A stretch of 64,000 nt of DNA. Source: Roseomonas sp. HF4. Lineage in GTDB: Bacteria > Pseudomonadota > Alphaproteobacteria > Acetobacterales > Acetobacteraceae. The notes beneath the pieces were generated by a model. The model was given only the letters and a program-made list of their open reading frames with translations. It was not told the DNA's origin and ran no database searches. Location of the stretch: positions 124,001 through 188,000 of the forward strand of contig NZ_STGD01000009.1 in NCBI RefSeq assembly GCF_005222755.1, written 5' to 3'. Positions 1 through 64,000 of the stretch are shown piece by piece; positions within the stretch are counted from its first letter, which is position 1, and every line of letters starts with the position of its first letter. Made by a program: the position numbers and the translations under genes.

Positions 1-1295
1 AGCACCAGCGCCGGCAGCATCGCCGGCACCACCTTCACCAGCGGCCCGAGCGGATCGGCCCAGAGGTCCGGCGCCAGCAACGTGCCGCCGGCGAGATAGG
101 CGAGGCTGGTCGCCACCATGCCGAGTGCCGCGGGCGCCATGAACCGGCGCGCGAGCACCGCCGCGCCGAGCACGAGGTCGACCGCCGCGCCTGCGACCAC
201 CAGCGCCAGCGCCGGGCCTTCCGCCATGCCGCGCGCGGTCAGCACGGACGCGGCGGCTGCGGGGCTGGCGAGTGCGAGCGCGCCGCTCGCCAGCCAGAAG
301 GCCGACAGCCCGCCGACCAGCAGTGGCTTCAGCAGCCAGAGCCGACCGAACCAGCGGTCCTGCACGGTGGCCGGGCGGCGGCGCAGCGTTTCGGCCAACG
401 GGCGCAGGCCGCGCCCCGTCGCCGCGCGCCAGGGTCCGGGGTCGCCGGTCACGCCGCGGCCGATCTCGGCCAGCGCGGTGCTGCGCAGCGGCGGCCGCCA
501 GCCCAGGCGCGACACCGCATCCCCTGCCGCCGCCATGGCACGCCCGAGCAGCGCCGGCGCCGGCAGCAGGCGCAATGGCGCTCGCCCGGTCCAGGCGCGC
601 AGCGCGGCCAGAAGGCCAGCGAGGGTCTGCGCCGCGTCCTCCACCAGATCGTAGGCGCGGCGCATCGGGATGCGCGCCTCGGCGGCGGCAAGGACCGCGT
701 CGGCCACCTCCGCCACGTCCACGGTCTGCACGCGGGCGCCGGCCAGCGGCAGCGGCAGGGGCAGTGCGCGCGGCCAGGCGGCCAGCGCGCGCAGCAGCGC
801 CGTCGCGCCATACGCCTCGGCCGCCAGCACCAGGCCCGGGCGCAGCACCACCCAGTCCACGCCGCAGGCGGCGAGCGCGGCATCGGCCTCGGCCTTGCTG
901 CGCATGAATTCGGTCGGCGCGTCGGGCGTGGCGCCGGCGGCCGAGACCTGCACGATGCGCCGCACCCCGGCCGGCGCGCAGGCGGCAAACAGCGCGACCA
1001 TGGCCTCGGCCTGCACGGCGCGGACATCGTCGCGCGGGCCGTCCTGCAGCGCGCCGGCGCAGTTTACCACGACGTCGATGCCGGCCAGGACCGGCGCCCA
1101 GTCGGCCGGGGCGCGGCAGGTGGCGATGTCGCGCGCGACCCAGGCGACGTGCGGGCGGGCCAGCGCCGGCGCGGCCACGGCGCGGCCGAGGCCTGTCACC
1201 CGGTGCCCCGCCAGCGCCAGCCGGTCCGCCACAACGCCGCCGATCAGCCCATAGGCGCCGAGGACGAGGATTCTGAGGGCGGGGGCGTCGTCCAA
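1..1295 (-). CDS. SDR/NAD(P)-binding protein with C-terminal DoxX-like membrane domain (3' end outside window)
   Basis: Reading leftward from a TTG at 1295, the protein begins with a Rossmann nucleotide-binding motif (RILVLGAYGLIGG), continues with features of an atypical short-chain dehydrogenase (VVNCAGALQDG, VSAAGA, LRPGLVL), and then turns into hydrophobic segments (LWLLKPLLVGGLSAFWLASG and following), as in NmrA/SDR proteins fused to a DoxX-like domain. The frame stays open to base 1, so the C-terminus is missing. No ATG or GTG lies close to the Rossmann motif in this frame, so the TTG start is a guess. The substrate is unknown; the family is often annotated as an NAD-dependent epimerase. 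It sits 24 bases downstream of a tRNA gene on the same strand. Confidence 0.75.
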   Translation of the reverse strand, partial: MDDAPALRILVLGAYGLIGGVVADRLALAGHRVTGLGRAVAAPALARPHVAWVARDIATCRAPADWAPVLAGIDVVVNCAGALQDGPRDDVRAVQAEAMVALFAACAPAGVRRIVQVSAAGATPDAPTEFMRSKAEADAALAACGVDWVVLRPGLVLAAEAYGATALLRALAAWPRALPLPLPLAGARVQTVDVAEVADAVLAAAEARIPMRRAYDLVEDAAQTLAGLLAALRAWTGRAPLRLLPAPALLGRAMAAAGDAVSRLGWRPPLRSTALAEIGRGVTGDPGPWRAATGRGLRPLAETLRRRPATVQDRWFGRLWLLKPLLVGGLSAFWLASGALALASPAAAASVLTARGMAEGPALALVVAGAAVDLVLGAAVLARRFMAPAALGMVATSLAYLAGGTLLAPDLWADPLGPLVKVVPAMLPALV

Positions 1296-1319
1296 GGCGG
1301 CTCCGGCGTGCGGTCCGCA

Positions 1320-1392
1320 TGGGCCCGGCAGGACTCGAACCTGCAACCAGACCGTTATGAGCGGCCCGCTCTGACCATTGAGCTACAGGCCC
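1320..1392 (-). tRNA. tRNA with CAT anticodon, probably tRNA-Ile2 (lysidine-modified)
   Basis: A complete 73-base cloverleaf: acceptor GGGCCTG pairs with CGGGCCC (one G-T wobble), D stem GCTC/GAGC, anticodon stem GGCCG/CGGTC around loop CTCATAA, T arm GCAGG-TTCGAGT-CCTGC, discriminator A. CCA is not encoded. The anticodon CAT fits elongator Met or Ile2. The C4-G69 and C5-G68 acceptor pairs are those described as TilS recognition determinants in E. coli, which favours Ile2, decoding AUA after lysidine modification. It lies between the M20 peptidase gene (21 bases upstream) and the SDR gene. Confidence 0.9.
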
Positions 1393-1412
1393 ATGCGGGT
1401 CCCTGATTGCCG

Positions 1413-2663
1413 TCAGCCGGCGAGGAAATCAAACGCCGCCAGCGCATGCACCCGCGCCACCGCCTCCAGCTCCGCCACATCGGCCCATTCGTCCGCGCCG
1501 CCCATGTTGTGCGGCGTCGGGCCGTAGACGACTGTCGGGCGCCCGGCCATGCGGAACAGCCGCGCATCCGAGCCGCCGACCCGCATGTTCACGGCGACGG
1601 TGCCGCCCAGCACCTCCTCGGCCGCCGCGTGGGTCAGGCGGACAATGTCGGCGGCGGGGTCGGTGTGGTTCGGCTCGAAGCGGCGCAGCACGCGCCAGGC
1701 GATGCCGGGCAGGGCGTCTAGTCCAGCGGCGAGCGCCGCCTCGGCCTGCGCGCAGGACAGCCCGACCGGCAGGCGGATGTCGCAGAAGGCGCGCGCCGAG
1801 GCCGGCACCAGGTTCGGCGCCGTGCCGCCCGAGACCTGCCCGATATTGACCGTGACGGCGCCGAGCACCCGCGCCTCCCCCGCCCCGGCGAGCGGCTCGC
1901 TGACCGGCTTCGCCGCCGCGATGGCCGCGGTGACTGCCGGCGGCGCGTCCACCGGCAGGTCGCGCAGCGCCGCCACGGCATCGAGCGCGGCCCGCAGCCG
2001 GTCGACCGCGTTCTCGCCGAGATGGACATGCGCGCCGTGTGCGGCGCGGCCCGAGGCCTCGACCTCGACCCAGAGGAAGCCCTTCTCGCCGAAGCGGAGC
2101 ACGCGCGGGGATCCTGCATCGCCGATGATCACGCCGTCTGCCGCGGCGAGGCCCGGGATGTTTTCGATCAGCCACTGCGTGCCGAGCGGCCCCATCGATT
2201 CCTCGTCGCCCGCGAGCGTCAGGATCGCCTCCCCCCGCCAGGCGTCGCGGTGCGCGGCCAGCAGCGCGAAGGCGAGCATGGAGGCGGCGATGCCGCCCTT
2301 CATGTCGGCTGCGCCGCGGCCGTAGAGGCGACCGTCGCGGACCTCCCCGCGCAAGGGGTCCACGGTCCAGGGCAGCGCCTCGTTCACCGGGTAGGTGTCG
2401 AGATGGCCGTTGAAGGCGAGCACCCGGCCCGGCCCGGCGCCGGCGATGCGGGCGACGAGGTTCGTCACCTCGGGCGAGGTCGCGTGCAGGCTGATCGCGG
2501 CCTCCGGCGCCAGGTCGCGCAGCATGGCGGCGGCTTCCTCGGCTGAGGCGCGGACATCGCCCGGCGGATTGGGGGAGGGCACGGCCATCAGGCGGCGCGC
2601 CAGGGCGGTGACCTCGGGCGCGCGGGTGGTGGCGGCGGTGGCGAAGCGTGTGCGGGCATCCAT
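1413..2663 (-). CDS. M20 family metallopeptidase (ArgE/DapE/ACY1-like deacylase)
   Basis: A 416-residue cytoplasmic zinc-dependent hydrolase of the acetylornithine deacetylase/succinyl-diaminopimelate desuccinylase family. Metal-site motifs are [10 protein letters not shown] (His87, Asp89), [10 protein letters not shown] (bridging Asp120) and AGDEESMG (Glu154/155 catalytic pair). A dimerisation-domain histidine is seen in [16 protein letters not shown] chose ATG 2663 because it opens the family-like start (MDARTRF) and the longer frame adds only Arg-rich, non-homologous residues. The true substrate (N-acyl amino acid, succinyl-DAP or a dipeptide) cannot be told from sequence. It is divergent from ppa, with which it shares a 122-base intergenic region. 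Confidence 0.88.
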
Positions 2664-2785
2664 GCGCCGAGCGTGGCCGCCGCGCGCCGGCCGCACAAGC
2701 CGCCGGGTGGCGCCGGGTCTTTCAAGTTTGGCGCGGCGCCTCACCTCTGCTACCTCGCCGCCCCCGGCCCCGGAGCACCCGCCCC

Positions 2786-3316
2786 ATGCGCATCGACGCC
2801 ATTTCCATCGGCAAGGACCCGCCGAACGACGTCAACGTCATCATCGAGGTCCCGATCGGCGGCGAGCCGATCAAGTACGAGCTCGACAAGGCGGCCGGGA
2901 CGCTCATCGTCGATCGCTTCCTGCACACGCCGATGCGCTATCCGGGGAATTACGGCTTCGTTCCGCATACGCTCTCGGCCGATGGCGACCCGATCGACGT
3001 GCTGGTGGCCAATACCCGCCCGATCGTGCCCGGCGCCGTCATCCGCGTGCGCCCGGTCGGCGTCATGAAGATGGAAGACGATGGCGGCGGCGATGAAAAG
3101 ATCATTGCCGTGCCGGTGCCGAAACTGACCCTGCGCTACGAGCATGTCCACGAATACACGGACCTACCGAAGATCACGATCGAGCAGATCCAGCATTTCT
3201 TCGAGCACTACAAGGATCTCGAGCCCGGCAAGTGGGTGAAGTTCATCGGCTGGGGCGGCTCGGTCGAGGCGAAGCAACTGATCGTCGAGGCCATCGAGCG
3301 GGCCCGGACGGCCTGA
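2786..3316 (+). CDS. ppa: Inorganic pyrophosphatase, family I (soluble)
   Basis: A 176-residue protein matching bacterial family I pyrophosphatases end to end. It hydrolyses cytosolic pyrophosphate to two phosphates and so pulls biosynthetic reactions forward. The signature DGDPIDVLV (three metal-binding aspartates) and the preceding [11 protein letters not shown] are intact, as is the C-terminal KWVKFIGWG segment. The start is ATG 2786, beginning [10 protein letters not shown] as in homologues. It is followed by a hairpin and then by the gene for the membrane pyrophosphatase, so both PPi-consuming enzymes lie in tandem. Confidence 0.97.
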
Positions 3317-3322
3317 AGGCAC

Positions 3323-3350
3323 GCCGGGGCGGGCCTTTAGCGGCCCCGGC
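3323..3350 (+). terminator. GC-rich hairpin after ppa
   Basis: GCCGGGGC and GCCCCGGC form an 8-bp stem with a 12-base loop, starting 7 bases after the ppa stop codon. There is no clear T-tract, so this may be a terminator or an attenuating/stabilising hairpin between ppa and hppA. Confidence 0.45.
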
Positions 3351-3454
3351 CCCGGTTGCGCGTCCTCCCCTTCCCCCTCTAGAGAGTGTGCCGCCCGCCC
3401 GCTGGCGGGCGCCATGCGGCCGCGAGACCGCGTCCTTTTGGGGGAGTCCTTAAG

Positions 3455-5578
<2,124 letters not shown>

Positions 5579-5652
5579 TCCCCGCGATCGCCGAAGGGCG
5601 CAGGCGCCGCGAGGCGCCGAGCACCTGGAGGCGTGAAGCGCGACAATGCGGC

Positions 5653-5682
5653 AAGGGCCGGCGGAGCGATCCGCCGGCCCTT
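5653..5682 (+). terminator. Terminator-like hairpin after hppA
   Basis: AAGGGCCGGCGG and its exact complement CCGCCGGCCCTT make a perfect 12-bp stem with a 6-base loop (AGCGAT), 75 bases after the hppA stop. The TTCGTCC that follows is only weakly T-rich. Confidence 0.7.
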
Positions 5683-5712
5683 CGTCCTGGGGCCGCCCCC
5701 GACCTGCTTCTG

Positions 5713-5860
5713 ATACCAGGCGCACGAAGTTCCAACGTTCGGCCCGAAGGGCCGAGGCCGCGGCTGCGGCCCGCCGGTTGTCCGGCGAAGCCAAGGGCCG
5801 CGGATGCGGCCCGCCCGGCGTTTGAGGGGCACGAAGGTGAAACCTTCGTGCGCCAGGTAT
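5713..5860. repeat. Intergenic inverted-repeat element
   Basis: The outer ends are imperfect inverted repeats (ATACCAGGCGCACGAAG at 5713 against CCTTCGTGCGCCAGGTAT at 5843). Inside are two near-copies of GGCCGCGGNTGCGGCCCGCC and, at 5829-5851, a perfect 10-bp hairpin (GCACGAAGGT-GAA-ACCTTCGTGC). Part of it (GGCGCAYGAAGTTCC) recurs at about 49470. There is no protein-coding signal; the 5579-5920 gap otherwise holds only the hairpins listed. Confidence 0.5.
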
Positions 5861-5884
5861 GACTGGAACGGTGGGCGAGGAGCC

Positions 5885-5907
5885 GGGGGAGGGAGAGAAT
5901 CTCCCCC
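5885..5907 (-). terminator. GGGGGAG/CTCCCCC hairpin downstream of the flavoprotein gene
   Basis: A 7-bp GGGGGAG/CTCCCCC stem with a 9-base loop lies 14 bases past the stop of the flavin-dependent oxidoreductase. It resembles the recurring G5/C5 hairpins elsewhere in this window. Confidence 0.5.
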
Positions 5908-5920
5908 ACGCCCCCGTCCT

Positions 5921-7033
5921 TCACTCCGCCGCCTTCGCGGTCGCTCCCGCATGCTGGCGCAGCCGCGGCATCACCTCCTCCGCCAGGCGGCGCATGCTCT
6001 CCGCCTCCCAGGCCGCGTTGATGCCCGACCAGTCGAGCCCCGGCATCAGCAGATGGCCGAAGGGCCCGGCTTCCTCGCGCAGCGCCACCAGCCGGTCCAG
6101 CACCGTGCGCGGGGACCCCGCGATGACGCAGGCCTCGATCATGTCCTCGGGCGTCGCCTGCATCGGGTCCATGTCCTCCCGCGGGGTCATGGTGCCGGCC
6201 AGGCCGCCGCGCTTGGCCAGGCTGCCGAGGTAGTCGAAGTAGTAGCGCGTGGCGCCCTCGGGGGCGGTGGCGCGGGCGAGGGCCTCGGCGTCGGTCGCCG
6301 CCACGACAATGTTCCGCGCGACGCGCCAGTTGGCGCCGTCCACGGGGCGGCCGGCCTCGGCCAGGCCCTTGGCCATGCTGCGCCAATGGCCGGCCAGCAC
6401 CCGGTGCGCCACGAAGTTCGCGCTGATGACGCCCCAGCCGCGCGCGGCCGCGACCGTCACGCCGAAGCTCTCGGGCTGGCGGGCGGAGATGTGAATGGAA
6501 GGCCCGCCGGGCCGGAAGGGCTTCGGCATGAAGCCCACGCCGTAGTCGGGCAGCACGGTGCGGCTCAGGCGGATCGGCCAGGTGGGGCCGGGCAGGTCGT
6601 AGGGCGGGTCCTGCGCCCAGATCGCCTGGATGGTCCCGATGGCTTCGAGCATCCGCTTGCCGCGCTCCATCGGCGCGATGTCGCCGAACAGCTCGAAGTC
6701 GGAGGCGAGGCCGCCCGAGCCGATGCCGAACATCAGCCGCCCGCCCGACATGTGGTCGAACTGCGCGACCTCGGCGGCGACGATGGCGGGGTGGCGGTGC
6801 GGCAGGTTGACGACGCCCGTGCCGAAGGTCAGCCGCGTGCGGTGGATCAGCCCCGCCATGAACATGAGCGGAGAGGCGATGGGCTCCGAGGTGGCCGAGA
6901 CATGCTCGCCGACCCAGAGCTCGTCGAAGCCGAGGCGGTCGGCGAGGAGGGACTTCTCGGTGTCCTCGGCGAGCGTCTCGTGCATCGGGCGCTGCGGCGG
7001 GTGCAGCGGCATCATGAAGAGGCCGAGATGCAT
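5921..7033 (-). CDS. LLM-class (luciferase-like) flavin-dependent oxidoreductase
   Basis: A 370-residue TIM-barrel flavoprotein of the bacterial luciferase family, presumably using reduced FMN or F420 as a soluble monooxygenase or dehydrogenase. Family features are the opening MHLGLFMMPLHPP, ADRLGFDELWVGEH, LTFGTGVVNLPHRHP and the nucleotide-binding region SGGRLMFGIGSGG. The C-terminal half carries the usual GSP-x(n)-DRL feature (IAGSPRTVLDRLVALREE) and DWSGINAAW. The substrate cannot be assigned. It is preceded by a 100-base gap with a terminator for the upstream LCCL gene, so it is probably transcribed separately. Confidence 0.88.
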   Translation of the reverse strand: MHLGLFMMPLHPPQRPMHETLAEDTEKSLLADRLGFDELWVGEHVSATSEPIASPLMFMAGLIHRTRLTFGTGVVNLPHRHPAIVAAEVAQFDHMSGGRLMFGIGSGGLASDFELFGDIAPMERGKRMLEAIGTIQAIWAQDPPYDLPGPTWPIRLSRTVLPDYGVGFMPKPFRPGGPSIHISARQPESFGVTVAAARGWGVISANFVAHRVLAGHWRSMAKGLAEAGRPVDGANWRVARNIVVAATDAEALARATAPEGATRYYFDYLGSLAKRGGLAGTMTPREDMDPMQATPEDMIEACVIAGSPRTVLDRLVALREEAGPFGHLLMPGLDWSGINAAWEAESMRRLAEEVMPRLRQHAGATAKAAE

Positions 7034-7093
7034 GCGGGCGTCCTCCGGTCGGTCCTGCGCGAGGCTAGGGCAGGGGCGGACGGAGGAAAACCG

Positions 7094-7120
7094 CCCGGCC
7101 GGGCGCGAGGCCCGGCCGGG
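7094..7120 (-). terminator. Terminator-like hairpin after the LCCL-repeat gene
   Basis: Two copies of the palindrome CCCGGCCGGG (7094-7103 and 7111-7120) are separated by 7 bases, giving a 10-bp stem 12 bases past the stop codon. Confidence 0.6.
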
Positions 7121-7132
7121 GCATGCGGCGCA

Positions 7133-8092
7133 TCAGCGCCGGAAGGTGAAGGACGCGCTCCAGGGCCCGTAGTTCGACGTGGTGATGCCGTTGGCCGGCG
7201 TGCCGACATAGGACGGCAGGCCCGGTGCGGGCACCACGTTCACGACGCCGCCGGTCGCCGGGATGATCCCGGCATGGACGGCGGCGCGGCAGACGCGGCT
7301 GTCGGTCGTGTAGACGCCCGTGCCCCAGACCGAGCCCGACATCGCCGCCTCCGGCGCGCAGGCGCAGGAGATCGGTGCGCTCTGGCCCTGGAAGTTGGCC
7401 GGGCAGGCGGCGGGGCCGGCGGCAGCGGCCGGCGCGGCGCTGGCCGTCGCCACGGTGAAGGACGCGCTCCAGGGCCCGTAGTTCGACGTGGTGATACCGT
7501 TCGCCGCGCTGCCGGGATAGGCGGGCAGGCCCGGCGCTGGCGTCACGGTCACGATGCCGCCCGTGGCGGGGATGGCGCCGGCATGGACGGCGGCGCGGCA
7601 GATGCGGCTGTCGGTCGTGTAGATCGCCGTGCCCCAGACCGAGCCGGACAGCGCGGCCTGCGTCTCGCAGCTGCAGGTCAGCGCGCCGGACTGGTTCTGG
7701 AAGGTGTTCGGGCAGGCGGCGACGGTCTGGCCGTCCGCGCCCTTGGTGCCGGGCGCGGCCACGGTGAAGGACGCGCTCCAGGGCCCGTAGTTCGAGGTTG
7801 TGATGCCGTTCGCCGCGCTGCCGGCATAGGCGGGCAGGCCGGGCGCGGGCGTCACGGTCACGGTACCGCCGGTTGCCGGGATGGCGCCGGAATGGACGGC
7901 GGCGCGGCAGACGCGGCTGTCGGTGGTGTAGGTGCCGGTGCCCCAGACGGAGCCTGACAGCGCAGCCTGCGCCTCGCAGAGGCAGGTGACGGGCGCGTTC
8001 TGGCCCTGGAAATTCGCCGGGCAGGGCGCCTGGGCCGCGGCCGGCGCGGCGCCGAGCGCCATGAAGCCTAGAATCGCAAGGACTCGAAGCAT
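7133..8092 (-). CDS. Secreted protein made of three LCCL-like repeats
   Basis: A 319-residue protein with a clear Sec signal peptide (MLRVLAILGFMALG, cleavage near APAAAQA) followed by three repeats of about 90 residues. Each has four cysteines (CPANFQG; a C-x-C pair such as TCLC; and SRVCRAAVH) and the LCCL-type core GSVWGTGTYTTDSRVCRAAVHSG, here seen as GSVWGT, then Y-T-T-D-S, then NGITTSNYGPWSASF. Linkers are short and Ala/Gly-rich. LCCL domains are mostly eukaryotic extracellular modules, with scattered bacterial members of unknown ligand. ATG 8092 was chosen because the signal peptide starts there. No other domain is present, so the protein is probably a periplasmic or secreted binding protein. 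Confidence 0.8.
   Translation of the reverse strand: MLRVLAILGFMALGAAPAAAQAPCPANFQGQNAPVTCLCEAQAALSGSVWGTGTYTTDSRVCRAAVHSGAIPATGGTVTVTPAPGLPAYAGSAANGITTSNYGPWSASFTVAAPGTKGADGQTVAACPNTFQNQSGALTCSCETQAALSGSVWGTAIYTTDSRICRAAVHAGAIPATGGIVTVTPAPGLPAYPGSAANGITTSNYGPWSASFTVATASAAPAAAAGPAACPANFQGQSAPISCACAPEAAMSGSVWGTGVYTTDSRVCRAAVHAGIIPATGGVVNVVPAPGLPSYVGTPANGITTSNYGPWSASFTFRR
7142..8023 (-). repeat. Three direct coding repeats inside the LCCL gene
   Basis: The DNA repeats about every 310 bases. The block GTGAAGGACGCGCTCCAGGG followed by CCCGTAGTTCGA occurs at about 7144, 7456 and 7764 on the plus strand with only scattered changes, and the stretch encoding Trp-Gly-Thr plus the TTDSR segment recurs likewise. 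This points to intragenic duplication followed by modest divergence. Confidence 0.75.
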
Positions 8093-8197
8093 GGTCGTCT
8101 CTCCCGGTGTGTGTCGCCGGGGGAGGCTAGGCCGCGCGTGGCGATTGCACCAACCGATATCGCGGCGCCGCCGTGACACCTGCGATCCAGGTCACGC

Positions 8198-8227
8198 GGG
8201 TCCGCGGCCGGGGGGAGCCGCGGACCC
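8198..8227 (-). terminator. Hairpin after the DUF1127 gene
   Basis: GGGTCCGCGG (8198-8207) and CCGCGGACCC (8218-8227) form a perfect 10-bp stem with a 10-base loop, 19 bases past the stop codon of the DUF1127 gene. Confidence 0.65.
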
Positions 8228-8245
8228 GGTGCTGCCCCGCCTGCG

Positions 8246-8608
8246 TCAGGCGGCCCGGGGGGTGGGCCGCTCGCCGGCGTCGTTCGCCGGGCGCGGGGCG
8301 ATGTCGGCGGCGAGGACGCGGCCGATGTCGAAGCGCGTCATGCCGATGTCGTTCAGTTCGCGGTCCGACAGCGCCCGCAGCGCGCGGTAGGTCGAGATCC
8401 GCGTCGGATAGGCGCGGACCGCCTGGCCCAGCGCGACGAAGAAGCGGAACACGCCGCGGGCGGCTCGGCGGATGCCGTCGGCGATGGCGGCATCGCGCGC
8501 CGCGGCGGCGGAGAGGCGGATGGCCTCGACCTCGGCCATGCGGCGGGAAGGGATGGTGGCGTTGGGCAGGAGCAGCGCGGCCTCGGCCTTGGTGATGCGG
8601 GCGTCCAT
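8246..8608 (-). CDS. DUF1127 (YjiS-like) domain protein
   Basis: A 120-residue basic protein whose C-terminal third holds the DUF1127 signature: YRALRALSDRELNDIGMTR followed by D-I-G. DUF1127 proteins are small Arg-rich proteins of alphaproteobacteria; some have been linked to RNA turnover and phosphate or stress responses, but the role of this one is unknown. The start at ATG 8608 gives MDARITKAEAALLLPNA; the longer frame has a Cys/Arg-rich leader without family resemblance. It is divergent from the aminopeptidase gene across about 130 bases that must hold both promoters. Confidence 0.75.
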   Translation of the reverse strand: MDARITKAEAALLLPNATIPSRRMAEVEAIRLSAAAARDAAIADGIRRAARGVFRFFVALGQAVRAYPTRISTYRALRALSDRELNDIGMTRFDIGRVLAADIAPRPANDAGERPTPRAA

Positions 8609-8741
8609 GGTAAGTGTCCTGTGCGCGGGAGGCGTCCGTTTGGCGCCGCCCGTCCTTTCGGATTGGCAATCTAGGTGCGTGGACATCACAGGTGATGCGC
8701 CAAGGCCACAGCTGAGCTATGCGTCAGGTGCGGGACTTCCT

Positions 8742-10562
8742 GTGGATGGATGCAATAATGCAGTAACGGAGATCACGACCCTGTCACCCCGCGAACGCCT
8801 CTCGGCTCTGCGCGCCCGCCTTTCCGAAGCGGGCGTCCAGGGCTTCGTCATCCCCCGCTCGGACGAGCATCTCGGCGAATACGTGCCGCCCTCGGCCGAG
8901 CGCCTCGGCTGGCTCACGGGCTTCACGGGCTCGGCCGGCATGGCGATCGTGCTGCCCGGCCGCGCGGCGGTCTTCACCGACGGCCGCTACACCCTGCAGG
9001 TGCGCGAACAGACCGACCCCGCACTCTGGGAATGCCGCCACCTGACCGAGGAACCGGCCGCCGAATGGCTGCGCGCGCACGCGCAGGACATGACCATCGG
9101 CTACGACCCCTGGCTGCACCCGGCGCCGGCGATCGAGCGCCTCGCGGTGCCGGGCGTGCATCTCGTGCCGCTCGCCGCAAACCCGCTGGATGCCGCCTGG
9201 CACGACCGCCCGCCGCCGCCGGTCGCCGAGGCCGTGCCGCACCCGTCGGCCTTCGCAGGCCGCAGCGCCGCCGAGAAGCGCGCGGAGGCCGCCGCCCAGC
9301 TGCGCGAGGCGCGCGAGGAAGCGGTCGTGCTGTCCGACCCGCATTCGCTGGCCTGGCTGCTCAACATCCGCGGCGGCGACCTCGCGCATACGCCGCTCGC
9401 CCTCGGCTTCGCGCTGCTGCATGCGGACGAGCGCGTCGAGCTGTTCATGGACCCGGCCAAGGTGCCGCCGGCCACGCGCCAGCACCTGGGCAACGAGGTG
9501 GTGGTCCGCCCGCGCGAGGAGCTGCCCCGCGCGCTCGATGCGCTGCGCGGCCGGCGCGTGCGCGTCGATGCCGATGCGACGCCCGCCTGGTTCGCCGACT
9601 GGCTGCGCGCCGCCGGCGCCGAGGCGAGCGCGGGGGAGGACCCCTGCCGCATCCCGCGCGCCTGCAAGAACACGGTGGAGCGCGACGGCGCGCGCGCCGC
9701 GCATCGGCGCGACGCCGCCGCCATGGCGCGCTTCCTTGCCTGGTTCGCCGCGACCGCGCCGGCGGGCGGGCTGACGGAGATCTCGGCCGCCGCGCGCCTG
9801 CTCGACTTCCGGCGGGAGGGCCAGCATTTCCGCGGCGAATCCTTCCCCGCCATCTCCGGCGCCGGGGAGCACGGCGCGATCGTGCATTACCGCGTGACGC
9901 CGGCGACCGACCGCGCGATCGGGCGCGAGGAGGTCTACCTGATCGATTCCGGCGGGCAGTACCTCGACGGCACCACCGACATCACGCGCACGCTCTGGAC
10001 CGGGCCCGGCCCGGCGCCGGCGGCGCTGCGCGACCGCGCGACGCGCGTGCTGAAGGGCCATATCGCGCTGGCGACCGCGCGCTTTCCGGCCGGCGTCGCG
10101 GGGCCGCACCTCGATGCCTTCGCGCGCCGGGCGCTGTGGCAGGCGGGGCTCGACTACGACCACGGCACCGGGCACGGCGTCGGGTCGTTCCTGTCGGTCC
10201 ATGAGGGGCCGGTCGCCTTCAGCCGTGCGGCGAAGCCGGTCGCGATCCGCGAAGGGATGATCCTGTCGAACGAGCCCGGCTTCTACGCCACCGGCGAATA
10301 CGGCATCCGGCTCGAGAACCTGCTGCTGGTGGTGCCGGCCGAAATGCCCGGCGCGCCGAAGCCCTTCCTGGAATTCGAGACGCTGACGCTGGCCCCCTTC
10401 GACCGCGCGCTGCTCGACCCCGCGCTCTTGGATGCGGCGGAACGCGCCTGGCTCGACGCCTATCACGCGCGGGTGCTGCGGGAGGTGGCGCCGCTGGTGG
10501 ACGCGGCAACGGCCGCCTGGCTGGAGCGGGCCTGCGCGCCGATCGGCGGCGGTGCGGGCTGA
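8742..10562 (+). CDS. Aminopeptidase P family (M24B) metallopeptidase
   Basis: About 606 residues in the creatinase/aminopeptidase P fold, expected to remove N-terminal residues preceding proline in the cytoplasm. The N-terminal creatinase-like domain begins SPRERLSALRARLSEAG and includes FVIPRSDEHLGEYV. The catalytic pita-bread domain shows the metal ligands in order: IDSGGQYLDGTTDITRT (Asp pair), GTGHGVGSFLSVHEGP (His), LSNEPGFYATGEYGIR (Glu) and RLENLLLVV (Glu). The length matches the long three-domain bacterial form. GTG 8742 is a tentative start: no ATG stands close to the conserved N-terminus, and an upstream in-frame ATG (8472) would run antisense through the DUF1127 gene. Confidence 0.9.
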   Translation: MDGCNNAVTEITTLSPRERLSALRARLSEAGVQGFVIPRSDEHLGEYVPPSAERLGWLTGFTGSAGMAIVLPGRAAVFTDGRYTLQVREQTDPALWECRHLTEEPAAEWLRAHAQDMTIGYDPWLHPAPAIERLAVPGVHLVPLAANPLDAAWHDRPPPPVAEAVPHPSAFAGRSAAEKRAEAAAQLREAREEAVVLSDPHSLAWLLNIRGGDLAHTPLALGFALLHADERVELFMDPAKVPPATRQHLGNEVVVRPREELPRALDALRGRRVRVDADATPAWFADWLRAAGAEASAGEDPCRIPRACKNTVERDGARAAHRRDAAAMARFLAWFAATAPAGGLTEISAAARLLDFRREGQHFRGESFPAISGAGEHGAIVHYRVTPATDRAIGREEVYLIDSGGQYLDGTTDITRTLWTGPGPAPAALRDRATRVLKGHIALATARFPAGVAGPHLDAFARRALWQAGLDYDHGTGHGVGSFLSVHEGPVAFSRAAKPVAIREGMILSNEPGFYATGEYGIRLENLLLVVPAEMPGAPKPFLEFETLTLAPFDRALLDPALLDAAERAWLDAYHARVLREVAPLVDAATAAWLERACAPIGGGAG

Positions 10563-10599
10563 CGATGCGCTGCGTCCAGGTGGCGGGCGCGCATCGCCG

Positions 10600-11379
10600 A
10601 TGACGGCCGCGCCGCGCCGCGTCCTGCTCGTCTATGGCCTGATGGGGGACCTGGTCGCGGCGCTGCATCCGATTGGGCTCGACTACATGCATCCGCTGCG
10701 CGACTGGCTGGCCGCGCAGGGCGACGACGTCTCGGTCGTGGCGCTGCGCACGGCCGAGGCGGTCTCGGCCAATGCGGCGCGGCTGCGCGCGGTGCTGCTG
10801 GCCGACCCGCGGCCGGCGCTGATCGTCGCGCACAGCAAGGGCGGGCTCGAGGCGCTGGCGGCGCTGCTCGACCCCGAGGCGCAGGCGCGCTGCCTGGGCT
10901 TCCTCGCGATGCAGTCGCCCTTCTACGGCAGCCCGGTGGCCGATGCCGTGGTCGCCGCGAAGCCGCTGGAGGCCGCGGCCGGCGGGCTCGCGCGGCTGCT
11001 CGGGATCGGCTCGGAGGAGGGCGTGCGCGACCTGACCACGGGCGCGCGGCGCCTCTGGATGGCGGCGGCGGCGGAGCCGGTCGCGCGGCTGGTCGCGTCG
11101 CTTCCGGTCGTCTGCCTGGCGACCGAACTGGACGAGGCGCATGCGCGCGGGCGGGAGAGGCTGCACCTGGCCGCCGCGCGCTGGATGGAAAAGCGCGGCC
11201 ATGGCCCCAATGACGGGCTGGTGCCGGTGGAGAGCGCGCTGATCCCCGGCGCGCGCCACCTGGTGCTGCCGGGCAGCCATATCGCGACGGTCTCGGGTGG
11301 GCCGGGGCGGGACCCGGTGGCGATGCTGCGGGCCGGGCTCGCGGCGATGTTCAGCGCGGAGAGCCCGCCAGCAGCCTGA
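10600..11379 (+). CDS. Alpha/beta-hydrolase fold protein (esterase/lipase-like)
   Basis: A 259-residue protein with the hydrolase layout: strand plus oxyanion loop RVLLVYGLMGDL, nucleophile elbow IVAHSKGGLEAL (Ser within A-H-S-K-G), late acid/His regions (VCLATELDEAH; HLVLPGSHIATV). The sequence H-G-P-N-D-G-L-V-P resembles lipases that keep an Asp near NDGLV. I infer a serine esterase or lipase acting on an unknown ester. The start at ATG 10600 follows the aminopeptidase stop by 37 bases, so the two may be co-transcribed. Its last 29 bases overlap the convergent LysE-family gene. Confidence 0.75.
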   Translation: MTAAPRRVLLVYGLMGDLVAALHPIGLDYMHPLRDWLAAQGDDVSVVALRTAEAVSANAARLRAVLLADPRPALIVAHSKGGLEALAALLDPEAQARCLGFLAMQSPFYGSPVADAVVAAKPLEAAAGGLARLLGIGSEEGVRDLTTGARRLWMAAAAEPVARLVASLPVVCLATELDEAHARGRERLHLAAARWMEKRGHGPNDGLVPVESALIPGARHLVLPGSHIATVSGGPGRDPVAMLRAGLAAMFSAESPPAA

Positions 11380-11986
11380 GGCCGAGGCCGAGGAAGAGTG
11401 CGCCGGCCGCGCCGTCGAGCCAGCGCCCCGCCGCCCCGCCGCGCACGCGCCCCGCGACCCGCGCGGCGGTCGCGATGAGCACCGCGTAGAAGGGCATCGC
11501 CATCAGCGGCAGCATCGGGCCGAGCACGAGCATCTGCAGCCACGGCGCACTGCGGGCCGGATCCACGAACAACGGCACGAAGGCCAGGAAGAACAGCCCG
11601 ACCTTCGGGTTCAGCAGGTTCGTCACCAAGCCCTGGCGGAAGGCGGCGCCGAGGCCGGTTGCCAGCGCGGCCACAGGCGCCGCGCCCGCCGGCCGGAACG
11701 CCGCGCGCAGCCCCTGGATGCCCAGATGGACGAGGTAGGCGGCGCCCGCGAGGCGCAGCGCCGCGAACAGCGCCGGATGCGCCGCGACCAGCGCGGCCAC
11801 CCCCGCCGCGGCGAGCCCGATATGCACGAGCACCCCGGCATAGACGCCGGCCGTCGCCGCCCAGCCGCGGCGGGCACCGCCCGAGAGCGTCTGGCCCAGC
11901 ACGAAGGCCATGTCCGGCCCCGGCGTCACCACCAGGATCAGGCAGGCAAGGAGGAAGCCGGCAAGGAGGTTCGGATCGACGGGCAT
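11351..11986 (-). CDS. LysE/RhtB family amino-acid exporter
   Basis: A 211-residue inner-membrane protein with about six hydrophobic segments and the LysE-family signature near the N-terminus (LILVVTPGPDMAFVLGQTLSGG), then GVYAGVLVHIGLAAAG and the mid-protein FRQGLVTNLLNPKVGLFF. Family members export amino acids or their derivatives (lysine, homoserine, threonine). The start at ATG 11986 (MPVDPNLLAGFLLAC) places the first membrane helix correctly. It converges with the upstream hydrolase and overlaps its 3' end by 29 bases. The cargo is unknown. Confidence 0.88.
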   Translation of the reverse strand: MPVDPNLLAGFLLACLILVVTPGPDMAFVLGQTLSGGARRGWAATAGVYAGVLVHIGLAAAGVAALVAAHPALFAALRLAGAAYLVHLGIQGLRAAFRPAGAAPVAALATGLGAAFRQGLVTNLLNPKVGLFFLAFVPLFVDPARSAPWLQMLVLGPMLPLMAMPFYAVLIATAARVAGRVRGGAAGRWLDGAAGALFLGLGLRLLAGSPR

Positions 11987-12142
11987 GGGGTGGTGGTGCC
12001 GCGCGGGCGGGCATTCGTCCAACGCATTGGGTTGATGCGGGGGATCAGTGGTGCTGATGAAATGACGGGAGAGGGGACTTCCCCCGCGCCGGGACCCCAC
12101 GGCGTTGCTTTGCAGCGCCGCAGGGGCCCCAAGCCCTACCTT

Positions 12143-12177
12143 CCTTGGCCCTTGGCCCTTGGCCCTTGGCCCTTGGC
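12143..12177. repeat. Five perfect tandem copies of CCTTGGC
   Basis: A 35-base array of the 7-mer CCTTGGC lies in the 273-base gap between the LysE gene and ligA. It is not preserved in any protein. Slipped-strand copy-number variation would be expected here. Confidence 0.85.
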
Positions 12178-12231
12178 GCCTGTCCTGGAAGGCGGGGCGC
12201 CAGGTGCCAAAGAAGGTTGCGGGGGGGTTCC

Positions 12232-12257
12232 GGGGGGAGAAGTTCCCTTCTCCCCCC
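12232..12257 (-). terminator. Hairpin after ligA, part of the recurring element
   Basis: GGGGGGAGAAG and CTTCTCCCCCC form a perfect 11-bp stem with loop TTCC, two bases past the ligA stop. The flank (GGCGCCAGGTGCCAAAGAAGG) recurs near 49660 and, in part, near 40370. Confidence 0.65.
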
Positions 12258-12259
12258 GC

Positions 12260-16626
<4,367 letters not shown>

Positions 16627-16645
16627 GGGTGCGCCGTGCCGCTGC

Positions 16646-17509
16646 TCAGAACAGCCAGTTGAGCGTGCGGGTCATGAAGCCCGGCCGGTCGATCGTGGCT
16701 GGCTGCGCGCCTTCCACCAGCAGCGCGTAGCTGTCCTGGTACCAGGTGCTGCCAGGGTAGTTGTGGCCGAGCACGGTCGCCGTGCGGCGCGCTTCCTCGG
16801 TGAGGCCGAGGGCGATGTAGATCTCGGTCAGGCGGTGCAGCGCCTCGGGCACGTGGTTGGTGGTCTGGTATTCCTCGACCACGCGGCGGAAGCGGCCGAT
16901 GGCGGCCGAGAGCAGGCCCTGGCGCTGGTAGAAGCGGCCGACATGCATCTCGCGCCCCGCCAGGTGGTCGCGCGCGAGGTCCATCTTGAGCCGCGCGTCG
17001 CGGGCATAGGCGGTGTCGGGGAAGCGGTTCACCACGTCCTGCAGGGCGGTCATGGCGATGATGGTCTGCTGCTGGTCGCGCTGGGCGTCGTTGATCTGTT
17101 CGTACTGCGCCAGCGCGCGCAGGTAGTACGCATAGGCGATGTCGCGATGCGCGGGATGGAGCTGGATGAAGCGGTCGAGCGCGCCGATCGATTCCGTGTA
17201 GCGGTTGCGCTGGTAGTCGGCATAGGCGGCCATGAGCTTCGCGCTGGTGGCCCAGGTCGAATAGGGGTGCTCGCGCTCGACGGAATCGAACAGGTCCACG
17301 GCGCGCTGAAAGCGGTTCTGCCGCAACTCCTGCATGCCGGCGGCGTAGAGCGCCTCGGGCGACTGGTCGGCGGCATCGGCCGGCGCGGCGGACCGCGTGA
17401 GCGACGGGTCGGCGCCCGTCCCCTGCTGGAAGCGCGACGACGAACCGCAGGCGGCCAACAGCGCGAGGAGGAGTACGGGCAGGATCGGGCGAATCATCGT
17501 CTGGGCCAT
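16646..17509 (-). CDS. bamD: Outer-membrane assembly lipoprotein BamD
   Basis: A 287-residue lipoprotein component of the BAM complex that inserts beta-barrel proteins in the outer membrane. The signal peptide ends in a lipobox (LLAAC, Cys21). Five TPR-like units follow (for example ALYAAGMQELRQNRFQRAVD and YYLRALAQYEQI), with the family-typical RFPDTAYARDA. The start may be ATG 17509 or the ATG four codons later (17497). It lies downstream of lpxC across about 70 bases and upstream of recN, so envelope assembly and division genes are contiguous. Confidence 0.95.
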   Translation of the reverse strand: MAQTMIRPILPVLLLALLAACGSSSRFQQGTGADPSLTRSAAPADAADQSPEALYAAGMQELRQNRFQRAVDLFDSVEREHPYSTWATSAKLMAAYADYQRNRYTESIGALDRFIQLHPAHRDIAYAYYLRALAQYEQINDAQRDQQQTIIAMTALQDVVNRFPDTAYARDARLKMDLARDHLAGREMHVGRFYQRQGLLSAAIGRFRRVVEEYQTTNHVPEALHRLTEIYIALGLTEEARRTATVLGHNYPGSTWYQDSYALLVEGAQPATIDRPGFMTRTLNWLF

Positions 17510-17578
17510 GATGTCGGGCGCTCTATATCATGGCCCGCGGGCCCGGCGCCAAGCCGGGTCGCGATGCCCGGCCCGGCG

Positions 17579-18529
17579 TCAGGCGATGGCGGGCGCCGCA
17601 GCGGCCCGGAGCGGGGTCGCGGCCGTGCCCTCGGTCATGGTGGGCAGGCCGGTCATGCGCCAGTTGGCGGCATCGGCGAACAGGGCGCGCAGCAGGCGGT
17701 TGTTCAACGCATGGCCGGACCTGGCGCCGCGGAACCGGCCGCGAATGGGCGCGCCGGCGAGCGCGAGGTCGCCCACTGCGTCGAGCAGCTTGTGGCGGAC
17801 GAATTCGTCGGCGTGGCGGAGTCCGCCCGGATTCAGCACCAGCGGCCCGTCCACCACCACGGCATTGGCGAGGCTGCCGCCCTGCGCGAGGCCGGCGGCG
17901 CGCAGCCGGGCCACGTCCTCGGCCAGGGTGAAGGTGCGCGCATCGGCCAGGGTTTCGCGAAAGCCGTGCGCGGAGATGCGCATGGCGAGCGCCTGGCGGC
18001 CGATCGCGGTGTTCGGGAAGTCGATCTCGATCTCGGCGTCGAAGGCGTTCTCGCGGCCGGGCAGGATCTCGGCGAAGGCGCCGTTCGCTTCCTCGACGCG
18101 GACGGGGCGCAGGACCTCGATCGCCGCGCGCGGGGCGGCGGTCGTGGCGATGCCGGCGCAGTCGATCAGGAAGACGAAGGGCGCGGAGGACCCGTCCATG
18201 ATCGGCACTTCCGGGCCGTCGACCTCGACGATGGCGTCGTCCACGCCGGTGCCGGCCAGGGCCGCCATCACGTGCTCGATGGTCGAGACGCTGGCCTCGC
18301 CTTCGCCGATCGCAGTGCAGAGGCGCGTGTCCACGACGCGGTCGAAGAGAGCGGGGATGTCGATGCCGAGGTCGATGCGGCGGAAGACGATGCCGGTGCC
18401 GGCGGCGGCGGGACGAAGCGTGAGCGCGACGCGGCGGCCGGAATGCAGGCCGGTGCCGACGCACCCGATGGGTGCCTTCAGCGTCCTGCGCCGTCCGTGC
18501 TCAGCCGGGAGAAAACCGTCCATCGCCAT
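17579..18529 (-). CDS. lpxC: UDP-3-O-acyl-N-acetylglucosamine deacetylase
   Basis: A 316-residue zinc deacetylase that carries out the committed step of lipid A synthesis. The zinc ligands are visible: His86 in STIEHVMAAL and the H-x3-D pair in FVRHKLLDAVGDL. The catalytic base histidine is in SGHALNNRLLRAL, and FRRID and MDGSSAPFV are also characteristic. ATG 18529 (MAMDGFLP) or the ATG two codons on fits homologues; the longer frame to 18607 adds an unrelated leader. It stands downstream of ftsZ across a 327-base gap with a terminator and an AT-rich candidate promoter, so it is probably transcribed partly on its own. Confidence 0.96.
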   Translation of the reverse strand: MAMDGFLPAEHGRRRTLKAPIGCVGTGLHSGRRVALTLRPAAAGTGIVFRRIDLGIDIPALFDRVVDTRLCTAIGEGEASVSTIEHVMAALAGTGVDDAIVEVDGPEVPIMDGSSAPFVFLIDCAGIATTAAPRAAIEVLRPVRVEEANGAFAEILPGRENAFDAEIEIDFPNTAIGRQALAMRISAHGFRETLADARTFTLAEDVARLRAAGLAQGGSLANAVVVDGPLVLNPGGLRHADEFVRHKLLDAVGDLALAGAPIRGRFRGARSGHALNNRLLRALFADAANWRMTGLPTMTEGTAATPLRAAAAPAIA

Positions 18530-18649
18530 CGTGCCTTTCGAGGCGGTTGTGCCGGCGGCTGCACCCGGGGCGGCAAGAGGTCCCCACTCGGATGCGGCGC
18601 TGCACAACGCCCAGGGTCACAAAAGCACCATGGGCCGGCGCGCGCCATT

Positions 18650-18735
18650 CAAGCCTTGTTTCTCCATATTACTGCGCAAGGCATTGATTTGATTGCATTA
18701 TTGCGGCGCAAAATAGGGCAAAAATGAGGCTGGAT
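18650..18735 (-). promoter_or_regulatory. AT-rich candidate promoter region for lpxC
   Basis: Within the 327-base ftsZ-lpxC gap this stretch is markedly AT-rich for the window (for example ATTTTTGCCCTATTTTGCGC on the minus strand, then AATAATGCAATCAAATC). I cannot fix a -35/-10 pair with certainty. The rest of the gap holds the ftsZ terminator and nothing else I recognise. Confidence 0.4.
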
Positions 18736-18820
18736 GCCTTGGTCGCGCCAAGATCGACACGCGGCGTTTACCGAAGTGGCGGCACAATGTGTGGTTGTGG
18801 TCTTGCTGGCCGGCTCGCGC

Positions 18821-18849
18821 GCCCCGCCGCGACTGTGCCGCGGCGGGGC
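18821..18849 (-). terminator. Hairpin after ftsZ (end of the dcw run)
   Basis: GCCCCGCCGCG and CGCGGCGGGGC form a perfect 11-bp stem with a 7-base loop, 7 bases past the ftsZ stop. There is no T-tract. Confidence 0.65.
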
Positions 18850-18856
18850 AGCGGCG

Positions 18857-20419
18857 TCAGTTGTTCGACTGCCGGCGCAGGAAGGTGGGGATCTCGAGGC
18901 CCATCTCGTCCTGCTGCACGGCGCGCGCCGCCGGGCGCGGCTGCGCCGGCGCGGCGACCGAGGGTTCGACTCGCAGCGTCGGCGCCGTCGCCGGCGCCTG
19001 CGCCTGCGCCTCGGGCAGGCTGCGGCGCATCATGCCGCCGATCGCACCCGGCTTCGGGAAGCCGATGCCGGTCGCCTTCTGGAACAGGCCGCGCAGCGCG
19101 CCGCCGGCGGGGCGGGCGGGCTCCGCGGACGGGCGCTGCGGCTGCGGTTCGGCGAAGCTCGCGGGCTCGCCGATCACGACCGGTGCGGCGACCTGGGCGG
19201 GCTGCTGCCAGGTTTCCATCGCGACGGGCTCGGCCGGGGCGGGCTCGGCGGACTCGGGCGCGGCCTCGACCACGGCGGGGCGCATCTGCGGGGCCATGCC
19301 GGGCGTCGTCGCGGCGCGCAGGAAGCCTTGCGCCTGGCGAACATTGGTCGCGCCGGCCTGCGGAACCTGCTGCGTGGAGACCGCCGCGACCGGCGCGGCG
19401 CCGCCGCCCATCGCGACCAGCTTCACCGGCATCTCCTGCTGCTTCGCCGCGACGTCGAGGCCGGTCGCGACGACCGAGACGCGGATGTGCCCGTTCATGC
19501 CTTCATCGACCGAGGTGCCGAAGATGATGTTCGCGTCCTCGTCCACTTCCTTGCGGATGCGGTTCGCGGCCTCGTCCACCTCGAACAGCGTCATGTCGTA
19601 GCCGCCGGTGATGTTGATCAGGACGCCCCGCGCGCCCTGCATCGAGATGTCCTCGAGCAGCGGGTTGTTGATCGCGCTCTCGGCGGCCTTGCGGGCGCGG
19701 TCCTCGCCCTCGGCCTCGCCGGTGCCCATCATCGCCTTGCCCATCTCGGCCATCACGGTGCGGATGTCGGCGAAGTCGAGGTTGACCATGCCCGGGTTGA
19801 CCATCAGGTCGGTCACGCCGCGCACGCCCATGTAGAGCACGTTGTCGGCCATCTTGAACGCTTCCTGGAAGGTGGTGCGTTCGTTGGCCAGCCTGAACAG
19901 GTTCTGGTTCGGGATGATGATCAGCGTGTCGACGAAGGACTGCAGTTCCTCGATGCCGGCATCGGCGGACTTCTTCCGCTTCGGGCCCTCGAAGTCGAAG
20001 GGCCGCGTCACGACGCCGACGGTCAGGATGCCGCGTTCGCGCGCCATGCGCGCGATGACCGGCGCCGCGCCCGTGCCGGTGCCGCCGCCCATGCCGGCGG
20101 TGATGAAGATCATGTGCACGCCCTCGATGTGGCGGGCGAGCTCCTCCATCGCCTCCTCGGCCGCGGCGCGCCCGATCTCGGGCTTGGCGCCGGCGCCGAG
20201 GCCCTGCGTCAAATGCGGGCCAAGCTGCACGCGGCGTTCCGCGCGGGAATGGAACAGCGACTGGCTGTCGGTGTTGGCGACGAGGAACTCGACGCCGTCG
20301 AGGCCCATCGAGATCATGTTGTTGACCGCGTTGGTGCCACCGCCGCCGACGCCCACAACCGTGATGCGCGGGCTGAAATCCGTGTGCGCGCTCTGCGGCA
20401 CGGTCAGGTTCAGGGTCAT
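18857..20419 (-). CDS. ftsZ: Cell division tubulin homologue FtsZ
   Basis: A 520-residue GTPase that polymerises into the Z ring. The tubulin signature GGGTGTG is at residues 111-117, with the N-terminal [11 protein letters not shown] and the synergy-loop region [16 protein letters not shown]. The GTPase core ends near residue 320; then comes a long Ala/Pro-rich linker of about 170 residues and the conserved C-terminal peptide ([10 protein letters not shown]) that contacts FtsA and other tethers. Long linkers are usual in alphaproteobacteria. It is separated from ftsA by 58 bases and followed by a hairpin. Confidence 0.99.
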
Positions 20420-20477
20420 GGGCGTGTCTCCTCGATGAGGTTCTCTACGCGGCGGATCCGATTCGGGGCGAGACGCA

Positions 20478-21773
20478 TCACACGCGATCCCGCACCCAAT
20501 TCACGAAGCGACGAAAGGCGTTCTCGGACCTGAGCGGCCCGGGCGCGATGTCGAGCACGGGGCGGCCTTCGCCGGCGCCCCAGAGCAGCAGCCCGACCGC
20601 GCCGGCGAAGGCGGGGCCGGAGGCGGCCTCGGCCAGCCCGCGCACGGCGAGGGGCCGGCCGAGCCGCACCTGGCGGTCGAGGATGCGCGCGGCCATCTCG
20701 CGCACGCCGACCAGCTGGCTCGCGCCGCCGGTCAGCACGACGCGCGCGCCGCCCTCCCGCCCGAGGCCCGCGGCCTCGAGCCGTTCGCGCACCAGCTCGA
20801 AGGTCTCCTCTATGCGCGGCTTGATGATACCGACCACCATAGCGCGCGGGATGCGCGCGATGGCGTGCTCGTCCTCCCCCAGCAGCGGCACGGGGAGGAA
20901 CTCGCGGTCGTCGTCGGCGCCGCCATGCACGCTGCCATGCAGCGTCTTGATGCGTTCGGCATGGGCCACGGGCGTCGACAGCACCGTCGCGATGTCGTTC
21001 GTCACCTGGCCGCCGCCGACCGCGATCTGCGCGGTGTGGACCAGATGGCCCTCGCTGAACACCGCAAGGCTCGTGGTGCCGCCGCCCATGTCGATGACGG
21101 TGGCGCCGAGTTGCTTCTCGTCCTCGACCAGCGTCGCGAGGCCGGCGGCGAAGGGGGCGGAGACGAGTTCCTCCACCTCGAGGTCGCAGCGCAGCAGGCA
21201 GGCGCCGAGATTGCGGAGCGACGCCTGCGCCGCGCTGACCATGTGCAGCCGCGCGCCCAGCGTGTCGCAGATCATGCTGCGCGGGTCCTCGACGCCCGGC
21301 GTCGCATCCACCGTGAAGCCGAGCGGGATGGCGTGCACCGTCTCGCGCCCGTCTTCCGCGGTGCGGCGGCGGCCCTCGTGCAGGATGGCGCGCAGGTCGC
21401 CCTCGGTCACGGCGCGCCCGCCGATGCCCCACTGGATGTTGAGCTGCCGCGAGTCGGGCTGGCCGCAGGACAGGTTCGCGATGACGCCGGAAAGGCGCGT
21501 GTCCGCCATCTCCTCCGCCTGGCCGACGGCGGCACGGATGGCGCGGTCTGCTTCCTCGAGGTCGGTGATCGAGCCGCCCTTCACGCCGCGCCCGCGCTGC
21601 CAGCCGAAGCCGAGCACGCGCGGCGAGCCGTCGCTCTCGATGCGCGCGATCAGGCAGACCACCTTGGTCGAGCCGATGTCGAGCACGCCGAAGGTGCCCG
21701 ATCGCGCCTGGCGCCGCCGCCGGGGCGGCGCGCCGGGCTCGACGGGGGCGGGGAGGCGCGACATCTCGTTCAT
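20478..21773 (-). CDS. ftsA: Cell division protein FtsA (actin-like)
   Basis: A 431-residue actin-family ATPase that tethers FtsZ to the inner membrane. The phosphate-1 motif is [15 protein letters not shown], phosphate-2 is [15 protein letters not shown], and the adenosine region is [11 protein letters not shown]. The SHS2-type 1C domain is present between them. The C-terminal tail ([15 protein letters not shown]) forms the expected amphipathic membrane-targeting helix. Its start codon overlaps the ftsQ stop by 4 bases (ATGA). Confidence 0.97.
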
Positions 21774-22684
21774 CCGCGCCTCGCGGTGCGGCCGTCGCGC
21801 GGCGCGGGCGCCTCGGCGGGCTCCGGCTCCCGCGAGGGGCGCAGCACGAGGCGGTCGGACAGGCGAAGGTCGATGGCGGCAAGCGGCCGGTCGAGCAGCC
21901 GCGCCTCCTGCTGCAGTTCGGCAAGCCGCTCGAGGGCGACGCGCTCGTTGCCGGCGGGCAGCAGCACGTCGGTGCCATTGTGCAGCCGGAGGTTCCAGCG
22001 CCGTTCCTGGATGCGGATCAGCGCCTGCACGCGGTCGCGGACCGCCTCGTGGCGGCGCAACTCGTCGTAGAGCGCGGCGCCGGCGGTCTCGGCGCCGGCG
22101 CCGACCAGCAGGGGCAGCGTCTCGAACTGGCCGAGATGCTCGGTCGCCATCACCTGGCCGCTGCGGTCGACGATCGCGAAGCGGCCGTTGTGCTGCCAGA
22201 TGGCGAAGGGGCGCCTTTCCTCGATCCGCACCAGGATGGTCGAGGGCAGCTGGCGCGACACCTCGGCGCGCGCGACCCAGGAGATGGTCTCGAGCCTGCG
22301 GCGCGCCGCCTCGGGCGAGAAGTCCAGGATCGGGTCCCCGCGCGAGACGCCGAGCGCCGAGACGATGAGGTCGCGCGGCGTGTGCTCGCGCCCTTCCAGG
22401 ATCACGAGGCCGACGGCAAGGCCCGTGCCTTCCCCGATCTCGCCGAAGGCACCGACCGCGCCGGCGAGGTCGCGCAGGCGCTGCAGCGGGTCCGCCGCGC
22501 GCACCGCGACGACGAGGAGCGCCATGGCGCCGAGGCCGAGCCCGCCCAGCAGCAGCGGCCGCGCCAGCCCGCGGCGACGGCGCAGCCAGATGCGCAGGCG
22601 CGACGGGCGCTCCGGGTCCTTCCGCACGGCGGAGGTGGTCGACAGGCGTTCGCGCCGCGGGCGGGAAAGCGGGTCACGCGCCAT
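21770..22684 (-). CDS. ftsQ: Cell division protein FtsQ
   Basis: A 304-residue bitopic inner-membrane protein of the divisome. A basic cytoplasmic N-terminus is followed by one membrane segment (about residues 43-63), a POTRA domain ([20 protein letters not shown] onwards) and the FtsQ/DivIB domain ([27 protein letters not shown], given here in outline). It overlaps ddl upstream by 11 bases and ftsA downstream by 4 bases. The length and layout match the family. Confidence 0.93.
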
Positions 22685-23600
22685 GCCGCGCCTCCCGCAC
22701 CATCCAGGCGCAGAGCGCGGGGAAGGGCATGCCGCAATGCGCCGCCTGCTCGGGCAGCAGGGAGGTCGGCGTCAGGCCCGGCTGGGTGTTCACCTCCAGC
22801 AGCACGAGGCGGCCGGGCTCGCCCGCCGCGTCGTCGTAGCGGAGGTCGGCGCGCGACGCCCCGCGGCAGCCGAGCGCCTGGTGCGCGCGCAGCGCGATGT
22901 CCATGGCGCGCGCATAGGCATCCGGGTGGATCTGCGCCGGGAGCACGTGGCGCGAGCCGCCGGCGGCGTATTTGCTGTCGTAGTCGTAGAAGGTGCCGGC
23001 ATCGGCAATGATGTCCGTCACGGCGAGCGCGCGGTCGCCCATGACGCCGACCGTGAGTTCGCGGCCCGGCACGTAGGATTCCGCCATGGCATGGGCGCCA
23101 TAGCGCCAGTCGCGCGCGATCTCGGCGCGGCGGTTGTCGCCCTCGGTCACGATGTGCACGCCGACGGAGGAGCCCTCGTTGACCGGCTTCACGACATAGG
23201 GCCGCGGCAGCGGGTCGGCGGCTTCCAGTTCGTCGCGCGTGACCAGGCGGTGCTCCGCGACCGGCAGCCCGGCCTCGCGGAACACGGCCTTGGCGGCGGC
23301 CTTGTCCATGGCCAGCGCCGAGGCGCGCAGCCCTGAATGCGTGTAGGGCAGGCCGAGCCAGTCTAGCACGCCCTGTATGCAGCCATCCTCCCCGAAACGG
23401 CCGTGCAGCGCGTTGAACACCGCATCGGGGCGCGGATGCGCCAGTGCCTCGATGACGGCGCCGAGGTCCTGGCCGACCTCGACCGGCGTCACCTCGAAGC
23501 CGGCCTCGCGCAGTGCGGCGATGACCTGGCGGCCGGAGGAGAGCGAGACCTCGCGCTCGGCCGAGATGCCGCCGTAGAGGACGGCCACGTGCTGCGTCAT
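22674..23600 (-). CDS. ddl: D-alanine--D-alanine ligase
   Basis: A 308-residue ATP-grasp enzyme that joins two D-alanines for the peptidoglycan precursor. Seen in order: [19 protein letters not shown] at the N-terminus, [20 protein letters not shown] ATP/substrate loop ([11 protein letters not shown]), and the metal-binding end [11 protein letters not shown]. The start at ATG 23600 overlaps the murB stop (ATGA). This is the position of ddlB in the dcw clusters of other Proteobacteria. Confidence 0.97.
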
Positions 23601-24552
23601 GCCGGCCTCCCCACGCGCCGGATTTCCCATTCGAGCGCGACGCCCGTGGCGGCGAGGACGCGCGCGCGCACCTCCTCGCCCAGCGCCTCGATCTCGGCGG
23701 CGGTGGCGCCGCCGGTGTTGATCAGGAAGTTGCAGTGCTTCTCGCTGACCTCGGCGGCCCCGATCCTGAGCCCGCGGCAGCCGGCGGCGTCGATCAGCTC
23801 CCACGCCTTCCGCGCGCCGGGCGGGTTCTTGAAGGTGGAGCCGCCGGTGCGCGCGCGGACGGGCTGCGTCGCCTCGCGGGCCGCGCGGATCTCATGCAGC
23901 CGCGCCGCGATGGCGGCGGCCTCCCCCGGCGTCGCGCGAAGGCGCGCGCGGGTGACGACGCCGCGCGGCGGCAGTTCGGCGCGGCGATAGGCGAAGCGCA
24001 GGTCGGCGGCGGCGAGGCGCTTCAGCCCCGCGGGTGTCGCGACCTCGGCCCAGTCGAGCACGTCCTTGACCTCGGTGCCGTAGGCGCCGGCGTTCATCGC
24101 GACCGCGCCGCCGATCGTGCCCGGGATGCCGACGAGGAATTCGAGCCCGCCCAGCGCCTGCGCGGCCGCGGTTTCGGCGATGGTGACGTCGAGCGCCGCG
24201 GCGCCGGCCACGATGCCATCCGTTTCCACCGTGATGTCGCCGAAGCCGCGCGCGAGCCGGATGGTGACGCCCGCGATGCCGCCGTCGCGCAGGATCATGT
24301 TCGATGCCGCGCCGATGACGGTGACCGCCACCGTGCCCGGCAGGTCGCGCAGCAGCGCGACCAGGTCGTCGGCATCCGCCGGCCGCACCAGCGTCTCCGC
24401 CGCCCCGCCGACGCGGAACCAGGTCGAGGGCGCGAGCGGCTCATCATGCCGCACCCGCCCCCGGATGGCCGGAATCAAGGTTCCCAAAGGCCCTTCGGCC
24501 TTTGGCGGGGTGGGTCCGGGCGGGGCAGGGCCCCTCCCGATTGCCGCCGCCA

Positions 24553-24556
<4 letters not shown>
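23597..24556 (-). CDS. murB: UDP-N-acetylenolpyruvoylglucosamine reductase with repeat-derived N-terminus
   Basis: A 319-residue FAD enzyme that makes UDP-MurNAc. Typical sequence starts at about residue 30 ([20 protein letters not shown]). The flavin-binding region ([15 protein letters not shown]), the [18 protein letters not shown] loop, FAYRRAEL, the catalytic Ser in GGSTFKNP and the Glu in [12 protein letters not shown] are present. The first ATG (24556) overlaps the murC stop, the same coupling as at its neighbours. However, residues 4 to about 26, Gly/Pro/Ala-rich, are encoded by a copy of the hairpin element also found intergenically at 60014. TTG 24478 and GTG 24454 are internal start alternatives lacking the extension. 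Confidence 0.93.
24480..24545. repeat. Recurring hairpin element embedded in the murB 5' end
   Basis: CCAAAGGCC-CTTC-GGCCTTTGG (24484-24505) is followed by GCGGGGTGGGTCCGGGCGGGGCAGGGCCCCTCCC. The intergenic copy at 60014-60070 has the same hairpin with loop TTTC and the same downstream G/C blocks. Here the element is open in the murB frame. Confidence 0.75.
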
Positions 24557-25994
<1,438 letters not shown>

Positions 25995-25995
<1 letters not shown>

Positions 25996-27113
25996 CAGGC
26001 GGCCCCCATCGCGTCGTGGCGGGCGAGCGAAAGGACGCGGTCCGCGAGGTCGCGCGCCGCATGCGGGCGGGCCAGCGCGGCGGCGGCGGCGGCGGCGGAG
26101 ACGAGGCGCGCCGGCACGGCGAACAGCCCGACCAGCCGCTCCGCCAGCGCGGCCGACGTGAAGGCCGGCTGCGGGTAGACCCAGGCCGCGTCGGCCTCGG
26201 CAAGCGCGCGCGCATTGGCGTTCTGGTGGTCGTCGATCGCCGAGGGCAGTGGCACCAGCACGGCCGGGCGACCCGCGCATTCGAGTTCCGCCACGGTGGA
26301 GGCGCCGGCGCGCGCGACGACCAGGTGTGCGGTGGCGAGCCGTCCCGCGATGTCGGGGAAGAAGGGTGCGAGGTCCGCCACGACGCCCGCGGCGCGGTAG
26401 GCTGCCTCGGTGCGCGCGAGGTCCTCCGCCCGGCATTGCTGCGTGACCAGCAGCCGGGCACGGATCGCTTCGGGCAGGGCGGCGATGGCGGCCGGCACGA
26501 CATCGGCAAAGATGCGCGCCCCCTGGCTGCCGCCGGTGACGAGCAGGCGGAGCGCGCCGCCCTCGATCGGCGTGGGATAGGGCTCCCGGGCCAGCGCGGC
26601 CAGCGCCGGCCGCACCGGGTTGCCGACGACCGCGACCCGCGCGCCGTCGGGCACCTTCGCCGTGCCCTCGAAGGACAGCGCCAGCAGGTCCGCCACGCGC
26701 GCCATCAGCCGGTTGGCGCGGCCGAGCACCGCGTTCTGCTCATGCAGCACGATGGCGGGCCGGCGCGACGCACCCATCATCCGTGCCGCCGCGAGCGGCG
26801 GGAAGGAGGCATAGCCTCCGAACCCGACCACGGCCGAGGGTCGCAGCGCGGCCAGGTGCCGGCGCGCCTGCACGGTGCCGGCCACCAGCGCCGCGGCGCC
26901 CGTCAGCGCGCCCTTCGCGCCGCGCCCGGACAGGCCCGCGCCGCGCAGCACGAAGCGTTCCGCATTGGCGAAGGCGGAGCTGTCATAGGCGGCCGACCGT
27001 GCATCGGTCATCAGCGCGATGCGTTCCCCGCGGCGCAGCAGTTCCGCCGCCAGCGCCTCGGCCGGGAAAAGGTGCCCGCCGGTGCCGCCGGCGGCGATGA
27101 CGATCGGATGCAC
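25995..27113 (-). CDS. murG: Undecaprenyl-diphospho-MurNAc-pentapeptide GlcNAc transferase
   Basis: A 372-residue GT28 glycosyltransferase on the inner face of the cytoplasmic membrane that converts lipid I to lipid II. The N-domain has [25 protein letters not shown] and [12 protein letters not shown]. The C-domain has [13 protein letters not shown] and the UDP-GlcNAc site [20 protein letters not shown]. The start is GTG 27113, 7 bases after GAGGGG; a second GTG at 27128 overlaps the ftsW stop and is an alternative. It is coupled to murC. Confidence 0.96.
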
Positions 27114-27124
27114 GGCCGGGCCCC

Positions 27125-28297
27125 TCACCCGAGCCCCCCGGCGGCGACCGCCGAGGCCGGCGCCGCCTGCCCGTCCTCGGCGCGCGCGCCGGTGCGCCGG
27201 CGCGTCAGCGCCAGCAGCATCCCCATCCCGACCGCGATCGCGAGGACCGAGGAGCCGCCATAGGACACGAAGGGCAGCGTCATGCCCTTGGTCGGAATGA
27301 GGTGCAGGGTCGAGCCCATGTTGACGAAGGCCTGCAGGCCGAACTGCGTGAGCAGCCCGGTGCCGGCCAGCATGACAAACAGGTCGCTTTCGCCCAGCAG
27401 CCGCATCAGCCCGCGCACCACCACGAAGGCGAACAGCGCGATGATGACCATGCAGACGACCATGCCGTATTCCTCGGCCGCAACGGCGAAGACAAAGTCG
27501 GCATGGGCGTCGGGCAGCACGTTCTTGACGCGGCCCTCGCCCGGGCCGCGGCCGAGCAGGCCGCCGTTCGCGAAGGCCTCGAGCGCCACGCTGACCTGGT
27601 AGGAATCGCCCGATTCCGGGTCGAGGAAGCGGTGCACGCGCGACTGCACGTGCGGGAAGATCATGTAGGCCCCGACCGCGCCGAGCACGCCGAGCCCGCC
27701 CACCGCACCGACGATGAACAGGTTCATCCCCGCGACGAAGAACTGCGCGAAGAACACCGCCGCGACCACAAGCAGCATGCCGATGTCGGGCTGGCTCTTC
27801 AGGATGCCGGCGACCAGCACGAACAGCACGACCGCGATCGACGCGCCCCAGACCTTCGAGCCCGGCATCTTGCCCTCGGCGATCAGCCAGGCGGCGACGA
27901 CGGCGAAGAAGGGCTTCAGGAATTCGGACGGCTGCAGCGAAAAGCCCGGGATCGGCAGCCAGCGCCGCGCGCCCTTGATTTCGGTCCCGACCACCAGCGT
28001 CGCCGCCGTCAGCACCACCGCCGCCGCGAAGCCGAGCAGCGCGAGCCGCCGGACGCCGCGCACCGACAGCAGTGAGACCGCCACCATCAGCAGCGTGGCC
28101 AGCCCGAGATAGGCGACCTGCTTGATGAAGAACATGTGGCGGGAGGAGGCGCCGATGCGCTCGGCCACCGCCGGCGAGGCCGCCAGCATCATCACGTAGC
28201 CGAAGCCCACCAGCACGAGCAGCGCGACCAGCGTCCAGCGGTCGACCGTCCACCACCAGCGACCGAGGACGGAGGTGTCGGAGCGCGACAGGGCCAT
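27125..28297 (-). CDS. ftsW: SEDS peptidoglycan polymerase FtsW
   Basis: A 390-residue polytopic membrane protein with about ten helices that polymerises septal glycan with its partner FtsI. SEDS features are IKGARRWLPIPGFSLQPSEF, SQPDIGMLL, the large periplasmic loop VQSRVHRFLDPESGDSYQ and FVSYGGSSVLA near the C-terminus. ATG 28297 overlaps the murD stop (ATGA). The arrangement murD-ftsW-murG is the canonical one. Confidence 0.97.
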   Translation of the reverse strand: MALSRSDTSVLGRWWWTVDRWTLVALLVLVGFGYVMMLAASPAVAERIGASSRHMFFIKQVAYLGLATLLMVAVSLLSVRGVRRLALLGFAAAVVLTAATLVVGTEIKGARRWLPIPGFSLQPSEFLKPFFAVVAAWLIAEGKMPGSKVWGASIAVVLFVLVAGILKSQPDIGMLLVVAAVFFAQFFVAGMNLFIVGAVGGLGVLGAVGAYMIFPHVQSRVHRFLDPESGDSYQVSVALEAFANGGLLGRGPGEGRVKNVLPDAHADFVFAVAAEEYGMVVCMVIIALFAFVVVRGLMRLLGESDLFVMLAGTGLLTQFGLQAFVNMGSTLHLIPTKGMTLPFVSYGGSSVLAIAVGMGMLLALTRRRTGARAEDGQAAPASAVAAGGLG

Positions 28298-29679
28298 CAG
28301 GCGCGCCCCCCCGCGATCATGGCGCGCGCGAGGTCGCGGAAGCGGTCGCCGCGCGCATCGAAGCCCGTGAACTGGTCGAAGGACGCCGCGGCCGGGGAGA
28401 GCAGCACGACCGGCGCCGCGCCCGCGAAGGCGGCGGCGGCGGCGGCAGGCAGCGCGGCGTCGAGTGTTCCCGCCACCTCGTGCGGCACGCCGTGCGCGGC
28501 GAGCGTCGCGGCGAAGGCGGGCGCGTCGCGGCCGATCAGGACGGCCTTCGCGATGCGCGGGAAGAAGGGCGAAAGGCTCTCGATGCCGCCGGCCTTCGCC
28601 TGGCCGCCCGCGATCCAGACGACGCGGTCGTAGGAGGCGAGGGCGCGCGCCGCGCTGTCCGCATTGGTCGCCTTGCTGTCGTTCACGAAGGCCACGCCCC
28701 GCGTCGTGCCCACCACTTCCTGCCGGTGCGGCAGGCCGGGATAGGTTGCGATGCCCTGCGCGATCTCGGCGCGCGACAGGCCGAGGGCGAAGCCCGCTGC
28801 GGCGGCCGCGGCGGCGTTCTGGGCGTTGTGCGTGCCTGGCAGCGTGCGCGCAGCGTCGAGGTCGATTATTGCGCCCCCGTCGTCGCGCAGCATCCGTTCC
28901 TCCGCCCAGATGCCGCCTAGCTGCGGCACCTGGCCCGAGACCGGAACGATGCGCGCCGCCACCAGGGGCGCCATGCCGCGCGTCACCGGGTCGTCCTGGC
29001 CCAGCACCGCCACGTCCTCGGCCGTCTGCCGGGCGAAGATGTTCGCCTTCGCAGCAGCGTAGCCCGCCATGTCGCCATGGCGGTCGAGGTGATCGGGGCT
29101 GATGTTCAGCATCACAGCCACGTTGAAGCGCAGCGTGGCGATTCGCTCCAACATGTAGGACGACATTTCGAGGGTGTAGACCCCGTCCGACCCCAACATG
29201 TTGAGTCCGAGGGCGGCGGGACCGAGATTGCCGCCGGCCTCGGCGCTGCGCCCGGCGGCGTGCAGCATGTGATCGATCAACGCCGTGGTGGTGGACTTGC
29301 CGTTCGTGCCCGTGACGCCCACGAAACAGGCGCCGGATTGCGCGGCAAGGACGGCGCGATAGAGGAATTCCGCATCGCACAGGATGGGCACGCCGGCCGC
29401 CTGCGCCGCCGCCGCCGCGGGGTGCGCCGTGGGCAGGCGGTGCGGGATGCCGGGCGAGAGCAGCAGCGCATCGGCCGCGAGGCGCCCCGCGGCGGGGTCG
29501 CGCAGCGTGATGCCGGCGGCCTCGGCTTCGGCACGCCGCGCCGGGTCGTCGTCCCAGGCCGTCACCTCCGCGCCCCAGTCGCGCAGCCGCAGCGCCGCGG
29601 GCAGCCCGGCGCGGCCGAGCCCGACCACCGCGATGCGCGCGCCGGGGAAGGGGGTGAATGGCGGTGGGGGCGGGGTCAT
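28297..29679 (-). CDS. murD: UDP-N-acetylmuramoylalanine--D-glutamate ligase
   Basis: A 460-residue Mur ligase adding D-glutamate. It has a Rossmann N-terminus ([17 protein letters not shown]), the P-loop [37 protein letters not shown] with the carbamylated-lysine segment following (AAAKANIF), and the C-domain [17 protein letters not shown] and [12 protein letters not shown]. The N-terminus is proline-rich. It overlaps ftsW and mraY by 4 bases each. Confidence 0.98.
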
Positions 29680-30764
29680 CGGATCTTCAGCGTGCTGAGG
29701 CCGACGAGCGCCAGGATCATCGCGATGATCCAGAAGCGGATGACGATGGTGGCCTCCGCCCAGCCCTTCTTCTCGAAGTGGTGGTGCAGCGGCGCCATCA
29801 GGAAGACGCGCCGGCCCGTCCGCTTGTACCAGAAGACCTGGATCACGACCGAGACGGTCTCGACCACGAAAAGCCCGCCCACGATGGCGAGCACGATCTC
29901 GTGCTTCGTCGCCACCGCCAGTGCGCCGAGCGCGCCGCCCAGAGCGAGCGACCCGGTGTCGCCCATGAACACCGCCGCCGGCGGCGCGTTGAACCAGAGG
30001 AAGCCGAGCGCCGCGCCGATCAGCGCCGAGGCGAGGACGGCGAGCTCGCCCGTGCCCGGCACGTAGTGCAGCTGGAGGTAGTCGGCGAAGACGCGGTTGC
30101 CGACGAGATACGCGATCAGCGCGAAGACGGCCGCCGCGATCATCACCGGAACGATCGCGAGCCCGTCCAGGCCGTCGGTCAAGTTCACGGCGTTGGAGGA
30201 GCCCATCATCACGAGCATGCCGACCAGCGGGAACAGCAGCCCGAAGGGAACCAGCACCTCCTTGAAGACCGGCAGCGCGAGGGTGGTGGAGAGCGGCCCG
30301 GGCATCAGCCAGGTGATCCAGACCGCGACCACGAGGCCGAGCGCCGCCTGCACCGCGAGCTTCATCCGCCCGGAGACGCCCTTGCTGTTCCGCTTGGTCA
30401 CCTTCAGCCAGTCGTCCGCGAAGCCGAGCGCGCCGTAGCCGACAGTCAGCAGCAGCACCGCCCAGACCATGCCGGAGGTGAGGTCCGCCCAGAGCAGCGT
30501 CGAGACCACCAGCGCCAGCAGGATCATGACGCCGCCCATGGTGGGCGTGCCCTTCTTCTCGATCAGGTGGCGCTCGGGCCCGTCGTCGCGGATCGGCTGG
30601 CCGCCGCGCTGGAAGGATCGCAGCCAGCGGATGATGGGCGCGCCGAACACGAGGCAGATCAGCAGCGCCGTCAGGCAGGCTGCGCCGGCGCGGAAGGTGT
30701 GGTAGCGCGCCAGGTTGAAGAGCTGGAACTCGTCGGCCAGCGGAACGAGGAAATTGTAGATCAC
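29676..30764 (-). CDS. mraY: Phospho-N-acetylmuramoyl-pentapeptide-transferase
   Basis: A 362-residue polytopic enzyme that makes lipid I from UDP-MurNAc-pentapeptide and undecaprenyl phosphate. Seen are [11 protein letters not shown], the aspartate motif FADDWLKV, the [11 protein letters not shown] substrate loop, [12 protein letters not shown] and the C-terminal [14 protein letters not shown] 30764 is the start: it gives the family length, overlaps the murF stop (GTGA) and follows a GGGGAG ribosome site. Confidence 0.98.
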
Positions 30765-32140
30765 GAGCCGCTCTCCCCGCACAGCGCCTGCACCACGACC
30801 GCCATGCGCGATCCGAGCGAACCCTTCACCAGCACCGCGTCCCCCGGCCGGAGCGCGCCGCGCAGCACGGGCGCGAGCGCCGCGCTGTCCGGGCAATGCG
30901 CGCCGCGCCGCGCCTCCGGCAGGGCGCGATGGAGGTGCTCCATCATCTCCCCGCAGGTGAAGACGAGGTCGCAGGCCGTGGCGGCATCGGGGGCGAGCGC
31001 GGCGTGGATCGCCGGCGCCTCCGAGCCGAGTTCGCGCATGTCGCCCAGCGCCGCGATCCGTCGCGTCGCCGCCTGCGCCGCCAGCACCGCGAGCCCGGCG
31101 CGGATCGAGGGCGGCGAGGCGTTGTAGGAATCGTCGATCAGCAGCGCCTCGCCGCCCTCGACCCGGATGCGCGACCGCCGCCCGCGCCCCGCCGGCGCGC
31201 CGAAGGCGGGCAGCGCCGCCGCGGCGCTGCGCGGCGCGAGGCCCAACGCATGCACCACCGCGAGCACCGCGCAGGCATTGAGCGCGACGTGCCGCCCCGG
31301 CGCGGCGAGCGTGACGCCGAGCCGCTCCCCCGCGAGCATGATCTCCGCGCGGCCGCCCTCGGCCTCGCCCTGGTAGGAGAGCAGGCGCGCATCGGCACCC
31401 GCCGCCTCCCCATGCGAGAGGACCTCGAGCCCCGCCTCCCGCGCGCGGGCCGCGAGGCGGGCGGCGAAGCGGCTGTCGGCCGGCAGCACCAGCACGCCGC
31501 CGGGTGCAATGCCGGCGATGATGTCGCCCTTCTCCTCGGCGATCGCCTCCTCGCTGCCGAGGTGCCCGATATGCGCGGTGCCGATGTTGGTGACGAGCCC
31601 GACATGCGGGCGGGCGAGGGACGACAGCGGCGCGATCTCGCCCCGGTTGTTCATGCCCATCTCGACGACGGCGAAGGCCGCATCGCGCGGCATCCGCGCC
31701 AGCGTGACCGGCACGCCCCAGTGGTTGTTGAAGGACGCGGCCGAGGCATGCGTCGGGCCGAAGGCCGCCAGCGCCACGCGCAGCATCTCCTTCGTCGTGG
31801 TCTTGCCGACCGAGCCGGTGACGGCGACGACATGGGCGTCGGTGCGGGCACGCGCCGCCGCGCCGAGCGCCGCGAGCCCCGCCAGCGTGTCGCCCACATG
31901 CAGCAGGGGCGCGTCCTCGGGCATGTCGGGCGGTTCGCGCTCGACCATCGCCGCCGCCGCGCTGCGCGCCAGCGCATCCGCCACGAAGGCGTGCCCGTCG
32001 CGCGTGTCGCGCAGCGCCACGAACAGGTCGCCCTGCGCCAGGCTGCGCGTGTCGATCGAGATGCCCAGCACCTCGACCTCGGGACCGATCGTGCCGCCGG
32101 TCGCGGCGCGCAACTCGGCCGAGGTCCAGAGCGCGCTCAT
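30761..32140 (-). CDS. murF: UDP-MurNAc-tripeptide--D-alanyl-D-alanine ligase
   Basis: A 459-residue Mur ligase that adds the D-Ala-D-Ala dipeptide produced by Ddl. The N-domain has [17 protein letters not shown], the ATP loop [17 protein letters not shown] and the central [24 protein letters not shown] and [13 protein letters not shown]. The C-domain shows [16 protein letters not shown]. It overlaps murE and mraY at 4-base ATGA/GTGA junctions. Confidence 0.98.
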
Positions 32141-33597
32141 GGCCCGACCCCCGCGAGGCGCCGCACCACCTCGACATCGTCGAAGGGATGAACGACGCCC
32201 GCGATTTCCTGGCCGCTCTCGTGGCCCTTGCCGGCGACGGCCAGCACGTCGCCCGGGCCGAGCGCGGCCAGCGCCGCGGCGATCGCCGCCTCCCGCGTGC
32301 CGGCGTCGATGGCACCAGGCGCGCCGGCCAGCACGGCGGCGCGGATCGCGGCCGGGTCCTCGCTGCGCGGGTTGTCGTCGGTGATCCAGACGCGGTCGGC
32401 GCCCTCGGCTGCGGCCTGGCCCATCAGGGGGCGCTTGCCCGGGTCGCGGTCGCCGCCCGCGCCGAACAGGACGTGCAGTTGTCCCGACGTGTGCGGGCGA
32501 AGCGCGGCGAGCAGGCGCGCGAGCGCATCCGGGGTGTGCGCGTAGTCGACATAGACGGTGGCGCCGTTGGCCAGCACCGCGGCGCGCTCCATCCGCCCGC
32601 GCACGCCGGCCAGGCGCGGCAGGGCGGCGAAGGCGCGGTCCGCCGGGAGGCCGGCGCCGACCGCGAGTGCCGCGGCCAGCAGCGCATTGTCCGCCTGGAA
32701 GCGGCCCGGCAGCGGCAGCAGGAGGTCGCGCCGCGCGCCGAAGGCCATGACCTCCAGCGCCTGGCCGTCGGGCAGGGGGCGCGCGGAGAGCAGGCGCACC
32801 GCCTCGCCGCCCTCGCCCACCGTCAGCAGCCGCAGGCGGCGGGCGCGCGCCGCGTCGCGCAGCGCGGCCAGTACGGCCGGGTCCATCTCGGTGCAGGCGG
32901 CGGCGGCGCCGCCGGCGGGCAGCAGCGTGTCGAACAGCCGGAGTTTCGCGGCGCGATAGGCCGCCATCGAGCCGTGGTAGTCGAGGTGGTCGCGCGTCAG
33001 GTTCGTGAAGCCGGCGGCGGCGAGCACAACGCCATCCAGCCGCCGCTGGTCGATCCCGTGCGAGGACGCCTCCATCGCCGCCGCGGCCACGCCCGCGCGG
33101 GCGAGCGCGGCCAGCGTCGCGTGCAGCGCCACCGGGTCGGGCGTGGTCAGCGAAGGGCCGGGCGGGAAGCCTTCCGCCACCAGGCCAAGGGTGCCGAGCG
33201 AGGCGGCGCGCTCCCCGCCCATGGTCCAGATCTGGCGCAGGAAATCGACCGTGCTGGTCTTGCCGTTGGTGCCGGTGACCGCGACGACGGTGCGCGGCTG
33301 CGCGCCATGGAAGGCCGCGGCCATGAGCGCCAGCGTCCGGCGCGGATCGGGGCTCGCGATCATGGGGCGCACCGGCACGCCGGGCGGCCAGTCGGTGCCC
33401 TCGGGCGCGATGACGGCGGCGGCGCCGCGCGCGACAGCATCGGCGATGAAGGCGCGGCCGTCGGCGCGCGCACCGGGCAGGGCGGCGAAGACCATGCCAG
33501 GAGCCACGGCGCGGCTGTCGGCCGTCAGCCCGGCGATGTCGCCATTCCCTGCCGGGACGGGGAGGCCCGCGCGGCGCATGACGTCACCGAGGCGCAA
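32137..33597 (-). CDS. murE: UDP-MurNAc-tripeptide synthetase (meso-diaminopimelate-adding)
   Basis: A 486-residue Mur ligase. It contains [19 protein letters not shown], the ATP loop [43 protein letters not shown] and the carbamylated-Lys region [10 protein letters not shown]. The C-domain motif DDNPRSEDP is the DNPR signature that marks meso-DAP rather than L-lysine specificity. Its start overlaps the end of ftsI by 14 bases. Confidence 0.98.
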
Positions 33598-35506
33598 GGC
33601 GCGCCTCCCGCTGCGAGCCGGGGCTGCGCGGGGCGGCGGTGGGGGCAGCCTCGGCCGGCGCGGCGGGGCGCGCGGCAGGCGCGGGCGCGAGGCCCGGGAT
33701 GCCGCGCCCGTTCATCGGCATGGCCAGCGCACGCTCGATCGCGGGCGTCATCGGCTCCGGCATCAGGCCGAGGATCGGCGCGATACGCTGCACCACCATG
33801 CCGGCCGCCGGCGCGGCGACCCAGCCCGCGGTCGCGTAGCCGTGGCTGCGCGCATTGGGCTTGGGCTCGTCCACCATGACGTAGATGGCGTAGCGCGGCG
33901 CATGCATCGGGAAGGCGCCGATGAAGGCGGCGATGCGCTTGTTCTGCAGGTAGCCGCCGCGCGGGCCGGTCTTCTGCGCCGTGCCGGTCTTGCCGCCGAC
34001 ATAGTAGCCGGGCACCTCGGCGCTGCGGCCGGAGCCCGCGGTCACGACCAGGCGCATCATGCGGCGCACGAGGTCCGAGGTTCGCTCGCTGATCACGCGC
34101 GTGCCCTCGCGCGCCGTGCCGGGCGGCTGCGCCAGGATGGTCGGCTGGCGGAGGATGCCGCCATTGACCAGGGTGGCGCCGGCGGTCGCGACATGCAGCG
34201 GTGTGACCGAGATGCCGTGGCCGAAGCCGATCGTCATGGTGTTGAGCTCACGCCAGGTGCGCTGGCCGGGCACCAGCGGCAGGGCGCTCTCGGGCACCTC
34301 GATGCCCATGCGCCGCGTCATGCCCATGCGGTCCATGAAGTCGCGGTGGCGGTTGACGCCGACCGCGGCCGCCATGTGCGCGGAGGCGAGGTTGGACGAA
34401 TAGGCGAGGATCTCGGGCAGGGCGAGCCAGCGGTTCTTGCCGCGGAAGTCGTTGATCTCGAAGCGGCCGACGCGGATCGGGCGGGACGCGTCATAGCCGC
34501 CCCAGGGCTGCACCGTGCCGTATTCCAGTGCCATCGCCGCCGTCAGCAGCTTGAAGGTCGAGCCCGGTTCGTAGACGCCGACCGTCGCGCGGTTGAAGCG
34601 CTGGTCCACGGTGGCGGCGCCGACGTCGTTGGCGTCGTAGTCGGGCAGGCTGACCATCGCCAGCACTTCTGAGGTGTGGACGTCCATCACCACGCCGGCG
34701 CCGCCGATGCCGTTGAACTCGGTGATCGCGCGCTGGATGCTCTCGCGCAGCGCGATCTGCACCCGGATGTCGAGCGAAAGGCGCAACTCCTGCGAGGCGT
34801 CGCGGCGCAGGCGCTCGTCGAAGGCGCGCTCGACGCCGGCGATGCCGTGGCCATCCACGTCGACGCCGCCGATGATGTGCGCGGCGGTCCGGCCCTGCGG
34901 GAAGAAGCGGCGCTCGGCTTCCTCGAAATAGAGGCCCGGGATGCCGAGCGCATTGACCTGCGCGACTTCCCGCGGGGTCAGCGCGCGGGCGATGTAGGAG
35001 AACTGCCGGTCGCCCGTGAGGCGCTGCACGAGGCGTTCCCGGTCGAGCTGCGGCAGGATCCGCTGCAGTCGCGCGGCTGCCTCCTCGGGGTTCAGGATGT
35101 GGCGCTGGTTCGCGTAGAGCGCGGTCAGCGGCAGCGTGACGGCCAGCATCTCCCCGTTGCGGTCCATGACGGTGGCGCGGGAGACGGCGGCCTCGGCCGG
35201 CGGCGTGGGCGGGCGGGACAGCAGGGCCGCGCGGCGTGCCTCGGTCGGGTTCAGCACGGTGGCGAAGGCGAGCTTCAGCGCCACCGCGCCGAACAGCACC
35301 GAGAAGCCGAGGGCGGCGAGCACGAGGCGCCCGCGCGTGCGTTCGAGGATGGCGCGGCGCGCGAGGTCCGGCTGCGTGACGCGCACCACCGGGAACTGTG
35401 CCGGCTCCGTCCCGGTCGCGGCGGGGCGGCGCAGCATCGGCGCATGCGCCGGGGGCGAATGCGGCTCCGGCGCCGGGACCGGCGGTGGCGTCGGGATGTG
35501 ATGCAT
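33584..35506 (-). CDS. ftsI: Septal peptidoglycan transpeptidase (class B PBP3)
   Basis: A 640-residue bitopic class B penicillin-binding protein that crosslinks septal peptidoglycan with FtsW. A proline-rich cytoplasmic leader of about 60 residues precedes one membrane helix (about 61-80). The pedestal domain begins DRNGEMLAVTLP. Active-site motifs are Ser316-x-x-Lys319 in EPGSTFKLL, YSSNLAS (SxN) and GGKTGTAQK (KTG). The C-terminus ends in a low-complexity Ala/Pro tail of about 50 residues. It lies 14 bases beyond the ftsL stop. Confidence 0.97.
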   Translation of the reverse strand: MHHIPTPPPVPAPEPHSPPAHAPMLRRPAATGTEPAQFPVVRVTQPDLARRAILERTRGRLVLAALGFSVLFGAVALKLAFATVLNPTEARRAALLSRPPTPPAEAAVSRATVMDRNGEMLAVTLPLTALYANQRHILNPEEAAARLQRILPQLDRERLVQRLTGDRQFSYIARALTPREVAQVNALGIPGLYFEEAERRFFPQGRTAAHIIGGVDVDGHGIAGVERAFDERLRRDASQELRLSLDIRVQIALRESIQRAITEFNGIGGAGVVMDVHTSEVLAMVSLPDYDANDVGAATVDQRFNRATVGVYEPGSTFKLLTAAMALEYGTVQPWGGYDASRPIRVGRFEINDFRGKNRWLALPEILAYSSNLASAHMAAAVGVNRHRDFMDRMGMTRRMGIEVPESALPLVPGQRTWRELNTMTIGFGHGISVTPLHVATAGATLVNGGILRQPTILAQPPGTAREGTRVISERTSDLVRRMMRLVVTAGSGRSAEVPGYYVGGKTGTAQKTGPRGGYLQNKRIAAFIGAFPMHAPRYAIYVMVDEPKPNARSHGYATAGWVAAPAAGMVVQRIAPILGLMPEPMTPAIERALAMPMNGRGIPGLAPAPAARPAAPAEAAPTAAPRSPGSQREARLAPR

Positions 35507-35520
35507 CCGCCGCGGCCGGG

Positions 35521-36276
35521 CTAGCGGCCGCTGCCGGCGGGCAGCGTGGCGGCGCGCGCGACCGGCACCGGCGGCGCGAGGCCGAGGCCGCCGCCGAAGA
35601 TCGACGCGGAGGGCGGCGCGGCGGCAACGACGCGGCGCGCCGCGGGCGGAGGCTCGGCCGGCTGGACATGCACCGCGCGCCGGACCGGCGCTTCGGGGGC
35701 CCGTGCCGGGCGCGGCGGCGCGGCGGCGGCGAGGCGGCGGGGCGGGACGGCAGGCTCGGCGACCCCTTCGGCCGGGCGTTCCGCGTGGCGGAGGGCCGGT
35801 TCCGCGGCGCGCGCCGGCGCCTCGGCCGTGCGGGTCGGGTCTTCCGCGGCCGGCGGGGCCGGCTGCACGACGGCCAGGGCGGCAGGCGCCGCGGGAGCCG
35901 GTGCCACCGGCGCGCGCGGGGTGGCGGCGGCCAGCGCCGTCGCGGCTGACGCGGCCGGCGGCAGGAAGGAGGGCGGGCCCGCGAAGTCGCGCGCCGCGGG
36001 CAGGCGCTGGCGCATCTCGGCCATGCGCGCGAATTGCGCGGGCGCCATGGGCTCGAGCGAGAGATGCCGCTGCGCGACCTGGCGCAGCCGCTCGGGCTCG
36101 TTCAGCAGGGCCCATTCGGCGGTCAGCACCTGGGTACGCTCGCGCGCTTGCTCGGTGTGGCGGTGGATCTCCCGCAGTTCGCGGTCGAGCTGCGAGACCG
36201 CGTGCTTGACCTGGTAGAGATACAGGCCGGCGCCCGCGGCGGCGGCGAGGCTGAGCAGCGTCAGGGGGCGGATCAT
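35521..36276 (-). CDS. ftsL: Cell division protein FtsL with a long Ala/Pro-rich C-terminal tail
   Basis: A 251-residue protein in the ftsL slot between rsmH and ftsI. The first ~95 residues fit FtsL: a membrane segment near the N-terminus ([17 protein letters not shown]), then a coiled coil ([17 protein letters not shown]) with [19 protein letters not shown]. The remaining ~150 residues are low-complexity Ala/Pro/Arg, far longer than the roughly 100-residue proteobacterial norm. Some alphaproteobacterial FtsL proteins also carry long tails, but I cannot verify conservation here. It overlaps rsmH by 4 bases. Confidence 0.85.
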
Positions 36277-37211
36277 GCGGCCTCCTCCAGCCGTTCCAGC
36301 GCGCGCAGGCGGGCGGAACGGGCGCGGGGGTTGTGGGCGGTCTCAGCCTCGGCGGGGCGGAGTGCGCGCGGGGTCAGGAGGCGGAACCCCGGTGCCCTGC
36401 GCGCCGCCAGCGCGCCAGGGTCGTGGCGGGAGGCGCCGGTGCCGCGGCCCGCCGCTTCGGCCATGAAGCGCTTGGCGATGCGGTCTTCCAGCGAATGGAA
36501 GGCGACCACGACCAGCCGCCCGCCGGGTGCCAGCAGCCGCGCGGCGGCGGCGAGGCCACGCTCGACCTCGCCCAGCTCGTCGTTCACCGCGAGGCGCAGC
36601 GCCTGGAAGGACCGCGTCGCGCCGTCGATGCCGGACGGGTCGCGCGGCACCTTGCTCCGTACCAGGGCGGCGAGGTCGCCGGTCGTCGCGAAGGGCTGCT
36701 CGGCGCGGCGGGCGACGATGGCCTTGGCGATGCGGCGGGAGAAGCGTTCCTCGCCGAGGCGGAACAGGATGTCGGCGAGCTCGGCCTCGGGCAGCGTGTT
36801 CACGAGGTCCGCCGCGGACGGCCCCTGCTTCTCCATCCGCATGTCGAGCGGCCCGTCGGCGCGGAAGGAGAAGCCGCGCCCGGCCTCGTCGAGCTGGAAC
36901 GATGAGACGCCGAGGTCCATCACCACGCCGTCGAGCGCGGTGACGCCGCGCGCGGCGAGGAGGTCGAGCATGTCGCCGAAGCGGCCCTTGATCAGGTGCA
37001 GGCGCGGCGCATGGCGCGCGACGAGGCCGGCGCCGCGGGCGATGGCGTCGGGGTCGCGGTCCATGGCGTAGAGCGTGCAGTGCGGGGCTGCGTCGAGGAA
37101 CGCGGCCGCGTAGCCGCCGCCGCCGAAGGTGCAGTCGAGGTAGGTGGCGTCGTCGCGCGGCGCCAGCGTGGCCAGCACCTCGGCCAGCATGACGGGCAGG
37201 TGGCCGGTCAT
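36273..37211 (-). CDS. rsmH: 16S rRNA m4C1402 methyltransferase
   Basis: A 312-residue SAM-dependent methyltransferase (also called MraW) that modifies C1402 of 16S rRNA. It starts [15 protein letters not shown], with the SAM loop [15 protein letters not shown], the family-typical [20 protein letters not shown] and the C-terminal [15 protein letters not shown]. Overlaps of 4 bases on both sides (mraZ, ftsL) tie it into the dcw transcript. Confidence 0.98.
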
Positions 37212-37675
37212 GGCGCAGCCCCCGGCGCGCGGGGGGCGGGCAGCGTCAGGTTGCCGGCGCGGGCGCGCTCGCGCGCCTCGGCCAGGTGCGCCGCGGCGCG
37301 CGCGCTGTCCCAGATCTGGAAGGACCGGTTGGCGCCGAGGATGGTCACGGCCTCCCCCAGGCCGAGCCCGGCCACGAGGTCGGGTGGCAGCACCAGGCGG
37401 CCTTCCGCATCCGGGCGCGCATACTGCGCGCCGGCGAACAGCGAGGCGCCGAGGTCGTTGGCGCCGGCCGAGAAGATGTCGAGGCGGTCATGGCTTTCGG
37501 CGAGCAGCTCGAAGGCGGGCTCCGGCCAGCATTCGATGCACTCGAGCTGGTACGAGCGGAACAGCACGATCTGCGCGCTGCCCTGGGCCTCGAGCCGGGC
37601 GCGGAAGGGCGCAGGCACCGAGATGCGGCCTTTCTTGTCCAGCTTGACATTGTGCGTGCCCAGGAACCGGGTCAT
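37208..37675 (-). CDS. mraZ: Transcriptional regulator MraZ
   Basis: A 155-residue double AbrB-like (SpoVT) DNA-binding protein that heads the dcw cluster and, in studied bacteria, regulates it. The two half-domains are [19 protein letters not shown] and [17 protein letters not shown], each with the conserved G-R-[IL] core. A C-terminal Ala-rich tail is present. Its candidate operator is the GGGA repeat array 137-191 bases upstream of the ATG. Confidence 0.97.
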
Positions 37676-37810
37676 CGCCCCCCGCGTGCGGCCACGCGCG
37701 CCGCGTCCAACCTGCTGTTCCGTTCCGGTTCAGCGGCCGGCGAGGCCCCCCGACCCCGCCGGCTCGCCCGACCATCCCGCTCCTGATCCCGCTCGCCCCC
37801 CCGAGCGTCC

Positions 37811-37867
37811 TGGGATCATCACGGGATGACATGGGATAACATGGGAAAACGCGGGACAGCAAGGGAG
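37811..37867. promoter_or_regulatory. MraZ-box array: six GGGA repeats about 10 bp apart
   Basis: On the plus strand GGGA occurs at 37812, 37823, 37833, 37843, 37853 and 37863, that is at 11, 10, 10, 10 and 10 base steps, several preceded by T (TGGGA). In E. coli MraZ binds TGGGN repeats with 5-base spacers, the same 10-bp period. Here the repeats read on the strand opposite to mraZ transcription. Confidence 0.75.
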
Positions 37868-37901
37868 AAACGCTGGTGTCGTTTTCGGGGTCGTTCAGGA
37901 A

Positions 37902-37907
37902 AACATA
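37902..37907 (-). promoter_or_regulatory. Tentative -10 hexamer of the mraZ promoter
   Basis: TATGTT on the minus strand lies in the most AT-rich part of the mraZ-rnpB gap, about 35 bases upstream of the MraZ boxes. No convincing -35 is paired with it. If right, the boxes would lie downstream of the transcription start. Confidence 0.3.
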
Positions 37908-37953
37908 GTGAATCAAGGGAATTGCCGCATGAGTCTGCATGGGGTTCTGAGCA

Positions 37954-37974
37954 AAGGCGAATGTTTTGCGCCTT
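37954..37974 (-). terminator. Possible rnpB terminator
   Basis: AAGGCG and CGCCTT form a short 6-bp stem with a 9-base loop, 17 bases past the inferred rnpB 3' end. It is the only hairpin between rnpB and the mraZ regulatory region. Confidence 0.4.
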
Positions 37975-37990
37975 CCGGCAGGGGAAGGGC

Positions 37991-38407
37991 GGCGTCAGGC
38001 GGCCTGTAAGCCGGGTTCTGTCGTGGCCTTGCGGCCACGGACGGCCATTCCTCTGGAGCCCGCATCGCTGCGGGCTTCGCGCGGCCAACCCGGGCGGAAG
38101 GGCGGAACCGCCCCTGCGACAGCGCCCGAAGGCACCTCGCCGTCCGCCCCTATTCGGCCTTGCTCCCGGTGGGGTTTGCCGTGCCGCCGCCGTTGCCGGA
38201 AGCGCGGTGGGCTCTTACCCCACCGTTTCACCCTTGCCGCGGGGTGTCGCCCCGAGGGGAGCCACGCCGCGGCGGTCTGTTCTCTGTGGCACTTTCCCTG
38301 GGGTCGCCCCCGCCGGTCGTTGACCGGCACCGTGGTTCCGTGGAGCCCGGACTTTCCTCCAGCGCGGGATCGCTCCCGCGCCAGCGGCCGCCCAGCCGTC
38401 TGACGCC
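37991..38407 (-). ncRNA. rnpB: RNase P RNA (bacterial type A)
   Basis: The minus strand carries the hallmark GAGGAAAGTCCGGGCTCC near the 5' end, the conserved CR-IV-like GGGTGAAACGGTGGGGTAAGAGCCCACCGC region (in outline), AGGGAAAGTGCCACAGAGA and the 3' segment AGAACCCGGCTTACAGGCC. Terminal sequences GGCGTCAG (5') and CTGACGCC (3') pair as helix P1, which fixes the ends to within a few bases at 417 nt. It is the catalytic RNA that matures tRNA 5' ends. It lies just upstream of, and on the same strand as, the dcw cluster. Confidence 0.95.
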
Positions 38408-38465
38408 GGGGGTCGTCTGCGCCCGCGCGGGGCCCTCCGTCAAGCCCGCGCGCGGGTGCTTCGCG

Positions 38466-39437
38466 TCATTGCGGGCGGATGCCGGCGGCGCCCGCGGCGG
38501 CGCCCCACTTCTCCATCTCGGCCTGAACGAAGCGGCGCATCTCCTCGGGTGAGTTGGACACGATCTCGGCGCCGAGCGTGCGGTGGCGCTCGATCACCGC
38601 CGGCGTGCGCAGCGCCGCGCGGATGTCGGCATTGAGTTTCGCCAGCACTGCCGGCGGCAGGTTTGCCGGCGCGATGATCATGCCCCAGGTCGCGGCCTCG
38701 AAGCCTGGCAGCAGGGCCTCGGCCATGGTCGGCACGTCGGGTAGCTGCGGGCTGCGCTGCGCGCCGGTGGTGGCCAGCGCCTTCAGCGTGCCCGCCTGGA
38801 TGTGCGGCAGCGCCGCCGGCACCGTGTCGAACATGATGTTCACGCGGTTGGCGATCAGGTCGGGATGCGCCTGGGTGCTGCCGCGATAGGGCACGTATTC
38901 CAGCGTGATGCTGGTGCGCTGCGCGAACAGCACGGGTGCCAGGCGCACCACGCCGCCGGTGCCGGCGAAGGTGACGCCGGGGTTGCGCCTGGCGTGGTCC
39001 ACCAGCTCCGCCGGCGTGTTCGGCGCGAAGGCACGCGGCGCGCAGAGCACGAGCGGCGTCGCCGTGGTCTGCGTCACGAAGGTGAAGTCGCGCATCGTGT
39101 CGAAGGGCAGCCGGTAGAAGGCGGCATTGACCGGATGCCCGACCGAGACCAGGCCGAGCGTGTGGCCATCGGCCGGCGCACGCGCCACCAACTCGGTGCC
39201 GATCACGCCATCCGCGCCGGCGCGGTTCTCGACCGGCACGGGCTGGCCCCAGGCGGCAGCGAGCGGTTCGGAAATCAGCCGGGCGGTGATGTCCGAGACG
39301 CCGCCCGGCGTATAGGGGACGACGATGCGCACGGCGCGGGACGGGAAGGCGGACTGGGCGCGGGCGCGCCCGGACGTTCCAAGCAGGGCCGGGGCGGCGA
39401 GCAGCGAGCCCCCGAATGCCCGGCGGGTGATGGTCAT
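38466..39437 (-). CDS. Bug-family tripartite-tricarboxylate-transporter-type binding protein (TctC-like)
   Basis: A 323-residue periplasmic protein. The N-terminus (TRRAFGGSLLAAPALLG) is a Tat-like signal followed by an Ala-rich cleavage region. The Bug/TctC fold shows VRIVVPYTPGGVSDITARL, ENRAGADGVIGTELVARAPADG, VPYRGSTQAHPDLIANRVN and LPDVPTMAEALLPGF. Such proteins bind carboxylates, amino acids or cofactors. No TctA/TctB membrane genes are nearby, so it is an orphan. It is separated from rnpB by about 60 bases. Confidence 0.9.
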   Translation of the reverse strand: MTITRRAFGGSLLAAPALLGTSGRARAQSAFPSRAVRIVVPYTPGGVSDITARLISEPLAAAWGQPVPVENRAGADGVIGTELVARAPADGHTLGLVSVGHPVNAAFYRLPFDTMRDFTFVTQTTATPLVLCAPRAFAPNTPAELVDHARRNPGVTFAGTGGVVRLAPVLFAQRTSITLEYVPYRGSTQAHPDLIANRVNIMFDTVPAALPHIQAGTLKALATTGAQRSPQLPDVPTMAEALLPGFEAATWGMIIAPANLPPAVLAKLNADIRAALRTPAVIERHRTLGAEIVSNSPEEMRRFVQAEMEKWGAAAGAAGIRPQ

Positions 39438-39477
39438 GGCGTTGTCTCTCCCTTTGGGCTGGTCGCCCGGAGGGATG

Positions 39478-39675
39478 CTAGTGCAGGGCGGCGGCGGGCG
39501 CGCGGGGCGTGTCGCCTGGGTCGCCGCCGGTCAGCGCGTCCCGGACGGCGTTGCGCAGGAGGCCGGCGCCGATCCAGGCGCATGGCGGGCCATGCGCGGC
39601 GACCGCGGCAAGCGCCGCGTGCAGATGCGGCTGTGCGGCGATGAAGTGCGCGAGGTCGGCCGCGCGCGCAACGCC
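39478..39675 (-). pseudogene. Remnant of a nucleotidyltransferase (NTP_transf_6/DUF925-like) N-terminus
   Basis: Directly after the amidase TAG, the same frame stays open for 65 codons to a second TAG. It reads DLAHFIAAQPHLHAALAAV, then CAWIGAGLLRNAVRDALTG, which resembles the start of DUF925-family nucleotidyltransferases (a W-I-x-A-G-x-x-R-N-x-V-W-D motif). No ATG or GTG occurs in the stretch, and the catalytic aspartates that should follow are absent. I read it as a decayed fragment. A readthrough extension of the amidase is a less likely alternative. Confidence 0.5.
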
Positions 39676-40374
39676 CTATCCGCAGAGTGCCGCCACCGCC
39701 GCGATGCGGGCGCGGGTGGCGGCATCGGCGACGCCAACTGCGCGCGGCGGCAGCCAGTGGCGCTGGAACGCCGTGACCAGCACGGGCAGCGGCAGGTCCG
39801 TGCGGTAGCCGATGGCCTCGAGCAGCGGCAGCGTCGCGGCCTCCGGCGGCGGCGCCGGCTCGCCGTCGGGCCAGAGGCCGACGCCGTTGCGCGCCAGGCC
39901 TTCCCAGTCGAACAACTCCCCCGGGTCCTGCTTGCGGTCCGGCGCGATGTCGCTGTGGCCGACGACGTTGCGCGCCGGGATCGGGTGGCGTGCCAGGATG
40001 TCGAGGCAGAGGTCGCAGACTGCCGCCATCTGCAGCGCCGGGAAGTCGCGGTAGCCCCATTCGTGGCCGGGGTTGACGACCTCGATCCCGATGGAGCGCG
40101 CATTGAGCCCCGTGTGGCCGCGCCAGTGGGAGACGCCGGCATGGGCCGCGCGCCTGTCCTCGGACACAAGGCGGAGGATGCGGCCATCTTCCTCGACGAC
40201 ATAGTGGCAGGACACCTTGGCCGCCGGGTCGCGCAGCCGGTCGATCGCGTCCTGCCCCGTGCGCATGCCCGTGTAGTGCAGCACCAGCATGTCGACCGGC
40301 GTGCCGTCGGGCCGCGCGTCGTGATTGGGGCTGGGTGCCTCCGTGACGGTCACCACGGAAGTGCAGGCATCCAA
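39676..40374 (-). CDS. AmpD-like N-acetylmuramoyl-L-alanine amidase
   Basis: A 232-residue amidase_2-fold zinc enzyme that cleaves the MurNAc-L-Ala bond of muropeptides in recycling. Zinc-site motifs are LVLHYTGM (His33) and VVGHSDIAPDRKQDPG (His and Asp). The substrate loop ARSIGIEVVNPGHEWGY is present. The C-terminal region (TLPLLEAIGYRTDLP, AFQRHWLP) looks like a peptidoglycan-binding-type helical domain. No signal peptide is seen, so a cytoplasmic site is likely. ATG 40374 lies at the edge of a hairpin element; GTG 40356 is an alternative start. Confidence 0.9.
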   Translation of the reverse strand: MDACTSVVTVTEAPSPNHDARPDGTPVDMLVLHYTGMRTGQDAIDRLRDPAAKVSCHYVVEEDGRILRLVSEDRRAAHAGVSHWRGHTGLNARSIGIEVVNPGHEWGYRDFPALQMAAVCDLCLDILARHPIPARNVVGHSDIAPDRKQDPGELFDWEGLARNGVGLWPDGEPAPPPEAATLPLLEAIGYRTDLPLPVLVTAFQRHWLPPRAVGVADAATRARIAAVAALCG

Positions 40375-40388
40375 AGAAGGAGGGGGGC

Positions 40389-40412
40389 TCGGGGGGCGTT
40401 CCCTCCCCCCGA
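40389..40412 (-). terminator. Hairpin after the DjlA-like gene (recurring element)
   Basis: TCGGGGGG and CCCCCCGA pair across an 8-base loop containing GTTCC, 12 bases past the stop. It is preceded by the element flank ATCCAAAGAAGGAGG. Confidence 0.6.
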
Positions 40413-40423
40413 CCTGCGCGCCG

Positions 40424-41191
40424 TCACAGCTTCCGTTCCCGCTTGATCCGGTCCCACGCCGCGTTGATGTCCGCGACCTTGGCCGTGGCGCGCTTGACGA
40501 ATTCCTCCGGCACCCCGCGGGAGGCGAGGCTGTCCGGGTGATTCTCCCGCATCAACTGCTTCCAGGCCGCGCGCACCTGTTCGTCGGAGGCTTCCCGCGT
40601 CAGGCCGAGGACGGGGTAGGGGTCCTCGAAGTCCTGCGCGCTGACGCCGCGCGGCGTGCCGCCCTTGGCGCGTTGCCAGGCCGCGGCGTCCAGGCCGAAG
40701 CGCGCATGGATGCCGCGCAGCATGGCGCCTTCGGATGTCGTCACCGGCCCGTCGGCGCGCGCGATCCGTACCAGGGCCGCCAGCACGTCCTCGAGCATCG
40801 CCTTGTTGTCGGCGAAGACCTCGCCGAGGCGCTCGGCGAAGGGCTCCCATCCCTCGGCGCTCTCGCGCGCCTGGTCGAACAGGCGGCCGACGTCGCGGAG
40901 GCTTTCCTCGGGCACGCGGAACATCTGGCGGAAGGCCTCGATCTCCGCGCGCTTCACGGGCCCGTCCGCCTTGGCGAGCTTGGCAGCCAGCACGACGATC
41001 GAAAAGGAGAACAGGTTCTCCTTGCCGCCCAGCATGTGGACCATGTCGGCGGCATTGGGCGGGATGCGGCCGGCGCCCGGCATTGCGCCCTGGTCGGCCG
41101 CGTGGCCGACCGCCGCGCCCACCATCGCGCCGAAGGGCCCGCCCATGGCGAAGCCCGCCATGCTGCCCAGGATCTTGCCCCAGAAGCTCAT
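40424..41191 (-). CDS. djlA: DjlA-like co-chaperone (TerB-like plus J domain)
   Basis: A 255-residue protein: a Gly-rich hydrophobic N-terminus (MAGFAMGGPFGAMVGAAVG), a TerB-like helical domain (about 60-175; SIVVLAAKLAKADGPVKRAE) and a C-terminal J domain with the HPD tripeptide (MRENHPDSLASRG). J-domain proteins stimulate DnaK ATPase; DjlA is the membrane-anchored, TerB-bearing kind. It is divergent from the FMN glutamate-synthase-like gene and upstream of the amidase. Confidence 0.9.
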   Translation of the reverse strand: MSFWGKILGSMAGFAMGGPFGAMVGAAVGHAADQGAMPGAGRIPPNAADMVHMLGGKENLFSFSIVVLAAKLAKADGPVKRAEIEAFRQMFRVPEESLRDVGRLFDQARESAEGWEPFAERLGEVFADNKAMLEDVLAALVRIARADGPVTTSEGAMLRGIHARFGLDAAAWQRAKGGTPRGVSAQDFEDPYPVLGLTREASDEQVRAAWKQLMRENHPDSLASRGVPEEFVKRATAKVADINAAWDRIKRERKL

Positions 41192-41318
41192 ATCCGCGGG
41201 TTCCTAGCATGGCGGGCGGCGCGCGTCAGGCGTGTCCTGGCGCACGGTCCGGGCAAACGGACGGATGGCGCGCGCCGGGCGTTGCGCTAGCGTCATTGTA
41301 ATATCGGAGGTCCCGCCC

Positions 41319-42941
41319 ATGCCGCCCTGGCAGCTCGCCCTGACGCCGCGCTTCCTGCCGCTCAGCCTCTCGGCGGCGGCGGCGGCGCTCTGCCTGGTGC
41401 TGCTCGGCGCCAGCCCGGGCGCGGCGGAGTGGTGGGTCACGGGCCTCGGCCTGTTCGGCGGGCTCACGGCACTCGGCGTGCGGGACCTGACGCAGACGCG
41501 CCATGCGGTGCTGCGCAACTACCCGATCTCGGCGCATCTGCGCTTCCTGCTCGAGAGCATCCGGCCCGAGATGCGCCAGTACTTCTTCGAGGACGAGAAG
41601 AAGGGCACACCCTTCAGCCGCGACCAGCGCGCCGTGGTCTACCAGCGCGCCAAGACGCAGCTCGACAAGCGCCCCTTCGGCACGCAGAACGACGTCTATG
41701 ACCGCGGCTACGAATGGCTGCACCATTCGGTCGCGGCGCGGCCCGTCCCGCCGGCGGATTTCCGCGTCATGATCGGGGGCCAGGGCTGCTCGCAGCCCTA
41801 TTCGGCGTCGCTGCTCAACATCTCGGCCATGAGCTTCGGCTCGCTCAGCGCCAATGCCATCCGCGCCCTGAACGAGGGCGCGCGGCGCGGCCGCTTCGCG
41901 CACGACACGGGGGAGGGCGGGCTCAGCCCGCACCACCTGGCGCCGGGGGGCGACATCATCTGGGAGATCGGCTCGGGCTATTTCGGCGCGCGCGACGCGG
42001 AGGGCCGCTTTTCGGCCGAGCGCTTCGCCGCGACCGCCGCCAACCCGCAGGTGAAGATGGTCGAGCTGAAGCTCAGCCAGGGCGCCAAGCCCGGCCATGG
42101 CGGCGTGCTGCCCGCCGCCAAGGTGAGCGCCGAGATCTCGGCCACGCGCGGCGTGCCGATGGGGTTGGACTGCATCTCGCCCGCCTTCCATTCGGTTTTC
42201 GCGACGCCGGTCGGGCTGCTCGAGACGATCGCCGAGATGCGGCGCCTGTCGGGCGGCAAGCCCGCGGGCTTCAAGCTCTGCATCGGCCATCGCTGGGAAT
42301 TCCTCGCGATCTGCAAGGCGATGCTCGAAACCGGCATCACGCCCGACTTCATCGTGGTGGACGGCAAGGAGGGCGGCACGGGCGCCGCGCCGCTCGAATT
42401 CATGGACCACCTCGGCACGCCGCTGCGCGAGGGGCTGGACTTCGTGCACAACGCGCTGGTCGGCACGGGGCTGCGCGATCGCATCCGGATCGGCGCCAGC
42501 GGCAAGATCGTGACCGGCTTCGACATGGTGCGCGCGTTGGCGCTCGGCGCCGACTGGTGCAACGCGGCGCGCGGCTTCATGTTCGCGCTGGGCTGCATCC
42601 AGTCCCAGTCCTGCCATACGGACCGCTGCCCGACAGGCGTCGCGACGCAGGACCCGGTGCGGGCGCGCGCCCTGGTCATCGCCGACAAGGCGCCGCGGGT
42701 GCACAATTTCCACGCCCAGACGATGCACGCCCTGGCCGAGCTGCTGGCCGCGGCGGGGCTGCAGTCTCCGACCCAGGTGCGTCGCGAGCACCTGTTCCGC
42801 CGCATCTCGGACCATGAGGTCGCGAGCTTCGCCGCGCTCTATCCGCTGCTGCCGCCGGGCGCGCTGCTTGAGGGCACCAGGGACGCCCGCTTCGCCGACG
42901 CCTGGGCGCTGGCGCGGCCGGACAGCTTCGCCCCCGCCTGA
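41319..42941 (+). CDS. Membrane-anchored FMN-binding glutamate synthase family protein
   Basis: A 540-residue protein with two N-terminal hydrophobic segments (about residues 15-30 and 38-55) and a large glutamate-synthase central/FMN barrel. Barrel motifs are [44 protein letters not shown] and [15 protein letters not shown]. The iron-sulfur cysteines are in [19 protein letters not shown]. It lacks the glutaminase domain and the GltD partner, so it is not classical GOGAT; the acceptor and product are unknown. Start: ATG 41319, 8 bases after CGGAGG. Confidence 0.9.
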
Positions 42942-43008
42942 CGCCCCGCTTGTCCTGGGGCGGCCGCGCTCGCATTCTCCGCCCCGCTTCAACATGGACG
43001 GGATGCTC

Positions 43009-46000
43009 ATGGCCGGCTGGCAGTTCTGGATCGACCGCGGCGGTACCTTCACCGACATTGTCGCGCGCGACCCGGAGGGGCGCCTGACCACCCGCAAGCT
43101 GCTGTCCGAGAACCCGGAACGCTACCGCGACGCCGCCGTGGCCGGCATCCGGGAGACGCTCGGCCTGCCGCCCGGCACGGCGGTGCCGGAAGGCGCGATC
43201 GACGCGGTGAAGATGGGCACCACCGTCGCGACCAACGCGCTGCTGGAGCGCAAGGGCGAGCGCGTGCTGCTGCTGGTCAACCGCGGCTTCGCCGACCTGC
43301 TGCGCATCGGCAACCAGGCGCGGCCGCGGCTGTTCGACCTCGACGTCCGCCTGCCCGAGCTGCTGCACGAGCGCGTGGCCGAGATCGGCGGGCGCGTGGA
43401 CGTGGACGGGACGGAGATCGAGCCGCTGGACGAGGCGGCCGCGCGCGCCGCGCTGCAGGCGGGCTTCGCGGCCGGCATCCGCGCCGTCGCGATCGTGATG
43501 ATGCATGCCTGGGCGCATCCGGCGCATGAGGCGCGACTCGGCGAGATCGCGCGGGAGGAGGGCTTCACGCAGGTCTCGCTGAGCCACCGGGCGAGCCCGC
43601 TGCCGCGCATCGTCCCGCGCGGCGACACGACGGTGGTGGATGCCTATCTCTCCCCCGTGCTGCGCCGCTACGTGGACCAGGTGGCGTCCGAACTGCCCGG
43701 CGTGCGGCTGTATTTCATGCAGTCGAACGGCGGGCTCACCGAGGCCGGCCACTTCCAGGGCAAGGACGCGATCCTGTCCGGCCCCGCCGGCGGCATCGTG
43801 GGCGCCGCGCGCACCGCCGGCATGGGCGGGTTCGACCGCATCATCGGCTTCGACATGGGCGGCACCTCGACCGACGTCGCGCTCTATGCCGGCGAGTTCG
43901 AACGCGCCTTCGAGACCGAGGTCGCGGGGGTGCGGATGCGCGCGCCCATGATGGCGATCAACACGGTCGCCGCCGGCGGCGGCTCGATCCTGCATTTCGA
44001 CGGCGCGCGCATGCGCGTCGGCCCTGACAGCGCGGGCGCGGTGCCCGGGCCGGCCTGCTACCGCCGCGGCGGGCCGCTCGCGGTGACGGACGCCAACGTC
44101 ATGGTCGGCAAGATCCAGCCGCAGCACTTCCCGGCGATCTTCGGCCCCGACGGCGACCAGCCGCTCGATGCCGATGTGGTGCGGGACAGGTTCACCGCGC
44201 TGGCCGCCGAGATCGAGGCCGCGACCGGCGTGGCCCAGGACCCGCGCAAGGTGGCGGAAGGCTTCCTCCGAATCGCGGTCGCCAACATGGCGAACGCGAT
44301 CAAGCAGGTGAGCATCCAGAAGGGCCACGACGCGACGCGCTTCGCGCTGCAATGCTTCGGCGGCGCCGGCGGGCAGCATGCCTGCCTGGTGGCCGATGCG
44401 CTCGGGATGGAGACGGTCTTCATCCATCCCTTCGCGGGCGTGCTCTCGGCATATGGGATGGGGCTCGCCGACCAGGCCGCGATCCGCGAGGGCGCGGTGG
44501 AGGCCCCGCTGGCGGCTTCCGGCATGGACGACCTCGCAGCGCGGCTCGATGCGCTGGCCGCCGAGGGGCGCGCGGAACTGGCGCGCCAGGGCGCGGACCC
44601 GGCGCGGCTGCGCGTCGCGCGGCGCCTGCACCTCCGCTACGCCGGCACGGACAGCTTCCTGCCCGTGCCCTTCGGCGACCACGCGACGGTGCTGGCCGCC
44701 TTCACCGAGGCGCATCGCCGCCGCTTCGGCTTCGCGACGCCCGAGCGGCAGGTGGTGGTCGAGGCCTGCATCGCCGAGGTGACCATGCCCGGCGAGCAGG
44801 TCGAGGAAGCCGCCCTGCCTGCCCGCGCATCGGGCGCGGCGCCCGCCGCCATCGACACCGTGCCGCTGTTCACGGAAGGCGCCGGGCACGCCGCGCCGGT
44901 CTTCGACCGCGACGCGCTGCACGCCGGCGACCGGCTGCGCGGCCCCGCGCTGATCCGCGAGGCGAACGCCACCACGGTCGTCGAGCCCGGCTGGACCGCC
45001 GAGGTGACGGCGCGCAACCACCTGGTGCTACGCCGGACCGAGCCACGCGCCGCCGCGCGGCTCGCCGATGCCGCGCGCCCGGACCCGGTGATGCTCGAAC
45101 TGTTCAACAACCTGTTCATGAACGTCGCCGAGCAGGCGGGCGCGGTGCTGCAGAACACGTCGCTCAGCGTCAACATCAAGGAGCGGCTGGATTTCTCCTG
45201 CGCCATCTTCGACGCCGAGGGGCGGCTTGTCGCGAATGCGCCGCATGTCCCGGTCCATCTCGGCGCGATGGGGGAGAGCGTGCGCACCGTCATCCGTTCC
45301 CGCGGCGCGACGCTGAAGCCCGGTGACGTGGTGGCGCTGAACAACCCGTCCAACGGCGGCACTCACCTGCCCGATGTCACGGTCATCACGCCGGTCTTCG
45401 ACGCGGCGGGGCGGGAGGTGCTGTTCTTCGCCGGGTCCCGCGGCCACCACGCCGACATCGGCGGGCTGACGCCGGGCTCGACGCCGCCCGGGTCCCGCAC
45501 GCTGGAGGAGGAGGGCGTCGTGATCGATGACTTCCTGCTGGTCGACGGCGGCCGCTTCCGCGAAGCCGAGTTCCGCGCCCTGCTGGGGGCCGCGAAGTAC
45601 CCCGCGCGCAGTCCGGACGTGAACGTCGCCGACATCACGGCGCAGGTCGCGTCGAACGAGAAGGCGGTGCAGGAACTGCAGCGGGCCGTCGCCGAGTTCG
45701 GCCTCGACACGGTGCGCGCCTACATGCGCCACGTCATGGACAATGCCGAGGAAAGTGTCCGCCGCGTACTGGAACGCCTGCCCGACGGCGAGTTCACCAC
45801 CGCCATCGACGACGGCGCACCGCTGAAGGTCGCCGTGCGCGTGGACCACGCGAACCGCCGCGCAGTGATCGACTTCACCGGCACGGGTCCGCAGCGGCCG
45901 GACAATTTCAACGCGCCATCGGCCGTCTGCCGCGCGGTCGTGCTCTATTGCTTCCGCTGCCTGGTGGGGGAGGACATCCCGCTCAACGACGGCTGCCTCA

Positions 46001-46614
46001 AGCCGCTCGAGATCGTGATCCCGGACGGCACCTTCCTCAGCCCCCGTCCTGGCGCGGCGGTCGTGGCCGGCAACACCGAGGTCAGCCAGATGACCTGCAA
46101 CGCGCTGCTCGCGGCACTCGGCGCCTGCGCCAGCGCGCAGGCCACGATGAACAACGTGTTGTTCGGCGACGCCGCCTACCAGTACTACGAGACGGTCTGC
46201 GGCGGCATCGGCGCGGGCCCCGGCTTCGACGGCGCCGGCCCTGTGCAGACCCACATGACCAACACCCGCATGACCGACCCCGAGATCCTGGAACTGCGCT
46301 ACCCCGTGCGACTGGAAGAGTTCTCGATCCGCCGCGGCTCCGGCGGCGCCGGGCAGTGGCGCGGCGGCGACGGCGCGCGCCGGCGCATCCGCTTCCTCCG
46401 CCCGATGGAGGCCGTCATCGTCGCCTCCCGCCGCACCGTCGCCCCGCATGGGCTGAAGGGCGGGCAGGACGGCGCGCCCGGGCGGCAATGGGTCGAGCGC
46501 GCGGACGGCACGGTGCTCACGATGCGGGGCAGCGACCGCGCGAGCCTCGCGCCCGGCGACGTGCTGGGCCTCGAGACGCCGGGCGGCGGCGGCTGGGGAC
46601 CGCCGCGCGGGTGA
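43009..46614 (+). CDS. Fused hydantoinase A/B (5-oxoprolinase-like) protein
   Basis: A 1201-residue ATP-dependent amidohydrolase with both halves in one chain. The HyuA part starts [19 protein letters not shown] and has [16 protein letters not shown] and [13 protein letters not shown]. The HyuB part begins near residue 690 ([18 protein letters not shown]) and has [19 protein letters not shown] and [16 protein letters not shown]. It probably hydrolyses 5-oxoproline or a hydantoin in the cytoplasm. ATG 43009 begins [12 protein letters not shown]; in-frame ATGs at 42994 and 43003 are alternatives. Its stop overlaps the next start (GTGA). Confidence 0.92.
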
Positions 46615-49463
46615 ACCGCCGGCGCCTCCTCGCGCTGCTGGCGCTGCCGTTCGCGCTGCTGCTCGCGGCCTGGTTCGGGCCGCGCCTGCTGGACTGGGAG
46701 GCGCAGCGCGACCGCGTCGCCGCCATCGCGTCGGCGCGGCTCGGGCGGCCGGTGGTGTTGGGCGGACCGCTCGGCGTCACGCTGCTGCCGCAGCCGATGG
46801 TGGAGGCCTCCGCCGTGCTGGTGGGCGCGGAGGATGACGAAGGGGGCATCGGCGTCACGGCGCGGGCGCTGCGGCTGCGCCTCGGCCTCTGGCCGCTGCT
46901 GGCCGGCCGGCTCGAGCCGCGCGACCTGGTGCTGGTCGGCGCCGAGATCCGGCTGCCCTGGCCGCCGGGAAGCCTCGGCGCGCTGCGCCCGCCGCCCTGG
47001 CTGACGGGCTTCGACGCGCGCATCGAGGACAGCCGGATCACCGTTGGCGGCGCCGTGCTGGAAGGCGTCGCCGCGCGGCTCGCGGCGCCCGGCCCGCTCG
47101 ATGCCGTACGCGCCGAGGGGACCTTCACGTCGCGCGGCGCGCCGGTGCGCTTCGAGGCGGTGCTCGGCCGCCCTGGCTTCGACGGCGCGGCGACGCTCGA
47201 CATGGTGCTCTCGGCCGCGGGCGCACGGGCTGCGGCGCGCGGTGTCCTGGTCGCCGAGGGCGGCTTCGAGGGGCGGATCGAAGCCTCCGGCCCCGACATC
47301 GGCGCGCTGATGGCCGCGCCGCAGGGGCCCTTCCGCGCCACCGGCCGCGTCGTCGTGACGGGCGAGCTGGCCGCGGCGGACGACCTCGTGCTCGACATCG
47401 CCGGCATCACCGGGCGGGGCGCCGCGACCTTCCGCTTCGTGCCCGAGCCGCGGCTCGACATCGCATTGGCGCTGGCGCGGCTCGATCTCGATGCCTGGGT
47501 CGCGGCGCTGCGCGGCGCGGCGGCGCCGCCGCTGCCGGTGGGCCTCGACCTCTCCGCCGAGCAGGCGGCGTTCCATGGCCGGACGCTGCGCCGGCTGCGC
47601 GGGCGGGTGCTGCGCGAAGGCGACCGGCTGGCGCTCTCGGGCATCACGGCGTTGCTGCCGGGCGGCGCGGAATTCGAAGCGGCGGGCGGCCTGGCCGCCG
47701 GGCGGCTGGAACTGGCCACCCATGTCAGCGGGCCGAGCCTGCGCGCGACGCTGGCGGGCTTCGGCCTGCCGCCCGAGGGCACCGACCCGGCGCGGCTGCG
47801 CGCCTTCTCGGCCCGCGCGCGGTTGCTGCTGGAACCCGCGCAACTCGCGGTGCAGGACCTGGCGGCGATGCTGGACGGCGCGCGCATCAGCGGCGCGGGC
47901 GTGCTGCGCTTCGGCGCGCGGCCGGCGCTCGGGCTCGGCCTGTCCTTCGACCGGCTGGACCTGGACGGGCTGCTACCCGACGGCGGCGTGCCTGCCGCGG
48001 CGCTGCGCGCCGATTCGGGCTTCGACGCCAACCTGCGCCTGGCGGCGGAGCGCATCCTGCGCGGCGGCGCGGTGGCGGAACGCGCCGCCCTCGATGCGGC
48101 GATGGAGGGCGGACGCGTCGTCATCCGACGCTTTTCGGCACGCGTCGCCGAGGCCGATGTCACGCTGTCGGGCGCGCTTGCGCTCGGCGCCACGCCAAGG
48201 GTGGCGGACCTGGCGCTCGACGTCGCGGCCTCGGCGGCCGGGAGGATCGCGGGCGTCGCGGCGCCGCACCTGCCGCTGCCCGAAGGGATTGCGGCGCTGC
48301 CGTTGCGGCTGCGGCTTTCCGGGGGCGGGCCGCTCGGCGCGTTGGCGCTCGCGGCCGAGGGCACGCTCGGCGAATTGCGGATCGAGGGGCAATCGACGCT
48401 CGACCTGGCGCAGGGGCGCGGCCAGGGGGCGATGACGCTGCGCCATCCGGGCGCGCAGCGGCTCGCGCTGCTGCTCGGCGCCGCGGAGCCGCCGGCCTGG
48501 CTGGGCGAGGGGTCGTTTTCCCTCATTGCGTCGCTCACCGGCAGCGTGGGGACGATCGCGGCCGAGAACCTCGAGCTCGTGGCCGGCGGGCTGCGCGCGC
48601 GCGGGCAGGTTGCGCTGGCGCTGGAGGGCGCGCGGCCGCGCCTGACCGGGCGGATCACGGCCGAGCGCCTGCCGCTGCCCGGCCTTTCGGCGCGGCGCGA
48701 CGCGCCTGTCGCGCTCGGCGCGCTGACGCGGCTGGACGCGGAGCTCGCGCTCGAAACCGCGGACCTCGCCGCGCCGGACCTGCCGCCGGTGCAGGAGGCG
48801 CGCGCGCGGCTCCTGCTTCAGGACGGGCGGCTGGCGCTCGAGGACCTGCGCGCGCGGCTCGGCGGCGGCGCGCTGCAAGGGCGGCTGGCGCTCGATGCGA
48901 CAGCGCAGCCGCCCGAGGTCTCGGGCGCGCTCGGCCTCGAGGGCGCGACGCTGAGCGGGCCGCTGTTCGGCACGCCCTTCGACATCGCCTCGGGCGAGGT
49001 CGCGGCGCAGGGGCGTTTCACGGCGCGCGGCCATGCGCCGGCGGCGCTGCTGGCGACGCTCGCCGGGGAGGGGCGCTTCGCGGTGGCGAACGGCGTGCTG
49101 GCGGGCGCGGCACTCGGCACCGTCGCCGCGGCAGCCGGGCTCGAGGACGCCGCGGCAGCCGAGGCGGGGGTGCGCCGCGGGCTCGAAGGGGGCGCGACCG
49201 CGATCGAGCGCATGGCCGGCGGCTGGCGTGCCACAGACGGCACGCTGCGGCTCGAGGAGGTGCAGTTCGCAGCCGAGGGTGGCACGACGGGCGCCGTCGA
49301 GGGCGCCATCGACCTGGCGCGCGGGGCGATCGACCTACGCTTCGCCGTCCATGCGGGGCCGCGCGAGGCGCCCGCGATCGCGCTGCGCGCCACGGGGCCG
49401 GCCGAGACGCCGCGGCGGCAGCCCGAAGTCGCGGCCTGGGCGCGCTGGCGCGCGGAACAGTGA
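46611..49463 (+). CDS. AsmA family protein
   Basis: A 950-residue protein with an N-terminal membrane anchor ([19 protein letters not shown]) and a long repetitive beta-rich body typical of AsmA/TamB-like envelope proteins. Seen are the AsmA N-terminal segment ([23 protein letters not shown]), repeated short strands with the LxLxGxA pattern and a C-terminal block with [20 protein letters not shown]. Such proteins are implicated in phospholipid transport to, or assembly at, the outer membrane. Start: GTG 46611, overlapping the hydantoinase stop. Confidence 0.85.
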
Positions 49464-49578
49464 TGCCCGGCGCATGAAGTTCCGACCTGCGGCCCATGGG
49501 GGGCGCCGCCTGTGCGGTGCGCGGCATGAGGCTCGCCGGCCGAGGATGCGATGCTGAGTGGGACTGCGGGAAAAGGGG

Positions 49579-49606
49579 CGGGGGGAGAAGGGAACTTCTC
49601 CCCCCG
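49579..49606 (+). terminator. 12-bp hairpin after the AsmA gene
   Basis: CGGGGGGAGAAG and CTTCTCCCCCCG form a perfect 12-bp stem with loop GGAA. This arm with its flank is nearly the reverse complement of the element after ligA (12190-12259). Confidence 0.65.
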
Positions 49607-49684
49607 AAACCCCCCTCAACCTTCTTCGGCATCTGGCACAGATCCTTGGATGCCTGGCGCCAGGTTCCAAAGAAGGGAGGGGGA

Positions 49685-49708
49685 GCGGGGGAGGTTCGCC
49701 TCCCCCGC
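49685..49708 (-). terminator. TTCG-loop hairpin after the ribbon-helix-helix gene
   Basis: GCGGGGGAGG and CCTCCCCCGC form a 10-bp stem closed by TTCG on the plus strand (CGAA on the minus strand), downstream of the fumC-RHH pair. Confidence 0.65.
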
Positions 49709-49767
49709 CCTGTTCACTGCCCGTCCAGGTCGAGGCATGCGCCTGCCGGTGCGGGGCCGCCGCCGCC

Positions 49768-49986
49768 CTATCCTTGCAGCCGGCGCAGCACGAACAGCCT
49801 GAGCGTGCTGGCGAGCGGCGCGGCGCCGGGCGCGCGGGCCGCATCCACCTCCGCGATCAGCGCGGCGAGGCTTGTCCGGCGCGCGCGCGCGGCCTCCTCC
49901 AGCACCGCCCAGAATTCCGGCTCGAGCGCGACTGAGGTGCGGTGCCCGGCCAGGCTGAAGGAGCGCTTGGCCAAATGCGGCTTCAC
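49768..49986 (-). CDS. Ribbon-helix-helix domain protein
   Basis: A 72-residue protein resembling the alphaproteobacterial RHH_4 family: SLAGHRTSVALEPEFWAVLEE is the strand plus first helix and RRTSLAALIAEVDAAR the second helix, ending LRLFVLRRL. It is a presumptive DNA-binding dimer with no known target. Start: GTG 49986, overlapping the fumC stop (GTGA), so it is translationally coupled to fumC. From memory, RHH_4, fumC, sspB and thyX are often neighbours in alphaproteobacteria; here they are within 11 kb. Confidence 0.82.
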   Translation of the reverse strand: MKPHLAKRSFSLAGHRTSVALEPEFWAVLEEAARARRTSLAALIAEVDAARAPGAAPLASTLRLFVLRRLQG

Positions 49987-51395
49987 CCGCTGCCCTCCGG
50001 CGTGCCGCCGGGGCGGAGCATCGCCTCCGGCCGCACCCAGCGGTCGAAATCCTCCGGCGCCACGTGGCCGAGGCGTGCTGCGGCGTCCTTCAGCGTGAGG
50101 TCCTCGGCCAGGGCCAGCTTCGCGATCTGCACCGCCTTGTCGTAGCCGATGTGCGGATTGAGTGCGGTGACGAGCATCAGCGACTTCGCGACCAGGTCCG
50201 CGATGCGCGCGCGGTTCGGCTCGAGCTTCGCCACCATGTGCAGGGCGAAGGAGGCGGCCGCGTCGCCGAGCAGCGTCGCGCTTTCCAGCACCGCCTGGAT
50301 GATGACGGGCTTGAAGACGTTGAGCTCGAGATGCCCCTGCATGCCGGCCACGGTGACGGTGGTCTGGTTGCCCATGACGCGGGCGCAGACCATGGTCAGC
50401 GCCTCGGCCTGCGTCGGGTTGGTCTTGCCCGGCATGATGCTGCTGGACAGGCCGTCGGCCGGGACGATGAGTTCGCCGATCCCGCCGCGCGGGCCGGAGC
50501 CCAGCAGGCGGATGTCGTTCGCGACCTTGGTCAGCGAGACTGCGACCGTGTTCAGCGCGCCGTGGAGTTCCACGAAGGCGTCGTGCGCGGCCATGCCTTC
50601 GGACTTGTCGGGATTGGGCGCGAAGGTCTCCTCGGTGCGGGAGGCGACGATGGCGCAGAAGACGCGGTCGAATTCCGGGTGGCGGTTGAGGCCGGTGCCG
50701 GCCGCGGTGCCGCCCTGCGGCAGCAGCAGCAGGCGGGGGATCGCGTCGTTCACGCGCGCCATGCCGTTGGCCACCTGGCGCGCCCAGGTGGCGAACTCGC
50801 CGCCCAGCGTCACCGGCACGGCATCCATCAGGTGCGTCCGGCCGAGCTTCACGAGGCCGTCGTATTCGGCCGCCTTGGCGGCGAGGGCGGCCTGCAGCGC
50901 GTCGAGGCCCGGCAGCAGGCGCCGTCGCAGCGCCTCGACCGCGGCCAGGTGCATGACGGTCGGGAAGCTGTCGTTGGACGACTGCCCGCGGTTGACGTGG
51001 TCGTTCGGGTGGATGGGCGACCGGGTGCCGAGGGGCTGGCCCAGCATCTCGTTCGCGCGGTTCGCGATGACCTCGTTCGCGGTCATGTTGGTCTGGGTGC
51101 CGGAGCCGGTCTGCCAGACGGGCAGGGGGAAGTCGTCGTCGCGGCGGCCCGCGATGATCTCCTCGGCCGCCGCCTTGATCGGCTCGGCCAGGTCCGCCGG
51201 GAGTTCGCCGAGGCGCCGGTTCGCTTCCGCCGCGGCCCATTTCTGCAGGCCGGTGGCGCGGACCACATGCGGGTCGAGCCGCCCGTCGCCGATGCGGAAC
51301 AGCGCGCGGGCGCGTTCCGTCTGCGGGCCCCAGTAGCGGTCCGCCGGGATCTCGATGGTGCCGAGGCTGTCGGTTTCCGTGCGCGTCCTGGTCAT
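49983..51395 (-). CDS. fumC: Fumarate hydratase, class II
   Basis: A 470-residue iron-free fumarase that interconverts fumarate and malate in the TCA cycle. Signature SSSIMPGKTNPTQAEAL is intact, along with GSGTQTNMTANEVI, HPNDHVNRGQSSND and GRTHLMDAVPVTLG. The length is normal. The window also carries a class I [4Fe-4S] fumarase 1.35 kb away on the same strand, so the organism has both types. Confidence 0.98.
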   Translation of the reverse strand: MTRTRTETDSLGTIEIPADRYWGPQTERARALFRIGDGRLDPHVVRATGLQKWAAAEANRRLGELPADLAEPIKAAAEEIIAGRRDDDFPLPVWQTGSGTQTNMTANEVIANRANEMLGQPLGTRSPIHPNDHVNRGQSSNDSFPTVMHLAAVEALRRRLLPGLDALQAALAAKAAEYDGLVKLGRTHLMDAVPVTLGGEFATWARQVANGMARVNDAIPRLLLLPQGGTAAGTGLNRHPEFDRVFCAIVASRTEETFAPNPDKSEGMAAHDAFVELHGALNTVAVSLTKVANDIRLLGSGPRGGIGELIVPADGLSSSIMPGKTNPTQAEALTMVCARVMGNQTTVTVAGMQGHLELNVFKPVIIQAVLESATLLGDAAASFALHMVAKLEPNRARIADLVAKSLMLVTALNPHIGYDKAVQIAKLALAEDLTLKDAAARLGHVAPEDFDRWVRPEAMLRPGGTPEGSG

Positions 51396-51413
51396 GGCGC
51401 GCAGTCTACGCCT

Positions 51414-51821
51414 TCAGGGACGCTCGCCGTAGGTCGATATCTCGATCAGGTTGCCGTCCGGGTCGCGGCAATAGACCGAGGTGATCGCGCCGAGCGCGCC
51501 GTCCTTCGCCACCGGGCCGAGTTCGACCCCGACGCCGCAGCGCTGCAGGTGGGCCAGGATCTGCTCGCCGTCGACCGTCACGATGAAGCAGATATCCGCC
51601 GTGCCGGGGATGCCGCCGCCGGCGCCGGTCCACCAGTCCTGCTGCGTCGCATCGGCGGGGCGGAGGTTGATCTTCTGGCCGCCGAACTTGAGCGCCGTGC
51701 GGCGATGCGGGCCGAACTCCTCGACCTCCATGCCGAGCACGCGCTGGTACCAGGAGGCGGAGATGGTGACGTCCCGGCAGGTGATGACGAGGTGGTCGAG
51801 CCGATCGACGGCGAAGCGCAT
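51414..51821 (-). CDS. VOC (glyoxalase/dioxygenase superfamily) protein
   Basis: A 135-residue protein with paired beta-alpha-beta-beta-beta modules. It begins RLDHLVITCRDVTISASWYQ (His8-type ligand) and ends YCRDPDGNLIEISTYG (the usual D-P-D-G-N and Glu ligand). Superfamily members are metal-dependent lyases, dioxygenases or resistance proteins; the substrate is unknown. It lies between fumC and the RidA-like gene on the same strand with short spacers, and so is likely in one unit with them. Confidence 0.85.
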   Translation of the reverse strand: MRFAVDRLDHLVITCRDVTISASWYQRVLGMEVEEFGPHRRTALKFGGQKINLRPADATQQDWWTGAGGGIPGTADICFIVTVDGEQILAHLQRCGVGVELGPVAKDGALGAITSVYCRDPDGNLIEISTYGERP

Positions 51822-51827
51822 GGGGTG

Positions 51828-52220
51828 TCAGGCCTTCCGGGTGATGCGGGCGGTGACTTCGATCTCGATCTTCATGGCGTCGGTCTGCAGGCCGGCATGA
51901 ATGAGGGTCGAGGCGGGCTTCGCGCGGCCGAGGTGCTTCCTGACCACGGGCCAGCAGGGTTCCCAGTCGGCGCGGTCGGGCACGATGATGAGCACGCGCA
52001 CCACGTCGTCGAGCGTCGCACCCGCCTGCGCCAGCGCGGCTGCGATATTGCGGAAGGTCTGCTCGCACTGCGCCACGACATCGGGCTCGATTGTCATGGT
52101 CGCGTAGTCGTAGCCGGTGGTGCCGGAGACCCAGATGTCGTCGCCGATGACGACGGCGCGGGAATAGCCGATCTCCTCCTCGAAGCGCGAGCCGGAGGAG
52201 ATAAGGCGGCGGTCGGTCAT
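51828..52220 (-). CDS. RidA family protein
   Basis: A 130-residue protein of the YjgF/YER057c/UK114 family, small trimeric enzymes that in the best-known case hydrolyse reactive enamine/imine intermediates. Family features are GYSRAVVIGDDIWVSGTTG, CEQTFRNIAAALAQAGATL and the end segment ASTLIHAGLQTDAMKIEIE. The usual ENCRVP-type Arg appears replaced around PASTLI, so the specificity may differ from classical RidA. It is separated from the VOC gene by 6 bases. Confidence 0.88.
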   Translation of the reverse strand: MTDRRLISSGSRFEEEIGYSRAVVIGDDIWVSGTTGYDYATMTIEPDVVAQCEQTFRNIAAALAQAGATLDDVVRVLIIVPDRADWEPCWPVVRKHLGRAKPASTLIHAGLQTDAMKIEIEVTARITRKA

Positions 52221-52230
52221 GGCGCGGTCC

Positions 52231-52488
52231 TCATGCGGTGGCGGGGCCGGCGCAGCGGTCCGGGCGGTGGATGCGCTCCGTGCTCGCCGGGAATTTCTCC
52301 AGCTTCGCGGCCGGGCGGATCGGCCGCGGCACCAGATTGCCGCCGCAATTGGGGCAGAGCCCGCCGGGCAGGCGCGTCGCCGCGCAATCGGTGCACCAGG
52401 TGCATTCGAAGGAACAGATCAGCGCCTCGCGGCTGTCGGGCGGCAGGTCGCGGCCGCAGCATTCGCAGTTCGGGCGAAGCGCCAACAT
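52231..52488 (-). CDS. DUF1272 cysteine-rich zinc-ribbon protein
   Basis: An 85-residue protein dense in cysteine: NCECCGRDLPP, CSFECTWCTDCA and LCPNCGGNLVPRPIRP, matching the DUF1272 family. The paired Cys-x-x-Cys motifs suggest two zinc sites. The function is unknown. ATG 52488 begins MLALRPNCECCG. It lies between the RidA-like and DUF2798 genes. Confidence 0.85.
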   Translation of the reverse strand: MLALRPNCECCGRDLPPDSREALICSFECTWCTDCAATRLPGGLCPNCGGNLVPRPIRPAAKLEKFPASTERIHRPDRCAGPATA

Positions 52489-52499
52489 GACATTCCCCT

Positions 52500-52748
52500 T
52501 CAGGGCGGCGCGACGATGCGCGTGACGAGCCGCTGCACCATCGGCAGCACCACGAGCACGGTCGGGAAGGCGATGATCCAGGAACTGATCCAGGCGACCG
52601 GCCATGCGCCGACCGCCATCAGCGAGGCACCGAGCGCCATCACCGTCGAGATGCCGGAGATGATGAAGGTCATGATCCCGGTCAGGAAGAATCCCGTCAC
52701 CGCGAGCCGGTATCGCGCCGGCAGGCGGCGGTCGGCCGTGGCGCTCAC
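52500..52748 (-). CDS. DUF2798 small membrane protein
   Basis: An 82-residue protein with two predicted membrane helices ([21 protein letters not shown] and [21 protein letters not shown]), closing with [11 protein letters not shown], the DUF2798 pattern. The function is unknown. Its start overlaps the fumarase stop by 4 bases, so it is coupled to the class I fumarase. Confidence 0.82.
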
Positions 52749-54394
52749 TCCAGCCCCTCGTAGAAATCATTGCCCTTGTCGTCGACAACGATGAAGGCCG
52801 GGAAGTCCTCGACCTCGATCCGCCAGACCGCCTCCATGCCGAGCTCGGGGTATTCCAGCACCTCGACCTTGCGGATGCAGTCCTGCGCGAGGCGCGCCGC
52901 CGGCCCGCCGACCGAGCCAAGGTAGAAGCCGCCATAGGTCTTGCAGGCGTTCAGCACCTGCTTCGAGCGGTTGCCCTTGGCCAGCATCACCAGCGACCCG
53001 CCGGCCTTCTGGAAGGCCTCGACATAGCTGTCCATGCGCCCGGCCGTGGTCGGGCCGAAGGAGCCGGTCGCCATGCCCTCGGGCGTCTTGGCGGGACCGG
53101 CGTAATAGACCGGGTGATCCTTGATGTATTGCGGCAGGCCCTGGCCGCTGTCGATGCGTTCCTGCAGCTTGGCGTGGGCGATGTCGCGCGCCACCACGAT
53201 CGTGCCGGTCAGCGAGACGCGCGTCTTGACCGAGTGCCTGCTCAGTTCCGCGCGGATCTCGGCCATCGGGCGGTTGAGGTCGATCTTCACGACCTCCCCG
53301 CCCAGGATGTCCTCGGTGTGCTCGGGCAGGTAGTGCGCGGGGTCGTGTTCCAGCTGTTCGAGGAACACGCCATCGGCCGTGATCTTCGCCTTGATCTGCC
53401 GGTCCGCGCTGCACGACACGCCGATCCCGATGGGCAGGCTCGCACCATGGCGCGCGAGCCGGATGACACGCACGTCGTGGCAGAAATACTTGCCGCCGAA
53501 CTGCGCCCCGATGCCGAGGTTCTGCGTCAGCTTGTGGATCTCGGCCTCCAGCTCGGGGTCGCGGATGGCGTGGCCGGAGGTGTCGCCCGAGGTCGGCAGC
53601 GCATCGAGCCAGCGGGTGGAGCCGAGCTTCACGGTCTTGAGGTTCATCTCCGCGCTCGTGCCGCCGATCACGATCGACAGGTGATAGGGCGGGCAGGCGG
53701 AGGTGCCGAGCGTCTTGATCTTCTCCTCGAGGAAGGCGAGCAGCTTCGGCTTGTTCAGCACCGCGCGGGTCTGCTGGTAGAGGAAGGTCTTGTTGGCCGA
53801 CCCGCCGCCCTTGAGGATGAACATCAGGTGCATCTCGTCGGCGTGGTGCTCGCCGGGCTGCGCCATGATGGAGAACTCGACCGGCATGTTGTTGCCGGTG
53901 TTCTTCTCCTCGAACATCGAGATCGGCGCCATCATGGAATAGCGTAGGTTGGTCTCGGTGTAGGTGCGGGCGACGCCGTAGCTCAGCGCCTCCTCCTCGT
54001 CGCCCTCGACCCAGACGCGCTGGCCCTTCTTGCCGAAGACGATGGCCGTGCCGGTGTCCTGGCACATGGGCAGCACGCCGCCGGCCGCGATGTTCGCGTT
54101 CTTCAGCAGGTCGAGCGCCACGAAGCGGTCGTTCGCGCTGGCCTCGGGGTCCTTCAGGATGTTGGTCAGCTGCTGCAGGTGCCCTGGGCGCAGCAGGTGG
54201 GAGACGTCGCGGCAGGCCTGGAAGGCGAGCTGCGTCAGCGTCTCGGGCTTCACCTTGAGCACGCGCTTGCCGTCCACCTCGACGGTCGACACGCCGCCGA
54301 TGTCGAGCCTGCGATAGGGCGTCGTGTCCTCGCCCAGTGGGAACATGGTGCTGAAGCGGAAGTTCTCGGGGCGGTTGGGCTGGTCGAGCGGCAT
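52745..54394 (-). CDS. fumA: Fumarate hydratase, class I ([4Fe-4S])
   Basis: A 549-residue iron-sulfur hydrolyase with fused alpha and beta parts. Probable cluster cysteines are in [21 protein letters not shown] and [10 protein letters not shown]. The C-terminal part has [38 protein letters not shown] and [11 protein letters not shown]. It could serve fumarate or a related diacid (for example mesaconate). ATG 54394 begins [12 protein letters not shown]. It is divergent from the DUF3604 gene over 97 bases. Confidence 0.95.
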
Positions 54395-54491
54395 CGCGGC
54401 CTTCCGGTCTCTGTCCGGCGGAGCAATAGCCCAGGCTGGCGGCCGCGTCAGCCTCCCTTGCGGCGACGCAGCATCGTTGCGAGGATGACCC

Positions 54492-56762
54492 ATGCAGCGC
54501 CCCCGCCATCTCGATCTTCCCAACGCCCATGCCGGCCATACCGCGCATTTCACCGACTACCGGGCCGCCGAGGTCGGGCATGTCGCGATCTCGCCGGACG
54601 GGCCGGTCGAGGCCGGGTCCTTCGCCTCCCACACGCTGGTCTTCACCGCCGGGCGCTTCGGCGTGGACGACACCGGGTCGCTCCGCATCTGCACGCGCCA
54701 GGTCAGCGACAATGGCCGGCCCCAGTTCACCGACCCGAAGGCGCCGAACTTCGTCACCGCGGAAGCGTCCAACGGCGCGAAGCTGGTGCTCGACTACAAC
54801 CCCAAGCTCGCGATGCGGCCCTGGTCGCGCACGCTGACGGTCACCGTCGCGCGCGGCTTCCTCTCGCCGGGGGACACGATCACCATCCGCATGGGGGATA
54901 CGCGCGGCGGATCGCCCGGGATGCGCATGCAGACCTATTGCGAGGCGCGCTTCCACTACCTGGTGCTGGCGGATGTCTTCGCGACCTGCAACTGGGCGCT
55001 GCTGCCCGAGCAGCCGGGCTTTCGCATCGTGCCGGGGCCGCCGGCGCGGCGCCTCGCCATCCTGCCGACGCGCCGCGCGCCGGGCGAGCCCTTCGCCCTG
55101 CTGCTGCGCGCCGACGACCGCTGGGGCAACCCGGCCGCATTGCCGGCGGGCACCCATCGCCTGCGCGCCAGCGCGCCCGTCGCCGGCCTGCCCGAGAGCT
55201 TCACCTGGCCCGAAGGCGCCCGCGCCCACCGGATCGAAGGGCTCCGCGCCGAGGCCGCCGAGGCGCTCACCATCACCTGGGACGAGACGCCGTCGAACCC
55301 GATGCGCGTCGCCGCCGGCCCGCTCACGCCCTACTGGGCCGACCTGCACGGGCAGTCCGGCGAGACGGTCGGCACCGGCTCGATCGATGCGCTCGCGGCC
55401 TATGCGCGCGACCTCGCGGGCGTGGACGCCATCTGCCACCAGGGCAACGACTTCCAGGTCACGCCGGAGGGATGGGCCGACTTCAACCGCGCCTTCGACG
55501 CCTTCGACCAGGCGGGGCGCTTCGTCTTCCTGCCGGGCTACGAATGGTCGGGCAACACCGCGCTCGGCGGCGACCGCAACGTGATCTTCCCGGACTCCGG
55601 GCGCACCATCCGCCGGTCCTGCCACGCGCTGATCGAGGCGCTGGCGGACGAGCACACCGACGCGCTGGATGCCCGCGCGCTGCATGCCGCACTCCGCGCC
55701 GAGGGCGCGCCGGTCTTCTGCATCCCCCATGTCGGCGGCCGCTTCGCCAACCTGCACTACGCGCACGACAAGGCACTCGAACGCTCGGTCGAGGTCCATT
55801 CCGACTGGGGCACCTTCGACTGGCTGTTCGACGATGCGCTCGCGGTCGGTGGCCGCGTCGGCATCGTGGCGGGGTCGGACGGACACAAGGGGCGGCAGGG
55901 CGCGTCGCATCCGGGCGCCTCGCAGTTCGGCTCCTATGGCGGGTTGACCTGCCTGCTTGCGACGGACCTCTCGCGCGCCGGCGTCTTCGATGCGCTGCGC
56001 CGGCGCCATCACTACGCGACCACCAACGCCGCGCGCGTGCACGCGGATGTCGCGGTCCGGATCGCGACGCCGGCGGCGCTGCACATCGACGACCCCGCGC
56101 TCGGCGGCGCGCCGGACGGGCAGACGGCCGAGGCGATGATGGGCGACATCCTGGCGGGCGTCGCCGACGACCACGCCGAGTTCAGCGCCGAGATCATGGC
56201 CGCCTCGCCCATCGAGCGGATCGAGCTACGGAACGGCCGCGATCTCATCGAGGTGATCCGCCCCGACGCGCCCCCGGGGCTTCGGCTCCGCGTGGTCTGG
56301 GAAGGGAGCGAATACCGCGGGCGCGGGCGCGAGACCTCCTGGGTCGGCGAGATCGGCCTCGGCGGCGGCACGAGCTGGGGGCCGGTCCGGGCGATCAACC
56401 GCTTCAACCTCGACCACCGCTTCGAGGCCGACGCCACGACGCTGCGCTTCCAGGGCGTCACCACCGGCGGCTTCCAGGCGATGGAGGCGACGCTCTCCGA
56501 CCTCGATGGCACGCTCCGCATCGAGACAGGCCTCGTGAAGGCCGAGCTGCCGCTGCGCGCCCTGCTGGACGGCGAGCATCGCTGGGATGCGGGCGGCCTT
56601 GGCCGCGGCATGCGCGCCTTCATGCTGCCCGACGCCGCGCCCGCCGCCATGCGGGTCGCGCGCCGCGTCGCACTCAAGCCGGGCGACAACGCCCTGTTCC
56701 TTCGTGCCACCTTCGAGGATGGGAGCGTGCTGTGGACCAGCCCCGTATACCTGCTGCGCTGA
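54492..56762 (+). CDS. DUF3604 domain protein (PHP-like)
   Basis: A 756-residue protein without an evident signal peptide. From about residue 280 it matches DUF3604: [52 protein letters not shown] and, near 460, [13 protein letters not shown]. The D-L-H and S-D-G-H motifs look like metal sites of PHP-type phosphoesterases, so a metal-dependent hydrolase is inferred; the substrate is unknown. Its last 31 bases overlap the start of a Bug-family gene, implying a shared transcript. Confidence 0.75.
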
Positions 56763-57727
56763 CCCGACGGGCGGCGCTCGCCGCCGGCCTGGCCCTGCCC
56801 GCCGCCGGCGCGCTAGCCCAGGCGCCGTGGCCGACGCGGCCGATCAGCATGATCGCGCCGCTTGCGGCGGGTTCGTCCGTCGACATCCTCGCGCGGCTGG
56901 TGGCCGAGCAATGGTCGCAGCGCCTGGGCCAGCCGGTGCCGGTCGAGAACCGCCCCGCGGCCAACGGCACGCTCGCGCTCGGGCAGGTCGCGCGCGCGCC
57001 GGCCGACGGCTACACCATCACCGTGACGGGGCAGACCAGCGTCGCCTTCAACCCGGTGCTCTACCCGTCCATCCCCTATGATCCGCTGCGGGACTTCGCC
57101 TATGTCGCGCGCATCGCGGGCATCTCGAACGCCCTGGTGGTGCGGACCGCCTCGCCCATCCGCTCCTTCGCGGACCTGCTGGCGGCGGCGCGGGCCGAAC
57201 CGGGGAAGCTCACCTATTCCTCGGGCGGCGTCGGCACGACGCACCACATCTCCTCGGCCATGCTGGCGCAGCAGGCGCGGCTCGAGATGGTGCACGTGCC
57301 CTATCGCGGCGCCGCGCAGGGCATCCTGGCCGCGCAGAGCGGGGAGGTGGACTTCGCCTATTTCAACATCTCGACCCTGCTGCCCGGCATCCGGCAGGGC
57401 GCGTTCCGGCCGCTGGCCGTGACCTCGGCCGAGCGCTCGCCCTTCCTGCCCGACGTCCCGACGATGAAGGAACTCGGCTTCCCCGACTACGAGATGACCA
57501 CCTGGGTCGCGATCGGGACGGTCGCGGCCGTGCCGGCGCCCATCCTGGCGCGCATGGTCGAGGTGAGTGAGGCGATGCTCGCCGACCCGGCCGTGCAGCG
57601 GCGCCTGGTGGAACTGGGCTTCGAGTTGCTGCCGCCGATCCCGCAATCGCAGATGCTGGACTTCGTCCGGGCGGAGAAGGAACGCTGGGAGCCGGTGATC
57701 CGCGCCTCGGGCGCGCGGCGGGAGTAA
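56732..57727 (+). CDS. Bug-family periplasmic binding protein (TctC-like)
   Basis: A 331-residue periplasmic protein with a Tat-like signal ([20 protein letters not shown]) and the Bug fold: ISMIAPLAAGSSVDILARL, ENRPAANGTLALGQVARAPADG, VPYRGAAQGILAAQSGEVD and LPDVPTMKELGFPDYEM. Start: GTG 56732, six bases after GGGAG and inside the 3' end of the DUF3604 gene. No TctA/B genes adjoin it. The coupling suggests it senses or binds a substrate or product of the DUF3604 protein. Confidence 0.9.
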   Translation: MDQPRIPAALTRRAALAAGLALPAAGALAQAPWPTRPISMIAPLAAGSSVDILARLVAEQWSQRLGQPVPVENRPAANGTLALGQVARAPADGYTITVTGQTSVAFNPVLYPSIPYDPLRDFAYVARIAGISNALVVRTASPIRSFADLLAAARAEPGKLTYSSGGVGTTHHISSAMLAQQARLEMVHVPYRGAAQGILAAQSGEVDFAYFNISTLLPGIRQGAFRPLAVTSAERSPFLPDVPTMKELGFPDYEMTTWVAIGTVAAVPAPILARMVEVSEAMLADPAVQRRLVELGFELLPPIPQSQMLDFVRAEKERWEPVIRASGARRE

Positions 57728-57753
57728 AACGCAGGCGGCCCGGCGCGGCCGCC

Positions 57754-58266
57754 TCAGCCGTCCTTGGCCGGCTTGCGGCGGAAGGCATCGAGGCTGACGA
57801 CCTGCGCCGGGGCGGGCGCTTCACCGGGCACCGGCTCGGGCACCGCCTCGGTCTCGGCCGCGTCCTCGAATTCCGTCGTCGCGGCGCCGGTCACGGGGAA
57901 GCGCAGGCCGAAGCGCACATGCGGGTCGTGGAACATGGTCAGCGCGCCGAAGGGCACGACAAGGCGAGACGGCGCGCCGCCGAAGAACAGCGTGACCTCG
58001 AAGCGTCCAGCCTCCCGGTCCACCCGCAGGTCCTCGAACTGGTGCTGCAGGACGATCGTGATCTCCTGCGGGTAGCGCGCCTTCAGGTGGCCCGGCACGC
58101 TGGTACCCGGGTGGTCGGTCCGGAAGGTCAGGTAGAAATGATGCTCGCCCGGCAGCCCATTGGCGACGACGCTCTCGAGCGCACGGAGCGCGACCTCGCG
58201 CAGGGCCTCCTCGGCCCAGGCTTCATAGGGCAGCAGGCTTTCGGGCGGTGCGGCGTCGTCGCTCAT
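57754..58266 (-). CDS. sspB: ClpXP adaptor SspB (alphaproteobacterial type)
   Basis: A 170-residue adaptor that delivers tmRNA-tagged proteins to ClpXP. The substrate-binding domain (about 1-120) shows HHFYLTFRTDHPGTSVPGHL, YPQEITIVLQHQFEDL and FEVTLFFGGAPSRLVVPFGAL. A flexible linker leads to the C-terminal ClpX-binding segment (AQVVSLDAFRRKP), as in SspB-alpha. The gene is directly downstream of ssrA on the same strand, putting tag and adaptor together. Confidence 0.95.
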   Translation of the reverse strand: MSDDAAPPESLLPYEAWAEEALREVALRALESVVANGLPGEHHFYLTFRTDHPGTSVPGHLKARYPQEITIVLQHQFEDLRVDREAGRFEVTLFFGGAPSRLVVPFGALTMFHDPHVRFGLRFPVTGAATTEFEDAAETEAVPEPVPGEAPAPAQVVSLDAFRRKPAKDG

Positions 58267-58273
58267 GGGGCCA

Positions 58274-58322
58274 TCTAGAGCAATATCCGGCCGGATGAAA
58301 TCACCTGATCGGAGATTGCTCC
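58274..58322. repeat. Palindromic element between ssrA and sspB
   Basis: AGAGCAATATCCG and CGGAGATTGCTCC form a 13-bp stem with one mismatch and one wobble, around a loop with GATGAAATCACCTGAT. It begins 8 bases before the sspB start codon. It could end the tmRNA transcript or be a short interspersed palindrome. Confidence 0.6.
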
Positions 58323-58367
58323 AGCGCCTTGTGCCTTCCGGCCGGCGCGCATCGTCCCGGGCGGGGC

Positions 58368-58682
58368 CTCAGGACGGCAAGGCGTCGGGTGCCAGGGGAA
58401 GTGGGGGGCTTCTGTTGCCCGGTGCCCCCCGGACCGCGCTTACCTATCTCTAGGCAGCGAGCGCCACGGTCTCGCGACCGTTATCATTGGCACTTGTGAT
58501 TTGGTCCGATGACGGCGGTACCATGCCGGGCAAAAGACGGATCTTTACCGCGCGCGTCGAGCCTGTTTCGCCCCCATCTGCCGCTGATAAGGCGGGGTTG
58601 ATGGTGGAGGCGCCGGGTACCGCCCCCGGGTCCGCAACGCTTATTCCATACGCCGTTTATCGCCATAGTCACCGAGGTGACG
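58368..58682 (-). ncRNA. ssrA: Two-piece (permuted) tmRNA
   Basis: Read on the minus strand, the acceptor piece comes first: after a GTCACC/GGTGAC hairpin it reaches GGACCCGGGGGCGGTACCCG (T arm) and ends CGCCTCC-A-CCA at 58602. A short intervening sequence follows, then the coding piece starts GGGGGCG at 58575, which pairs with CGCCTCC as a 7-bp acceptor stem. The coding piece carries the tag frame and then pseudoknot-like GGGGGGC/GCCCCCC. This is the permuted alphaproteobacterial order. tmRNA rescues stalled ribosomes. Outer ends are approximate. Confidence 0.93.
58450..58491 (-). other. tmRNA proteolysis tag reading frame (ANDNGRETVALAA)
   Basis: Resume codon GCC at 58491-58489 and thirteen codons give Ala-Asn-Asp-Asn-Gly-Arg-Glu-Thr-Val-Ala-Leu-Ala-Ala, then TAG (58450-58452). 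The AND start and ALAA end are the usual SspB- and ClpX-recognised termini. Confidence 0.95.
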
Positions 58683-58686
58683 CGAT

Positions 58687-58693
58687 TTATATA
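58687..58693 (-). promoter_or_regulatory. Candidate -10 of the ssrA promoter
   Basis: TATATAA on the minus strand lies 5 bases before the hairpin that opens the acceptor piece and about 35 bases after the amidohydrolase stop. No good -35 is seen at the expected spacing. Confidence 0.5.
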
Positions 58694-58726
58694 GCGTATC
58701 CCCGCTGGGATATCGAGGGCCAAGCG

Positions 58727-59884
58727 TCACCGGGGCAGGCCGCGCTCCACGATGCGCGCATAGAGTGCGGCGCCGTAGGGGATGGCCTCGTCGTTGAAGG
58801 CGTAGCGCGGGTTGTGCGGCATCGCCCCGGGACCGTTGCCGACATGGATGTACGCGCCCGGGACGCGCTCCATCATGAAGGAGAAATCCTCGGAGCCCAT
58901 GCCGGGCGGGTTGTCGCGCGCGACCTTCTCCGCGCCGACCAGGTCGGCGGCGGCCTCGGCGAAGGCCTCGGTCTCGCGCGCATCGTTGATGGTGGGGGCG
59001 AAGATCAGGCGCCACTGGACCTCGGCCGTGGCGCCGAAGCCCGCGGCGACGCCGGCCGCGACGCGACGCATCCCATCCTCGATCTGCGCGCCGACCTCGC
59101 GCGTGAAGAAGCGCGCGGTGCCGGCGATCGTCGCCGTCTCGGGGATGACGTTGTACGCCTCACCCCCCAGCACCTTGGTCACGCTGACCACCGCCGGGTC
59201 GCGGGGCGAGAGGGTGCGGCTGACGATGGACTGCAGTGCGGTCGTGACGTGGCACGCGGCCAGCACGGGGTCGATGGACGCCTCCGGCCGCGCGCCATGC
59301 GCGCCCTTGCCGGTCAAGGCGATGTCGAAGAAGGCGCCGCCCGCCGCCGTCGGCCCGCTGCGAATGCCGTACTCGCCGAGCGGCATGCCTGGCCGGTTGT
59401 GCATTGCGTAGATTGCATCGCAGGGGAAGCGTTCGAACAGCCCGTCCGCCAGCATGGCCAGCGCGCCGCCGCAGCCTTCCTCGCCCGGCTGGAAGATCAG
59501 GTGGACGATGCCGTCGAAGTTGCGGCTTTCGGCCAGGTACTTCGCTGCACCCAGCAGCATGGTGGTGTGCCCGTCATGGCCGCAGGCATGCATCACGCCC
59601 TTCACCGTGCTGCGGTGGGGCATGTCGGCCGGTTCCTCGATGGGCAGCGCGTCCATGTCGGCGCGCAGGCCGATCGCGCGGTTGCCGGAGCCGTTGCGCA
59701 GCACGCCGACCACGCCCGTGCCGCCCACGCCCCGATGCACCTCGATCCCCCAGGAGTCCAGCAGCTCGGCAACGCGCGCGGCGGTGCGGTGCTCGGCCAT
59801 GCCGAGTTCGGGGTGGGCGTGGAAATCCTGGCGGATGGCCGCGAGCTGGGCGTGGTCGCGGCGGATGGCGTCGAGGGGGGACAT
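58727..59884 (-). CDS. M20 family amidohydrolase (hippurate hydrolase-like)
   Basis: A 385-residue zinc amidohydrolase of the M20D type. It starts IRQDFHAHPELGMAEHRTA, with GLRADMDALPIEE, VMHACGHDGHTTMLLGAA (metal Cys/His), FQPGEEGCGGALAML (Glu pair) and late GMGSEDFSFMMERVPG. Such enzymes hydrolyse N-acyl amino acids such as hippurate or indole-acetyl conjugates in the cytoplasm. It lies 34 bases upstream of the candidate ssrA promoter and is preceded by a repeat-rich gap. Confidence 0.93.
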   Translation of the reverse strand: MSPLDAIRRDHAQLAAIRQDFHAHPELGMAEHRTAARVAELLDSWGIEVHRGVGGTGVVGVLRNGSGNRAIGLRADMDALPIEEPADMPHRSTVKGVMHACGHDGHTTMLLGAAKYLAESRNFDGIVHLIFQPGEEGCGGALAMLADGLFERFPCDAIYAMHNRPGMPLGEYGIRSGPTAAGGAFFDIALTGKGAHGARPEASIDPVLAACHVTTALQSIVSRTLSPRDPAVVSVTKVLGGEAYNVIPETATIAGTARFFTREVGAQIEDGMRRVAAGVAAGFGATAEVQWRLIFAPTINDARETEAFAEAAADLVGAEKVARDNPPGMGSEDFSFMMERVPGAYIHVGNGPGAMPHNPRYAFNDEAIPYGAALYARIVERGLPR

Positions 59885-60013
59885 GGGGGCTCCGGGCTGT
59901 CCGGAGCATGGTGCGGTGGCGGCCGGCGCCCGTCGAGGGGGCGCCGCCCCCTCGAGCTCCCCCGCCAGGGGACGGCGGTCCCCTGGACCCGCGCTGACTC
60001 AAGGTATTGGTTT

Positions 60014-60070
60014 CCAAAGGCCTTTCGGCCTTTGGCGGGGCGGGGTCCGGGGAGGGGCGGCGCCCCTCCC
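60014..60070. repeat. Recurring hairpin element upstream of thyX
   Basis: CCAAAGGCC-TTTC-GGCCTTTGG (60014-60035) is followed by a second GC hairpin (GGAGGGGC/GCCCCTCC). It is the intergenic twin of the element inside murB. It lies in the 251-base gap between the divergent amidohydrolase and thyX genes, where I see no other gene. Confidence 0.75.
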
Positions 60071-60135
60071 TGGTCGCCCTGTGACGACTCGGCCTTTCCC
60101 CCCTAATACGGCGTCGATCGTCGCAGGGGGACCGG

Positions 60136-61077
60136 ATGGCGCTGACGCCCGAACAGCAGCAGGAGATCGACGCCGCGCGCGCCGCCGAGGGCCGCACGCG
60201 CCGCCCGAGCGTGCCCGCGCTGGAGGCGATGCTTTTCCAGGCGATCCCCGTGCTCGACCACGGTTTCGTCCGTGTCGTGGACTACATGGGCGACGACGCC
60301 GCGATCGTGCAGGCGGCGCGCGTCTCCTACGGGCGCGGAACGCGGGCCGCTAACGAGGACCGCGGGCTGATCCGCTACCTGATGCGCCACCGCCACTCGA
60401 CGCCCTTCGAGATGTGCGAGATCAAGTACCACGTGAAGCTGCCGATCTTCGTGGCACGGCAGTGGATCCGCCACCGCACGGCGAACGTGAACGAGTATTC
60501 CGCGCGCTATTCCATCCTCGACCGGGAATTCTACATCCCCGCGCCGGACCACCTGGCGGCGCAATCGGCGGTGAACCGGCAGGGCCGCGGCGATATCCTG
60601 CAGGGTGCCGAGGCGGCCCGCGTGCTCGACCTGCTGCGCGAGGACGCGACCCGCAACTACGACCACTACCTCGAGATGCTGAACGAGGATGATGCGGGCG
60701 CGCCGCGCGATCCGGGCCGGCAGGGCCTGGCGCGGGAACTGGCGCGCATGAACCTCACGCTCAACGCCTATACGCAGTGGTACTGGAAGACCGACCTGCA
60801 CAACCTGCTGCACTTCCTGAGCCTGCGCGCCGACGCGCATGCGCAGTACGAGATCCGCGTCTATGCCGAGGCGATGCTGGAGACGGTCAAGGCCTGGGTG
60901 CCGATGGCGCACGACGCCTTCCGCGACTACCGGCTCGGCGCCGTCACGCTGTCGGCGCAGATGATGGCGATCGTCCGGCGGATGCTGGCCGGCGAGGTCG
61001 TGACGCAGGAGGGCTCGGGCCTGTCGAAGCGCGAATGGCGCGAGTTGATGGAGACGCTGGGCCGCGATGGAGCCTGA
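60136..61077 (+). CDS. thyX: FAD-dependent thymidylate synthase
   Basis: A 313-residue flavin enzyme making dTMP from dUMP. The ThyX motif RHR-x4-NE-x-S-x-R is intact as [14 protein letters not shown]. Also seen are [21 protein letters not shown] and the C-terminal [12 protein letters not shown]. The start at ATG 60136 has AGGGGG five bases upstream. It overlaps the next gene by 11 bases. No thyA is seen in the window. Confidence 0.97.
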
Positions 61078-61672
61078 GCGCGCCGCCGCGATCCTCGATT
61101 TCCTGGCCGTCGCGGACCGCCTGAAGACGATCGAGCGCCGCGGTCGCGTCGTGCTGCCGGACGGCGCCTCCCGGCGGGAGAACAGCGCGGAGCATTGCTG
61201 GTCGCTCGCGCTGATCGGCGTGTTGCTGCATGGCGATGTGTCGGCGCCCCTCGACCTCGGCCGGGCGCTCGCGATGGTCGCGGTCCACGACCTCGTGGAG
61301 ATCGAGGCCGGCGACACCTTCGCCTACGACGCCGCGGCGCGTGCGACGCAGGCAGCGCGCGAGGAAGCGGCGGCCGAGACCCTGTTCGGCCTCCTGCCCG
61401 AGGACCTCGGCCAGCGGCTGCGCGCGCTGTGGCAGGAATTCGAGGCCGGCGCGACGCCTGAGGCGCGCTTCGCCGCGGCCTGCGACCGGATGCAGGGCTT
61501 CCTGCAGAACGTGCTCTCGGGCGGGCAGGCGTGGAAGGAGCACGGCGTGACGCGCGCCGATACGCTGCCACGGATGGCGCCGGCCATGGACGCCGACCCG
61601 GCCTTCGCCGCGCTGATCGGACGGCTCTATGACCGGGCGGAGGAGATGCGCCTGCTCGGCCCCCATACATGA
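61067..61672 (+). CDS. HD-domain phosphohydrolase (YfbR-like)
   Basis: A 201-residue HD-superfamily protein. It shows R-R-E-N-S-A-E-H (first His), the core [17 protein letters not shown] (HD plus E-x-x-x-G-D) and a later [11 protein letters not shown]sp, as in YfbR-type 5'-deoxynucleotidases that dephosphorylate dNMPs. It overlaps thyX by 11 bases, so dUMP/dTMP pool control is a reasonable inference. Its stop overlaps the next start (ATGA). Confidence 0.88.
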
Positions 61673-61926
61673 GCGGCAGCGCCAAGGGCCGCGCCCGGCC
61701 GCGCCGCCCGGCGTCGACCCCCGCGCGCGGCGCGTCGGCTGCGGCGCGGAAGAAGCCCGCCGGCCTGTCACCAGTCGCGCGGCGCTGGGCCTTCGTGGGC
61801 GCCTTCACGCTGGCGCTGCTGGTCGGGCTGCCGCTGGCGCACGCGATGCTGGGGGATGCGGGCGCCATCCTGCTCGGTACCTTCGCCTTCGGCTTCGTTG
61901 TCGGGCGCATGACGATCCGGCGCTGA
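61669..61926 (+). CDS. Small membrane protein, unrecognised family
   Basis: An 85-residue protein: a basic, Arg/Ala/Pro-rich cytoplasmic-like N-terminus of about 38 residues, then two hydrophobic helices (WAFVGAFTLALLVGLPLAH and GAILLGTFAFGFVVGRM) ending in MTIRR. I do not recognise it. Its 4-base overlap with the HD gene argues that it is expressed as part of the thyX unit. Confidence 0.65.
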   Translation: MSGSAKGRARPRRPASTPARGASAAARKKPAGLSPVARRWAFVGAFTLALLVGLPLAHAMLGDAGAILLGTFAFGFVVGRMTIRR

Positions 61927-61993
61927 GGGCGCGTCCGTAACCTTCCGTCGAGAGGCGCCGAAATTCCTGTCACACGCGACGAGGGACGCCGCC

Positions 61994-62452
61994 ATGACCC
62001 GCACCCACCGCATCCTCCGCCTGCTGGCCTGGGCGCCGGCGCTCTGGATCGCCTACGAATTCACCTGGTACCAGCAGTACAAGCTGACCGGGCATCCCGG
62101 TTCGGTGGACTTCATCTTCCAGCCGCTGGCCGATTGGTTCGGCATCCCGGCCCATGAGAAGCCCGTCCGGCTGGGCGTCGCGAGCATGGAGATCCTTGCC
62201 TCGGTGCTGGTGCTGCTGCCTTGGACGCGCGTCTGGGGCGGGCTGTTGACCATCGGGCTGATGAGCGGCGCGATCTTCTTCCACACGATCGGGCCCATCG
62301 GCATCGACCCCTACGGCGACGGCGGCGGCCTGTTCAAGGAAGCGATCTTCACCTGGGCCATGGGCGTGCTGGTGGTGGCGATCCACCGCCAGGAGCTGGC
62401 GCCGGTCGCCGCGCGCTTCGGGGTGAGCCTTCCCTTCACGCGCGCGGCCTGA
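61994..62452 (+). CDS. DoxX-like integral membrane protein
   Basis: A 152-residue protein with about four hydrophobic segments (LLAWAPALWIAYEF, ASMEILASVLVLLPW, GGLLTIGLMSGAIFFHTIG, AIFTWAMGVLVVAI). The layout and short polar loops resemble DoxX/DoxD-like proteins, usually linked to thiol or quinone redox chemistry, but no diagnostic residue is clear. It stands 67 bases after the small membrane protein gene and is followed by a long G/C hairpin. Confidence 0.65.
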   Translation: MTRTHRILRLLAWAPALWIAYEFTWYQQYKLTGHPGSVDFIFQPLADWFGIPAHEKPVRLGVASMEILASVLVLLPWTRVWGGLLTIGLMSGAIFFHTIGPIGIDPYGDGGGLFKEAIFTWAMGVLVVAIHRQELAPVAARFGVSLPFTRAA

Positions 62453-62463
62453 CGGGCCGCAAG

Positions 62464-62507
62464 GGCGGGGGGGGGGGGAGCAGAGAACTTCACCCCCCCC
62501 CCCCGCC
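62464..62507. terminator. G12/C12 hairpin between convergent genes
   Basis: GGC plus twelve G (to 62478) and twelve C plus GCC (62493-62507) form a perfect 15-bp stem with a 14-base loop. It separates the DoxX-like gene from mrp, which converge, and could serve both. Such homopolymer runs are prone to length errors in sequencing and replication. Confidence 0.6.
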
Positions 62508-62581
62508 TTCCCCTTTGAAACACACGCGCATCGCGGATGCGCGCCGGGGACGGCGAGACCCGAATCCCGACGGAACCGGCT

Positions 62582-63688
62582 CTAATCCTCCACGATCGCC
62601 GGCGCGCCCTCCGCCGGCGCGCGTGCCTTCTCCCACACCCGGGCGGCGATGCGGCGGTATTCCGCCGCCTCGGCCGTGTCGGGGCGGGAGGTCACGATGG
62701 GCGTGCCGGCATCGGACAACTCCCGGATCTCGAGCTTGAGCGGCAATTCGCCCAGGAACTCGACGCCGAGCCGCGCGGCTTCCCGCTTCGCGCCGCCATG
62801 GCCGAACAGGTCGGTGCGGTGGCTGCAGTTTGGGCAGCAGAAATAGGACATGTTCTCGATCAGGCCCAGGACCGGGACGTTCACCTTCTCGAACATCCGG
62901 ACGCCGCGCCGGGCATCGAGCAGCGCGACATCCTGCGGCGTGGACACGATCACGGCACCGGCCAGCGGAACGCGCTGGGACATGGTCAGCTGCGCATCGC
63001 CGGTGCCGGGTGGCATGTCCACGATCATGATGTCGAGCGCGCCCCAGTCGACCTGGCCCATCATCTGCTCGAGCGCGCCCATCACCATCGGGCCGCGCCA
63101 GATCATCGGCGTCTCCTCCTCGACCAGGAAGCCGATGGACATGGCCTTGAGGCCCCAGCGCGACAGCGGCGTGATGCGCTGGCCCGTGGCGCGCGGGCGT
63201 TCGCGCGTGCCGAGCATCTGCGGCAGCGACGGGCCGTAGATGTCGGCATCCAGCAGCCCGACCTTCAGCCCCTGCGCGGCGAGCGCGACCGCCAGGTTCA
63301 CCGCCGTGGTGGACTTGCCGACCCCGCCCTTGCCGGAGGCGACGGCGACGATGGCGCCGACCTCGGGCAGCAGCATCGGCCCCTGGCCGGACGGCGCGCG
63401 CGCCGCCTGGCGGGGCGTCGCGGGCTGCGGAGCGGCGTCCCGGTGCGCGGTGAGCACGACGGTTGCGTTCAACACGCCCGGCACGGCGGCGGCGGCGGCC
63501 TGCGCCGCGGACCGGACCGGCTCCATCTGCGCCGCGCGGTCCCGCGGCACCTCAAGGCTGAACTGCACGAGGCCATCGCGCGCGGCCAGCCCCTGCACCA
63601 TGCCGGCCGCGACCACGTCCTGCCCGGTCGCGGGGTCCTTCACCGCACGGAGCGCGGCCAGCACCGCCTCCGCCAGAGTGTCTGCCAT
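62582..63688 (-). CDS. mrp: Mrp/ApbC iron-sulfur cluster carrier ATPase
   Basis: A 368-residue P-loop ATPase of the Mrp/NBP35 family that carries Fe-S clusters to apoproteins. An N-terminal MIP18-like domain (about 1-75; ALRAVKDPATGQDVVAAGMV) precedes the deviant Walker A (SGKGGVGKSTTAVNLA) and IVDMPPGTGDAQLTM. The cluster-binding Cys-x-x-Cys is in YFCCPNCSH. ATG 63688 begins MADTLAEAVLAAL. It is divergent from hflK across 182 bases. Confidence 0.96.
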   Translation of the reverse strand: MADTLAEAVLAALRAVKDPATGQDVVAAGMVQGLAARDGLVQFSLEVPRDRAAQMEPVRSAAQAAAAAVPGVLNATVVLTAHRDAAPQPATPRQAARAPSGQGPMLLPEVGAIVAVASGKGGVGKSTTAVNLAVALAAQGLKVGLLDADIYGPSLPQMLGTRERPRATGQRITPLSRWGLKAMSIGFLVEEETPMIWRGPMVMGALEQMMGQVDWGALDIMIVDMPPGTGDAQLTMSQRVPLAGAVIVSTPQDVALLDARRGVRMFEKVNVPVLGLIENMSYFCCPNCSHRTDLFGHGGAKREAARLGVEFLGELPLKLEIRELSDAGTPIVTSRPDTAEAAEYRRIAARVWEKARAPAEGAPAIVED

Positions 63689-63870
63689 CGCTTGAAAAGC
63701 CCCCGTTCCTGGACAATATCGACGCTGCGGGTGAGGGTGCCTTCCATCAGGCGGCTTCCCCGGCACCCGGCCGGCGTCCATATGGTCGGGCGCCGCCCCG
63801 CTTGCACCCCTCATGGCAGGCGTCGGGCGGATCGTCATCACTGGTTTTGCGCGTGGAGGCCCTGCGTCGG

Positions 63871-64000
63871 ATGCCCTGGAACAACAGCGGCGGAAATTCT
63901 CCCTGGGGGAACCCGCGGCCCGGCGGGCCGTGGGGCTCGCCGCCCCCGCCCGGCGGCGGTGGCAGTGGTGGCCCTGGGGGCCGTGGCCCCGACCTCGACG
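63871..64000 (+). CDS. hflK: HflK N-terminus (SPFH membrane protease modulator, truncated by window end)
   Basis: The first 43 codons read MPWNNSGGNSPWGNPRPGG and a Gly/Pro-rich stretch ending RGPDLD, the characteristic start of HflK before its membrane helix. HflK with HflC modulates the FtsH protease. A GGAGG lies 11 bases before the ATG. The rest is outside the window. Confidence 0.8.
   Translation, partial: MPWNNSGGNSPWGNPRPGGPWGSPPPPGGGGSGGPGGRGPDLD

Follow-up and report, generated by a model that had tools for sequence, protein, structure and literature searches.

Why the gene for the RNA that tags unfinished proteins in trans-translation stands next to the gene for the adaptor that reads the tag, and from which promoter the second gene is transcribed, are the questions raised by a locus in the window, the 64,000-nucleotide stretch of Roseomonas sp. 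HF4 DNA analysed here. SspB is established as the protein that ferries ssrA-tagged proteins to ClpXP, and in this genome the tmRNA gene ssrA immediately precedes sspB, both on one strand, as the original prediction had it. The order of the two genes is kept in most of the sampled Alphaproteobacteria that carry both on one contig, and there is about an even chance that the window's sspB depends mainly on read-through, its transcript starting at the ssrA promoter and ending at a predicted terminator. The genes and the elements at their ends are the following.

58400..58720, minus strand: permuted tmRNA gene ssrA (Rfam RF01849, 249.7 bits; RF04321, 150.8 bits), laid out as acceptor half, intervening stretch and coding half, with a model span that takes in the upstream -10 region
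58689..58694, minus strand: likely ssrA -10 box CTATAT, predicted by counting off the RF01849 alignment
58450..58491, minus strand: tag reading frame ANDNGRETVALAA and stop (ARAGORN coding part 206-247)
58267..58399, minus strand: ssrA-sspB spacer of 133 nt, from the end of the tmRNA model to the sspB start codon
57754..58266, minus strand: sspB, encoding an alphaproteobacterial SspB-type ClpXP adaptor of 170 aa (PF04386, E 7.1e-40)
57733..57754, minus strand: intrinsic-terminator-like hairpin with a GCGTTTTACT tail at the sspB stop (terminator scan)

The RF01849 match is full-length (model positions 1-355) and far above the curated score of 50, and ARAGORN places a permuted tmRNA* at 58359-58696, with a tag frame, ANDNGRETVALAA, in which the ClpX-type tail is present. 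The first alanine of the tag is supplied by the charged tmRNA, and the peptide form, which is the predicted ligand of the window's SspB, is AANDNGRETVALAA. In its permuted gene, the position of the tag in the coding half, the ANDN start and the LAA-type end, the RNA is like the two-piece tmRNA of Alphaproteobacteria (RF01849; Keiler et al., 2000, as cited in an excerpt of PMC3985003), with nothing unusual about it, the GRET in the middle of the tag being one of many variants. Processing of a two-piece tmRNA is shown for Orientia in an excerpt of PMC7335160.

The product of sspB reaches 137 bits against Pfam PF04386 (cut-off 27), matches none of the NCBIfam models and has structural relatives in PDB entries 2nys, 2qas and 2qaz, the last two of which we take to be Caulobacter SspB. 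Its VVSLDAFRRK-type C-terminal end, presumably the ClpX-docking motif, is strongly conserved among 38 aligned proteins. The window protein belongs to the same family as the Caulobacter-type SspB over most of its length and shares this conserved end, differing by an N-terminal extension that ends in LLPY, as in its family; binding is predicted, and by analogy the product would deliver ssrA-tagged proteins to ClpXP. The Caulobacter protein is the subject of Lessner et al., 2007 (as cited in an excerpt of PMC3985003), and further excerpts assign SspB a role in tag degradation in Caulobacter (PMC8119881) and perhaps in Alphaproteobacteria too (PMC3985003), and describe the ClpX N-domain as bound by SspB (PMC5422525). 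A term search did not find SspB in the main texts of PMC11915505 and PMC4131195.

Both the gene order and its conservation are firm observations. Among 150 genomes searched in the window's family (Acetobacteraceae, an assignment made partly by inference), the RNA and the protein were each found in 144 and both in 143, with the two genes on different contigs in 19 and on one contig in 124. In all but two of these 124 genomes sspB lies downstream of ssrA, on the same strand and within 10 kb, so that the synteny in Acetobacteraceae on which the original prediction had been made to depend proved strong (122/124). The gap is at most 300 nt in 90 of the 122 ordered genomes, 301-1000 nt in 16, 1-5 kb in 15 and 5-10 kb in one, and the two exceptions are one genome with sspB upstream and far away and one with sspB on the other strand. 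One of the genomes at 1-5 kb (G148) owes its place there to a second, incomplete sspB match at the end of a contig, its full match lying on a different contig, and weak second tmRNA matches in two genomes (G137 and G040) were excluded from the order counts.

The same order extends over the class. The RNA was found in 176 and the protein in 168 of 190 genomes searched, and co-occurrence was drawn from the 150 genomes in each list, which gives at least 130 genomes with both genes, three of the 130 being from the window's family. Among the matches listed, the genes lie on different contigs in 12 of the 130 and on one contig in 118, and sspB is downstream, on the same strand and within 10 kb in 111 of the latter. 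For these 111, again among the matches listed, the gap is at most 300 nt in 91, 301-1000 nt in seven, 1-5 kb in 11 and 5-10 kb in two; the seven exceptions comprise two genomes with the genes more than 10 kb apart, four with sspB on the other strand and one with sspB upstream. A further route, through 80 named loci found by protein, led to a same-strand upstream tmRNA in 65, with less than 450 nt of upstream sequence in four of the 15 misses. At these loci gaps were measured from the motif CAACAGAA, present in 70 of the 80; in Azospirillum brasilense about 30 nt separate the tmRNA from sspB. Reckoned plainly from its recurrence in relatives, the adjacency of ssrA and sspB is beyond chance. A neighbourhood of smpB and ssrA also occurs in many bacteria; common to both arrangements is a partner gene of trans-translation adjoining the tmRNA gene, whereas the partner in the window is a proteolysis adaptor and lies downstream of ssrA. 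Searches of open-licence PMC literature brought up no mention of the ssrA-sspB order, and Lessner et al., 2007 may state it.

At six loci (L218, L224, L225, L213, L220 and L223) 2-3 kb with open frames separate the two genes, strand and order being kept. On the other side of ssrA, the window has a gene for an M20 amidohydrolase, upstream on the same strand, and beyond it, on the opposite strand and still close to ssrA, the gene for ThyX, an FAD-dependent thymidylate synthase (60136-61077, plus strand). In Pelagibacter, according to an excerpt of PMC2704228, the tmRNA sits between thyX and a COG4696 gene; thyX is thus beside the tmRNA there too, which makes a wider old neighbourhood possible. 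A plasmid search matched the upstream hydrolase region, none of the matches listed covering more than 18% of the query. The window also holds an RNase P RNA of class A (37991-38403, minus strand, 266 bits).

How sspB is transcribed in the window depends on the spacer, in which three further elements were located.

58391..58396, minus strand: CCTGGC, by its position the likely remnant of the -35 of congeners (CTTGGC)
58275..58324, minus strand: imperfect palindrome, a copy of a dispersed repeat, with a predicted RNA hairpin
58273..58278, minus strand: CTAGAT, the -10-like box of congeners, 6 nt before the start codon

A genus search took in 35 genomes, including the window's own, and the locus was readable in 29 of the 34 congeners. 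The spacer measures 35-41 nt in all 29, the window genome alone having 133 nt, and the roughly 93 extra nucleotides are absent from every congener read. Fifteen of the 29 congeners, which belong to the subclade of the window genome, carry a CTTGG-like box (CTTGG in 11, CTTTG in two and CTTCC in two) and a TAGAT-like box; mean pairwise identity over the 14 distinct spacers is 0.85 and 0.89 in the boxes, respectively, and 0.48 in the stretch between them. The second box stands 6-8 nt before the ATG, and the boxes are 17-18 nt apart in 13 of the 15 and closer in the two CTTCC members. The variant in the other 14 congeners is of the CTTTC type, the ATG following after 10 nt. In the window, CCTGGC and CTAGAT are 112 nt apart.

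That the spacer is palindromic, as had been claimed, holds with a qualification: the palindrome is present but imperfect, its 24-nt arms being 75% complementary. With the copy in the window counted, the repeat to which it belongs occurs at nine places in the genome (E <= 0.001), two of the nine being one copy on both strands, and it matches somewhere in 14 of the 34 congener genomes, although in none of the 29 congener ssrA-sspB spacers read. The remainder of the extra stretch, beyond the palindrome and its edge, gave no match with an E-value below 0.02. The palindrome is like REP and other dispersed palindromes (excerpt of PMC3733652) in being short and present in several copies per genome. 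Compared with the congener sequences, the window genome's spacer is derived and its palindromic part is a lineage-specific insertion. As the palindrome is absent from all the congener spacers read, it does not behave as a conserved control element of the gene pair, and this interpretation was rejected in favour of a dispersed repeat. In the predicted fold of the whole spacer the palindrome forms a hairpin (z -1.95), and a fold as good was reached by 8 of 200 shuffled sequences. A promoter scan of 57600-58850 found no promoter-like site with a consensus of the E. coli type, and a terminator scan of the same region gave a single hairpin, that at the sspB stop, which is weak given a shuffle mean of 0.5; none lies in the ssrA-sspB spacer. 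No Shine-Dalgarno (SD) motif is seen before the sspB start codon, for which reason a leaderless message fits better than one with a long leader.

In relatives, spacers were compared at the loci with the shortest gaps (the best 80 of 88 in the class and the best 80 of 90 in the family, with gaps of up to 300 nt), so that the lengths lean short; start codons were picked by a rough script, which left two class loci unusable and placed a few starts, such as that of G154, obviously farther downstream than they should be. The median gap of these shortest-gap loci is 71.5 nt in the class (78 usable loci) and 88 nt in the family. In 28 of the 78 usable class loci no more than 45 nt lie between the tmRNA and the start codon, which makes read-through likely there. 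An SD-like 4-mer is present in 15 of these 28 and absent from 13; where so short a gap also accommodates an SD, a separate promoter would have to sit within the conserved end of the tmRNA. Family spacers have a different signature, CTT-N20-CTA[TG] (17 nt between the hexamers), found in 18 of 79, where shuffles that preserve base content only gave 0.5 on average and 4 at most, and where related genomes are not independent; other spacings of CTT and CTA[TG] occur in at most 3 of 78. This -35/-10-like pair at 17-nt spacing points to an sspB promoter that is probably common in the family, so that many relatives would transcribe sspB separately. The class set has no spacing peak for this motif, which was therefore rejected as class-wide. 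Upstream of ssrA itself, a [CT]TTG...[CT]TAT pair peaks at a spacing of 17 in 17 of 80 family loci.

Between the genes, terminator-like sites occur at 16 of 80 family loci, where shuffles average 5.6, and at 7 of 78 class loci, where they average 4.6; behind sspB the counts are 11 of 79 (shuffle mean 4.8) and 5 of 80 (7.0), respectively, so that in the family such sites are no more frequent there than between the genes. The stem finder took loops of 3-8 only, which leaves the 3' hairpin of the tmRNA, with its longer loop, unscored. These counts lend no support to a scheme in which a terminator follows the pair but does not divide it and, being mixed, were rejected as proof of either way of transcribing sspB. 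Runs of TTTT within 12 nt past the tmRNA end, seen at 14 of the 80 class loci and at 6 of the 80 family loci, are possibly terminators. The word GTCGCATCCC is repeated in four family spacers (L159, L163, L164 and L174) and GTCGCA is found in 11 of 80, against 1.3 in shuffled sequences; these repeats suggest a second promoter type or a control site for sspB. No single rule for all members, whether read-through or a separate promoter throughout, fits.

The co-regulation or co-transcription that had been proposed for the pair is thus upheld in part. Strong synteny speaks for it, as does a window spacer free of terminator-like sites with a (weak) one behind sspB, and against it stand the promoter-like pair with its 17-nt peak and the excess of terminator-like sites in family spacers. 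Judged from the genomes compared, ssrA and sspB are likely expressed together; transcription is likely shared in lineages with short gaps, and shared transcription is plausible in the window genome. In the evenly balanced case of read-through, transcription from the ssrA promoter would continue into sspB and end at the predicted terminator behind it, cleavage of the precursor would release both tmRNA pieces, and the sspB message, once separated by the cut at the 3' end of tmRNA, would carry the palindrome hairpin on its 5' side. Ancestrally, a compact -35/-10-like pair, with no ribosome-binding motif seen, would have given the leaderless sspB message predicted in one congener subclade. In the window genome, the extra nucleotides with the dispersed repeat would then have pushed the boxes apart to their present distance, by which the sspB promoter would be weakened and read-through left. 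Alternatively, the window's sspB may keep its own promoter, assembled from the old -10 CTAGAT and a new -35-like stretch derived from the palindrome, with separate starts for the two genes and a leaderless message. This is the less probable course, although a substantial one, as the -10-like box is retained, still 6 nt before the ATG, the start codon lacks an SD, the family shows its promoter spacing peak, and the best pair in the window scores 8 of 11, which equals the other congener subclade (6-8). However, the -35 in the window reads TTTCAT, while scores of 9-11 are reached by the 13 congeners whose box is CTTGG or CTTTG, on the same consensus, which comes from their own subclade, and the promoter scan, weak as its E. 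coli-type consensus makes it, finds none.

It is unlikely that descent and the inertia of gene order suffice to explain the neighbourhood, with regulation not shared, because the order recurs in genomes sampled evenly across the class, and the gaps are often very short. Gene order can nonetheless persist where rearrangement is rare, and 1-5 kb separate the genes in 15 of 124 family genomes (G148 on its partial match) and in 11 of 118 class genomes among the matches listed. A functional terminator or attenuator formed by the palindrome is highly improbable: a hairpin fold is predicted in the RNA, but the T-run that should follow is missing, the scan gives no terminator match, 29 of 29 congener spacers lack the palindrome, and further copies lie elsewhere in the genome. 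The palindrome is accordingly not favoured as a terminator.

The pairing of tag and adaptor can also be followed in the tags themselves. The 160 loci at which both genes are present yielded 152 tags, of which 144 start with ANDN (66 of 73 in the class and 78 of 79 in the family); the remaining eight seem long or unusual in their frame. Among 58 members of an order of small genomes, SspB was found in none and tmRNA in 56, and the best 30 loci of these 56 genomes gave 29 tags, none of them starting with ANDN (15 ANDELALAA, seven ANNKLALAA, three ANESYAIAA, two ANNKVALAA, one ANDDLALAA and one ANDKFALAA). In a search of 20 sspB-less class genomes, nine tmRNAs exceeded the cut-off and eight tags were called, one of which (L232) is also among the 29 of the small-genome order. 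Three of the eight start with ANDN, in one genome that is 99% complete (G178) and two that are 79-81% complete. Tag start and adaptor presence look linked in these sequences, with exceptions, and the pattern agrees with a relaxation of the tag upon loss of its reader, in a comparison that is phylogenetically weak, with few independent losses. The co-evolution of tag and adaptor suggested in the original prediction therefore gains from the contrast between 144 of 152 tags beside sspB and 0 of 29 in the sspB-less order, but the argument then offered for it, that the window tag lacks an acidic stretch in its middle by comparison with E. coli, fails. The E. coli tag is not known to have an acidic stretch in its middle, and 143 of the 144 ANDN tags hold none or one acidic residue there, which makes GRET ordinary; the loss of such a stretch was rejected. 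The setting of the Pelagibacter tmRNA in the excerpt of PMC2704228 would fit the absence of sspB, if the small-genome order is the Pelagibacter group.

A wider account for Alphaproteobacteria as a whole may be offered tentatively, as a possibility that falls short of even. The tmRNA would be the 5' half and the sspB message the 3' half of one unit, in which a single cut would mature the 3' end of tmRNA, create the 5' end of the sspB mRNA and tie the supply of adaptor to the capacity for tagging; promoters in the gap would be gained and lost, the palindrome in the window would have split such a promoter and returned sspB to ssrA, and the ANDN site would have decayed where sspB was lost. Were read-through true, one promoter would set both the tagging RNA and the reader of the tag in a large part of a bacterial class, with a stable RNA and an mRNA coming from a common precursor. 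The ANDN start of the tag set against the presence of sspB would provide a natural test of tag-adaptor co-evolution. Unusual tags are found at three sspB-less loci, L231 (G282), L228 (G321) and L229 (G197), which carry ANQNNAFVVACNDNAPIAIAA, AKRDYAEYALAA and AKSDYAEYALAA, respectively, and are possibly separate cases of adaptor loss.
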